DNA of 39,439 nt, taken from positions 1 to 39,439 of IMG/VR virus record IMGVR_UViG_3300042480_000846. The stretch is one strand, 5' to 3'. This document shows positions 1 through 39,439 of the stretch, one piece after another. The notes below the pieces were generated by a model. That model made no database searches and was not told where the DNA came from. It saw nothing but the letters and a program-made list of their open reading frames with translations. The position numbers and the translations under genes are program-made. The DNA is from a virus. Position 1 is the stretch's first letter, and every line of letters starts with the position of its first letter.

Positions 1-195
1 GGGCTGCAATTCACCGTGGCCTCGTCTGAAGGCAACCGCATCGAATGGATGTTCAGCCAGAAGCGCCTCATGCTGGGAACCAGCGGCGACGAGTGGACAA
101 TCGGCGGGGCCGACAGCGGGCAAGCGTTTAGTTCGACCAACGTGCAGGCCCAGAAGCAAAGCAGCTTCGGGTCGAAGACCATGCGGGCCATCCTG
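1..195. repeat. Terminal direct overlap, left copy
   Basis: These 195 bases match 39245-39439 with seven substitutions, all between 112 and 171. Both copies sit in the same frame of the nozzle gene, so this is best read as assembly overlap of a circular or circularly permuted genome, with the mismatches showing strain variation. A biological terminal repeat placed inside a gene is less likely. Confidence 0.9.
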
Positions 196-1128
196 CTTAA
201 CGACGTCCTGCTTTTCGTCCAGCGCCGCGGTCGCAAGGTGCGCGAACTGACCTATAACTTTGAGCGCGACGGATGGGTTGCGCCGGATCTGACCGTCCTT
301 TCCGAGCATGTGACCCAAGGCGAACTGGTCGAATTGGCCTTCCAGCAGCAGCCCGACGCCATCCTCTGGGCGGTGCGGGGCGACGGCCAACTGGTGGGCA
401 TGTCCTACGAGCGCGACCAAAAGGTCGTCGCGTGGCACCGGCACACCACCGACGGGGAATTTGAGTCCGTCGCCACCGTCTACGGACTCTCCGGCGCGGA
501 CGACGAGGTCTGGCTGGTGGTCAAACGCACGATCAACGGGCAGACCAAACGCTACATCGAACGCTTCAAGGCCGACAACCGCGCAAAATTTGAGGCCCAG
601 ACCAAGGACGACTGGTGGTATCTGGACTGCGCCAAACGCTATTCCGGCACCGCCACAGCCACCATCACCGGACTTTCCCACTTGGAAGGCAAGGCAGTCA
701 GCGTCTTGGCCAACGGGGCCGTCCAGCCCGACGAGACGGTCGCCGGAGGCCAGATCACGCTGGACAAGACCTACACCAAGGTGCTGGCCGGTCTGCCTTA
801 CACCTCGACCATCCTGCCCATGAAGTTCGACTTCGATCTGCGCGACGGCCCGACCCGCGGACGGAAGAAGCGCATCAACCGCGTGGAGGTCAGCCTGTTC
901 AAGTCTCTGGCAGGGGAGGCCAGCACCAACGGCACCGAGTGGCTCTGGATTTACCCGCGGGACTTCGATGACCCAATGGACGCCAGCCCGCCGCCCTTTT
1001 CCGGCGATGCCGAGGTTGTCGTCGCGGGCGACTACTCCGACGACAGCGACATCTATTTGCGCCAGCGCCTGCCTTACCCGTTCACCGTCCGCGCCCTTGT
1101 CGTAAAGCTCGACGCATACGGGGATTGA
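1..1128 (+). CDS. Tail tubular protein B / nozzle (T7 gp12-like), C-terminal part, wraps from right end
   Basis: This is the C-terminal 375 residues of a tail-nozzle protein whose start is at 38060. The reading frame is open from base 1, and the first 65 codons match the last 65 codons of the window apart from three amino-acid changes (D to N, Q to E, S to G). If the contig is closed, the protein is about 770 residues, close to the 794 of T7 gp12. In T7-type phages gp12 forms the nozzle below the gp11 ring, and fibres attach at the gp11-gp12 interface. The segment is rich in beta-type sequence, with conserved-looking QKRLMLGTSGDEWTIGG and SSTNVQAQKQ stretches near the left edge. It is followed by the gp13-, gp14-, gp15- and gp16-like genes in T7 order, which supports the call. 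Confidence 0.88.
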   Translation, partial: GLQFTVASSEGNRIEWMFSQKRLMLGTSGDEWTIGGADSGQAFSSTNVQAQKQSSFGSKTMRAILLNDVLLFVQRRGRKVRELTYNFERDGWVAPDLTVLSEHVTQGELVELAFQQQPDAILWAVRGDGQLVGMSYERDQKVVAWHRHTTDGEFESVATVYGLSGADDEVWLVVKRTINGQTKRYIERFKADNRAKFEAQTKDDWWYLDCAKRYSGTATATITGLSHLEGKAVSVLANGAVQPDETVAGGQITLDKTYTKVLAGLPYTSTILPMKFDFDLRDGPTRGRKKRINRVEVSLFKSLAGEASTNGTEWLWIYPRDFDDPMDASPPPFSGDAEVVVAGDYSDDSDIYLRQRLPYPFTVRALVVKLDAYGD

Positions 1129-1139
1129 CAATAGTGTGA

Positions 1140-1152
1140 TTTGACTAAACCC
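1140..1152 (-). repeat. Dispersed GGTTTAGTCAAA motif, copy 1
   Basis: TTTGACTAAACCC, the reverse orientation of the motif. It fills the gap between the nozzle gene and the gp13-like gene and ends on the base before the chosen ATG at 1153. Confidence 0.9.
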
Positions 1153-1569
1153 ATGAGACAGCCCGTTCTTCAACTTCGCATGTTCGACCGCGACAAGGAT
1201 CACGCGCTGCTCGTCGATTGGTGCAACGCGCACGGCGGCGAAGTCACTCCGGCCCATTTGCTCCCGCCGCTTGGCGTGATCGTGCAGCAAGACGGCGAGG
1301 ATGCCGCCATGCTTTTTTTGTATTACGCGCTGTCCGCGGGCGTCTGCTTTGTCGATTGCGCCGCCACCCGCCCGAAACTCTCCCTCAAGGAATCCATCGA
1401 GTGCTTTGACATCGCCATCTGCTATCTCAAAAGCGAGGCGCGTCATAATGGCTACCATGTCATGTTGGCCCACGCCTCTCCGGCAGTGGCGCGTTGTCTG
1501 TCGCGGATCGGGTTCCAAAAAAACAAGGAGTCTTTGGTCAGAATGTTTTGTCTGACCGACGAAAACTAA
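1153..1569 (+). CDS. Internal virion protein (T7 gp13-like, GNAT-type fold)
   Basis: A 138-residue protein, the same length as T7 gp13, in the same place between the nozzle gene and the gp14-like gene. The central part (FLYYALSAGVCFVDCAATRP) and the end (HNGYHVMLAHASPAVARCLSRIGFQ) read like an N-acetyltransferase (GNAT) fold: an acceptor strand, a helix, then a C-terminal xGF segment. That is how gp13-like proteins are often annotated. In T7 gp13 is needed for virion assembly or infectivity, and an enzymatic role is not established. A TTG start at 1141 is also in frame, but it would overlap the dispersed motif; the ATG at 1153 fits better. There is no Shine-Dalgarno sequence. The gene abuts the next one directly (stop 1567-1569, ATG 1570). 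Confidence 0.7.
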   Translation: MRQPVLQLRMFDRDKDHALLVDWCNAHGGEVTPAHLLPPLGVIVQQDGEDAAMLFLYYALSAGVCFVDCAATRPKLSLKESIECFDIAICYLKSEARHNGYHVMLAHASPAVARCLSRIGFQKNKESLVRMFCLTDEN

Positions 1570-2232
1570 ATGCCACAAATCGCCGTCCCTCTTGCCATTA
1601 CCGCCGCGGTGTCCAGCTTGGCCTCCGCGGGTATTTCCTACTACGGCCAGCAGCAGCAAGCCGCCTCTGCCGAGCGCCTCGCCAACTACAACTACCAAGT
1701 GCAGTTGCAGCAGGCGCAGATGCAGGCGCAGATGCAAAAGGTCGCCGCCGAGCAGCAATACCAAGCGGGCATGCAGAACGCCACCGCGATGCAGAACGAG
1801 GGACTGCGCGTGGAACAAGAGGCCCGCGAACGCGCCAAGCGTATGCGGGTAGAAAACGAGCGTCTCTTGGGCCAGCAGCGGGCGCAGTTTGGCAAGGCGG
1901 GCGTGACCAGCGCCGGTTCGCCCTTGGCCGTCATGGCTGAATCGGCGGGCCTCATGGAACTTGCCGTGGGCGATGAACTTTACAAGGCCGACATGGAGCG
2001 CAGCGCCTTCTACCGCAAGGCCGAGGTCGAGAAATGGCAGGCCGGATACTCTTTGGTGGACAAAGCCGCCGCCGACTACAACGCGGCCAGCGCGTCCTTC
2101 CGCGCCCAGCCGATCCTCTTGGAAGGCCAGAACACCGCCAGCGCCCTGCGCGTCAATAGCTACGGGTCGCTTATCTCCGGCGTCTCGCAAGCGGCGAGCA
2201 TTGGCAGCAGCTACAACTTTAAGGGACGCTGA
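1570..2232 (+). CDS. Internal virion protein (T7 gp14-like)
   Basis: A 220-residue protein (T7 gp14 has 196). The N-terminus is an alanine-rich hydrophobic segment (residues 5-24, VPLAITAAVSSLASAGISYY), followed by a very Gln- and Ala-rich helical stretch to about residue 100 (QQQQAASAERLANYNYQVQL, repeated QMQAQMQ). A conserved-looking turn follows: LLGQQRAQFGKAGVTSAGSP near residues 97-117. This layout is typical of the gp14 family, which is ejected early from the capsid and builds the outer-membrane part of the DNA channel in T7. It starts on the base after the previous stop and is followed two bases later by the gp15-like gene, so the internal proteins are probably translated together. 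Confidence 0.78.
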   Translation: MPQIAVPLAITAAVSSLASAGISYYGQQQQAASAERLANYNYQVQLQQAQMQAQMQKVAAEQQYQAGMQNATAMQNEGLRVEQEARERAKRMRVENERLLGQQRAQFGKAGVTSAGSPLAVMAESAGLMELAVGDELYKADMERSAFYRKAEVEKWQAGYSLVDKAAADYNAASASFRAQPILLEGQNTASALRVNSYGSLISGVSQAASIGSSYNFKGR

Positions 2233-2234
2233 TC

Positions 2235-4424
2235 ATGGCCAACATCCCGCTCGTCCAAATCCCCAACGCCCCGCAGACCGGATCAACCGCCGTGCCGCTG
2301 CCGGTGGGGGCCATCCGCACGCCCGACGTCGAACTGATGGGCATGATCGACGACGCCAGCTACATGGCGGTGGGCCGCGCCTACGAGAACCTTGGCAACG
2401 CCGGTCAGCAAGCGGCCAATGTGCTGGGCGACTTTTCGCTGTCAATGGCCCGCGCCAGCGACGAGGCCAACCTTGCCAAAGCGGACAGCATCAAAACCGA
2501 CATGGTCGCCAAGTTCGACGCCGAGGTTGCCACCAAGCCGGAGAGCGAATGGAACAGCATCTGGGAAAACAACTACGCGCCCAAACTGCGCGACCAAGTG
2601 TCGTCCCTCAAGATGACCACCCGCGACGGACTCAACCGGCGCGACACTTGGCTGGCCAACACCGAGAACGGGATCAAGGCGCAAGTTTTTACCAGCGCCA
2701 ACAAAGCCATCGTCGAGCGTGGTAAGCAGGAAATGCTTAACTATGTTGACCGCGCTGTCAGCGAAGGGCGTTATGAGGACGGATTCGCCGGTCTAAAGCG
2801 CGGCCAAATGGCCGGTTACTGGGGAGGGGAATTTACCGAAGCGCGAACAATCAAGCTGGAGGAAGAACAGCGCGTCAACACCATGACCAACGTCATCCAG
2901 CAAAACCCCGCCCAGTGGCGCAAGGAACTGGCCAAGTATCAGAAGGAGGGCAAGAACCCCCACAAGCTGCGCCCCGAACAAGTCCTGCAATTCCGGCGCA
3001 TGGCCGAGGGAACCCACGCCCAGCTTCTCGACGACCTCAACAACGAGATGCTCACCCGTCTGGAAACCGAGAGCGCCGCCATCACGAACGAAGACATCGA
3101 AAAGTTTTACACTCGTCCCGACATCGATGCGCCGCGGGAACTCATCAACAAGATGAAGGAATACCGCGGGTTTAAGTATGCCGACACGCCGGAGGGGCAA
3201 GCCGAGCAGGCCACGAAATTCAGCGACCTCTGGCAGAAAATCTTTTCCTACAACGCGGAGAAGGACATCAGCATGGCCGATCCCGACACGCACAAGCGCG
3301 AATACCAACGCCTCATCAGCGAGATCGTGACGACCGCGCCGGAGGGCCAGCGCAAGCCTTTCATGGACACGCTGGACAAGATGGTGTCCGACGCCAACCA
3401 AGGAAAGAAGTCCCGCGCCGACGAGATCACCAAGGGGTTGACCGACCTAACCGGCAAGCTCGCCTCATGGGGCCAACTGGGCAACGACGGCGGATGGAAG
3501 GAGGTCAAGATAGACGGCAAGGTGGAGCGCGTTCCGAAAGACCCCAACATGCAATTGCAAGTGCAGACCAAACGTCTGGAGATCACCAACGACATTCGCA
3601 CTCTTCTGCGTGAAAACCCCGACCTCACCGAGGAGCAGGCGATGGAGCGGTTCAAGGGCATTTTGGAAAACCGCTTGGAAGGCGGCGCTCTCTTCATGCA
3701 GCAGCCGGACGAAGAATCGTGGTGGCAGAAACTTATCCCCTTCGTCATGGGGCCAGACCTTGGGCCGAATGTGATGACCGCCGGTCTGGGCTTCCGCGGC
3801 TTTGGCGGGTCGCCTATGGACGGACTGCAAGACGCCGACGAACCGCTTCCTCCGGTGCAAGGCATGCCGCCCGCGCCCTCCTCCGAGAATTTCAGCGTGT
3901 CGAACCTCCCTCCGGCCAAGCAACCCATCGCGGGCCAGATTGCCAGCATGGCCGAAGCCGAGGGCTTGGGCCAATACACGCCGCACCTCATGCTGCTCGT
4001 CGCGCAGGAATCCAACTTCAACCCCGACCAGACGATCAGCACCTCGTCGGCCCGCGGACTCTTCCAGCTTCTCAACGCCGACCGCAAACGCTTTGGCAGC
4101 GACAGCAGCCTCGACGGCCAGATCCGCGCCGGTTTAGCCAAAACACGCGAGAACATCAACGCCGCCCGCCGCGCCCTTGGCCGCGACCCCGACCCCTTTG
4201 AACTCTATGTCGTCCACTACCAAGGCATCGGCGCTGGGCCTGCCATCCTCAAGAACCCCGACGGCGACTTCCGCCAGACGCTCGACGCCACCGGAGGCAA
4301 GGGCCACGCCGCCCGCGTGATCCGCGCCAACAAGTGGCTGGCTGACATCCAAACCAACCAAGAATTCATGGACTGGGTGCGCGAGCGGCTTTCTCGCAAA
4401 GCCGCCGACCTTGGCATGGCATGA
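2235..4424 (+). CDS. Internal virion protein (T7 gp15-like) with C-terminal lytic transglycosylase domain
   Basis: A 729-residue protein (T7 gp15 has 747) in gp15 position. The first ~530 residues are mostly helical, charged and without recognised motifs, as expected for a periplasmic tunnel protein. After a Pro-rich linker (about 530-560) comes a soluble lytic transglycosylase (SLT) domain, about residues 575-700: the catalytic Glu is E592 in VAQESNFNP, followed by SARGLFQL (605-612) and YVVHYQGIGAGP further on. Such domains cut peptidoglycan locally during DNA entry. In T7 this activity sits at the N-terminus of gp16; here it is at the C-terminus of the upstream protein. The stop overlaps the next start as ATGA (4421-4424), which suggests translational coupling. 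Confidence 0.82.
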   Translation: MANIPLVQIPNAPQTGSTAVPLPVGAIRTPDVELMGMIDDASYMAVGRAYENLGNAGQQAANVLGDFSLSMARASDEANLAKADSIKTDMVAKFDAEVATKPESEWNSIWENNYAPKLRDQVSSLKMTTRDGLNRRDTWLANTENGIKAQVFTSANKAIVERGKQEMLNYVDRAVSEGRYEDGFAGLKRGQMAGYWGGEFTEARTIKLEEEQRVNTMTNVIQQNPAQWRKELAKYQKEGKNPHKLRPEQVLQFRRMAEGTHAQLLDDLNNEMLTRLETESAAITNEDIEKFYTRPDIDAPRELINKMKEYRGFKYADTPEGQAEQATKFSDLWQKIFSYNAEKDISMADPDTHKREYQRLISEIVTTAPEGQRKPFMDTLDKMVSDANQGKKSRADEITKGLTDLTGKLASWGQLGNDGGWKEVKIDGKVERVPKDPNMQLQVQTKRLEITNDIRTLLRENPDLTEEQAMERFKGILENRLEGGALFMQQPDEESWWQKLIPFVMGPDLGPNVMTAGLGFRGFGGSPMDGLQDADEPLPPVQGMPPAPSSENFSVSNLPPAKQPIAGQIASMAEAEGLGQYTPHLMLLVAQESNFNPDQTISTSSARGLFQLLNADRKRFGSDSSLDGQIRAGLAKTRENINAARRALGRDPDPFELYVVHYQGIGAGPAILKNPDGDFRQTLDATGGKGHAARVIRANKWLADIQTNQEFMDWVRERLSRKAADLGMA
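4131..4144 (+). repeat. Dispersed motif, one-mismatch copy
   Basis: GGTTTAGCCAAAAC lies inside the gp15-like gene, reading GLAK. It differs from the consensus by one base (T to C), so it may be a decayed copy or chance. Confidence 0.45.
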
Positions 4425-7400
4425 TTAGCTTCGCCGCCACCCCGCAGTCCCGCGAGGCCCAGCAGGCGCGGACTTACACCGACCCCAGCGCCGGAGCGCC
4501 TCCGAGTCGCCGCAGCGGCTACAACGCGCCCTACGTTGATCTGGGCCACTGGAACAAGGTCTTCACCGATCAGACCTACTTCGACTCCATCGCCAAGCAG
4601 AAGGGCATGACCGAGGGCGCGAAGGTCAGCCTGCATGGCGACGACTACGTCTACCGGCAAGCGATGATCGGCTACTTGGCCGACACCCGCAAGGTGCCGC
4701 TCGACGACATGCGGTCGATTTTCGATGCGGAGAAAGACGGCTTTGCCAAGACGGTCTTGGGCAAGCAGACGGCCAGCGCCCGCGAGATGTTCGACTGGCA
4801 GAAGGGGCAATTTGAGCGCAGCAACGAGAAGAAAGCCGCCGCCGACCAGATCCTGCAAGGCGTCATCCGCCGCAGCTTGGAAGACGCGCTCTCCGGCGGC
4901 GACACGCCTTTTGTCGAAAGCGTCGGCAAGGACATTGATGCCGCCGCGGAAATGTTCGACGACGAGGAAAAGTCCCGCCTGTGGGAAAAGGCCGAGGAAC
5001 TCGACATCAAGATCCGCGCCTCGCAGGACAAGTTTGCGCCGGAGGCCCGCTTCATCTTCGACGCCCTCCAGCAGTCCACCGGACAAAAGACCGGCTTCGG
5101 AGCGCCCGACATGCGCGACATGGCCTCCCGCTTTGCCCAGTTGCCCGACAACCAGCGCAAGGCCATCTACGAACTGGCCGGAGGCTTTGCCCAGATCACC
5201 CAGACCGACAAGGGCTTTTGGTATCAGATGGCCGAATCCCTTGGCCGCGGGGCCAGCGACATCGTCGAGCGCGTGCCGCGCAACTTCCGCGAGCAGACGC
5301 TCCGAGGCCAGCTTCGCCTCTTGAATAGCGACCAGCCCGTCTTCCGCGCCACGGGCGTGGCCGGTGCCGAGTTCAGCGCCGCAGGCAGCACGCCGGTCTT
5401 CGGAGCGACCCAAGGCCAGATGCTGACGCCGGAAGAACGCGAGGAGGCCAAGTCCAAGATCCAGTCCGACCTTGGCATCTTGAAGGTCGAGCGCGAACTG
5501 CGCGACTTGGCCGAGCGCGTCGTCGATCCCATCAAGACCATTGGCGTCCTGCCGGAGATTATCGAAGAAGGTCTTTACGGAGCCGCCCGCAGCATCCCTT
5601 ACACCGCCGTCGCCGCGGTGCCGATTGCGGGCGTTCCCGCCGTGGCCTCCGCGCTGTTTAGCAGCAACTACGACCGGATCATGCTGGAGTATCCCGACCT
5701 TGATCCCGATAAGGCCGCGCTCATCGCCGCCATCTCCGCGCCCATCGAAGCCGGTCTGGAGCGCATGAAGGTCAACACGATCACCGGACGCCTGCCGGTC
5801 TTTGGCGGTTTAGTCAAACGCCTGCAACACCCGAACCAGCGGAACATCACCCGCATCGCCATCGGCGGGGCCGGAATCGTGGCCGAGCAAAACGTGCAGG
5901 AGATCGTGCAAAACGCCACCTTCCCGTTTGTCCAAACCATTGCCGCGGCGCTCGACGCCGACATGCCCGACTACGACTGGGATGAGCGCCTCGCCGGTAT
6001 GCCGCGGGAACTGGCGGTGCAATTTGTCGCCCTCCTTCCGCTTTCCCTCATGGGTGTGGGCGCACTGTCCTACCGCGAGATCAGCCGCGGCGAGAACTAC
6101 CTCAAGAGCAAGGCCGACTTGGAGAAGGCCGGATACAACGAGGAGCAGATCGACCGCATCACCGGAGCCGAAAGCGCCGAAGCCGCCCAAGCCGCGCTGG
6201 TCGAGGAACACGCCAAGCGCGACCCGAAGCTGGTCAAAGCCGCCGCCCAGCGCATCGTGGACGAGTCCATCGCCCTGCGCGAGAAGGCCAATCCCGCCGC
6301 CTTGCCGCGTCTGGAGAAGCAGGGGGCCGACTACGTTGTCCTCTCGCCGGAGGGCAAAGAACTCGCCCGAACGACCGACCAGACCGCCGCGGAGCAGGCA
6401 CTGGTATCCGCCCGCCGCGAGACAGTGCAGCGCGAGATGCGTAGCGTAACCAACGGCATCAACCTCGCCTTGGAATTCATTAACAAAGCCAACGAGGCCC
6501 GCTCTCGCGGAGAGGACATTCAGAAGTTCATTTTGGAAAACAGAGACAACGACCTTTTCCAAGACTACGAGGCCAACCCGACCGAGCAAAATCTTGAGCG
6601 TCTTTTTGAAACGGTAACGGCGTTTGGTTTTGACGCCAAAGAACCCGAAGACCTTAAAAACTTTCCGGTGCTGGCCAGCAACCAAGGCGCGTTGCGCGAC
6701 GGCATCTACCGTTCCATCGTCCGCATTTTTGACGGGGCCGACGGCACCATCGTCATGCGCGACTTCGCACAGGATAACCTTAAACGCGCTATGGCTGAAG
6801 GCCGCGTCAGCATTGACTGGGTGCGCTCCAAGCTAAACGAACTGATTCCGCAGATCGACAGCGAACGAATAGAGCGCAAACTCCGCACCGATACGGACAC
6901 TGACGTCATTGAAGCGTTCTCTGACGTTGCCATTGCTTACTTCCGCGGGCGCATCACCGAGGATATGATCCCCGAAGGATTCCGCGGATTCTTCCGGCGC
7001 ATGGCCGTACTAATGGCCGACATCTTCCGTCGCTCCTACCGTCTGGCCCGTCTTCGCGCCGAGGGCAAACTCGACCGCGACTTTGAGGCGCTCTTGGCCG
7101 AAGCGGTGGGCGTTGACCAGCAGGCACTGGTAGACCGCTCCCGCGAAAAGACCGCGCAGGAGGTTGCGCCGGAGGTGGCGAATTATTCGATTGGCGCACT
7201 GGGCGATGACAATCCATTCATGCATCCCCGCGGAGCCGACGGCAAATACAAGGGCGCTCCGAAGTGGGTCAACGCGCCCAAGACGCGCCGCGGCAAAGAC
7301 GAGGCATACATGCGCCTGCGTGAGCGACTTTACCAGTTGGTTAAAGAAGGCGAGGCGGGACGCTTTTGGTATGAAGACAGCGGACGCGCCGTGCTTCGCA

Positions 7401-10400
7401 TGTTCAACAATGACGTCGTCGAAGCCGAAAAGTTTATCGAACTGCTGGCCATTTACAGCCCGCAGGCGACGGTCGAGGTCAACACTTACTTTGCGCTCCG
7501 CGCCTACATCCAGCGTGCGGTCAACGCGGCCAAGGAAGACTTCGCGGTCAAGACTGGCACGCAAGACGACAAGGCCAAAGCGGTTCTCTACGACAATCAA
7601 CCTTGGGCCGGTCGCAAGACGGACAACTTCTACAAGAACATCATGTATGTTCTGCTCAAGGAGCTACCGGCGTCCGAGGTCGCCAAGCTCAAGCTCGACG
7701 CAGAAGTCTACGAGATGCTGCAAAAGCCGGTCACTGTGGACATGTGGGTCTACCGCGCCTTCGGCTTCGACAGCGATGCGCTGACTGACGTTGCCGGAAC
7801 CGGCGCGTTTGGATTTGCCGAGCGCGAACTTAACCTCATTGCCGAGGAATTGAACGCTTCGCTACCGGAAGGCGCGGCACCGTATTTGCCTCACCAAATT
7901 CAAGCCATGCTTTGGACGTCGATTAAGGGTCGCTCCGAGACGAAAAAAGTCAAAGACCTTACCGAAGCCCAGTCCATGAAAGCCAAGGACATGGTCAAAG
8001 TGAAGAACGCGCAGGGCAAACTGGTGCGCGAGTTCAAAGACAAAGAAGCGCAGAAGCGGCACATGCAGCGATGGATTACCAATGCGCTCGCGCTGCCAGC
8101 CGAGAGGCTCGACGTCAGCATGGCCGCGGGAGCCTTCGACCGTTTTATCAACAGCGTCAGCATGCGTGCGTTGTGGGAATCTGTGCCTTCTACCAATACG
8201 CCGGAAGGTGTTGCTATTACCAATTTGCCCACCGCGCAAAAAGCCGCGTTCACGCGGGCCAGCCGCGAAATCATCCTCGACGAGAATGGCAACGACATGC
8301 TGGCAGCGATGCTGGGCGTGCCGGTCAACGTCAGCCAACTGCTGTCCGGCGGCTATGGCACCGAAGCCACGCCGAACGTCGTTACCGAGCTTTTCCCGAA
8401 CAAGCCCAGCGGAACGTATGATGATGACGTTGTCCGCGCCTACGCTCGCGCCATTCAATACATTTTCCGGCAGGATGCGGTGCCGTGGATGCGCTACATC
8501 AAATACGGCGCGGAAAACGAAAAGAGCTACTATGCGGAATCTCCCAAAGGAGCAAAGCGCCGCTTCGCCACACAAGCCGAGGCCGAAGCGTATGCCGCCG
8601 GTAAAGAGGGCTATGTTGTCAAAGGTGACGCGGAAAACTTGGCTCTCATGCTGGATTTTGGCGAACAGTTAACGCCGGAGTTTCTCGACCAACTTCAGCA
8701 GGGTTTAGTCAAAATCCATGATTCTCTGGGCTTTACGCAAGTTTCTCCTACCGAGGTGATCGTGACTAATTTTCGCGATGCCGAGACGGGCCTTCCAGCG
8801 TTGACAGACGAGCAGTTCTACCAGATGCTATCTGGTGCTTATGGCGCTACAGCCAACATCCAAGAACTCTACACCGTCGGAGAATACGGCCCAGTCCACG
8901 ACTGGTCAGCCGACCCCGAAGGCGGGACGATTCTGTCAGCGAGTTCCCGCTTCACACCCGATCTACTTGAGTGGCTTCGCGGTAGGCGGCAGATATCCGA
9001 CGCCCTTCAAAAAGACTGGGCCGAAGGTCGCGGAGTAGACAACTACTCCATCTCCACCCAGTCCGAAATCGACCGCGTCGGCGCGGCGTTGAACCGGCTC
9101 GACCGCGACCCTCTGGAGCGCGTCAAAATCTACGAGAAGGCGCAAGAGAAGTTCCTCCGCGTCATGGCCGACAACCGCGAGATGCTCGCATCGGCGCAGG
9201 ACGGCGACCTCGCGCAGATGCGCCGCACGCAAATTTTGCAAGCCTTGGGCGAACTCGACGGCATCATTTCGGTGCTGCCGCCGGAAGTCCGCAGCAAGAT
9301 CGGCGGCTACACGCAACTGGCCAAGGTCGATCCTATGGACGTCTACAAGGGCGACCAGAAGGTTAGCGAAGTCCGCGGCATGTCCGGTGCCATCATCTCC
9401 GCGTGGATGCGCGAAGGTCTGAACATTGGCGAGGCGCAAAAGAAGACCGAACTGCCCGCCGGTTACCGCGCCGAGCGCAACCTCGACCCGACTCGCGCCG
9501 ACCGCGCTATTGCCGACGTTTTCATTCAGCGCATCAACCGGATCAACGAGGCGCTGGAGCAGTTCCTGCGCGACGAATACAACACCGCCGCGGTCGAACT
9601 CTTCAAGCGGGCCAAGCCGCAGCGCAGCGGGGCAGGGGAGAAACCCAAGGGCAAACTGGGCGCGGACGTCCACGATCTGTTCGACAAGCTCAAGGAGGCC
9701 ACCGAGTGGAGCGCCGAGGAGGCGCAGGCGTATGCCGACGGCCAATGGGCGCGGATCGAAAACGGCGAACTCAACCCCTACGAAGAAACGCACGCCATGA
9801 TGGCCGCGCAGATGGTGCCGCTCTTTGCCGACTGGGCCAACGCCGACAGCAGCCAACGCGCCGCCGCGGTCACGATGGGCAAGGACGTCCTCAACCGCGC
9901 CTACAAGGGCGAGCAGCAGCGCATCATCGCCCAGCGCACCAAGCGGGGCTACGACCGCACCGATTTGTCCAAGGATGCCGGAGTATCCGCGGAGGACGAC
10001 AAGGCTCGCCAAGACGCTCTAAAGCGCGAGAACAGCCTGCCATCGAAGTGGGAGAGCGCCATGCTCAACCTCCTCAACTTCGACCAAGTCCTGCGCTACG
10101 TTTTTGGCAACGACAGCAAGATCGCCCGCCAGATCAGCGACCGGCAGCGTAAGGCCGACAATGCCAAGAGCGACGACATCGCCGCGCTTTCCGACGAGTG
10201 GGCCGCGTTCCTTTCCGAACTGGGCGGCGGCGAGATGCAGGGGCAGCAGTTGCTTTTTGAACTCTCGCGGATGGACGAAGAGATCGACGGCGTCTCCTAC
10301 AGCCAGAACCAACTCATCGCCATCAGCATGATGTGGATGCAGCCGAAGGGTCGCCAGCACATGGAGGGATTCCTCGACAGCGACGGCCAACCCGCGGGCA

Positions 10401-11989
10401 AGTGGCACTACAACCAAGACTTCGTCAACAAAGCCGAGAAGCTCCTGCGCGGTGAGGCCAAGGCCATCCGGCAATACCTCCTCGACAAATACGACGCGGA
10501 ATACGAGGCCATCAACAAGGTCTACCGCAAGGTCTACGGACTCAACCTCCCGAAGAACCAGTTCTACTCGCCGCTCGTCGTCGAGAGCATCCGCGCACCC
10601 GCGCAGGCGGGTATCGATCCGGTGACCGGCGGCGTCTTTGCCGCGGGGGCCAACTCGCCCAGCGCCCTCCGTTCCCGCGGTGGGGCCATCGCCCAGCCGG
10701 TCTTCCGCGATGCGGTGCAGACCTACTTCGGCCACATGCTCCAGATGGCGCACTGGAAAGCCTACGCCGAGTTCAACGGCGAAGTCTCCGCGCTCTTGGG
10801 TCACCGCGACACCCGCAACGTGGTCAAGGGCAAGGCCGGTGAGCAGGCCGCGACGGTGATGAACAACTGGCTGCAATACTTCCAGCAGGGCGGTAACAAG
10901 GACGCGGCGAACCATTTGGCCATCAACCAGTGGATCAACCGGATGACCGGCAACTTTGCAGTCATCGCGCTTTTCGGGCGCATCTCGACCTTGGCTTTGC
11001 AAGTCACCCAGCTTGGCGCGGCTTCGGCCAAGATGCCGGTGGGCGCTTACCTCTCGCGCTTTGGCAAACTCATGTCTGGTCGCCTTGGGTGGACGACCGC
11101 GCTCGACAGCGACTACATCCAGCGCCGGATCAAAGACATGCCGCCCGCCGTGGCCTTGGCCATGCAGGGATTGCGGGCCGACAAGCCCAGCCAGATCCGC
11201 AACGCCTCCCGCTGGCTGGGGCAGCATTTGAGCGGATTCGACGGATTCTTCACCGCAGGCACCTACGCCATCGTCTACGACTACCAGCTATCCCAAGCCC
11301 GCCAGAACGGCATGGGCGGGCAGGAGGCCGCGGACTACGCCCGCGAGGCCACCGAGCGCATCGTGGACGAGATCGCCCAGCCGACCAGAGCCGGTGCGCG
11401 TTCGATCTACGAACTTAACTCGACCAACCCTGTGGCGCGGGCCGTCTGGGCCTTCTCCTCCGAGTCGCGCAAAAACATGGGCCTGCTCATGTACAACGGA
11501 GCCAAGGGCGGCGGGCGCGACTTCGGCAAGGCACTCACCTACGTTCTGCTGCTCAACGGTCTGGTGGGCATTGTCATCCGCAACGCCTTCCGCGACATGC
11601 GCGACGAGGACGACGAGGAAATCTTCGACGAGAAAAACTGGGGCTGGAAACGTCTGGCCGCGCAGTTCATCAGCGACCCGATCTACGGTATCCCCGTGGT
11701 GGGCGAGACAATCGAAAGCGGCGTCTACGCGGCATTTAGCGTCTACCAACCCTCCGGCCCCGTCTTCGATGTGACCCGCGGAGTGCCTGCCGCCAAGCGA
11801 TTGGGCTACGATCACCCAATGGCAATGCTGGAGGGCGAAGCCGAGTTCCGCGACATCGTGGCCGACGTCAACCGCGTCCTCGCCGCCGCCGGACTTTTCA
11901 ACGGCACCATCGCCGGAGCCGCATCAATCAGCAACTTGGCCAAGGACGTCTTTGAGGTAGGCGACAACGTCTTTAGCGGCGAGCAATAA
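4421..11989 (+). CDS. Giant internal/ejection protein (T7 gp16 position), polyvalent-protein-like, 2522 aa
   Basis: The largest gene, 2,522 residues, nearly twice T7 gp16 (1,318). It follows the gp15-like gene with a 4-base overlap and precedes the fibre gene, the gp16 position. Hydrophobic stretches occur near residues 386-418 (PYTAVAAVPIAGVPAVASAL), 527-555 (FVALLPLSLMGVGAL), 2165-2200 and 2367-2390 (YVLLLNGLVGIVI), compatible with insertion in the host envelope during DNA ejection. Residues about 927-1170 form a distinct module containing LLAIYSPQATVEVNTYFALR, GRKTDNFYKN, TVDMWVYRAFG and LPHQIQAMLWTSIK. It resembles small domains attached to phage and plasmid polyvalent proteins (perhaps DUF7178-like; from memory, not checked). 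The rest is helical and charged. No protease, RNA polymerase or transglycosylase motif was found. The coding region about 7200-9000 is visibly A+T-richer, suggesting an inserted module. Two copies of the dispersed motif lie inside (5807, 8701). Confidence 0.75.
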   Translation: MISFAATPQSREAQQARTYTDPSAGAPPSRRSGYNAPYVDLGHWNKVFTDQTYFDSIAKQKGMTEGAKVSLHGDDYVYRQAMIGYLADTRKVPLDDMRSIFDAEKDGFAKTVLGKQTASAREMFDWQKGQFERSNEKKAAADQILQGVIRRSLEDALSGGDTPFVESVGKDIDAAAEMFDDEEKSRLWEKAEELDIKIRASQDKFAPEARFIFDALQQSTGQKTGFGAPDMRDMASRFAQLPDNQRKAIYELAGGFAQITQTDKGFWYQMAESLGRGASDIVERVPRNFREQTLRGQLRLLNSDQPVFRATGVAGAEFSAAGSTPVFGATQGQMLTPEEREEAKSKIQSDLGILKVERELRDLAERVVDPIKTIGVLPEIIEEGLYGAARSIPYTAVAAVPIAGVPAVASALFSSNYDRIMLEYPDLDPDKAALIAAISAPIEAGLERMKVNTITGRLPVFGGLVKRLQHPNQRNITRIAIGGAGIVAEQNVQEIVQNATFPFVQTIAAALDADMPDYDWDERLAGMPRELAVQFVALLPLSLMGVGALSYREISRGENYLKSKADLEKAGYNEEQIDRITGAESAEAAQAALVEEHAKRDPKLVKAAAQRIVDESIALREKANPAALPRLEKQGADYVVLSPEGKELARTTDQTAAEQALVSARRETVQREMRSVTNGINLALEFINKANEARSRGEDIQKFILENRDNDLFQDYEANPTEQNLERLFETVTAFGFDAKEPEDLKNFPVLASNQGALRDGIYRSIVRIFDGADGTIVMRDFAQDNLKRAMAEGRVSIDWVRSKLNELIPQIDSERIERKLRTDTDTDVIEAFSDVAIAYFRGRITEDMIPEGFRGFFRRMAVLMADIFRRSYRLARLRAEGKLDRDFEALLAEAVGVDQQALVDRSREKTAQEVAPEVANYSIGALGDDNPFMHPRGADGKYKGAPKWVNAPKTRRGKDEAYMRLRERLYQLVKEGEAGRFWYEDSGRAVLRMFNNDVVEAEKFIELLAIYSPQATVEVNTYFALRAYIQRAVNAAKEDFAVKTGTQDDKAKAVLYDNQPWAGRKTDNFYKNIMYVLLKELPASEVAKLKLDAEVYEMLQKPVTVDMWVYRAFGFDSDALTDVAGTGAFGFAERELNLIAEELNASLPEGAAPYLPHQIQAMLWTSIKGRSETKKVKDLTEAQSMKAKDMVKVKNAQGKLVREFKDKEAQKRHMQRWITNALALPAERLDVSMAAGAFDRFINSVSMRALWESVPSTNTPEGVAITNLPTAQKAAFTRASREIILDENGNDMLAAMLGVPVNVSQLLSGGYGTEATPNVVTELFPNKPSGTYDDDVVRAYARAIQYIFRQDAVPWMRYIKYGAENEKSYYAESPKGAKRRFATQAEAEAYAAGKEGYVVKGDAENLALMLDFGEQLTPEFLDQLQQGLVKIHDSLGFTQVSPTEVIVTNFRDAETGLPALTDEQFYQMLSGAYGATANIQELYTVGEYGPVHDWSADPEGGTILSASSRFTPDLLEWLRGRRQISDALQKDWAEGRGVDNYSISTQSEIDRVGAALNRLDRDPLERVKIYEKAQEKFLRVMADNREMLASAQDGDLAQMRRTQILQALGELDGIISVLPPEVRSKIGGYTQLAKVDPMDVYKGDQKVSEVRGMSGAIISAWMREGLNIGEAQKKTELPAGYRAERNLDPTRADRAIADVFIQRINRINEALEQFLRDEYNTAAVELFKRAKPQRSGAGEKPKGKLGADVHDLFDKLKEATEWSAEEAQAYADGQWARIENGELNPYEETHAMMAAQMVPLFADWANADSSQRAAAVTMGKDVLNRAYKGEQQRIIAQRTKRGYDRTDLSKDAGVSAEDDKARQDALKRENSLPSKWESAMLNLLNFDQVLRYVFGNDSKIARQISDRQRKADNAKSDDIAALSDEWAAFLSELGGGEMQGQQLLFELSRMDEEIDGVSYSQNQLIAISMMWMQPKGRQHMEGFLDSDGQPAGKWHYNQDFVNKAEKLLRGEAKAIRQYLLDKYDAEYEAINKVYRKVYGLNLPKNQFYSPLVVESIRAPAQAGIDPVTGGVFAAGANSPSALRSRGGAIAQPVFRDAVQTYFGHMLQMAHWKAYAEFNGEVSALLGHRDTRNVVKGKAGEQAATVMNNWLQYFQQGGNKDAANHLAINQWINRMTGNFAVIALFGRISTLALQVTQLGAASAKMPVGAYLSRFGKLMSGRLGWTTALDSDYIQRRIKDMPPAVALAMQGLRADKPSQIRNASRWLGQHLSGFDGFFTAGTYAIVYDYQLSQARQNGMGGQEAADYAREATERIVDEIAQPTRAGARSIYELNSTNPVARAVWAFSSESRKNMGLLMYNGAKGGGRDFGKALTYVLLLNGLVGIVIRNAFRDMRDEDDEEIFDEKNWGWKRLAAQFISDPIYGIPVVGETIESGVYAAFSVYQPSGPVFDVTRGVPAAKRLGYDHPMAMLEGEAEFRDIVADVNRVLAAAGLFNGTIAGAASISNLAKDVFEVGDNVFSGEQ
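5807..5819 (+). repeat. Dispersed GGTTTAGTCAAA motif, copy 2 (inside CDS)
   Basis: GGTTTAGTCAAAC inside the giant gene, read as Gly-Leu-Val-Lys. The Leu codon is TTA, rare in this G+C-rich genome, which hints at selection on the DNA rather than on the protein. Confidence 0.85.
8701..8714 (+). repeat. Dispersed GGTTTAGTCAAA motif, copy 3 (inside CDS)
   Basis: GGGTTTAGTCAAAA inside the giant gene, again read as Gly-Leu-Val-Lys with a TTA codon. Confidence 0.85.
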
Positions 11990-12014
11990 ACTATTGCGCC
12001 ACCATGACCACGAA

Positions 12015-12026
12015 GGTTTAGTCAAA
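12015..12026 (+). repeat. Dispersed GGTTTAGTCAAA motif, copy 4
   Basis: GGTTTAGTCAAA in the 45-base gap between the giant ejection gene and the tail-fibre gene, nine bases before the fibre ATG at 12035. Confidence 0.9.
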
Positions 12027-12034
12027 TCACTAAC

Positions 12035-12979
12035 ATGGCCGTTCAGAGCGACATTTCTTCCATCACTTATACGGGCAACGCCAGCCTCACGCTGTCGTAT
12101 ACCGTCCCGTTCTATTTTCTGGAGAATAGCCATCTCGCGGCCACATCGAAGGTAACAGCCACAGGCGTCGAAACGCCGGTCACGCTCATCAACCATATCG
12201 GTGCTGGCAGCGAAAACGGCGGCACTGTCCGCACATCGGTTGCCGTTCCGGCCACTTCAACAGTCACGATCTTCCGCACCGTTCCGGCCACCCAGACGAC
12301 CGACTACCAAGAGGGCGGCGACTTCCCCGCGGCCAGCCATGAGCGGGCGCTGGACAAGCTGACCATGCTGACCCAGCAGAGCGAGCGCAAAGCCAACCGC
12401 GCCATCCGCGTGACCGAGGCCGACGCGGCGATTAACCCTGTGGTCGCCACTGCCAACACAGTTTTCACTCTTAACGCTTCCAAGCAGACCAAGCTGATGA
12501 CGCCCGCCGAACTGCGCGAGTTTCTTACGCTGACCGGCACCACGCTTTCCGTTCCCGCGGGCATCCGCACCTTTGCCGACGCCGGACAACGCACTGCTGC
12601 TGTGCCGGACTACGCGGGCCAACTTGCCACCCAGCGCGACGAGGGCGTTGTCTACATCGCCACTGGAACCAGTGCCGGAAACTGGACAGTGCTGCTGGTC
12701 AACGCGGACACCGTCAACACCGCGGCCATCCAAGGCGCGGCGGTCACCACGCCGAAGCTCGCAGACGGGGCCGTCACCGCGGCGAAGATCGACCCTTCGG
12801 CCAAGATCGGCGGGGCCACAGGAGCGGGAACCGACCGCACTTTTTACGAGAACGACCAGAACGTGAACACCAACTACACGATTTCGACCAACAAAAACGC
12901 CATGAGCGCAGGGCCGATCACCGTCGCCAACGGAGTGACGGTCACCGTTCCCAACGGATCAACTTGGACAATCGTCTAA
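12035..12979 (+). CDS. Tail fibre protein with T7 gp17-type N-terminal anchor
   Basis: A 314-residue fibre. Residues 1-130 match the pattern of the T7 tail-fibre N-terminal domain that attaches fibres to the tail: a short beta domain (YTGNASLTLSYTVPFYFLEN), then VTIFRTVPATQTTDYQEGGD and FPAASHERALDKLTMLTQQ. The C-terminal third carries AVTTPKLADGAVTAAKIDPS, a repeated A-V-T-x-x-K-(L/I) signature seen in trimeric phage fibres and shared with two genes downstream. At 314 residues it is much shorter than T7 gp17 (553), so it is probably an adapter that carries the receptor-binding proteins encoded next. It ends four bases before the next ATG. Confidence 0.85.
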   Translation: MAVQSDISSITYTGNASLTLSYTVPFYFLENSHLAATSKVTATGVETPVTLINHIGAGSENGGTVRTSVAVPATSTVTIFRTVPATQTTDYQEGGDFPAASHERALDKLTMLTQQSERKANRAIRVTEADAAINPVVATANTVFTLNASKQTKLMTPAELREFLTLTGTTLSVPAGIRTFADAGQRTAAVPDYAGQLATQRDEGVVYIATGTSAGNWTVLLVNADTVNTAAIQGAAVTTPKLADGAVTAAKIDPSAKIGGATGAGTDRTFYENDQNVNTNYTISTNKNAMSAGPITVANGVTVTVPNGSTWTIV

Positions 12980-12983
12980 CACC

Positions 12984-13544
12984 ATGCCAGCAACCATCAA
13001 CGGAACTTCGGGATTCGGCGGCAACCTCACCGGCAACGTGACGGGGAACGCGGATACTGCGACATTTGCAACGTCTTCGCTCACGCTCGCCGCCGCGCAA
13101 AACACAACGAGCGGAACCAGCATTGACTTCACTGGCATTCCGTCATGGGTGAAGCGGATAACGGTGATGTTCGACGGCGTTAGCACCAATGGATCAGACA
13201 ACATTCTTATCCAAACAGGGTCTGGCAGTTTTGACACCAGTGGCTACATCGGGGCTGGTTCTTACATAGGACTTTCCACACTTGCAACAGTGAATTCTAC
13301 GGCTGGTTATGTTGTCCAAAACGGAGGTGCGGCCAATACAATTAGTGGATGTCTTTGCATTACATTGTTAACATCTAATTCATGGGTTGCTAATGGCGTG
13401 TTTGGATTTTCAAACACAACAGCAGTAATTCTTGCCGCAGGCGCACGCGGAGTTTCCGGCGCATTAGACCGCGTCCGAATCACTACTACTGGCGGAACCA
13501 ACACATTCGACGCGGGCCGCGTCAATATTTCCTACGAAGGATAA
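12984..13544 (+). CDS. Tail fibre / receptor-binding protein candidate
   Basis: A 186-residue, Thr/Ser/Gly/Asn-rich, probably all-beta protein. It opens with a short fibre-like segment (TSGFGGNLTGNVTGNADTAT) of the kind found in phage fibre stalks. The body (GIPSWVKRITVMFDGVSTNG, ILIQTGSGSFDTSGYIG) resembles a tip domain that occurs in many phage fibres, and the end (RVRITTTGGTNTFDAGRVNI) closes it. Base composition is A+T-richer than the structural genes upstream, as usual for exchangeable host-range genes. There is no Shine-Dalgarno sequence; the start is preceded by AACACC. The exact receptor is unknown. Confidence 0.65.
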   Translation: MPATINGTSGFGGNLTGNVTGNADTATFATSSLTLAAAQNTTSGTSIDFTGIPSWVKRITVMFDGVSTNGSDNILIQTGSGSFDTSGYIGAGSYIGLSTLATVNSTAGYVVQNGGAANTISGCLCITLLTSNSWVANGVFGFSNTTAVILAAGARGVSGALDRVRITTTGGTNTFDAGRVNISYEG

Positions 13545-13549
13545 CCACC

Positions 13550-14065
13550 ATGCCCATCTCCATCGAAGCAGATCCAACACTCGCCCAAGGCTACATCAAG
13601 GTCAACGGGACGACAGCGGCTACGGTGACCTCGACTGGTCTGACCACGGCGTCTTTGCAGGACAACTCTGTGACCACATCGAAAGTGAATAGTGCCGCGA
13701 TTACAGCATCAAAACTTTCTGGCGCACAAACAGGCAGCGCGCCGATCTATGGATGCCGCGCTTGGGTTAATTTTGATGGAACAACTGTCACGAGTGTTGG
13801 TGGCGAAAATCTCTGCACGATTCGCGCAAGCGGAAACGTGACTAAAGTTGTCCGAAATAATACCGGCGACTACACGATTACTTTTACCACGGCGATGCCG
13901 GATGCCAATTACGCCACTGTTGCTTCCGGTTCGCCAGACGTTACATCCGCGCTGATTGAAGCGCAGGGAACGCCAACAACAACTACGCAACAGATTTACG
14001 CAAAAAACGGCACAAACAACGCGAGTGCTAATTTCACAAGAATCAATGTTGCCATTTTCGGCTAA
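13550..14065 (+). CDS. Tail fibre tip protein, paralogue A
   Basis: A 171-residue protein. Residues ~20-65 hold the fibre signature (SLQDNSVTTSKVNSAAITAS). From about residue 66 comes a globular tip domain with CRAWVNFDGT, GDYTITFTTAMPDANYATV and a C-terminal RINVAIFG. The next gene encodes a protein with the same layout and matching phrases (CKAWVNFNGTGTVAI, GQYTVNFTTAFADANYAVV, VSVAVFR), so the two are tandem paralogues. This tip domain is common in phage fibres, and receptor binding is inferred. The starts of both genes are preceded by ACC-rich bases rather than a Shine-Dalgarno sequence. Confidence 0.7.
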   Translation: MPISIEADPTLAQGYIKVNGTTAATVTSTGLTTASLQDNSVTTSKVNSAAITASKLSGAQTGSAPIYGCRAWVNFDGTTVTSVGGENLCTIRASGNVTKVVRNNTGDYTITFTTAMPDANYATVASGSPDVTSALIEAQGTPTTTTQQIYAKNGTNNASANFTRINVAIFG

Positions 14066-14071
14066 CACACC

Positions 14072-14533
14072 ATGCCAACCTCCATCACATCCTCCGGTAT
14101 CACGTTCGACGACGCCACGACGCTGACAACTGGCGTTTTGACAGCGGCAAACATTGCAAGTGGCGCGGTCACTACCGCAAAGATTGATGACGCTGCTGTT
14201 ACGTTGGCCAAACTTGGCACCAACGAGCAAAAACAAGTCTGCAAAGCGTGGGTCAATTTCAACGGAACCGGCACTGTGGCCATTCGCGCCGAATACAATG
14301 TGAGCAGCATCACGGACAATGGCGTCGGACAATACACCGTCAATTTTACCACCGCTTTTGCTGACGCAAATTATGCCGTTGTTGGAACTTCAAAAAACAA
14401 CGCGACAAGCAATTCGTATATTGCGTTCGTAGACTACACCGTCGGCGCTACAGCGTCTGCCGTAAAAATAATTACATCTGCTCCAACCGCCGGTGGGGAT
14501 TCCGAAATGGTATCTGTCGCCGTTTTCCGATAA
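14072..14533 (+). CDS. Tail fibre tip protein, paralogue B
   Basis: A 153-residue protein, paralogue of the preceding one. Residues ~20-48 carry SGAVTTAKIDDAAVTLAKLG. The tip domain follows: CKAWVNFNGTGTVAIRAEYN, GQYTVNFTTAFADANYAVVG and MVSVAVFR at the end. Whether both paralogues are assembled into one virion or serve as alternative receptor binders cannot be told from sequence. It ends five bases before the next gene. Confidence 0.7.
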   Translation: MPTSITSSGITFDDATTLTTGVLTAANIASGAVTTAKIDDAAVTLAKLGTNEQKQVCKAWVNFNGTGTVAIRAEYNVSSITDNGVGQYTVNFTTAFADANYAVVGTSKNNATSNSYIAFVDYTVGATASAVKIITSAPTAGGDSEMVSVAVFR

Positions 14534-14538
14534 CCGCC

Positions 14539-14778
14539 ATGAACATCATCATCTACATCCAAGACAACGGAACTCCCGCGGTTATCACGCCATCACCGTC
14601 CGCGCTGGAGCAATACGGCATTGAAGCCATCGCACAAAAGGACGTTCCTGCTGGCAAGCCCTACAAGATTATCGACGCATCCGAACTGCCGTCAGCACCG
14701 CAAGAAGCGTGGATTGTGGACGAGTCACAACTGAACGATGGAGTCGGCGCAGACACCAACGAATTTCCAGCACTATGA
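14539..14778 (+). CDS. Small tail-fibre-associated protein, unknown function
   Basis: A 79-residue acidic protein reading NIIIYIQDNGTPAVITPSPS, then AIAQKDVPAGKPYKIIDASE and a C-terminal NEFPAL. The DVPAGKPYKIIDASELP phrase is familiar from small proteins encoded next to phage fibre genes, but no function is known to me. Its stop overlaps the next start as ATGA (14775-14778), tying it to the following gene. A chaperone or fibre-assembly role is possible from position only. Confidence 0.65.
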   Translation: MNIIIYIQDNGTPAVITPSPSALEQYGIEAIAQKDVPAGKPYKIIDASELPSAPQEAWIVDESQLNDGVGADTNEFPAL

Positions 14779-15113
14779 TCACCGTTGACCAAGACAAACT
14801 TGCGGCCATCAATTCAGCCAAGCTACTCGCACTGGCCGAAGCCCACATCGCGTCACACTTCAGCACCGCCCGCCTGCTGCAAATGAAGGACTGGCGCGAC
14901 ACGTTTCCCGAAGAAGACGCGCCCATGCTGGAAGCGGTCTACGATTGGCTCAACGCCATCACGATTCAAGCGGCGCAGGGGCAGACTGACTTTGCCGCAC
15001 CGCCGCACACGTTTGAGGAACTGGTCGCGGAGGCCATGTTCATCTTGGGCGTTGCGCCTGCGCCGGAACCGGAGCCGGAGCCAGAGCCGCAACCGGAGGA
15101 GGACGACGAATGA
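14775..15113 (+). CDS. Unknown small protein with acidic Pro-Glu tail
   Basis: A 112-residue protein. It starts at the ATG that overlaps the previous stop. The middle (FSTARLLQMKDWRDTFPEED and APMLEAVYDWLNAITIQAAQ) looks helical. The last 25 residues are a Pro-Glu repeat (APEPEPEPEPQPEEDDE), low complexity and strongly acidic. It resembles small proteins found beside the preceding gene in fibre cassettes, but I do not recognise a family with a known role. The 3' end encodes GAGGAGGACGACGA, which also supplies a Shine-Dalgarno-like sequence for the next gene. Confidence 0.6.
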   Translation: MITVDQDKLAAINSAKLLALAEAHIASHFSTARLLQMKDWRDTFPEEDAPMLEAVYDWLNAITIQAAQGQTDFAAPPHTFEELVAEAMFILGVAPAPEPEPEPEPQPEEDDE

Positions 15114-15445
15114 TTCTTGAACTCAAAACCAGCGCAGCCATGCTGACCGCCGGAACCTTCGGCGTGTTTGCTACCGCCACGCCGGTCATGGAGTCTTTCG
15201 GTTGGCTTCGCACTGTGGCGGAATTGGGCAGCTTTGGACTCGTCGCCTTCAGTGCCATCATGCTGCTGGTGAAAGTGGCTCCGGCCTTTATCAACCACTT
15301 GGACAAGGCGCGTGATTCTTTCCTCGTCGAACTTTCCAAAGAGCGCGAGCAGCGCCACGCGAACGCGGAGAAACTCAACCAGTCGCTGCACCAGATCGAT
15401 CAGTCGATCCGCGATGTCCATCACACTTTGAAGGGGGTCAAGTAA
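15110..15445 (+). CDS. Membrane protein with coiled-coil tail (holin or inner-membrane-protein candidate)
   Basis: A 111-residue protein with two hydrophobic segments (about residues 8-27 and 35-58, the second GSFGLVAFSAIMLLVKVAPA), followed by a charged helical stretch (62-108) with heptad-like spacing. This fits a holin-like or spanin-like protein anchored in the inner membrane, but it lies 2.6 kb before the lysis genes at 18010-18744. A role in virion docking is also possible. The start overlaps the previous stop (ATGA) and has a GGAGG upstream, unlike most genes here. The stop is directly followed by the next ATG. Confidence 0.55.
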   Translation: MILELKTSAAMLTAGTFGVFATATPVMESFGWLRTVAELGSFGLVAFSAIMLLVKVAPAFINHLDKARDSFLVELSKEREQRHANAEKLNQSLHQIDQSIRDVHHTLKGVK

Positions 15446-15700
15446 ATGAGCGTCAAAATTCAAGACTGGAACAAGATTGCCTCCAACGTCGTCCTTGTCG
15501 CCCAAGGGCCGGATGGTAAGCCTGCGCTGCTCGCGGAGAACAAACCCGCATACGACTACCGCGCCTTCACTTGGACAAGCGGCAATGCAACTCAAATTGT
15601 CTACAAGCAAGGTGGAGCAAGCGGCACCATCGTGCTGACCGAAACCTTCACCTACGACGGCGACGGCAACCCGCTCACCCAGACGCTGACCTACCCGTAA
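15446..15700 (+). CDS. Unknown small protein of the tail-fibre cassette
   Basis: An 84-residue protein with a beta-rich pattern: IASNVVLVAQGPDGKPALLA, then TIVLTETFTYDGDGNPLTQT. The ending resembles short phage proteins encoded before fibre genes, which describe a repeated 'xYxxDGxxL' strand. I do not know its function. It sits between the coiled-coil membrane protein and the large 601-residue fibre, with no gap on the left and three bases on the right. Confidence 0.55.
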   Translation: MSVKIQDWNKIASNVVLVAQGPDGKPALLAENKPAYDYRAFTWTSGNATQIVYKQGGASGTIVLTETFTYDGDGNPLTQTLTYP

Positions 15701-15703
15701 GTC

Positions 15704-17509
15704 ATGGCGTGGAAATACAACCCGTTCACTGACGCGCTGGACAACGTAGGCTCCGGCGGCGGGACGAGCTACATCGATGGCGAAGTCGAATACCACAGCA
15801 ACCTTCCGGTGACGGTCGGCACGCCCGCAGTCAACAGCGCCTTCCTTGTGAGAAAGGGCGAGGGGCTATACTTCATCTCGCGCAAACCGGCGGGAATCTG
15901 GGTGAGGGAACTGAACAACGGCAATCTCGACGATTGGAAATATGCTGGGACGTTCAGTGATTTGTATCGGGATGCCAACTTTCGCATCCTCAACAATGCG
16001 GATGTCAGTAAGGAACTGGCGTTTGATTTGTCCGGCATCACCACCGGCACCGTCCGCACATTAACCGCGCCGAATGCCTCCGGCCGCATCCAGATCGAAG
16101 GCCAGCCCATCGGCAACACCACGCCCGCCGCAGGCACATTCACGACACTCACCGCCAACAACGGCACGCTCACGGCGTCCGCGCCTGTGCTGGATTTGGC
16201 GCAGACTTGGAACGCCAGCGGCACGACTTTCACTGGGCTAAACCTCGCGCTGACTAATACAGCAAGCGCCAGCGCAAGCTCTTACTTCAATATCAATCTT
16301 GATGGTGGCGAGGCGTTTTCCATTCGTCGTGGCGAATCAAACGTCAACGCCACGCTAATTAGGTGCGGCGGAAGCGGCTTGAGGTGGACTGCACGCACGC
16401 GCACAGGAGGAGGCGTTGGATTAAACTTTGGGGATACATTAGGTATTGGTGCATCGTTAGAGTTTTTGGCTACCGCATCGGGAACAACAGCAGGAGATGT
16501 TGCCCTTCTACGAGATGGGGCTTCCGACACGCTCGCCCAACGCCGCACCACCAACGCCCAAACCTTCCGAATATACAATACCTTCACCAGTGACACGAAC
16601 CACGAACGTCTACGTTTGGCTTGGGCAAGCAATGTCGCCATTCTTGGCACGGAGAAGGGATCGGGCGGCGGGACGGCGAGGAATCTTGAGTTTCAGACGG
16701 ATGGGGTGACGCGGCTTACCTTTACCTCAACGGGTCAAATCCAGACGCGGCAGGGATTGGTGTTTCAATACTACTCTGCTACGGCCTCAAACCACTCGGC
16801 AAACTTGCAGGCAACTGGAGACGGAGTTTTGCGACTGACTAATAATGGCAACTCTGACTTTAACCGCGTCCAATTCGGCGGAACTGACTCAACATTCCCC
16901 GCGCTGAAGCGCAGCAGCACAACGCTGCAAGTTAGGCTCGCGGATGATTCGGCGTTTGGTGCGCTTGAGGCTTTATCCTTTACGACTGCCAACTCTCGCA
17001 TTGTGTGTGATGACACTAACAATGTGTTGCATGTAGGCAATACCCCAAGAATTAGTTTGTATGGCGGTAACGCACTGTATCTTTCTATAGGCTCAAACAC
17101 CGCAATCCGTTTTTCAGGCGCAAGATCGGATCAGCCATCTGCTGCGGGATTTTTTGATTTAATCCGAGAGGCCGATCATGTGTTAGCACAACGCAGCGGA
17201 ACCAACGCCCAAACTTTCCGCCTTTACAACACCGTTAGCGGCACAGGAAACGTCAACTTCGACCGCGTCAATTTCCGCTGGGCCAGTAACGAATTTATCA
17301 TCGACGCCGAAGCAGGCGGCACAGGAACCCTGCGCGGCATCAAGATCGGCAGCGCGACTTCCTCGCTGCTCGGCTTCTACGGCGTCACGCCCGTCGATCA
17401 GCCCGCCACCGTAGCTGACCCCGCTGGCGGCGGCACTATCGACACCGAAGCCCGCGCCGCAGTCAACGCCATCATCGACCGCCTCCAAGAACTCGGCCTC
17501 ATCGCGTAA
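15704..17509 (+). CDS. Large tail fibre / tail-tip protein with internal repeats
   Basis: A 601-residue protein, likely part of the host-recognition apparatus. Residues 1-85 form an N-terminal domain (MAWKYNPFTDALDNVGSGGG, YFISRKPAGIWVRELNNGNL). Residues ~90-160 read like a fibre stalk (TGTVRTLTAPNASGRIQIEG). Two copies of a common phage-fibre repeat follow: first near residues 277-332 (LAQRRTTNAQTFRIYNTFTS, LRLAWASNV), second near 494-550 (LAQRSGTNAQTFRLYNTVSG, VNFRWASNE). The C-terminus (ARAAVNAIIDRLQELGLIA) is a short helical trimerisation-like segment often found at the end of such proteins. No intramolecular chaperone peptidase was recognised. Confidence 0.75.
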   Translation: MAWKYNPFTDALDNVGSGGGTSYIDGEVEYHSNLPVTVGTPAVNSAFLVRKGEGLYFISRKPAGIWVRELNNGNLDDWKYAGTFSDLYRDANFRILNNADVSKELAFDLSGITTGTVRTLTAPNASGRIQIEGQPIGNTTPAAGTFTTLTANNGTLTASAPVLDLAQTWNASGTTFTGLNLALTNTASASASSYFNINLDGGEAFSIRRGESNVNATLIRCGGSGLRWTARTRTGGGVGLNFGDTLGIGASLEFLATASGTTAGDVALLRDGASDTLAQRRTTNAQTFRIYNTFTSDTNHERLRLAWASNVAILGTEKGSGGGTARNLEFQTDGVTRLTFTSTGQIQTRQGLVFQYYSATASNHSANLQATGDGVLRLTNNGNSDFNRVQFGGTDSTFPALKRSSTTLQVRLADDSAFGALEALSFTTANSRIVCDDTNNVLHVGNTPRISLYGGNALYLSIGSNTAIRFSGARSDQPSAAGFFDLIREADHVLAQRSGTNAQTFRLYNTVSGTGNVNFDRVNFRWASNEFIIDAEAGGTGTLRGIKIGSATSSLLGFYGVTPVDQPATVADPAGGGTIDTEARAAVNAIIDRLQELGLIA

Positions 17510-17515
17510 AACTTT

Positions 17516-17824
17516 ATGTTAACCAACCCAACACCCATAACCGTCGAACCCATCCCTGCGAAGGTGTTCGATAAACTCCATGTCTATACGCTCTCGGCTA
17601 TTCAGCCGACAACGGATAGCGGATCAATCACTGTCGAGTTGCTCCCCGCAACCGCAAACGGCGAACTCGCCAACGGAAGCCTCGTCCAAAAGATGACCGC
17701 GCCGTTGACGCCCGAAATCATGGCAGCGGTTCCCGAACTCGCCGCAGCGTTTGCCGCAGTCCTCGCCGCGATTCCCGCGACACAAGCCTACTTGGCCAGC
17801 CAACAGGAGCAGCCCAATGAATAA
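17516..17824 (+). CDS. Unknown protein, tail cassette
   Basis: A 102-residue protein. The N-terminal half is probably beta (VFDKLHVYTLSAIQPTTDSG, ITVELLPATANGELANGSLV). The C-terminal half is Ala-rich and helical (PELAAAFAAVLAAIPATQAY). I know of similar small proteins encoded downstream of phage fibre genes but no function. Its last eight bases overlap the start of the next gene (ATG 17817). Confidence 0.6.
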   Translation: MLTNPTPITVEPIPAKVFDKLHVYTLSAIQPTTDSGSITVELLPATANGELANGSLVQKMTAPLTPEIMAAVPELAAAFAAVLAAIPATQAYLASQQEQPNE

Positions 17825-17978
17825 GCAAATCACGCTTACCGAAGCCGAGGCCAAGGTCGTCATGCAGTGTCTCGATCTCGCCGTCAAAACCGGCGGGTTG
17901 AATGCCGCCGCGCAGATCCTGCCGGTCGCGACCAACATCGAAAAACAACTGACCGAGGCCGAACCCTCAAACCCTTGA
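17817..17978 (+). CDS. Unknown 53-residue protein
   Basis: A 53-residue helical protein (LTEAEAKVVMQCLDLAVKTG, GLNAAAQILPVATNIEKQL). The start overlaps the previous gene by eight bases. Small proteins of this pattern occur near the lysis genes of several phages, but I know no function. Confidence comes from tight packing and typical codon use. Confidence 0.6.
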   Translation: MNKQITLTEAEAKVVMQCLDLAVKTGGLNAAAQILPVATNIEKQLTEAEPSNP

Positions 17979-17994
17979 CCCCCATCCGGCGTGC

Positions 17995-18009
17995 GGGTTT
18001 AGTCAAAAC
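17995..18009 (+). repeat. Dispersed GGTTTAGTCAAA motif, copy 5
   Basis: GGGTTTAGTCAAAAC fills the gap before the lysis cassette and ends on the base directly before the lipoprotein ATG at 18010. Confidence 0.9.
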
Positions 18010-18147
18010 ATGCGCCTCTTTCTTATCCTCGCCGCTTTGACGCTGACAGGCTGCGCGAATCTGTCCGAAGTCCGCTTCGGCTGGGACTTCGCCAAAAACA
18101 CTTTGCACGTTTCTGTGCCTCTTCAAAAACCAACCTCGTCCAAATAA
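18010..18147 (+). CDS. Small lipoprotein, possible outer-membrane spanin (Rz1-like)
   Basis: A 45-residue protein with a signal peptide and lipobox: MRLFLILAALTLTGCANLSE, Cys at residue 15. After lipid attachment only about 31 residues would remain. In phages, small lipoproteins beside holin and endolysin genes are often outer-membrane spanins, which help disrupt the outer membrane at the end of lysis. That role, and therefore a Gram-negative host, is inference. No partner inner-membrane spanin is adjacent; the coiled-coil membrane protein at 15110 is a distant candidate. The next gene starts one base after the stop. Confidence 0.65.
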   Translation: MRLFLILAALTLTGCANLSEVRFGWDFAKNTLHVSVPLQKPTSSK

Positions 18148-18148
18148 C

Positions 18149-18319
18149 ATGATCGACTACATCCTCGCCCGACTCAAAGAACCTTCCACCTATGCCGGAC
18201 TGGCCACACTGCTTGCCCTCGTCGGCTGGAAACTTTCGCCGGAACTGATGGGCGCGATTGCCTCAACCGGCATCGCCGTCATCGCTTTGATAGAAGTCGT
18301 TCGCCGCGAAAAGAAGTGA
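18149..18319 (+). CDS. Holin candidate
   Basis: A 56-residue protein with two short hydrophobic segments (STYAGLATLLALVGWKL and MGAIASTGIAVIALIEVV) separated by a short polar turn, ending in a basic tail (RREKK). The opening YILARLKEPSTYAGLATLLA is a pattern seen in small phage holin-like proteins. It lies between the lipoprotein and the endolysin, and its stop overlaps the endolysin GTG start, so the two are probably co-translated. Holin activity is inferred from topology and position. Confidence 0.7.
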   Translation: MIDYILARLKEPSTYAGLATLLALVGWKLSPELMGAIASTGIAVIALIEVVRREKK

Positions 18320-18744
18320 GCAACGAACAAAAGTTCCAGCGGGTTCTCGACCGCTGGGGCGTGAAGCATTTTGCGGCCAAGGAGTTTTTCTACCGCGGAG
18401 CCAGCGACGAGAAACTCAACCTTAACACCGACCCTCCGGCGGCACTGTGGCCCAACATGGAGCGCACCGCCAAGGTGCTGGACGAGGCCCGCAAGCGTCT
18501 GGGCGCGTCGATCCGTATCACCAGCGCCTATCGGTCACCGGCTTACAACAAGCGCATCGGCGGCGTGAGCAACTCGACGCATGTGCGCTTCAACGCGACC
18601 GATCTGGTGACCGACTCACCGGCCAAGCTGTATCTGGTGCTTCTCGACCTCCGGCGCGAGGGGTTATTCAAGGGCGGGCTGGGCCTGTATCGCAGCTTCG
18701 TCCATCTGGACACCCGCGGCACCAACGCTACTTGGCGAGGGTAG
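18316..18744 (+). CDS. Endolysin, peptidase M15 family
   Basis: A 142-residue cell-wall peptidase. The zinc-site pattern of M15-type D-Ala-D-Ala-cleaving enzymes is visible: SAYRSPAYNKRIGGVSNSTH with H89, D96 in NATDL, and H130-x-D132 in FVHLDTRG. It has no cell-wall-binding domain and no signal peptide, so it depends on the holin for export. The start is GTG, overlapping the holin stop by four bases. An ATG alternative is not available nearby. The 3' end overlaps the convergent integrase gene by 17 bases. Confidence 0.88.
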   Translation: MSNEQKFQRVLDRWGVKHFAAKEFFYRGASDEKLNLNTDPPAALWPNMERTAKVLDEARKRLGASIRITSAYRSPAYNKRIGGVSNSTHVRFNATDLVTDSPAKLYLVLLDLRREGLFKGGLGLYRSFVHLDTRGTNATWRG

Positions 18745-19873
18745 CGAGCGACTCCAGCGCCTTGGCCATCGTTTCGATGCTGGCGTGGGTGTAGTTGTTC
18801 GACACCTTCGTCGAGTCATGGTCGCAGATTAGCTGTCGGACGCGCTGATCGACACCGGCATCCACGAGCATGCTGTTGGTGGTGTGACGCCATGAGTGGA
18901 AGGTTTTGTCCGTAATCCCGCGGCCCGCGCCCTTGCGCTTGGTTTTCTGGCGGGCGATACCGGCGCGGTCGAGTAATGCGCTGAACTGGCGAGAAGCGAC
19001 GGATGCCGACAACTTCGCCAAGGACGGCGTGATCGGCCCCCTGCCGAGCAAGCCGGTCAACTCGCCCACCAGCGGAACGGCGACGACGACGCCCTTGCGG
19101 CTCTTCTTCTCCGGCAGGAAACGCAGGACGCCGCCATCGATTTCCTCGTAGCGGCGGCGCGTGGCGTCACCGATTCGCATACCGAAATACAACCCGAATA
19201 GGCATGCGGTTCGCCACTCCGGCTCCGCGGCAGCAAGGATGGCGGTGATCTCGTCCTTGGTAAACGCCTTTCGGCTGGTGCCTCCGGTGCGGTGCAGTGA
19301 GACAAGTTCCGCGACATTCGTGTCCAGTTGCCGGAGCAGGACGGCCCGCTTCAGCACCGAGCGGACGGCCTTGATGATGTAGACCACTGTCGATTCGGCC
19401 AGACCGCTGTCGGCCAGCGACTGCCGGAACTCCGCGATGTCGTCGGCGGTGATGCCGCGCAGATCGTGACCGGCGCGGACGCCCAGCCAGCGGGTGAAGT
19501 GGGCAACGTCGTTCCGGTATTTCTCCAGCGACCGCGGCTTCGATGACTTGGCGGCAAGCCAGCCATCGACGGCGCTGTGCCACGACGTCTTCTTCCGCGG
19601 GTTGGCGACATTGGCCAGCCGGAGCAGCGAGTCGAGCCTTTGCCGCGCCCACGCTTCGTCGATAGCCTCCGCGTTGCGGGCCTCCCGACCAGTGCGCTCC
19701 ATCTCGTCGGCAACGGCCTTTGCCGCCCGCTTGGGCGTGGTTTTGTGTGGCAGGCGGGTGGAACGCATGGTAAGCCTCCAGAAGCCTCCAGCGGGGTATT
19801 CCGGCGAAACAACCCAGATCCGCATGCGGGCGATCCAATATGGTGACGAGGGGATGGTGGTAAGTGATGCCAT
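18728..19873 (-). CDS. int: Tyrosine-family integrase
   Basis: A 381-residue site-specific recombinase, the only gene on the minus strand. The N-terminus (SPYWIARMRIW and later RSTRLPHKTTPKRAA) resembles an arm-binding domain. Residues ~85-180 form the core-binding helices (LEKYRNDVAHFTRWLGVRAG). The catalytic domain has an Arg in GLYFGMRIGDATRRR, the Lys hairpin (EKKSRKGVVVAVPLV), H326-x-x-R329 (HSWRH), H352 and the nucleophile Y361 in NNYTH. All key residues are present, so it should be active. The gene starts at the edge of the A+T-rich control region and converges on the endolysin gene with a 17-base overlap and no visible terminator. Confidence 0.93.
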   Translation of the reverse strand: MASLTTIPSSPYWIARMRIWVVSPEYPAGGFWRLTMRSTRLPHKTTPKRAAKAVADEMERTGREARNAEAIDEAWARQRLDSLLRLANVANPRKKTSWHSAVDGWLAAKSSKPRSLEKYRNDVAHFTRWLGVRAGHDLRGITADDIAEFRQSLADSGLAESTVVYIIKAVRSVLKRAVLLRQLDTNVAELVSLHRTGGTSRKAFTKDEITAILAAAEPEWRTACLFGLYFGMRIGDATRRRYEEIDGGVLRFLPEKKSRKGVVVAVPLVGELTGLLGRGPITPSLAKLSASVASRQFSALLDRAGIARQKTKRKGAGRGITDKTFHSWRHTTNSMLVDAGVDQRVRQLICDHDSTKVSNNYTHASIETMAKALESLATLAK

Positions 19874-19933
19874 AGGAGGCCAAGCTACACCAGCCAGCTA
19901 TACATTAAAACCTCTAAAATGCATAAAGCAAAA

Positions 19934-19950
19934 GGGCCATTTTACTCTGT
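19934..19950 (+). repeat. 17-bp direct repeat, copy 1 (integrase arm-site candidate)
   Basis: GGGCCATTTTACTCTGT. It matches 19991-20007 at 16 of 17 bases in the same orientation, 57 bases apart. Confidence 0.7.
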
Positions 19951-19990
19951 TACAGAAGCACTTACACAAAACGAGGGTTGTAGTGTATAC

Positions 19991-20007
19991 GGGCTATTTT
20001 ACTCTGT
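19991..20007 (+). repeat. 17-bp direct repeat, copy 2 (integrase arm-site candidate)
   Basis: GGGCTATTTTACTCTGT, the second copy. Direct repeats next to an integrase gene commonly bind the integrase N-terminal domain. Confidence 0.7.
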
Positions 20008-20078
20008 AGAACGCTCCAAAAACGTCCGAGTTAGCACACCCAGTTAACACTCATTTTAGACATTGCAGGCTATTTAGA

Positions 20079-20100
20079 ACTGGTTTTGACTACAACCAGT
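20079..20100. promoter_or_regulatory. Inverted repeat with degenerate dispersed motif, operator candidate
   Basis: ACTGGTT (20079-20085) and AACCAGT (20094-20100) are perfect 7-base arms around an 8-base centre. The whole contains GGTTTTGACTACAACC, which is the reverse-oriented dispersed motif with one inserted base. It lies directly before the first early gene, a natural place for repressor binding. Confidence 0.55.
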
Positions 20101-20101
20101 C

Positions 20102-20281
20102 ATGCCATACGCCGATCCAGACGCGCAGAAGGAATACATGCGGAGCCGGTATGCCGAGCGGTATGCGTCAGACCCGAAGTTCCGTAAGGCCGAGAGCAAG
20201 CGCAAGGCCCGCTACTACGCGGAGAACCCAGCCTACCAGCGGCGCGTGAAGCGCAAGGTCAAGACAAGGAGAGCCGCGTGA
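20102..20281 (+). CDS. Small basic early protein, unknown function
   Basis: A 59-residue, very basic, helical protein (MPYADPDAQKEYMRSRYAER, later KAESKRKARYYAENPAYQRR). Similar short proteins starting MPY-D-P-x-x-Q/R-x-x-Y are frequent in phage early regions and I know no function for them. As the first rightward gene after the control region, and being Arg/Lys-rich, it could bind nucleic acid; that is inference. Its stop overlaps the next start (TGATG). Confidence 0.65.
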   Translation: MPYADPDAQKEYMRSRYAERYASDPKFRKAESKRKARYYAENPAYQRRVKRKVKTRRAA

Positions 20282-20586
20282 TGCTTTACGAGAAACCCAT
20301 GCAGCGCATCGCGTCGGCGGTCTACGGCATCCTGCTGTTTTGGATCAGTCTTCCGATGCTCTTGCTTGTCGGCATCACGCAAGCGGCAGGGTGGGTGGGC
20401 CGCATGGCGTGGTGGCAGGCTTACTCCGGCAGACTGCAATACCACGAAGCGCAGGCGCGGGCGTGCGGGACTTGGCAGCGGTGGAAAAAGCTCAAGCACT
20501 GGGCCGCTTTCGCTTTGCTGGGCGCTCCAGTCTGGGTGCCGCTGGTGCTGTTGGCCATGTGGTTGCTGGAAAAGGGCAACCGCTGA
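20281..20586 (+). CDS. Early membrane protein, unknown
   Basis: A 101-residue protein with two hydrophobic segments (about 12-36, AVYGILLFWISLPMLLLVGI, and 72-95, AAFALLGAPVWVPLVLLAMW) and a Trp- and basic-rich loop between them. The ATG at 20281 overlaps the stop of the previous gene. Small membrane proteins placed first in an early operon of a temperate phage are often superinfection-exclusion factors, but nothing here proves it. Confidence 0.6.
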   Translation: MLYEKPMQRIASAVYGILLFWISLPMLLLVGITQAAGWVGRMAWWQAYSGRLQYHEAQARACGTWQRWKKLKHWAAFALLGAPVWVPLVLLAMWLLEKGNR

Positions 20587-20646
20587 ACATTTGTATAGGG
20601 GTCACCCAGCCAATGTCCGACCCCTGCCGGTATGTTCGCGGGTGAT

Positions 20647-20841
20647 ATGGAACACCAAGCTATTAAACTCGTTTTGCAAATCGCAGAAAGGGAGGGTTTT
20701 ACCCCATCTGAATTGTTGGCCGACACGCTTGACAGGTGTATGAAGGTGCATGACAGTTGCCAGTATGAAAAAGAAAACCAGCACAAGCGGCAATCGCCGG
20801 TCGAAGGACCGCGTGGTCAAAAGCCTCTCGTTCCCCAATGA
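20647..20841 (+). CDS. Small early protein, unknown
   Basis: A 64-residue ORF (MEHQAIKLVLQIAEREGFTP, SELLADTLDRCMKVHDSCQY). The first 40 residues look like a genuine helical protein; the last 25 are basic and overlap the next gene in another frame. An in-frame ATG at 20632 exists. The 92-base overlap with the ribbon-helix-helix gene at 20750 makes one of the two boundaries doubtful. Confidence 0.45.
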   Translation: MEHQAIKLVLQIAEREGFTPSELLADTLDRCMKVHDSCQYEKENQHKRQSPVEGPRGQKPLVPQ

Positions 20842-20992
20842 CTTGGTCGAGCGCATCCAAGGCGTGGCCGACGCGCAATACGGTGGCGACTTTACAAGGG
20901 CGACCTTGGAAATCCTCGCTACCCGCTATCCAGAGGCGAAGAAGTTCCTGCGCGAAAATCAGACCTTCAAATTCAGCCGGAAAAAAATTTAG
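20750..20992 (+). CDS. Ribbon-helix-helix-like DNA-binding protein, candidate regulator
   Basis: An 80-residue basic protein. After a basic N-terminus the pattern RVVKSLSFPNDLVERIQGVA followed by DFTRATLEILATRYPEA fits the strand-helix-helix of Arc/CopG-type regulators, which bind DNA as dimers through the N-terminal strand. An alternative start at 20765 removes five residues. Directly downstream (21019-21045) are two copies of GGTGTAATGCAC, near-palindromic sites that could be its operators. Autoregulation or control of the small-gene cluster downstream is inferred. Confidence 0.6.
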   Translation: MTVASMKKKTSTSGNRRSKDRVVKSLSFPNDLVERIQGVADAQYGGDFTRATLEILATRYPEAKKFLRENQTFKFSRKKI

Positions 20993-21018
20993 CGGGGCCA
21001 TCATTTTTTTCTGGACGA

Positions 21019-21045
21019 GGTGTAATGCACATGGTGTAATGCACC
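21019..21045. promoter_or_regulatory. Tandem near-palindromic operator candidates
   Basis: GGTGTAATGCAC at 21019-21030 and GGTGTAATGCACC at 21033-21045, start-to-start 14 bases. GGTG and CACC are inverted arms. A third, better palindrome (GGTGTAATACACC) lies at 22238-22250. The pair sits between the ribbon-helix-helix gene and the next gene. Confidence 0.6.
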
Positions 21046-21048
21046 TAT

Positions 21049-21066
21049 CTTCGATGCAAATCGAAG
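21049..21066. promoter_or_regulatory. Short perfect hairpin
   Basis: CTTCGAT-GCAA-ATCGAAG, 7-base arms with a 4-base loop, 14 bases before the ATG at 21080. There is no T-run after it, so it is not an obvious intrinsic terminator. It may be a leader hairpin or an operator. Confidence 0.5.
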
Positions 21067-21079
21067 CTCCACACACACA

Positions 21080-21343
21080 ATGAAAAACCAAAACACAACG
21101 ACGGCCACGGGGACTCCCGCCGTGGACAAGTATCACGCAATCGGAGAGACGGACGTTAAAACAATCGACCAACTCTCGCGTGGTGAGTTCTTCAAATTCA
21201 GCGACAAGATTTCCGCGAAAGTCTGGCGGCTTGGCGCATATGACCGTTCCGCTCGCGCTTACTGGGCGGATGATTGCTCCGACATTTCCAACGGCAAACT
21301 CGTCAAGTCCGACCGCTACGTTTTTGTCGGATTCGACTACTAA
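21080..21343 (+). CDS. Unknown early protein
   Basis: An 87-residue protein with a Thr-rich N-terminus (TTTATGTPAVDKYHAIGETD) and an apparently beta-rich remainder (GEFFKFSDKISAKVWRLGAY, KSDRYVFVGFDY). I do not recognise the family. It begins the run of small genes 21080-22836 behind the operator candidates. Its ATG is preceded by CACACACA and no Shine-Dalgarno sequence, a start context repeated at several neighbours. Confidence 0.6.
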   Translation: MKNQNTTTATGTPAVDKYHAIGETDVKTIDQLSRGEFFKFSDKISAKVWRLGAYDRSARAYWADDCSDISNGKLVKSDRYVFVGFDY

Positions 21344-21356
21344 TTCATCACGCACA

Positions 21357-21617
21357 ATGAACCTCAAAAATATCATCAACGAAGATCAGCGTGCGCTTGA
21401 TCGCGTTTTTCACGAAACGCCCAAGGCCGTTTTTGCAGCCATAGCTTGCAGCGCGTATCGCCAGCTTGGCATCACCGAGGACGAACTCAAGGCCTGCATC
21501 GCCTACGAATGGACGGCGCTTTACGCCAACGAGATCGTCGATAATAAGCCGACCAAGCATGTGCGCGATGTGGCTTGGGAATACAACGCGCCGCTCAACG
21601 AGGAGGACGCGCAATGA
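21357..21617 (+). CDS. Unknown early protein
   Basis: An 86-residue acidic, mostly helical protein (NIINEDQRALDRVFHETPKA, GITEDELKACIAYEWTALYA). No family recognised. The ATG at 21357 is preceded by CGCACA. The stop overlaps the next ATG by four bases (ATGA), so the two are likely co-translated. Confidence 0.6.
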   Translation: MNLKNIINEDQRALDRVFHETPKAVFAAIACSAYRQLGITEDELKACIAYEWTALYANEIVDNKPTKHVRDVAWEYNAPLNEEDAQ

Positions 21618-21883
21618 CAACACAAACCACAACGCTCCCGTCCCGCTGGGACGACGAGCGCGGCATTTGGGTGGGGCCGGAAAAAATCAGCGCGGGGGCA
21701 ACTGCCGCGCAAGACAAGGTTGTTTCCAAACAAATCGTTCCGCACCCCGACTTTCCAAACGGAGAGTTCGTGGCGCTTGTTGACGTTTATGGCGACTTCT
21801 ACCGCAGTCACCACGGATACGTCATGCGTTTCACAAAGAAAGACGCACACAAGATGGTGGGCGTGTCGCACGAACTGATTTAG
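21614..21883 (+). CDS. Unknown early protein
   Basis: An 89-residue protein, probably beta-rich (SRWDDERGIWVGPEKISAGA, GEFVALVDVYGDFYRSHHGY). No family recognised. It starts inside the stop of the previous gene and is followed four bases later by the next one. Confidence 0.6.
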   Translation: MTTQTTTLPSRWDDERGIWVGPEKISAGATAAQDKVVSKQIVPHPDFPNGEFVALVDVYGDFYRSHHGYVMRFTKKDAHKMVGVSHELI

Positions 21884-21887
21884 CACA

Positions 21888-22079
21888 ATGACCGCCGCCC
21901 GCGTCATCGCCTCCGTTGAGCCGCTGCTCGCCGCCCATGTAAAAATGGCGCGGCGGCACGGCCTCGACGAAATCCGCATCCCTCTCGCTCGCGCCATTGG
22001 CGTGATGCACGAACTGCAACACCTCCGCGACAGCGACCGCCGCGCTCAACGATTCCGGCGAGACATCCATCCCATCTAA
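21888..22079 (+). CDS. Unknown small early protein
   Basis: A 63-residue basic, helical protein (ASVEPLLAAHVKMARRHGLD, ELQHLRDSDRRAQRFRRDIH). No family recognised. The ATG is preceded by GCACA. Confidence 0.55.
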   Translation: MTAARVIASVEPLLAAHVKMARRHGLDEIRIPLARAIGVMHELQHLRDSDRRAQRFRRDIHPI

Positions 22080-22093
22080 CGCAAACCAAGCCC

Positions 22094-22282
22094 ATGCCCA
22101 CCAAACCCACCACCACCCGCAAAAGCATATCGATGCCGCGTGATCTGGCCACGGTCATCGAAGACCGCGCCCGCACCGAACACCGGAGTTTCGCCAAACA
22201 AGTCAGCAAGATTGTGGCCGACTTTTTTGCGTCTGAAGGTGTAATACACCTAACCAAGCCCACCCATGAATCTGGTCGATAA
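22094..22282 (+). CDS. Ribbon-helix-helix-like protein 2
   Basis: A 62-residue protein reading TTRKSISMPRDLATVIEDRA then TEHRSFAKQVSKIVADFFAS. The KSISMPRDLATVIEDRA segment followed by a second helix is a clear Arc/MetJ/CopG-like pattern, stronger than in the protein at 20750. Such proteins repress transcription as dimers. Its own 3' end contains the best copy of the palindrome GGTGTAATACACC (22238-22250), upstream of the next gene, which it overlaps by 17 bases. It is a candidate for binding these palindromes. Confidence 0.68.
   Translation: MPTKPTTTRKSISMPRDLATVIEDRARTEHRSFAKQVSKIVADFFASEGVIHLTKPTHESGR
22238..22250. promoter_or_regulatory. Palindromic operator candidate
   Basis: GGTGTA-A-TACACC, perfect 6-base arms around one central base, related to the two sites at 21019-21045. 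It lies in the end of the ribbon-helix-helix gene, 15 bases before the ATG at 22266. Confidence 0.62.
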
Positions 22283-22490
22283 AGCCCGCAACGCCGTCCC
22301 GCGGAACGGTCGCCACAACTACGACCAACTCGTCGAGCCGGTCGCCATCTTGCGCCGCAAGGGATGGAGCTACGCGGACATCCATTACTGGCTGCTGGAG
22401 GAGGGCGAACACATTCACCACGACCCCGTCACTTTTGCCTCTGCCATGTCGCAGCGGCTCAAACACCAGAACAAGAAAAACACACAATGA
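22266..22490 (+). CDS. Unknown early protein (helix-turn-helix-like)
   Basis: A 74-residue basic protein. VEPVAILRRKGWSYADIHYW followed by LLEEGEHIHHDPVTFASAMS resembles small phage proteins in which 'RRKGWSYxxIxxWL' is a helix-turn-helix that recognises DNA or a partner, but no function is certain. It overlaps the previous gene by 17 bases and the next by four (ATGA). Confidence 0.55.
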   Translation: MNLVDKARNAVPRNGRHNYDQLVEPVAILRRKGWSYADIHYWLLEEGEHIHHDPVTFASAMSQRLKHQNKKNTQ

Positions 22491-22675
22491 ACACACTGAA
22501 CTACAAAGTCCGCGGGCTTTCGGTCGATGAATACATCGCCCTGCGCGTGGCCATCAAACAGAGCATCTGCCAGTGCTTCCGCTGGCGGAATACCGGCGGC
22601 TCATGGCGCGAGCAAGCCCGTCACGCCATCAGCGCGTATCGCAAACTCGTTAACACGCGGGAGGTGGAAATCTAA
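22487..22675 (+). CDS. Unknown small early protein
   Basis: A 62-residue basic protein (YKVRGLSVDEYIALRVAIKQ, RWRNTGGSWREQARHAISAY). No family recognised. It starts in ACACACAATGA, overlapping the previous stop. Its stop shares one base with the next ATG (TAATG). Confidence 0.55.
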   Translation: MNTLNYKVRGLSVDEYIALRVAIKQSICQCFRWRNTGGSWREQARHAISAYRKLVNTREVEI

Positions 22676-22836
22676 TGGACTACCTACTCGTCGTCATCGT
22701 CGCCGCCATGTGGCTGGCGACCGTCATCGGTGCGTTCAGCGCCGGATGGATCACCGGCTGGGACAAGGCGCAGGAACACCACAAGTGGTCCCGTTGGATC
22801 TTGGGCAAATACACCAACCGCTCCGTTCGTTTTTAG
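22675..22836 (+). CDS. Small membrane protein
   Basis: A 53-residue protein with one N-terminal membrane segment (residues 2-27, LLVVIVAAMWLATVIGAFSA), then a charged tail (WDKAQEHHKWSRWILGKYTN). It is stop-start coupled (TAATG) to the gene before. Function unknown. Confidence 0.6.
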   Translation: MDYLLVVIVAAMWLATVIGAFSAGWITGWDKAQEHHKWSRWILGKYTNRSVRF

Positions 22837-22916
22837 GCATGCAACCCACAAAACAAAACCCGCCGACGCAGCATGCCGCGCCGACGGGTCAGAACACAAT
22901 GAAGGGACAAAATACA

Positions 22917-23624
22917 ATGAGTGAACAAAATGGTCAACTGGTCGCCCAGAAGGCCCAGCCGGTCGAGATCCAACTCGACCAACACGGAGTGCAACTACGC
23001 AGCTTCGATGAAATGGCGAGGTTCTGCCGCGCCATCGTGAACTCCGGCCTTGCGCCGAAGGGATTCAACACGCCGGAGGCCGTCATGGTCGCCGTCCAGC
23101 ATGGGCTGGAACTGGGGCTGGCCCCTATGCAGGCGCTCCAGTCCATCGCCATCGTCAACGGCAAGCCGGTCGTTTACGGAGACACCGCACTGGCCATTGC
23201 GACGGCGCATCCGGCGTTCCTCGACATCGATGAGAAGGTCGAGGGCAACACCGCGACATGCGTGGTCAAGCGCCGCGACCGCTCGCCGGTCGTCCGCACC
23301 TTTTCCGAGGCCGACGCCAAGAAGGCGGGCCTGTGGGGCAAGGCGGGGCCGTGGCAGCAGTATCCGGCTCGCATGCTCCAGATGCGGGCAAGATCGTGGG
23401 CCTTGCGCGATGCCTTTCCCGACGCGCTGCGCGGTCTGGGCATCCGCGAAGAGGTGGCCGACTACCAAGTCAAGGTGGCCCGCGGGCGCGAAGTGGCGTC
23501 CAGCGTAGTGCTACCGGAGCCGACAACCGCCGCGGAGTTTTTCGACACCTCCGCGGAGCCGTCTCAACGCGCCGCTCTCAACGACAAGGCGACCGGCGAA
23601 CTGTTTGCGGAGGTGCTGAAATGA
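22917..23624 (+). CDS. recT: RecT-family single-strand DNA annealing protein
   Basis: A 235-residue recombinase that anneals complementary single strands in phage recombination and replication. Family phrases are clear: FCRAIVNSGLAPKGFNTPEA, GLELGLAPMQALQSIAIVNG, then TFSEADAKKAGLWGKAGPWQ and PARMLQMRARSWALRDAFPD, ending in REEVADYQV. I chose the ATG at 22917 because AAGGGA lies ten bases upstream; in-frame ATGs at 22839 and 22899 would add a low-complexity N-terminus. It works with the exonuclease encoded at 23748, a RecE/RecT-type pair, separated by one 44-residue gene. The stop overlaps that small gene (ATGA). Confidence 0.88.
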   Translation: MSEQNGQLVAQKAQPVEIQLDQHGVQLRSFDEMARFCRAIVNSGLAPKGFNTPEAVMVAVQHGLELGLAPMQALQSIAIVNGKPVVYGDTALAIATAHPAFLDIDEKVEGNTATCVVKRRDRSPVVRTFSEADAKKAGLWGKAGPWQQYPARMLQMRARSWALRDAFPDALRGLGIREEVADYQVKVARGREVASSVVLPEPTTAAEFFDTSAEPSQRAALNDKATGELFAEVLK

Positions 23625-23755
23625 GCGACTACGACCGCGAAGACCGTTGCGACGACGAGGCCAACGAAGGTTTGGCCTTCGCGCAAGCGTGTGAACGCGC
23701 CCGCCTGCATGGGGTGCCATTTCGCTACGAACTGGAGGCGGCTGACGATGAATAA
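23621..23755 (+). CDS. Very small acidic protein between recT and exonuclease
   Basis: A 44-residue acidic protein (SDYDREDRCDDEANEGLAFA, ARLHGVPFRYELEAADDE). It overlaps both neighbours (ATGA at 23621; its last eight bases run past the next ATG at 23748). Placement inside the recombination pair suggests a linked role, but none is known to me. Confidence 0.6.
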   Translation: MSDYDREDRCDDEANEGLAFAQACERARLHGVPFRYELEAADDE

Positions 23756-24560
23756 CGGCATCTTGTCGCTACCGGAAAAGCAATACCGCGAAGCCGAAGG
23801 CATCAGCAAAAGCGCGTTGGACTACATCGCGCCGCCGCGGACGCCCGCGCACTTTAAGGCATACATCGACGGGCTGCTCCGCGTCGAAACGACACCGGCC
23901 ATGCGACTTGGCCAGATGATCCACCGCGCCATTCTGGAACCGGAAACGGTGACCGGCGCGTGGGCCGTCAAGCCCGCGGGCATGAACTTTGCCACAAAGG
24001 AGGGCAAGGAATGGAAGGCCGCGCAGGACAAGCCGATCATCACGCAAGACGAGGCCGACACCATCACCGGCATGCGCGAGTCAGTCTGGGCGCATCCCGC
24101 GGTCAAGCGGGTGCTGGCCAATGCGAAGACCGAGTGTTCGCTATTCGCAAGTGGCGAAGACGGCGTCTTGCGGAAGGCCCGCATTGATGCGCTGCCGGAG
24201 GGTGGCAACGTCATCGTGGACATCAAAAGCTGTCAGTCAGCAGACGCGGACATGATGGCGAAGTCGCTCGTCATGTATCGCTACGATGTCCAAGCCGCCT
24301 ACTACCTCGACCTCTGCCAACTGCTGGGACTCGACAAGACGGAGTTCCTGTTTGTGTGCGTGGAGAAGACGCCGCCCTACGCGGTCGCTGTCTACGCGCT
24401 CGACCAAGACGCCATCGCTTGGGGCCGCAAGCAGTATCAAAGCGACCTCGCCGCGGTAAGGCACTGCATGGCCGAAGACCATTGGCCGTCGTTCACGACG
24501 GACATCACTACGCTGGGGCTACCGGCGTGGGCGCAGAAACAAGCGGAGAGCGTCCTCTAA
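23748..24560 (+). CDS. RecE-like / PD-(D/E)XK exonuclease
   Basis: A 270-residue nuclease. The N-terminal part (GISKSALDYIAPPRTPAHFK, MRLGQMIHRAILEPE) and the catalytic region match the RecE C-terminal/DUF3799-type exonucleases that chew 5' ends to expose single strands for RecT. The PD-(D/E)XK site is D147 in RIDALPEGG and D158-I-K160 in VIVDIKS, with YDVQAAYYLDL following as the usual QxxxY helix. The ATG at 23748 was chosen over an upstream in-frame ATG at 23691 because it starts the family sequence and avoids a large overlap. Confidence 0.85.
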   Translation: MNNGILSLPEKQYREAEGISKSALDYIAPPRTPAHFKAYIDGLLRVETTPAMRLGQMIHRAILEPETVTGAWAVKPAGMNFATKEGKEWKAAQDKPIITQDEADTITGMRESVWAHPAVKRVLANAKTECSLFASGEDGVLRKARIDALPEGGNVIVDIKSCQSADADMMAKSLVMYRYDVQAAYYLDLCQLLGLDKTEFLFVCVEKTPPYAVAVYALDQDAIAWGRKQYQSDLAAVRHCMAEDHWPSFTTDITTLGLPAWAQKQAESVL

Positions 24561-24871
24561 TGAGCGACAAAGCCTACGTTCCGAGATGGAGCCGAGGCAT
24601 TACGCCCGCGGAGTGGCGTCAGCGACTGTTGTCGCTGGCGCTGCCCGTGCGGCACGCAGCGGCGCGGATCGTGTGGTGGGAGACGCTTTCCCTCCGCATG
24701 GTTCCCGACCGCAGCGATGCGCTCGACGACATGCTGAAGCACGGCGCGGAGGTTCCCGACCAAGACCTCCAAGCCGCCCTTATCGAAATCGGTCTACCAA
24801 CCGGCTTCGTAATGCGCCGGATTACTACACCCAAACCGCGCCCACCGCGCAGAAAAAAGCCCACACAATGA
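24560..24871 (+). CDS. Unknown early protein
   Basis: A 103-residue protein. The body is helical (SRGITPAEWRQRLLSLALPV, SDALDDMLKHGAEVPDQDLQ) and the C-terminus is a basic Pro-rich tail (TPKPRPPRRKKPTQ). No family recognised. It shares one base with the exonuclease stop and overlaps the resolvase start by four bases, so it belongs to the recombination operon. Confidence 0.6.
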   Translation: MSDKAYVPRWSRGITPAEWRQRLLSLALPVRHAAARIVWWETLSLRMVPDRSDALDDMLKHGAEVPDQDLQAALIEIGLPTGFVMRRITTPKPRPPRRKKPTQ

Positions 24872-25263
24872 TTACCGCAATTATTAACGGCGACCCACCA
24901 ACCGTCACCGCCCAGCAGAAGGGCGTGATGGTTCGCGCCGGTCGCCCCATGTTCTTCACAAAGAAAAAGGTCAAGGACGCGCAGGACGCGCTGGTCTTGC
25001 AGCTTCGGCAATTTAAGCCGCGGCAACCAGTGGAGTTTCCGGTGCTGATCAAGATCAAGTTCGCCTTCCGCGTGACCAAGGCGCGGCCAAACGAGCGCAT
25101 CCACGCGGTGCGTCCCGACCTCGACAACTTGTGCAAGGGCGTTTTGGACGCGCTGGTGCCTGCTGGCTGGATTGCGGACGACGCGCTGGTGGATCAACTC
25201 GTCGCGGAGAAGTGCCGCGTGGGAGATCCGTATTTGGAAATCACGATGAAGGAGAGGCTGTGA
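24868..25263 (+). CDS. RusA-like Holliday-junction resolvase
   Basis: A 131-residue endonuclease. RusA enzymes cut four-way DNA junctions formed in recombination and replication. The family core is visible: RPDLDNLCKGVLDAL with D84, D86, N87 and K90, then GWIADDALVDQL with D104-D105, and the closing PYLEITMKE strand. Length is typical (about 120-135). The start is ATG in CACACAATGA. It is followed by the replication protein with a GTG start at 25260 that overlaps its stop. Confidence 0.88.
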   Translation: MITAIINGDPPTVTAQQKGVMVRAGRPMFFTKKKVKDAQDALVLQLRQFKPRQPVEFPVLIKIKFAFRVTKARPNERIHAVRPDLDNLCKGVLDALVPAGWIADDALVDQLVAEKCRVGDPYLEITMKERL

Positions 25264-26099
25264 AACGCCCATCCTTCCAATTCTATCCGTCGGACTGGCG
25301 CAACGACTCCGGCCTCCGGCTCTGCTCGCTGGCGGCGCGAGGGCTGTGGGTCGAGATGATGTGCATCGCCCATGAGTGCGACGAATACGGCAAACTCACG
25401 CAAAACGGCAGGGGTTTCTCGCACAAAACCCTCGCAAAACTTGTGGGTTTGTCGCCGCAAACCTGTCTCAAATTATTGAAAGAACTGGAGGAGAATAAAG
25501 TGTTCTCCCGCGACGAAAATGGCGCGATCTTTTCGCGGCGAATGGTTCGTGATGAGGAGATTAGACAGATTCGGGCCGAGGCCGGAAGCAAGGGGGGCAA
25601 CCCGCTTTTGCTTGGGAATTTGGTTAAGCAAAACGGCAAGCAAAAACCAACCCCTTCTTCTTCATCTTCATCTTCTATGGATCTATCTATCCGCCGCGGG
25701 TGGACTTTGGAGGAGGTCATTGCCGCCGGTCAGATGGCCAGCGTGACGCCGGAAGTGTGCAAGGCGTATTACGACGCACGCGAAGCGGTGGGCTGGGTGG
25801 ATCGAAATGCGATCTCGATCAAGTCCATGCCGCATGACCTATCACGCTTTGCATCACATTGGGCCGAGAACGAGCGTAAACGCCCCGCCACGGCTTTGAC
25901 TAAACCCAAGGGGGTCTGGGATGCCAAACAAGGCATCGACGCCTTAAAAGCGAAGCTGGAGCGAATGAAGGGTGATCCGCGGAACCGGAGACAAAAAGCC
26001 GACTGCCCTTGGGAAACGGAGTGGAAGGAAGAGGCCAAGGCCGAGGTCGCCCGCATCCGCGAGAAGATCCGCGAACTGGAAGGGGTGGTGGCAGCGTGA
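25260..26099 (+). CDS. Phage replication initiator / helicase-loader-like protein
   Basis: A 279-residue protein. The N-terminus is typical of DUF1376-like phage proteins (FQFYPSDWRNDSGLRLCSLA, ARGLWVEMMCIAHECDEYG), followed by a winged-helix segment (SHKTLAKLVGLSPQTCLKLL, ENKVFSRDENGAIFSRRMVR). A Ser-rich linker near residue 140 leads to a second, helical part (VIAAGQMASVTPEVCKAYYD) and a charged C-terminal helix. Proteins of this design bind the phage origin or load the host helicase. No polymerase or helicase is encoded here, so it probably recruits host machinery. The start is GTG. One reverse copy of the dispersed motif (25895) lies inside, read as LTKP. Confidence 0.7.
   Translation: MKRPSFQFYPSDWRNDSGLRLCSLAARGLWVEMMCIAHECDEYGKLTQNGRGFSHKTLAKLVGLSPQTCLKLLKELEENKVFSRDENGAIFSRRMVRDEEIRQIRAEAGSKGGNPLLLGNLVKQNGKQKPTPSSSSSSSMDLSIRRGWTLEEVIAAGQMASVTPEVCKAYYDAREAVGWVDRNAISIKSMPHDLSRFASHWAENERKRPATALTKPKGVWDAKQGIDALKAKLERMKGDPRNRRQKADCPWETEWKEEAKAEVARIREKIRELEGVVAA
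25895..25907 (-). repeat. Dispersed GGTTTAGTCAAA motif, copy 6 (inside CDS, reverse)
   Basis: TTTGACTAAACCC inside the replication-protein gene, read as Leu-Thr-Lys-Pro. On this strand the motif can only be read in that frame because the other two contain stops. Confidence 0.85.
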
Positions 26100-26830
26100 A
26101 AACAAAACCTCCGGCTGGAAATCAAATTTTACGCGCAGATAGTTCAACAGCAGAATTACCCCTATTCCAAGGGGAGGATGGCGGTGCAACTCCGACCTCT
26201 GCGCTCCACTTTGTCATTCGCAAAATAACCAACAAAACTGCCGAACAATGGGTCACGCGGTGGCACTATTCGCGCAGGATGCCAACCGGAAAGAACATCT
26301 GTTATGGTCTTTACGCTAACGGACAACTGTATGCAGTCATTGTTTACGGGATTGGTGTAAACCCTTATCAAGCAAAGTTTTTGGGGGTTAAGCAAGTGTT
26401 GGAAATAAAACGCATGTGTCGTTCTGAACCCGCTTTGCCGTATCCTCTGTCACGTTTTATTGCCTTAACGGCAAAAATGGTGGCTAAAGAATACGCCCAC
26501 GATTGTTTGATTGCGTTTGCTGATCCAGATCATGGACACGAAGGCACGGTTTATAAGGCCAGCGGATTTCGGATGCATGGAATGACAAATGCCGAGTGGC
26601 ATTTAGAAGACGAGCATGGAGAAAAACGGCACCGTCGTTACGCGTTCCGTTATGCCAGACGCAATGGAAAATCCGTTGCGGAAAGCAGGGCTGATTTAAA
26701 ACTCAAAAGAGTGCAAACTTCACCAAAGTATCGGTGGATTCGCCTTGCTCATCTAAAAACAAAACCGCGACACAGCATAGTTTCAAAAGGCGAGATTTCA
26801 AGTAACGCATGCGACCATGAATCCATTTGA
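26096..26830 (+). CDS. Mom-like DNA-modification protein (GNAT superfamily)
   Basis: A 244-residue protein, almost the length of phage Mu Mom (241). Mom converts adenine to an N6-modified form (methylcarbamoyl/acetamido) that protects phage DNA from restriction enzymes. The recognisable pattern is WHYSRRMPTGKNICYGLYAN (W56-H57-Y58-S59), then AVIVYGIGVNPYQ, VLEIKRMCRSEP, SRFIALTAKMVAK and FADPDHGHEGTVYKASGF (F141 on). These follow the order of the Mom-like GNAT fold: acceptor strand, a variable segment, then the xADPxxGHxGxxYxAxxF block. The gene is clearly A+T-richer than its neighbours, suggesting recent acquisition. It starts at GTG, overlapping the previous stop. No com-like translational activator is adjacent. 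Confidence 0.78.
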   Translation: MKTKPPAGNQILRADSSTAELPLFQGEDGGATPTSALHFVIRKITNKTAEQWVTRWHYSRRMPTGKNICYGLYANGQLYAVIVYGIGVNPYQAKFLGVKQVLEIKRMCRSEPALPYPLSRFIALTAKMVAKEYAHDCLIAFADPDHGHEGTVYKASGFRMHGMTNAEWHLEDEHGEKRHRRYAFRYARRNGKSVAESRADLKLKRVQTSPKYRWIRLAHLKTKPRHSIVSKGEISSNACDHESI

Positions 26831-26851
26831 CCACACCCATAAAATCCACAC

Positions 26852-27058
26852 ATGCCCAACACGCTGGAGTCCTACATCCAGAACGTCCTGCATGACGACG
26901 AGATTTGCGTAATGAACATTCTCGCAGAGCATTGCTATCTCGTTTCCGACAACGCCTTTCGCGCCGCGGACGTCGCCAACTCCGGCGAAGTGGTCGCGTG
27001 GATGGAACGCAATCCGCATTACTTTCGCAAAGGTTTAGTCAAAACCAAAAGACGATGA
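26852..27058 (+). CDS. Unknown small protein
   Basis: A 68-residue protein (LESYIQNVLHDDEICVMNIL, VANSGEVVAWMERNPHYFRK). No family recognised. Its C-terminus (KGLVKTKRR) is written by the dispersed motif at 27032, so the motif may have been added onto the gene end. The stop overlaps the next ATG (ATGA). Confidence 0.55.
   Translation: MPNTLESYIQNVLHDDEICVMNILAEHCYLVSDNAFRAADVANSGEVVAWMERNPHYFRKGLVKTKRR
27032..27046 (+). repeat. Dispersed GGTTTAGTCAAA motif, copy 7
   Basis: GGTTTAGTCAAAACC, with complete inverted arms (GGTTT...AAACC), at the 3' end of a small gene and nine bases before the ATG at 27055. Confidence 0.9.
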
Positions 27059-27171
27059 AACTTTCCGGCGGAATAGGCTGTGTCAACGTGCATGTGGCAA
27101 TCGCCCGACATGTGTGTGGGGGCCGCTTCGATATGACGCTAATCGAAGCCCGCCGGAACCTTTTCCCATGA
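27055..27171 (+). CDS. Possible 38-residue protein
   Basis: A short ORF (KLSGGIGCVNVHVAIARHVC, GGRFDMTLIEARRNLFP) joined to its neighbours by ATGA overlaps on both sides, which is the main support. No family recognised. Confidence 0.4.
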   Translation: MKLSGGIGCVNVHVAIARHVCGGRFDMTLIEARRNLFP

Positions 27172-27530
27172 TGCTGGAACTGCAACGCCAATACCCCGTG
27201 TCCACGCCGATTGGCTACGGGTGGGTCACGATCTGCTCCAAGGAGAGCGGACTGGCCAACGATCTGTGGACGGTCGTCATGGAAAAGGACGGCGCACATT
27301 GCCACTTCCGCAGTGATCAAATTTTCGCGCTCCCAAATGGGACGCTCGACATAGCAACAACACCAACACCATGCAATACAACGACGACAATAGAGGCGCG
27401 GCATTCCCGCGCCAGAGCGATAATCCAAAAGCTCCAAAGTGGTCTGGCCCCGTCAAAATCGAAGGCCGCGATTACGAAATATCCGTGTGGCCCCAAACGA
27501 GCAAAAGCGGACAGGAATACCTCTCGCTAA
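27168..27530 (+). CDS. Unknown protein, C-terminus overlaps the next gene
   Basis: A 120-residue ORF. The first ~60 residues look like a real small beta protein (PIGYGWVTICSKESGLANDL, VVMEKDGAHCHFRSDQIFAL). After about residue 68 the sequence becomes Thr/Pro- and Lys/Arg-rich and overlaps the next gene for 160 bases in another frame, so this part is probably not under protein selection. Either the overlap is real or a shorter protein was extended by loss of a stop. Confidence 0.45.
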   Translation: MMLELQRQYPVSTPIGYGWVTICSKESGLANDLWTVVMEKDGAHCHFRSDQIFALPNGTLDIATTPTPCNTTTTIEARHSRARAIIQKLQSGLAPSKSKAAITKYPCGPKRAKADRNTSR

Positions 27531-27637
27531 AGTTTGGGCCTCCGTGGAAGCCAAAAGAAAAAACTGATTACGTCGCGCCTAAACCAGCCGCGCCAAGAAT
27601 CACCGACGCGGATGACGACCAATCCATCCCTTTTTAG
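27371..27637 (+). CDS. Small conserved-type early protein, unknown
   Basis: An 88-residue protein. The core SGPVKIEGRDYEISVWPQTS, KSGQEYLSLKFGPPWKPK resembles small phage proteins (similar in pattern to DUF736-type proteins: a strand, 'WxxTSKxGxxYLSLKF'), with an acidic C-terminus (TDADDDQSIPF). The acidic tail ending in hydrophobic residues recalls single-strand-binding proteins, but the domain is too short for a full OB fold. Function unknown. It is more convincing than the overlapping frame. Confidence 0.6.
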   Translation: MQYNDDNRGAAFPRQSDNPKAPKWSGPVKIEGRDYEISVWPQTSKSGQEYLSLKFGPPWKPKEKTDYVAPKPAAPRITDADDDQSIPF

Positions 27638-27641
27638 CGCA

Positions 27642-28184
27642 ATGAAAGCCTGCGCTTGTTGCGGAGAGATCAAGCCGCTCGACATGTTTCACAAACACAA
27701 ACAGACGTCGGACGGATTGCGGACACACTGCAAGCAGTGTCGCTCGCAAGAGTTGAAGCGTTACCACGCCAAACTAAAGGAAGATGCTGAAAAGTATGAG
27801 GCGTGGAAAAAGCGAATGGCGCTTCAGCATCAAGCGATCAAAAACGATCCGGTGCGATTGGACAAGCAGCGCACAAAGTGCAGGGAATACAGGAGAAAGC
27901 ACCAAGCGCTGCATGGCAAAAAGCCATTTGAATACAACGCGCATAGTGCGCTGAAGTGGCAGGCGGCAAATAAGGAAAAGATGCAAGCGCACAAAGCTGT
28001 GCGGATGGCTATTCGCGGAGGCTTGTTGACAAAGCAACCGTGCGAAATGTGCGGGTGTGACGCTGTTCACGCCCACCACGACGATTATTCGCGCCCGCTG
28101 GACGTTCGATGGCTTTGCCCAACGCACCACGGAGAGGTGCATGTCGAGATAAGGCGCAGGCAACTATTCCAAGGAGTCAACTGA
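27642..28184 (+). CDS. HNH-like zinc-binding protein, possible endonuclease
   Basis: A 180-residue basic protein with two zinc-binding parts. The N-terminus (KACACCGEIKPLDMFHKHKQ, then HCKQCRS) is a small zinc ribbon common in phage proteins. The middle is a long basic helix. The C-terminus has CEMCGCDAVHAHHDDYSRPL then VRWLCPTHHGEVH, a Cys4/His-type HNH-like finger often found in phages. Nicking activity is possible, though the classical HNH Asn is not evident. The coding sequence is A+T-richer than the structural genes. There is no Shine-Dalgarno sequence (GCGCAATGA). Confidence 0.65.
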   Translation: MKACACCGEIKPLDMFHKHKQTSDGLRTHCKQCRSQELKRYHAKLKEDAEKYEAWKKRMALQHQAIKNDPVRLDKQRTKCREYRRKHQALHGKKPFEYNAHSALKWQAANKEKMQAHKAVRMAIRGGLLTKQPCEMCGCDAVHAHHDDYSRPLDVRWLCPTHHGEVHVEIRRRQLFQGVN

Positions 28185-28619
28185 TTGATCCTGCACGAGA
28201 CACAAGCAGACCGGCGCACCGAAGCGCGGATCGTCGAAGCCGTCGCCGCCAAGCACGGATTCGGCACCGCGTTTTGCTCCAAGGCTTACCCCGTGGACTC
28301 CATGTTCATGCGGGGCCGGAAGCCGGTCTGCTTTGTCGAGGCAAGGCATCGAAACAACGCGAAGGACAAGTATCCGACCTTCATGTGGTCGCTGCAAAAG
28401 TTCATCCACGCGAAGCAGTTTGCCGAAGTGCTGCCGACCGTCCTGCTCGTCGAGTGGGAGGACGGCATCTTCAGCCACCGGATCAACGGCGATCACTACG
28501 AGATCAGCTACGTCAACCGCACCGGCACCACCGGACGCACCAGCGCCGACAACGAGCCGGTCATCGAAATACCGACGGACAAGTTCAAAGAGGAAATACC
28601 GAGGGAATACTCATGGTAG
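28185..28619 (+). CDS. Unknown protein, possible PD-(D/E)XK-type nuclease
   Basis: A 144-residue protein starting at TTG, supported by AAGGAG eight bases upstream and by lying directly behind the previous stop. YPVDSMFMRGRKPVCFVEAR has the shape of a nuclease-fold strand pair (D ... E-x-R/K), as in small restriction-endonuclease-fold proteins, and FMWSLQKFIHAKQFAEVLPT continues as a helix. The catalytic Lys is replaced by Arg, so activity is uncertain. It is the last gene before the terminase region. Confidence 0.55.
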   Translation: MILHETQADRRTEARIVEAVAAKHGFGTAFCSKAYPVDSMFMRGRKPVCFVEARHRNNAKDKYPTFMWSLQKFIHAKQFAEVLPTVLLVEWEDGIFSHRINGDHYEISYVNRTGTTGRTSADNEPVIEIPTDKFKEEIPREYSW

Positions 28620-28655
28620 TTGAGGCGAGCGTAAGCGAGACGAATAAGATAGAGC

Positions 28656-28669
28656 GGGTTAGTCAAAAC
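28656..28669 (+). repeat. Dispersed motif, degenerate copy before terminase
   Basis: GGGTTAGTCAAAAC, consensus with one T missing. It lies in the 92-base gap before the small terminase gene. Confidence 0.6.
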
Positions 28670-28671
28670 GT

Positions 28672-28692
28672 GGTCAATGTTTTAGTTTGACC
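28672..28692. promoter_or_regulatory. Inverted repeat upstream of terminase genes
   Basis: GGTCAA (28672-28677) and TTGACC (28687-28692) around nine bases containing TTTTAGT. With the degenerate motif just before it, this marks the gap between the early and late blocks as a likely control site. Confidence 0.5.
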
Positions 28693-28711
28693 ATCAGAGT
28701 AAAAAAGACCC

Positions 28712-29116
28712 ATGCCAATCACTTCCGACAGCGAAATGGAACACCGCGTGAGCGTGGTGGCCGACTGGGTTTTGGAAGGTCGCCGCTTCACTGATCTTGT
28801 TTCCTCTATTTGCAGCGAGTTCAAGGTCTGCAAGCGCACCGCGGCCAACTACATCGACCGAGCCAATCCTATCGCCCGCGAGACGCGCATGAAACAGAAG
28901 GAAACCATGATTGCCCGCGCCGCGGACAAGCTGGAGAAGATCCACGACAAAGCCTACGCCCGCGAGGATTGCAGCGCCGCGACCGGAGCCGTGCGCGAAC
29001 TGGTCAAGCTCCTTGGCTTGGCCGAGGCCGAGAAGCAGGAGGTCAAGCATGACCTTACGGACGAGTTTGTTGGCGTCTTCCGCGGGATTGTGAAAGCGAG
29101 CGACAAACCGGCGTGA
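28712..29116 (+). CDS. Terminase small subunit
   Basis: A 134-residue helical protein in the position of TerS. The N-terminal part (RVSVVADWVLEGRRFTDLVS, FKVCKRTAANYIDRAN) is a helix-turn-helix like those that recognise the packaging site; the following helices (RARMKQKETMIARAADKLEK-like pattern near residues 55-75) would form the oligomer. The C-terminus (LTDEFVGVFRGIVKASDKPA) may contact the large subunit. It overlaps the large-subunit GTG by four bases. Confidence 0.75.
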   Translation: MPITSDSEMEHRVSVVADWVLEGRRFTDLVSSICSEFKVCKRTAANYIDRANPIARETRMKQKETMIARAADKLEKIHDKAYAREDCSAATGAVRELVKLLGLAEAEKQEVKHDLTDEFVGVFRGIVKASDKPA

Positions 29117-30651
29117 CGACCGACGACTTGGCCAATCCGCTCTGGCGGTTGCGGAACCTCTACCACATCAAGCAGGCGAGCGACGGGCGGATCATCAAGT
29201 TTGCGCCGAGGCCGGAGCAGCAGCGGGTCTACGACATGCTTTTCAAGGAGGGCGTCAAGCGCCTCATTATCTTGAAGGCCCGCCGTCTGGGCATGTCCAC
29301 CGCGCTCGACGTCCTGCTGACCGACCAGATGCTGTGGAACGCTGGCACACAATGCTCGTTGGTCGATCAGACCGCGGCGGATGCCGAGCGCAAGTTGGCG
29401 ACGATTGCCAAGGTCGCCTTGGACAACCTCCCTCCGGTTGCCTTGCAGTGCATTGAGAAGGTGCGCGACTCCGGTTCGATCCTTGAGGTCAGCGTGGCCG
29501 GTGAGGCCGCGTCGTCGTTCTTTGCGGGCCTGCGAGCGCGCGGCGGCACCAACAACTGGCTTCACCTCTCCGAGTGGGGAGTTATCCAAGCGGACGACCC
29601 GCGGCGCAGTGAGGAAATTCTGACCGGCGCGATCCCGTCCGCGGAGCATGGCCGGATCATCATCGAAACCACTTGGAAAGGCGGGCGAGGGGGCCACTTG
29701 TGGGACATCGTCAAGGGTGCTTTGGAGACGCCGGAAGCGGCCAAGACGGACAAGGATTGGCGCGTGGTCTTCTTTCCGTGGTGGAAAGACCCGACCTATG
29801 TGGTCGAGGGCGATGTGTCCACGATCAGTCCAGCGATCAGTCAATACTTGGACAACATGGAGCAGACGACCGGCCACACGTTCAGCCCGCAACAGCGCCT
29901 GTGGTATGACCGGCAGTCCCGCGACTTGGGTTTGTTTATTTTTAGAGAATTTCCCACCACCTTGGACGAGTGCTTCAAGTCGCCGGTCGAGGGCGCGATC
30001 TATGCGGGCGAACTGGACAAGCTCCGCGCCTCCGGTGCGATTAGTGCGTTTAAGACCGACAACTCGACTTTGGTGCATACCGCGTGGGATCTGGGCAGTC
30101 CGGTCAATACGGTCGTTTGGTATTTCCAAGTGATCGGCGGCAACGAGATCCGCGTGATCGATTGCGACATGGATCTGGACATGACGCCTGTCCAGCGCGT
30201 CGGTCACATGCTGGCCAAGGGATACAGCTACGGAGCGCACTTCCTGCCCCACGATGCCGCGGCGACAAGGACAAGTGGCAAGGCTGACGCCCAAGTGTAT
30301 ACCGAAGCCGGTCTGGCCAATGTGCGCGTCCTGCCGCGGACGCATGACATCTGGATTGGCATCAATGCCTGCCTGCAAATGTTCCCGCGGTTCTCGTTCC
30401 GCCTGCCTGCCTGCGAGCGTGGCTTGGACGCACTGGCCAACTACGCCTACAAGCGCAGCAGCGCGACCGGCATTGTGGTCAACGAGCCAGTCCACAACTG
30501 GGCCAGCCATGCCGCGGACGCGCTCCGCATGATAGCCGAGGCCGAGATGGCGGGCATGCTCAAGACCGGCTTCGCCAAGCCGCGCCCGACCGTAGTGACA
30601 ACCGGCATCCGCGAACTCGACTTTACCCGCAGGACAATCGTGAGACGATGA
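29113..30651 (+). CDS. Terminase large subunit
   Basis: A 512-residue packaging motor. The Walker A-like loop is K55-ARRLGMS-T63, and the Walker B-like region is WLHLSEWG with E154. The C-terminal RNase-H-like nuclease has HTAWDLGSP, VIDCDMDLDM and LPHDAAATRTSGK, the three acidic positions expected. It cuts and pumps DNA into proheads with the small subunit and portal. The start is GTG, overlapping the small subunit. The stop overlaps the next ATG (ATGA). The packaging strategy (headful or cos) cannot be told from this sequence alone. Confidence 0.92.
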   Translation: MTTDDLANPLWRLRNLYHIKQASDGRIIKFAPRPEQQRVYDMLFKEGVKRLIILKARRLGMSTALDVLLTDQMLWNAGTQCSLVDQTAADAERKLATIAKVALDNLPPVALQCIEKVRDSGSILEVSVAGEAASSFFAGLRARGGTNNWLHLSEWGVIQADDPRRSEEILTGAIPSAEHGRIIIETTWKGGRGGHLWDIVKGALETPEAAKTDKDWRVVFFPWWKDPTYVVEGDVSTISPAISQYLDNMEQTTGHTFSPQQRLWYDRQSRDLGLFIFREFPTTLDECFKSPVEGAIYAGELDKLRASGAISAFKTDNSTLVHTAWDLGSPVNTVVWYFQVIGGNEIRVIDCDMDLDMTPVQRVGHMLAKGYSYGAHFLPHDAAATRTSGKADAQVYTEAGLANVRVLPRTHDIWIGINACLQMFPRFSFRLPACERGLDALANYAYKRSSATGIVVNEPVHNWASHAADALRMIAEAEMAGMLKTGFAKPRPTVVTTGIRELDFTRRTIVRR

Positions 30652-31037
30652 CGCCCATCGAAAAGTGCAAGATGCTTTACACCGCGGATTCCCCGCGGAC
30701 GTTTGAAGAAGACATGCTCGCGCACTTGGCGCATGGCTGTTTTTTCTCGACGCCGGAGTATGTGATGATGGCGCGTCCGGTGTGCAGTGCGGCCCCGCAG
30801 GAGATGATCAACGACGTCTGGTGTGGCTTCCAGCGCAAGGACTGGGACGCATGGTATGTCTACGCTTTCGCCTTGGCCGACGACCAAGGCTTGCAGGGTT
30901 TAGTCAAAAAACTATTGCGCCACATTCCGTTTTATCTTCCGCTCATCGCATGGGAGAGGAGTGGCCATCCGCTGACTTTCTTTTCGACCGACAAACTCAT
31001 CCAAAAATATGCGAAACTATCACTCGTCCAAGATTGA
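30648..31037 (+). CDS. Unknown protein between terminase and portal
   Basis: A 129-residue protein, helical and Trp/Phe-rich (TPIEKCKMLYTADSPRTFEE, DAWYVYAFALADDQGLQGLV). No family recognised. A copy of the dispersed motif (30896) encodes its GLVK. It overlaps the previous gene by four bases and the next by 29. Confidence 0.6.
   Translation: MTPIEKCKMLYTADSPRTFEEDMLAHLAHGCFFSTPEYVMMARPVCSAAPQEMINDVWCGFQRKDWDAWYVYAFALADDQGLQGLVKKLLRHIPFYLPLIAWERSGHPLTFFSTDKLIQKYAKLSLVQD
30896..30909 (+). repeat. Dispersed GGTTTAGTCAAA motif, copy 8 (inside CDS)
   Basis: GGGTTTAGTCAAAA inside the 129-residue ORF, read as Gly-Leu-Val-Lys with TTA. Confidence 0.85.
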
Positions 31038-31302
31038 CCTAACGTGCCGCTGCCACTTCGGTGGTGGAGCCAAGACGCCTCCCGCGCCTCCGGCCATGCC
31101 TGCGTTCCAAGCGCCCCCGCTTCCGCCCCCACCGCCACCGCCGCCACCGCCACCGGAGGCCCAGACGATGGGAGCCAGTGACGCCGCCAACATGCAGCGC
31201 AACGCCGCGGCCCGTCGTTCCGGTTTTCGCAAGTCGATCCTCGCGGGCGAAACCGGCGGCTACGTCAATCCGGCCACCGGAGCCAACAGCCTCCTTGGCT
31301 AA
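31009..31302 (+). CDS. Proline-rich small virion-associated protein
   Basis: A 97-residue protein with a polyproline run (about residues 37-49) after a Gly- and Pro-rich segment, then AQTMGASDAANMQRNAAARR and a C-terminal GFRKSILAGETGGYVNPATG. Small proteins of this design, with Pro-rich N-termini and a GG-Y/F-NPATG-type end, are common just before or after phage portals. Their role is unknown. It overlaps the previous ORF by 29 bases, so the start could be further in. Confidence 0.6.
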   Translation: MRNYHSSKIDLTCRCHFGGGAKTPPAPPAMPAFQAPPLPPPPPPPPPPPEAQTMGASDAANMQRNAAARRSGFRKSILAGETGGYVNPATGANSLLG

Positions 31303-31305
31303 TGG

Positions 31306-31389
31306 ATGGAGCTAACCTTCCATCTGGCCGTCTTCGCGGTGGGCATTGTCCTGCTGATTACCGCGGTTAACGACCCCGACATGTGGTAA
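31306..31389 (+). CDS. 27-residue membrane peptide upstream of portal
   Basis: MELTFHLAVFAVGIVLLITA plus VNDPDMW: a single hydrophobic segment. Its stop shares one base with the portal ATG (TAATG at 31387-31391), and it starts four bases after the previous stop, so it fills the gap exactly. A translated leader peptide coupled to the portal gene is plausible. Confidence 0.5.
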   Translation: MELTFHLAVFAVGIVLLITAVNDPDMW

Positions 31390-33077
31390 TGAAAGACAAC
31401 GTCCAACTCGCTGACTGGGTGCTTGCCCGCAACCAAGACTTGGGTTCCGAGCGGGCCTCATGGGACACGCACTGGCAGGAGTTGGCCGAGTATTTCCTGC
31501 CGCGCAAAGCCGAGATCAGCGCCAAGCGGTCAGTGCCGGATAGCTCGCGCTACGATGTCCTTTTCGATACCTCTGCCGTCCAAGCCGCGGCCACGCTGGC
31601 CAATGGGCAACTGGCCTACATTACGCCCGCTGACAGCCGGTGGTTTGTCTACGAGCCGCCCAAGGGTGTCAACAGCGACAAGGCCAAGCAGTGGTATGCG
31701 AAGTGTTCCGAGATGACCCAGTTGCTCTTGGCCACCAGCAACCTTTATACGGAAGTGCATGAGTTGTATTACGACGACTCCGTCTTCGGCACCTACTGCA
31801 TGTTCGTTGAGGCAGGAATGTCGCACCCGCTCGTCTTCCACAAGTTTGACATCGGCACCTACAGCTTGGCCGAGAACGACGAGGGTCTGATCGACACCGT
31901 GTTCCGCGAACTGGAACTGACCGTGCTGCAAGCCGCGGACAAGTTTGGCGAAGACAACCTTGCGCCCGCCATGCAGAAGAAGCTGGCCGAGATCCGGCGC
32001 ACCGGCAAGGGCGGCACCGTCAAGCATCGCTTCGTTCATGCCCTCTACAAGCGCGAGGACGGCGACCGCGACCGGAACAAGGCCGACGGCCCGAACAAGC
32101 CTTGGGCGTCGGTCTACGTTGACCAGAGCAACAAGCATGTCTGCCGCAACTCCGGTTACGACGAGAAACCCTTCTTCGCCGGTCGCCACGTTAAAAGCCA
32201 GCAGGGCGTCTACGGCGTCAGTCCCGCATGGATGGCGCTACCCGAAGCCCGCCAACTCAATTTTTTGGCCAAACAGCTTGACGCCCTCTCCGAGATCAAA
32301 GCGTTCCCTCGTCTCCTCATGCCAGCTACGCACGAAGGGGAAGTCGATTTGCGCTCTGGGGGCGTCACTTATTACGACCCGACGCAACCCAACGCTTTGC
32401 CGCAGGAATGGGCCACTGCTGGTGACTATTCCATCGGACTCGACCGCGAGGCCCGCAAGACCAACGCGATCAACACCGCGATGCATGTGGACATGTTCCG
32501 CATGTTTGCTTCGATGGAGCGCACCAACATGACCGCGACCGAAGTGGCCGAGCGGGCCAGTGAAAAGCTGGTGCAGTTTTCCCCCTCGTTCACCCGCAAG
32601 ACGACCGAGTTGCTTTCGCCCATGCTGCGCGGAGTCTTTGGGATTCTTATCCGCAACGGCCATTTCCCCCCGCCGCCGCAGGACGCGATCCAGATGGACG
32701 CGATGGGCCAGCCCATGCTGCCGGAGCCGGAGGTCAGCTACGTCAGCAAGGTCGCGCTCGCCATCCGCGCCATGCACAACCTTTCCTTGGCAAGGACAAT
32801 GGAGCGCAACGCGATCATCGCGCAAGTGCGACCGGAGGTACTCGACAACTTCAAGTGGGACGTCATCGCCCGCGAAACCGCCCGCAACGACGGACTGCCT
32901 GCCGACTGGCTGGCCGAAGAGGACGAGGTCGAGGAGGCCCGCGCCGCCCGCGCACAGGCACAGGCCCAGATGCAGCAGCAGCAGGAGATGCTCACGATGG
33001 CCGAGGCCGCAGGCAAAGCCGGTAGCGTCAAGCAGGATTCCGCTTTGGGACGACTGATGAACCAAGCCACCGCATGA
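31389..33077 (+). CDS. Portal protein (head-tail connector, T7 gp8-like)
   Basis: A 562-residue portal, close to T7 gp8 (536). It forms the ring through which DNA enters and leaves. Family-like parts are: TLANGQLAYITPADSRWFVY near residue 75, FGTYCMFVEAG near 130, the VYGVSPAWMALPEARQLNFL to LAKQLDALSEIKAFPRLLMP stretch, and MTATEVAERASEKLVQFSP, a typical portal helix. The C-terminus is Gln/Ala-rich (AQAQAQMQQQQEMLTMAEAA). The ATG at 31389 was chosen over GTG 31383 because it overlaps the upstream peptide stop. The stop overlaps the next start by four bases. Confidence 0.88.
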   Translation: MKDNVQLADWVLARNQDLGSERASWDTHWQELAEYFLPRKAEISAKRSVPDSSRYDVLFDTSAVQAAATLANGQLAYITPADSRWFVYEPPKGVNSDKAKQWYAKCSEMTQLLLATSNLYTEVHELYYDDSVFGTYCMFVEAGMSHPLVFHKFDIGTYSLAENDEGLIDTVFRELELTVLQAADKFGEDNLAPAMQKKLAEIRRTGKGGTVKHRFVHALYKREDGDRDRNKADGPNKPWASVYVDQSNKHVCRNSGYDEKPFFAGRHVKSQQGVYGVSPAWMALPEARQLNFLAKQLDALSEIKAFPRLLMPATHEGEVDLRSGGVTYYDPTQPNALPQEWATAGDYSIGLDREARKTNAINTAMHVDMFRMFASMERTNMTATEVAERASEKLVQFSPSFTRKTTELLSPMLRGVFGILIRNGHFPPPPQDAIQMDAMGQPMLPEPEVSYVSKVALAIRAMHNLSLARTMERNAIIAQVRPEVLDNFKWDVIARETARNDGLPADWLAEEDEVEEARAARAQAQAQMQQQQEMLTMAEAAGKAGSVKQDSALGRLMNQATA

Positions 33078-33364
33078 CCACCGACAAAGAACTGGAGCGC
33101 AGCAAGTCGCTTCAGCGCATCAACAACGCTTACCACCGATGCTTCGACAACGAAGACGGGCAAGTCGTCTTGGACAACCTCCGCGCCTACTTCCGCATGA
33201 ACCGGCCCGCTTTTGAACGCACGCTGGGACGTCCGTTTGATCCGATTGCCGCCGCGGTGCGGGACGGCCAGCGCGAGGTGATTCTTTTCGTCGAACACAA
33301 ACTTTCCCTGCCCGTCGTCGGTGATGCCGACGTCGAGCGTCCAACCACCGAAGTCCTCCGCTAA
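33074..33364 (+). CDS. Small structural-cluster protein (Bbp19-like)
   Basis: A 96-residue protein. The pattern YHRCFDNEDGQVVLDNLRAY then AAAVRDGQREVILFVEHKLS matches small phage proteins known as Bbp19-like, encoded between portal and scaffold in podophages such as BPP-1. Their function is unknown. The last residues include an alternative-looking tail (DVERPTTEVLR). The gene follows the portal with an ATGA overlap and precedes the 38-base gap with a dispersed motif. Confidence 0.68.
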   Translation: MTTDKELERSKSLQRINNAYHRCFDNEDGQVVLDNLRAYFRMNRPAFERTLGRPFDPIAAAVRDGQREVILFVEHKLSLPVVGDADVERPTTEVLR

Positions 33365-33368
33365 ACGC

Positions 33369-33382
33369 GGTTTAGTCAAAAC
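33369..33382 (+). repeat. Dispersed GGTTTAGTCAAA motif, copy 9
   Basis: GGTTTAGTCAAAAC in the short gap between the Bbp19-like and scaffold genes, 20 bases before the scaffold ATG. Confidence 0.9.
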
Positions 33383-33402
33383 ACCAACCAACCAACACCA
33401 CC

Positions 33403-34278
33403 ATGATCGATGCAACCACCACCTCCGAAACCAGCACCACCGCGGACAGCGCCGCTGTTCCCGCGTCCACCGCACCCGCTGCTAACACCAGCGTCACAAC
33501 CGAAGGGACACTCCTTTCCGGTGCGCCTGCCAGCGTTACCGACGCGCCCGCCGCACCGCCAGCCGTAGGCGAAAAGCCCGAATGGCTGGAGGCCAAGTTC
33601 TGGACAGACAAAGGCCCGAACGTCGAAGCGCTGGCCAAAAGCTACGAGGTCGCCCAACGCGCCTTGGGCCGCAAAGCCCAAGCCGTTGTTCCGCCGACCG
33701 AGAAGTCCACGCCGGAAGAAGTGGCCGAATACCGCAAGGCGCTGGGCGTTCCCGAATCGCCCGAAGCCTACAACCTCAAGCCGGAGCAACTGCCGGAAGG
33801 GGTTACATGGGATGACAACGTGGCCAAGCGTGCCGCGGAACTGGCCCACAAGCACCACATTCCTGCCGCCGCGATGCAGGAGTTTATGAAGTTCGACATG
33901 GAGCGGGCCGCGCTGATGAACCAAGCCGCGGCCAACATGATCGAAGAGCAGTTGCAGCAAGGCCGCAGCGAATTGGAGCGGGTCTGGGGCGACAAGATGC
34001 CGGAAAAAATCGAACTGGCCCGCCGCGCCGCGGTGACCGCCGGAGTCGATCCGACCAGCCAAGGCTTCGTCGATCCGCAAGTGGTCAAGGCCATCGTCAA
34101 CCTCGCGGAGAAGCTCTCCGACGACAAGCTGGTGGCCGGTGACCAGACGGGGCCAAGCAGCACCCGCGCTCGCGCCCGCGACATTATGACCAACCAGTCG
34201 AACCCGCTTTACACCAAGTATCAAGAGGGTGACGCCGAAGTGGTCGATCAAGTGCGCCGGATGCTGACCAGCGCCTGA
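33403..34278 (+). CDS. Scaffolding protein (T7 gp9-like)
   Basis: A 291-residue acidic protein (T7 gp9: 307). The first 60 residues are Thr/Ser/Ala/Pro-rich and disordered. The rest is helical with WLEAKFWTDKGPNVEALAKS, KALGVPESPEAYNLKPEQLP, and an IEEQLQQGRSELERVWGDKM coil, patterns typical of T7-like scaffolds. It shapes the prohead and is lost on DNA packaging. The basic, positively charged C-terminal region usually binds the capsid. Position before the capsid gene fits, although four genes intervene. Confidence 0.82.
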   Translation: MIDATTTSETSTTADSAAVPASTAPAANTSVTTEGTLLSGAPASVTDAPAAPPAVGEKPEWLEAKFWTDKGPNVEALAKSYEVAQRALGRKAQAVVPPTEKSTPEEVAEYRKALGVPESPEAYNLKPEQLPEGVTWDDNVAKRAAELAHKHHIPAAAMQEFMKFDMERAALMNQAAANMIEEQLQQGRSELERVWGDKMPEKIELARRAAVTAGVDPTSQGFVDPQVVKAIVNLAEKLSDDKLVAGDQTGPSSTRARARDIMTNQSNPLYTKYQEGDAEVVDQVRRMLTSA

Positions 34279-34300
34279 TCGTCTCAACAATCGGCTCATC

Positions 34301-35041
34301 ATGGCCAACAAAACCAAGGGCTGGCAGAAGTTTCTGGCCTGCACATGCACGCATGGCAGCGAAGCCGACCCGCGTGCGCTGGACGCCATCCTGCGATTGC
34401 GAGAGGCGTGGAAGCCGGACTTTGTCCTGCATCTTGGCGATGCCATCGATGCCCGCGCCCTGCGCTCCGGCGCTCGCAAGGACAGCGACAGCGCCGACCA
34501 CGGGGCCGATTTGGCCGACGACCTCATGCAAGGACTGGCTTTCCTGCGCGAGTTAAAACCGAACGTCTACCTGTTTGGAAACCACGAAAGTCGATTGACC
34601 GAACTGGCCCACAGTCCCAACGCGGTTTTGTCCTACGCGGCCAGCAGCGTCTTGTCCCGCATTGAAGACGAGATGGGCAAGCTCAAGTGCCAGATCGTTC
34701 CCTACGCGGGCGTCCACAAGAGCGGCATGTTCATGCTGGGCGACACCGGATTCACCCACGGAGCGATGTACAACGTGTCGGCAGCGCGGGACACCGCGGA
34801 AATGGTGGGCCATTCGGTGGTCATGGGCCACACCCACCGCGTGGCGATGGAGAGCGCCCGCATACACAACCGCGCCATCGGCTACAACATCGGGTGCGGG
34901 ATCAAGCTCGACATTGGGTATTCGGCCATCCGGCGGCAAACGCTGGGATGGCGACATGCCGCGTGTTTCGGGTCGTTCAATGGCACCAACTGCAACGTGA
35001 ACATCGCGGTCTTCGACCCGCACTACCAGTTGCCGCTATGA
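34301..35041 (+). CDS. Metallophosphoesterase (calcineurin-like)
   Basis: A 246-residue predicted phosphatase or nuclease. The metal-binding motifs are in order: CTHGS near residue 16, LHLGDAIDA near 46, LFGNHESRL near 90, and VVMGHTHRVA near 178. These are the classical two-metal residues (D, H, N, H). The substrate is unknown: candidates are cyclic nucleotides, phosphoproteins or DNA. Placement between scaffold and capsid, where a morphogenesis gene would be expected, is unusual, so it is probably an accessory insertion. It overlaps the next gene by four bases. Confidence 0.85.
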   Translation: MANKTKGWQKFLACTCTHGSEADPRALDAILRLREAWKPDFVLHLGDAIDARALRSGARKDSDSADHGADLADDLMQGLAFLRELKPNVYLFGNHESRLTELAHSPNAVLSYAASSVLSRIEDEMGKLKCQIVPYAGVHKSGMFMLGDTGFTHGAMYNVSAARDTAEMVGHSVVMGHTHRVAMESARIHNRAIGYNIGCGIKLDIGYSAIRRQTLGWRHAACFGSFNGTNCNVNIAVFDPHYQLPL

Positions 35042-35289
35042 AGCAGACCAAAGCCGACAAACAACTGGCCCAATGGTGCCAAGCCCTGTCGCAACCCACC
35101 ACGCCGGTCGAGGAGGTGCCGGAGGGCTGGTATACAATCAAGCAACTGGCCAAGGCCCGCGGACGCAGCGAGTGCATTACCAGCGAGCAAGTGCGCCGGA
35201 TGATCGACCAAGGGATGTGCGAAAAGCGCAACTTTACCATCCGCCTTTCCGAGCGCGTCCGTCCCGTTTCCCACTACCGACTCAAATGA
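35038..35289 (+). CDS. Small helix-turn-helix-like protein
   Basis: An 83-residue basic protein. EGWYTIKQLAKARGRSECIT and SEQVRRMIDQGMCEKRNFTI resemble an excisionase/MerR-type winged helix, with a final beta strand (RPVSHYRLK). It may bind DNA, and is one of several candidates for the missing repressor. It lies in the accessory group (phosphoesterase, this, HExxH protein, membrane protein) and overlaps both neighbours by four bases. Confidence 0.6.
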   Translation: MKQTKADKQLAQWCQALSQPTTPVEEVPEGWYTIKQLAKARGRSECITSEQVRRMIDQGMCEKRNFTIRLSERVRPVSHYRLK

Positions 35290-35576
35290 GCCGCCGCATC
35301 CCCACCAAGCGCGTGTCCATCGACGGCAAGCCGTGGCGGGTCAAGATCCAGCGCCCGCCCGCCCGCGAAGCCTACGATGGCCTGTGCGTGAAGGACGACC
35401 GGACGATCTACATCCACCCCGACGCCATCACCCACAGAGGTATCGAACTGGCCTGCCACGAAATCGTCCATGCCCGTCTCTTCGATTTGGACGAGGAGTG
35501 CGTGGACGAGATCGGGCGTCTGGTCAGCGAGGTGTGCAACTGGCTGGCGCGGCACAACGACGGAATTATTTCGTGA
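35286..35576 (+). CDS. Small HExxH protein, putative zinc metallopeptidase
   Basis: A 96-residue protein with HEIVHARLFDLDEECVDEIG, the HExxH zinc signature of metallopeptidases, with two acidic residues downstream as possible third ligands (ImmA/M78-like shape). The N-terminal part (KPWRVKIQRPPAREAYDGLC, DDRTIYIHPDA) gives the strand that precedes the zinc helix. In temperate elements ImmA-type proteases cleave repressors; here the target is unknown. It starts inside the stop of the HTH gene, so the two are co-expressed. Confidence 0.68.
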   Translation: MSRRIPTKRVSIDGKPWRVKIQRPPAREAYDGLCVKDDRTIYIHPDAITHRGIELACHEIVHARLFDLDEECVDEIGRLVSEVCNWLARHNDGIIS

Positions 35577-35719
35577 CCTTCTGGCCGCTCCTCGCCTGCA
35601 CCCTGCTTTACTTTGCCACCGCGGTAGGGTGGTGGAGGCAGGGTGATCCGGCGATGGCCGTCATTTTCTTTTTCTACGGATGTGCCAACGGCGGATTTTT
35701 GTGGGCGGCGTTGCGCTGA
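35573..35719 (+). CDS. Small membrane protein
   Basis: A 48-residue, two-segment membrane protein (FWPLLACTLLYFATAVGWWR and AMAVIFFFYGCANGGFLWAA). It starts at GTG overlapping the previous stop (GTGA). Function unknown. It is the last gene before the capsid leader. Confidence 0.6.
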   Translation: MTFWPLLACTLLYFATAVGWWRQGDPAMAVIFFFYGCANGGFLWAALR

Positions 35720-35779
35720 AATTTCGACACGTTGTGTATACCAAGCGGCGTTTTGCTATGCACAAACACCCGAAACTTT

Positions 35780-35793
35780 TTTTGACTAAACCC
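35780..35793 (-). repeat. Dispersed GGTTTAGTCAAA motif, copy 10
   Basis: TTTTGACTAAACCC in the capsid leader, reverse orientation, directly followed by a 6-base-arm hairpin. Confidence 0.9.
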
Positions 35794-35960
35794 TTGCGCC
35801 ACTTCCGGCGCAGCGCAATTCTCGCACCAAGTTAGGCAGTATACTCCTTGTGGAGCCTGTCCAACGCGCACAGCCCAAGGCCGACGACCCTCCAGTGGAG
35901 GAATATCGGTAGCGCCGAGGACACCACAACCAATCAACCCGACAAGGCCCGCAATAACGT

Positions 35961-35976
35961 GGGTTTAGTCAAAACC
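35961..35976 (+). repeat. Dispersed GGTTTAGTCAAA motif, copy 11
   Basis: GGGTTTAGTCAAAACC, the longest form, 13 bases before the capsid ATG at 35990. Its end abuts the Shine-Dalgarno sequence. Confidence 0.92.
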
Positions 35977-35989
35977 AAAGGAGTTAGTT

Positions 35990-36895
35990 ATGCCCGTATC
36001 ACAAATTCCGCAATACTTCACGACGGAGTTCTCCAGCAACTGGGAGCATCTGCTTCAGCAGAAACTTTCCAAGCTGCGCGAGTACGTTTCCGTCGAGACA
36101 GTCCGCGGCAAGGAGAAATCCTACAATCAAATGGGCGCAGTGGAGATGCAACGCATCACCAGCCGCGCAGCCGACACCAACATCAGCGATGTGGCCTTGG
36201 CCAAACGCTGGCTTCGCCCCTATCCGTTTGAACACGCCACGTTGTTCGACGAGTGGGACAGCGAATATCTGGGCGAGGTCAGCCTTCCCCAGAGCGAGAC
36301 GGTTGCGAATCACGCCGCCGCCTATGCCCGCACCGCCGACAAGGTGATCATCGATGCCGCCCTTGGCAACGCCTACACCGGAGAGACTGGCGTCACCGCG
36401 ACCGCTTTGCCCGCTGGGCAGAAGATCGCCGTGGACTACGTCGAAACCGGATCGACGGCCAACAGTGGCCTCACCATCGCCAAGCTGCGTCAAGCGGCGT
36501 TCCTGCTCACCAACGCTGAAGTTGATGACAGTGACCCGCGCATCATGGTCGTTTCCGCCAAGCAGATCCAAGATTTGCTTCGCACGACCGAGGTGACCAG
36601 CGGCGACTTCAACACCGTTCGCGCCTTGGTCAATGGCGAGATCAACACGTTCATGGGATTCACCTTCCGCCGTGTTGCTTCCAGCCTCTTGCCCTACGCG
36701 AGTGGAACCGGCGTCCGCACTTGCTTCGCCTACGTCAAATCCGGCCTCAAGCTGGCCGACGCTGGCCGCAAAGTGCATGTCGATATCCGTGCCGACAAGA
36801 GCCACGCCTTGCAGATCCGCACTGTCGCCTCTTTGGGCGCAACGCGCATGCAGGAAGCCAAAGTCGTCGAAGTCCCGTGTGACGAAGTCCTCTAA
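35990..36895 (+). CDS. Major capsid protein
   Basis: A 301-residue protein with the expected features of a capsid protein: N-terminal SQIPQYFTTEFSSNWEHLLQ, EKSYNQMGAVEMQRITSRAA, a TLFDEWDSEYLGEVSLPQSE loop, and a C-terminal HK97-like domain ending TVASLGATRMQEAKVVEVPC. It resembles phage capsid proteins of the 'Phage_capsid_2' type. It has one of the few strong Shine-Dalgarno sequences in the window (AAAGGAG, seven bases before ATG), consistent with very high expression. It is followed by a probable decoration protein and then a terminator, as after gene 10 in T7. Confidence 0.87.
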   Translation: MPVSQIPQYFTTEFSSNWEHLLQQKLSKLREYVSVETVRGKEKSYNQMGAVEMQRITSRAADTNISDVALAKRWLRPYPFEHATLFDEWDSEYLGEVSLPQSETVANHAAAYARTADKVIIDAALGNAYTGETGVTATALPAGQKIAVDYVETGSTANSGLTIAKLRQAAFLLTNAEVDDSDPRIMVVSAKQIQDLLRTTEVTSGDFNTVRALVNGEINTFMGFTFRRVASSLLPYASGTGVRTCFAYVKSGLKLADAGRKVHVDIRADKSHALQIRTVASLGATRMQEAKVVEVPCDEVL

Positions 36896-36920
36896 CAACT
36901 AACCAAGGAGAACAACTAAC

Positions 36921-37388
36921 ATGGCTACCTTCTACACCGACATCGCTCCGAGCGATCTAACCCTCAACGTCCGCAACCGCGTCAGCGCCGACCTCTCCAA
37001 CGGAGACGTCCGCTACGCGGAAGCGACCTACACCACCACCGGCACCGAAGCCGCGAGCGGCGACACCATCGAAGTGGCTGTCCTGCCCGTGGGCGCAACG
37101 CCGTTGCCCGAACTGTGGCGCGTCTCCAACGAGGCGAGCATGGGCGGTTCCGTTATCGCCATCCCCACCATTGGGGATGCCTCTGACGCCGACCGCTACA
37201 GTGCGACAAGCATCAGTGTCAACAGCAGCACCGCGGGTTCCGCGGCGGTTACACCCGCCGTGGCGACCAGCGTGTTGCCCCGTTACACTGTGACGGCTGA
37301 CACCCAGCGTGTGGTCGCCGCGATCACCCGCACCAATGCGGTGACCGCAGGGAAGAAAATCAGCTTCCTCATCGCTTACAAACTGTAA
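36921..37388 (+). CDS. Probable capsid decoration protein
   Basis: A 155-residue, Thr/Ala/Ser/Val-rich, probably all-beta protein (FYTDIAPSDLTLNVRNRVSA, DTIEVAVLPVGATPLPELWR). It follows the capsid gene with its own strong Shine-Dalgarno sequence (AAGGAG, ten bases before ATG) and precedes the terminator, so it should be expressed as strongly as the capsid. Decoration or head-stabilising proteins fit this position and composition; no sequence family was recognised. Confidence 0.6.
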   Translation: MATFYTDIAPSDLTLNVRNRVSADLSNGDVRYAEATYTTTGTEAASGDTIEVAVLPVGATPLPELWRVSNEASMGGSVIAIPTIGDASDADRYSATSISVNSSTAGSAAVTPAVATSVLPRYTVTADTQRVVAAITRTNAVTAGKKISFLIAYKL

Positions 37389-37408
37389 GTCCCGACTGAT
37401 TAACGCGC

Positions 37409-37442
37409 TGGCAGGCCGCGAATAAACGCCTGCCACCTTTTT
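37409..37442 (+). terminator. Intrinsic terminator after capsid genes
   Basis: TGGCAGGC (37409-37416) pairs perfectly with GCCTGCCA (37428-37435), loop of 11 bases, followed by CCTTTTT. It lies between the capsid/decoration genes and the gp11-like gene, the same place as the T-phi terminator after gene 10 in T7, and would give excess capsid over tail messages. Confidence 0.85.
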
Positions 37443-37450
37443 AACTTTTC

Positions 37451-38056
37451 ATGGCCGACGAAACCTCCATCTGCAACTTGGCTTTGGCCAAGCTGGGCAT
37501 CAGCCCGATCATGGCGCTGACCGACGACAGCAAGCAGGCCCAGTTTTGCAATCGTTTCTTCGCCCAGACCCGCGACGAAGTCCTGCAAGGGCATCGCTGG
37601 AACTTCGCCATGCGCCGCTCCGCGCTTAACAAACTGGCCACCGCACCGCAGAGCGAGTGGGAGAGCGCCTATCAGTTGCCGGTTGATTGCCTGCGCGTCG
37701 TCCAACTCAACGGCTACGAACCCAACGAAAGGCTGGGCGAGTTTAGCGTCGAAGGCGACCAGCTTCTGACCAACGCGGAGGAGGCCAACATCCGGTATGT
37801 CTCCCGCGTCGAGGACGGGTCGTTCTATCACCCGCTGTTTGTTCACGCGCTCGCCACCATGCTGGCCTCGCGTCTGGCAGGCCCGCTGACCGGAAGCCGG
37901 AACATGCCGCAGGAGTTGCTGCAAGAATACGAAGCCATCACCGGCCCCAAGGCCCGCATGGCCGACGCCTTTGAGGAGCGTCTGCGCCGCAAGATGCCGT
38001 GGACAAACAGCGACCTTGTCGCGGCCCGCTACACCAAGTTTCCGTCCAGCCAATAG
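37451..38056 (+). CDS. Tail tubular protein A (T7 gp11-like)
   Basis: A 201-residue protein (T7 gp11: 196). The family pattern is clear: ETSICNLALAKLGISPIMAL, then NRFFAQTRDEVLQGHRWNFA, LPVDCLRVVQLNG, and FVHALATMLASRLAGPLTGS near the C-terminus. It forms the adaptor ring between portal and nozzle. Its start is eight bases after the terminator T-run. The nozzle gene follows three bases after its stop. Confidence 0.88.
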   Translation: MADETSICNLALAKLGISPIMALTDDSKQAQFCNRFFAQTRDEVLQGHRWNFAMRRSALNKLATAPQSEWESAYQLPVDCLRVVQLNGYEPNERLGEFSVEGDQLLTNAEEANIRYVSRVEDGSFYHPLFVHALATMLASRLAGPLTGSRNMPQELLQEYEAITGPKARMADAFEERLRRKMPWTNSDLVAARYTKFPSSQ

Positions 38057-38059
38057 ATC

Positions 38060-39439
38060 ATGGCCAATCTCCTCGTCACCGCCCTCAATGCAGGCGAGTT
38101 GAGTCCTTACATGGATGCCCGCACGGACGTCGAAAAATACCGTAGCGGATGCCGCACCTTGGAGAACATGGTCGTCCTGCCCTACGGAGGCGTCTACCGC
38201 CGCGCCGGAACCGAATACTTGGGCGAGGCCAAGAACGCCAACCAGCGGTGCCGTCTGATCGGGTTCAACTTTTCCGTGACCACCCGCTTTGTCTTGGAGT
38301 TTGGCCACCAATACATCCGGTTCTGGGGTAACGACTCGCAAGTGCTATCCGGCGGCTCGCCCTTGGAAGTTGCCAGTCCTTACCAAGAAAGCGAACTGCG
38401 CGAACTGCAATACGTTCAAGTCAACGACATCATGTATCTCGCGCACGCCAACCACGCGCCGCGCAAGCTGACCCGCGTCAGCGACACGAACTGGACGCTG
38501 ACCACCGTCGCGTGGAGCTATCCGCCGCTCCTCGACCAGAACCTCACGACCACCACCATCGCTTCCTCCGCGGCCTCTGGCAGCGCCACGTTGACCGCCA
38601 GCGCGTCTGTTTTCCAAGCGGGCCATGTGGGTAGCCAGTGGGCTATCCAGTGGCCGCGCAACAGCGGGGCAATTTCGACGACCATCGATGCCAATAAGAC
38701 GACGACCGACACCTTGGACATCCAAGGTTCTTGGACGCTGACCACGGTTGGAACATGGATCGGCACCGTGCGACTGCTCCGTATCCCGCAGAAGGAAATG
38801 GACGAGGACGGCGGCAGCGGATTTACCGCCTACGAAGTGGTGCGGGAGTTTAACTCGCTGACCACCGCGCGGAACTTCACCGCCACCGGCACCGAGGACG
38901 AGCGCGTTGGCCTTAAGCTGCAAGTCCTTAACTATTCTTCCAACACCAGCGCCCGCGTCTTCCTTGAATCCACCGACTTTAACTCCGGCGGCACCGTCAC
39001 GATCAACAGCGTGGCCAGCGGCACCAGCGCCGGAGCCACGGTCAACAAGTGGCTGGGATCAGTCATCACCGGAACCACCCAGTGGAGCGAGGCCGCGTTC
39101 TCCGCGGTGCGCGGCTACCCGCGGGCCGTCGCCATCCACGAACAGCGCCTTTGCTTCGGCGGAACCGCCCACCAGCCCAACACCGTCTGGTGCAGCAAGG
39201 TGGACGACTTTGAAAACTTCCAACTGGGAGTTGGCGCGGACGACGGGCTGCAATTCACCGTGGCCTCGTCTGAAGGCAACCGCATCGAATGGATGTTCAG
39301 CCAGAAGCGCCTCATGCTGGGAACCAGCGGCGACGAGTGGACAATCGGCGGGGCCAATAGCGGCGAAGCGTTCAGTTCGACCAACGTGCAGGCCCAGAAG
39401 CAAGGCAGCTTCGGATCGAAGACCATGCGGGCCATCCTG
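38060..39439 (+). CDS. Tail tubular protein B / nozzle (T7 gp12-like), N-terminal part
   Basis: This is the N-terminal 460 residues of the nozzle; the reading frame is open to the right edge and continues at 1-1128. The start (LLVTALNAGELSPYMDARTD, YRSGCRTLENMVVLPYGGVY, RRAGTEYLG) is the classical gp12-type N-terminus. It then reads beta-rich, with FVLEFGHQYIRFWGN and AIHEQRLCFGGTAHQPNTVW, the latter another hallmark of this family. It follows the gp11-like gene by three bases. Confidence 0.9.
   Translation, partial: MANLLVTALNAGELSPYMDARTDVEKYRSGCRTLENMVVLPYGGVYRRAGTEYLGEAKNANQRCRLIGFNFSVTTRFVLEFGHQYIRFWGNDSQVLSGGSPLEVASPYQESELRELQYVQVNDIMYLAHANHAPRKLTRVSDTNWTLTTVAWSYPPLLDQNLTTTTIASSAASGSATLTASASVFQAGHVGSQWAIQWPRNSGAISTTIDANKTTTDTLDIQGSWTLTTVGTWIGTVRLLRIPQKEMDEDGGSGFTAYEVVREFNSLTTARNFTATGTEDERVGLKLQVLNYSSNTSARVFLESTDFNSGGTVTINSVASGTSAGATVNKWLGSVITGTTQWSEAAFSAVRGYPRAVAIHEQRLCFGGTAHQPNTVWCSKVDDFENFQLGVGADDGLQFTVASSEGNRIEWMFSQKRLMLGTSGDEWTIGGANSGEAFSSTNVQAQKQGSFGSKTMRAIL
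39245..39439. repeat. Terminal direct overlap, right copy
   Basis: Repeats bases 1-195 with seven substitutions, three of which are amino-acid-changing codons. It shows the contig is closed on itself or circularly permuted, and that the reads came from more than one variant. Confidence 0.9.

Follow-up and report, generated by a model that had tools for sequence, protein, structure and literature searches.

The window (the whole 39.4 kb stretch of viral DNA that was analysed) carries its first 195 positions again at 39245-39439, and this direct terminal repeat makes it probable that the assembly is circular and the genome, at about 39.2 kb, complete. Because it encodes an integrase as well as RecT-like, RusA-like, replisome-organizer-like and terminase proteins, the record looks like a temperate tailed phage. 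Its terminase matched 380 phage records, every one at less than 60% identity, and searches of 50,697 phage records with gene 1 (tblastn) and with positions 20600-22700 (blastn) found nothing. Between the integrase and the recombination genes lies the module described here (Table 1), in which two genes for small proteins resembling ribbon-helix-helix (RHH) regulators, gene 1 and gene 2, enclose a run of small cargo genes and are accompanied by copies of a short palindrome.

Table 1. Features of the module and its neighbours, in positions of the window.
Feature	Position	Strand	Basis or remark
Tyrosine integrase	18731-19873	minus	Pfam and PHROG profile matches
TTGACA, putative -35 of the gene 1 promoter	20729-20734	+	inferred
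O1, degenerate operator copy: half-site GGTGTAT plus GGTGCATGACAGT	20735-20757	-	between putative -35 and likely gene 1 start
Gene 1, 80-aa RHH-like protein, reading strand VVKSLSFP	20750-20992	+	paralogy to gene 2, AF2 helices
P2, putative early promoter: TGGACG, 17 bases, TGTAAT	21012-21040	+	inferred by eye
O2a, GGTGTAATGCACA	21019-21031	+	read in sequence, pattern scan
O2b, GGTGTAATGCACC	21033-21045	+	read in sequence, pattern scan, relatives
Cargo: four small genes, no known function	21080-21343, 21357-21617, 21614-21883, 21888-22079	+	cargo region 21080-22079, variable among relatives
Gene 2, 62-aa Arc-like RHH protein, reading strand RKSISMP	22094-22282	+	weak Pfam and PHROG matches, AF2
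O3, perfect operator GGTGTAATACACC	22238-22250	+	3' coding end of gene 2
Next gene after gene 2	22266-22490	+	near-identical alleles in operator types A and C

An earlier note on this DNA had called both proteins RHH-like. Gene 2 has weak Arc matches and gene 1 can be aligned to it as a paralogue, but neither protein matches a curated RHH profile above its cut-off. Specifically, the gene 2 protein matches Pfam Arc at E 0.0055 (17 bits, under the cut-off of 20.4) and PHROG 582, 'Arc-like repressor', at E 0.0016; against solved structures its matches are weak and mostly to homeodomains, with the antitoxin EndoAI, an RHH protein, at E 0.075. Gene 1 alone matches no RHH family among the Pfam and PHROG profiles and no RHH protein among solved structures. 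Aligned to each other by hhalign (probability 88, E 3.3e-6, VVKSLSFP opposite TRKSISMP), the two proteins look like paralogues. An RHH fold has a strand and then two helices, each some 13 residues long; AF2 models of both proteins show rightly placed helices (in gene 1 at 30-43, 48-59 and 61-69), no strand in the monomer and modest pLDDT (67 and 61). Residue M6 of gene 1 is invariant in 17 aligned sequences, and this second ATG, at 20765, is likely the true start of the gene; O1 would therefore lie wholly upstream of the coding sequence, and the mRNA would be nearly leaderless.

Sites of the GGTGTAATRCACC type start at 21019, 21033 and 22238, exactly as the earlier note had it, with the first two behind gene 1 and the third, a palindrome, at the end of gene 2. 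The motif GTGTAAT occurs three times on both strands of the window, each time at O2a, O2b or O3. A scan allowing up to three mismatches, with a pattern chosen post hoc, returned 15 matches against a mean of 3.92 and a maximum of 10 in 100 shuffles. A second statistic, the perfect 13-bp palindrome with at least two near-copies within 1.5 kb, was observed once, a value attained by 124 of 200 Markov shuffles; judged on the window alone, repetition of the sites is thus weak evidence. It is comparison with relatives that settles the reality of the site family.

Pattern scans of 2.9 million viral contigs yielded 33 confirmed relatives of gene 1. The window and 21 of these relatives constitute type A (22 records), and the other 12, whose gene 1 proteins are 70-74% identical to that of the window, constitute type C. 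The palindrome GGTGTMATRCACC is found in all 22 type A records and in 0 of 21 others; its 43 exact copies, two per record and one in the fragment L008, are confined to the module, each standing at the early promoter or in gene 2. Type C records have no GGTGTMATRCACC, and all 12 have ACTGTCNGACAGT instead at the corresponding places, namely two copies behind gene 1, one ending gene 2 and a degenerate one before gene 1 (exact at three of these places in ten records and at two of them in the last two records, whose remaining copy differs by one change). These places match between the two types although the distance from the gene 1 start to the embedded site ranges from 460 to 1604 b. A further six records, type D, came from searches anchored on two flanking genes, the one after gene 2 and the one to the left of the module. 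They carry other RHH-like genes and the site GGTTCAGTGAACC, which stands both in the spacer from TTGACG to a hexamer reading TATGTT or TACTTT and within the 3' end of the second of these genes; since no Pfam family matched the type D genes, the RHH label rests there on a strand-like motif and on context.

Among the 43 records compared, GGTGTMATRCACC is present in 22, ACTGTCNGACAGT in 12 and GGTTCAGTGAACC in 6, two types never occur together, and the three records with none of these sites (L168, L173, L184) belong to types chosen as outgroups; reversed-pattern controls gave 0 in all 43. The earlier note had proposed looking for co-occurrence of protein and site in relatives, and such co-occurrence is what is seen, in 22 of 22 type A records and with no record of mixed type. 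It had also held that relatives keeping the genes without the sites would count against its idea. Twelve relatives do lack the literal sequence, but another 13-bp palindrome stands in its place, and the reading strands of both proteins have changed as well. Less can be made of its suggestion that the 14-base spacing of the paired sites fits cooperative dimer binding. That spacing is found in 21 of 22 type A records if degenerate copies are counted (the O2a position reads GGTGTAGGACACA in 8 of 22), L007, also of type A, has a single palindrome only, and the type C spacings are 23 (nine records) or 26 (three records); because the spacing is unconserved, it should not be taken as a sign of cooperative binding.

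For a wider search of types, the best 80 of 587 relatives from a RecT scan were kept, and a repeated-palindrome search covered 75 of the 79 loci L186-L264 (four had too little upstream DNA, and many of the contigs had already been seen), with a detector that does not flag type A, whose copies differ. Type F is a single record, L212, with its module at 300-1710. In this module GGTGTCACAC follows a TTGACA and recurs with one change after a second TTGACA; two further copies are carried by the 3' ends of consecutive genes, the second RHH-like gene and its successor. Its three exact copies in the 38,958 bases of L212 all lie in the module; of 14 other records tested, one, that of L009, has a copy, and it lies in the gene 1 promoter region. 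The two RHH-like genes of L212 have identical RTTIT strands, and in type E both RHH-like genes have a GIS reading strand. At least four module types, each with its own sequence, carry an operator copy within the coding 3' end of their second RHH gene (A, C and D, and F as a single record). The twelve type E loci (L166-L177) have a divergent RHH-like pair at the place of the module, at about 4263-4771 in most, and inverted TTAACAAG-like repeats lie between the genes in L168 and L173, the two that were read. Some repeated palindrome is also present in 5 of the 42 distant loci scanned in L222-L264 (L232, L234, L235, L240 and L264).

Operator copies lie beside or within promoter-like elements. Firstly, TTGACA is found upstream of gene 1 at an identical offset in all 34 type A and type C records, and is directly followed in the window by O1, which had escaped the first reading and spans the annotated start of the gene (TTGACA-GGTGTATGAAGGTGCATGACAGT). 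The second element of O1 in type A is GGTGCATGACACT in 12, GGTGAATGACACT in 8 and GGTGCATGACAGT in 2 of 22 records; type C has ACTGGCAGACAGT or similar instead. Secondly, the operator behind gene 1 overlaps the spacer and -10 of the putative P2. The counterparts in L007 (TTGACG-N16-TACTTT) and in type D (TTGACG-N16-TATGTT or TACTTT) have better hexamers than the window, and in each the spacer holds the operator. Neither a full, strict sigma-70 consensus promoter nor a terminator was detected in 20550-22500 of the window, and the promoters of the window are for that reason described as putative. The presence of operators at or inside promoter-like elements before both gene 1 and the early operon suggests autoregulation together with early-gene repression; the operator in gene 1's own putative promoter is the degenerate copy after the invariant TTGACA.

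Comparison of types A and C further indicates that proteins and sites changed together. In gene 1 the strand reads VVKS-LS in type A (22 of 22 records) and [IV]RKT-LS in type C (12 of 12); in gene 2 it reads RKS[IV]S in type A (21 of 21) and RKTIS in type C (12 of 12), the type A gene 2 of L008 presumably lying beyond the contig end. Thus, in a comparison that spans one transition, serine gives way to threonine four residues before the proline in both proteins along with the A-to-C operator switch. In AmrZ, the strand residues Lys18, Val20 and Arg22 contact bases (PMC3325190). Counted back from the helix-capping proline, these three contacts together fill positions -2, -4 and -6, and by correspondence residue -4 is predicted to read DNA. 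AmrZ, whose beta-strand residues read two short half-sites (5'-GGC) and which regulates its own gene, is similar in these respects and differs in being a bacterial virulence-gene regulator rather than part of a phage module (PMC3325190). At residue -6, gene 1 has Val in type A and Arg in type C, and gene 2 has Arg in both; owing to this Val, the two reading heads of type A are not identical. The two heads of type D differ at -4. Across five module types, paired proteins agree at -2/-4 in 9 of 10 comparisons, and with heads assigned by eye, and the proline itself replaced in two of the proteins (types E and F), only the true pairing among 120 reaches the observed level of agreement. The gene 2 protein of L011 is only 52% identical to that of the window, yet both strand and site are kept.

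Flanking genes are often nearly identical across the types. Pairs of type A and type C records with at least 90% identity number 18 of 70 for the left flank gene, 56 of 220 for the right flank gene and 27 of 187 for RecT, as against 0 of 264 for gene 1 and 0 of 252 for gene 2. From this exchange of flanks and cargo, set against the lack of any cross-type pair for gene 1 or gene 2, it follows that in every record examined the two genes and the sites have remained a matched set. A matched module amid exchanged DNA speaks against plain shared ancestry, although the protein and site changes could be in part a matter of such ancestry because the A-to-C switch is one evolutionary transition.

The copy embedded in gene 2 appears to be under a constraint of its own. 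The O3 codons of the window are GGT GTA ATA CAC C. Across 13 distinct gene 2 alleles from type A, GGT, ATA, CAC and CTA are invariant and GTA varies to GTC only. Three of these codons are rare: over 18 long ORFs of the window, the shares of GTA, ATA and CTA within their synonymous sets are 4.7%, 2.8% and 3.3%. Among the 28 codons before O3, 13 encode the same residue in every allele, and 11 of those 13 vary synonymously, the exceptions being one TTT and a GCG just upstream; in type C the corresponding place encodes different residues and the other palindrome. Because rare codons are conserved while their neighbours vary synonymously, and because the type C residues differ, the constraint looks to be on the DNA. 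No conserved -10-like sequence was seen by eye after O3 in the relatives, which makes any role for O3 a guess, and our guess is a stoperator-like block. In the Cluster A mycobacteriophages, stoperators are sites away from promoters that block elongation (PMC6550527); such sites are many and genome-wide, and here the exact sites number one to three per record, all in one module.

Taken together, these data lead us to assign a probability of about 0.72 to the proposal that two paralogous RHH proteins share the 13-bp operator GGTGT-AAT-ACACC and through it repress the gene 1 promoter and that of the hypervariable early small-gene operon. The central idea of the earlier note, that two RHH genes and their operator family make up an autoregulated circuit over early genes, is supported by the joint switching of types and by the degenerate site in the putative gene 1 promoter. 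Under the proposed mechanism, protein dimers would contact the two half-sites via beta-strand residues -2, -4 and -6 from the helix-capping proline, and bound protein would block P2, the early promoter, as well as the gene 1 promoter, in the latter case giving autoregulation. Gene 2, as the last gene to be expressed from the early operon, would feed back on the same sites, being Cro-like where gene 1 would be CI-like; the embedded O3 would dampen read-through into the downstream recombination genes, and the module would be exchanged whole between phages as a specificity cassette.

Such a circuit may be a lysogeny or superinfection-immunity switch, with gene 1 as the prophage repressor and the operator types as heteroimmune groups, a real possibility that we place a little short of an even bet. 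An integrase adjoins the module, the record has no match to the HTH_3, S24-type repressor or AAA_31 (ParA) families at E 0.001, type E relatives have their divergent RHH pair at the same place, and the types have flanks in common but not the module itself, the pattern by which phage immunity regions are recognized (a specificity cassette differing between phages with common flanks). Against this, relatives of gene 1 and of the gene at 20102 were not found among the 84,980 species of a genome collection (pattern scans gave 52 and 51 candidates, respectively, of which none was confirmed); a winged-HTH protein is encoded at 25131-26096 (HTH_24, E 7.5e-5), though it looks like a replisome organizer; and an unrecognised repressor may lie elsewhere in the record. 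More tentatively, and as something we would sooner bet against, superinfection immunity might come wholly from the RHH proteins, that is, from CI-like and Cro-like paralogues with one reading head, one short operator, an O3-type copy in the 3' end of the second gene, and matched changes that create heteroimmune groups; the common head would then tie the evolution of both proteins to that of their sites.

Known systems offer partial likenesses to a switch of this kind. The immI region of P22 encodes Arc and Mnt, which have separate operators and a divergent layout. It resembles the present module in placing two RHH regulators in one temperate-phage control region; here, however, both proteins appear to read one sequence, of which one copy lies in a coding end. 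The repressor of the Cluster A mycobacteriophages is not known to be an RHH protein. These phages nonetheless share with our records 13-bp sites and repressor-site specificities that track heteroimmune groups, and they differ in having as many as 30 sites per genome, where two or three exact palindromic sites in one module are found here (PMC6550527). Arc and Mnt are named as RHH repressors of P22 in PMC3325190. In the open-access literature, as represented by titles and the starts of abstracts, no description of a two-RHH, one-operator phage module was found.

The cargo between gene 1 and gene 2 varies in content and length, with two clusters common to types A and C; because the crude ORF picker admitted likely spurious overlapping ORFs, which in the window replaced the real 21080 gene, the total of 27 clusters is a sign of variability only. 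Searched against Pfam and PHROGs, the four cargo proteins of the window gave unknown-function families or matches below cut-off only, as did nine cargo proteins from relatives against PHROGs. In several phages the first cargo genes share an N-terminal MNxNTTTATGAGTSAAQ-like stretch and then diverge, and this shared start looks like a joint for cargo swapping.

The RHH pair may be a brake that holds back an early operon for anti-defence or host takeover, rather than a lysogeny repressor, a reading that we hold possible and incline against. Variable small genes with no known function stand directly behind the operator, the RHH gene ending the operon carries an operator, and for p576 an RHH protein is described as repressing establishment genes (PMC8708921). 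As in our module, the Reg protein of p576, of the pLS20 family, is an RHH repressor with operators at accessory-gene promoters; p576 is a plasmid with a single repressor, and the available parts of that paper, which contrasts its own RHH repressors with the HTH repressors of phages, describe no embedded operator (PMC8708921). The acr-aca operons likewise combine small variable early genes with a DNA-binding regulator, and differ in that Aca8 is a predicted wHTH protein (PMC11065993) and no known Acr was identified in the module. The closest described logic is that of p576-type plasmids, whose establishment genes are under RHH repression (PMC8708921), and that of early anti-defence genes under Aca control (PMC11065993). 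In opposition to such a brake, Pfam and PHROG searches tied no cargo gene to anti-defence, and gene 1 lies upstream with a promoter region of its own, unlike a simple acr-aca operon.

RHH proteins also serve as centromere-binding proteins and antitoxins, and the sites might on that account be partition, toxin-antitoxin or recombination elements, or, with the cargo between O2 and O3 differing among relatives, direct repeats bounding an exchange cassette. This is very improbable: ParA is without a match in the record, no toxin family was found among the scanned cargo proteins, the sites coincide in part with promoter-like elements and with a coding end that is conserved, and the exchange joint seems to be the shared start of the first cargo gene rather than a site. 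It is equally hard to credit that the RHH genes are bystanders and a host regulator, which could bind such a palindrome, recognises the sites, as these switch with both RHH proteins while the flanking genes do not, and the records have no exact copies elsewhere.

If the shared-operator reading is correct, the type A gene 1 and gene 2 proteins should prefer GGTGTAATACACC over ACTGTCAGACAGT. The module types would then constitute a natural series of matched RHH protein-DNA specificity switches in which two proteins and several sites move together, and would represent a compact alternative to the CI/Cro design in which operator types predict mutual exclusion among phages. The operator would also flag a variable early operon in uncultured phages, a good place in which to seek new host-takeover or anti-defence genes.

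Two smaller observations concern the neighbourhood of the module. The codons TTT TTT GCG at 22223-22231, just before O3, are nearly invariant (12, 13 and 13 of 13 type A alleles); a frameshift role was considered for them and rejected, as L027 (type C) has TTT TTC GCG and type D has other codons, with L029 keeping TTT TTT GCG. Further downstream, positions 26009-26827 encode a Mom-family protein (Pfam PF25680, E 1.6e-32), possibly responsible for a DNA modification that protects against restriction.
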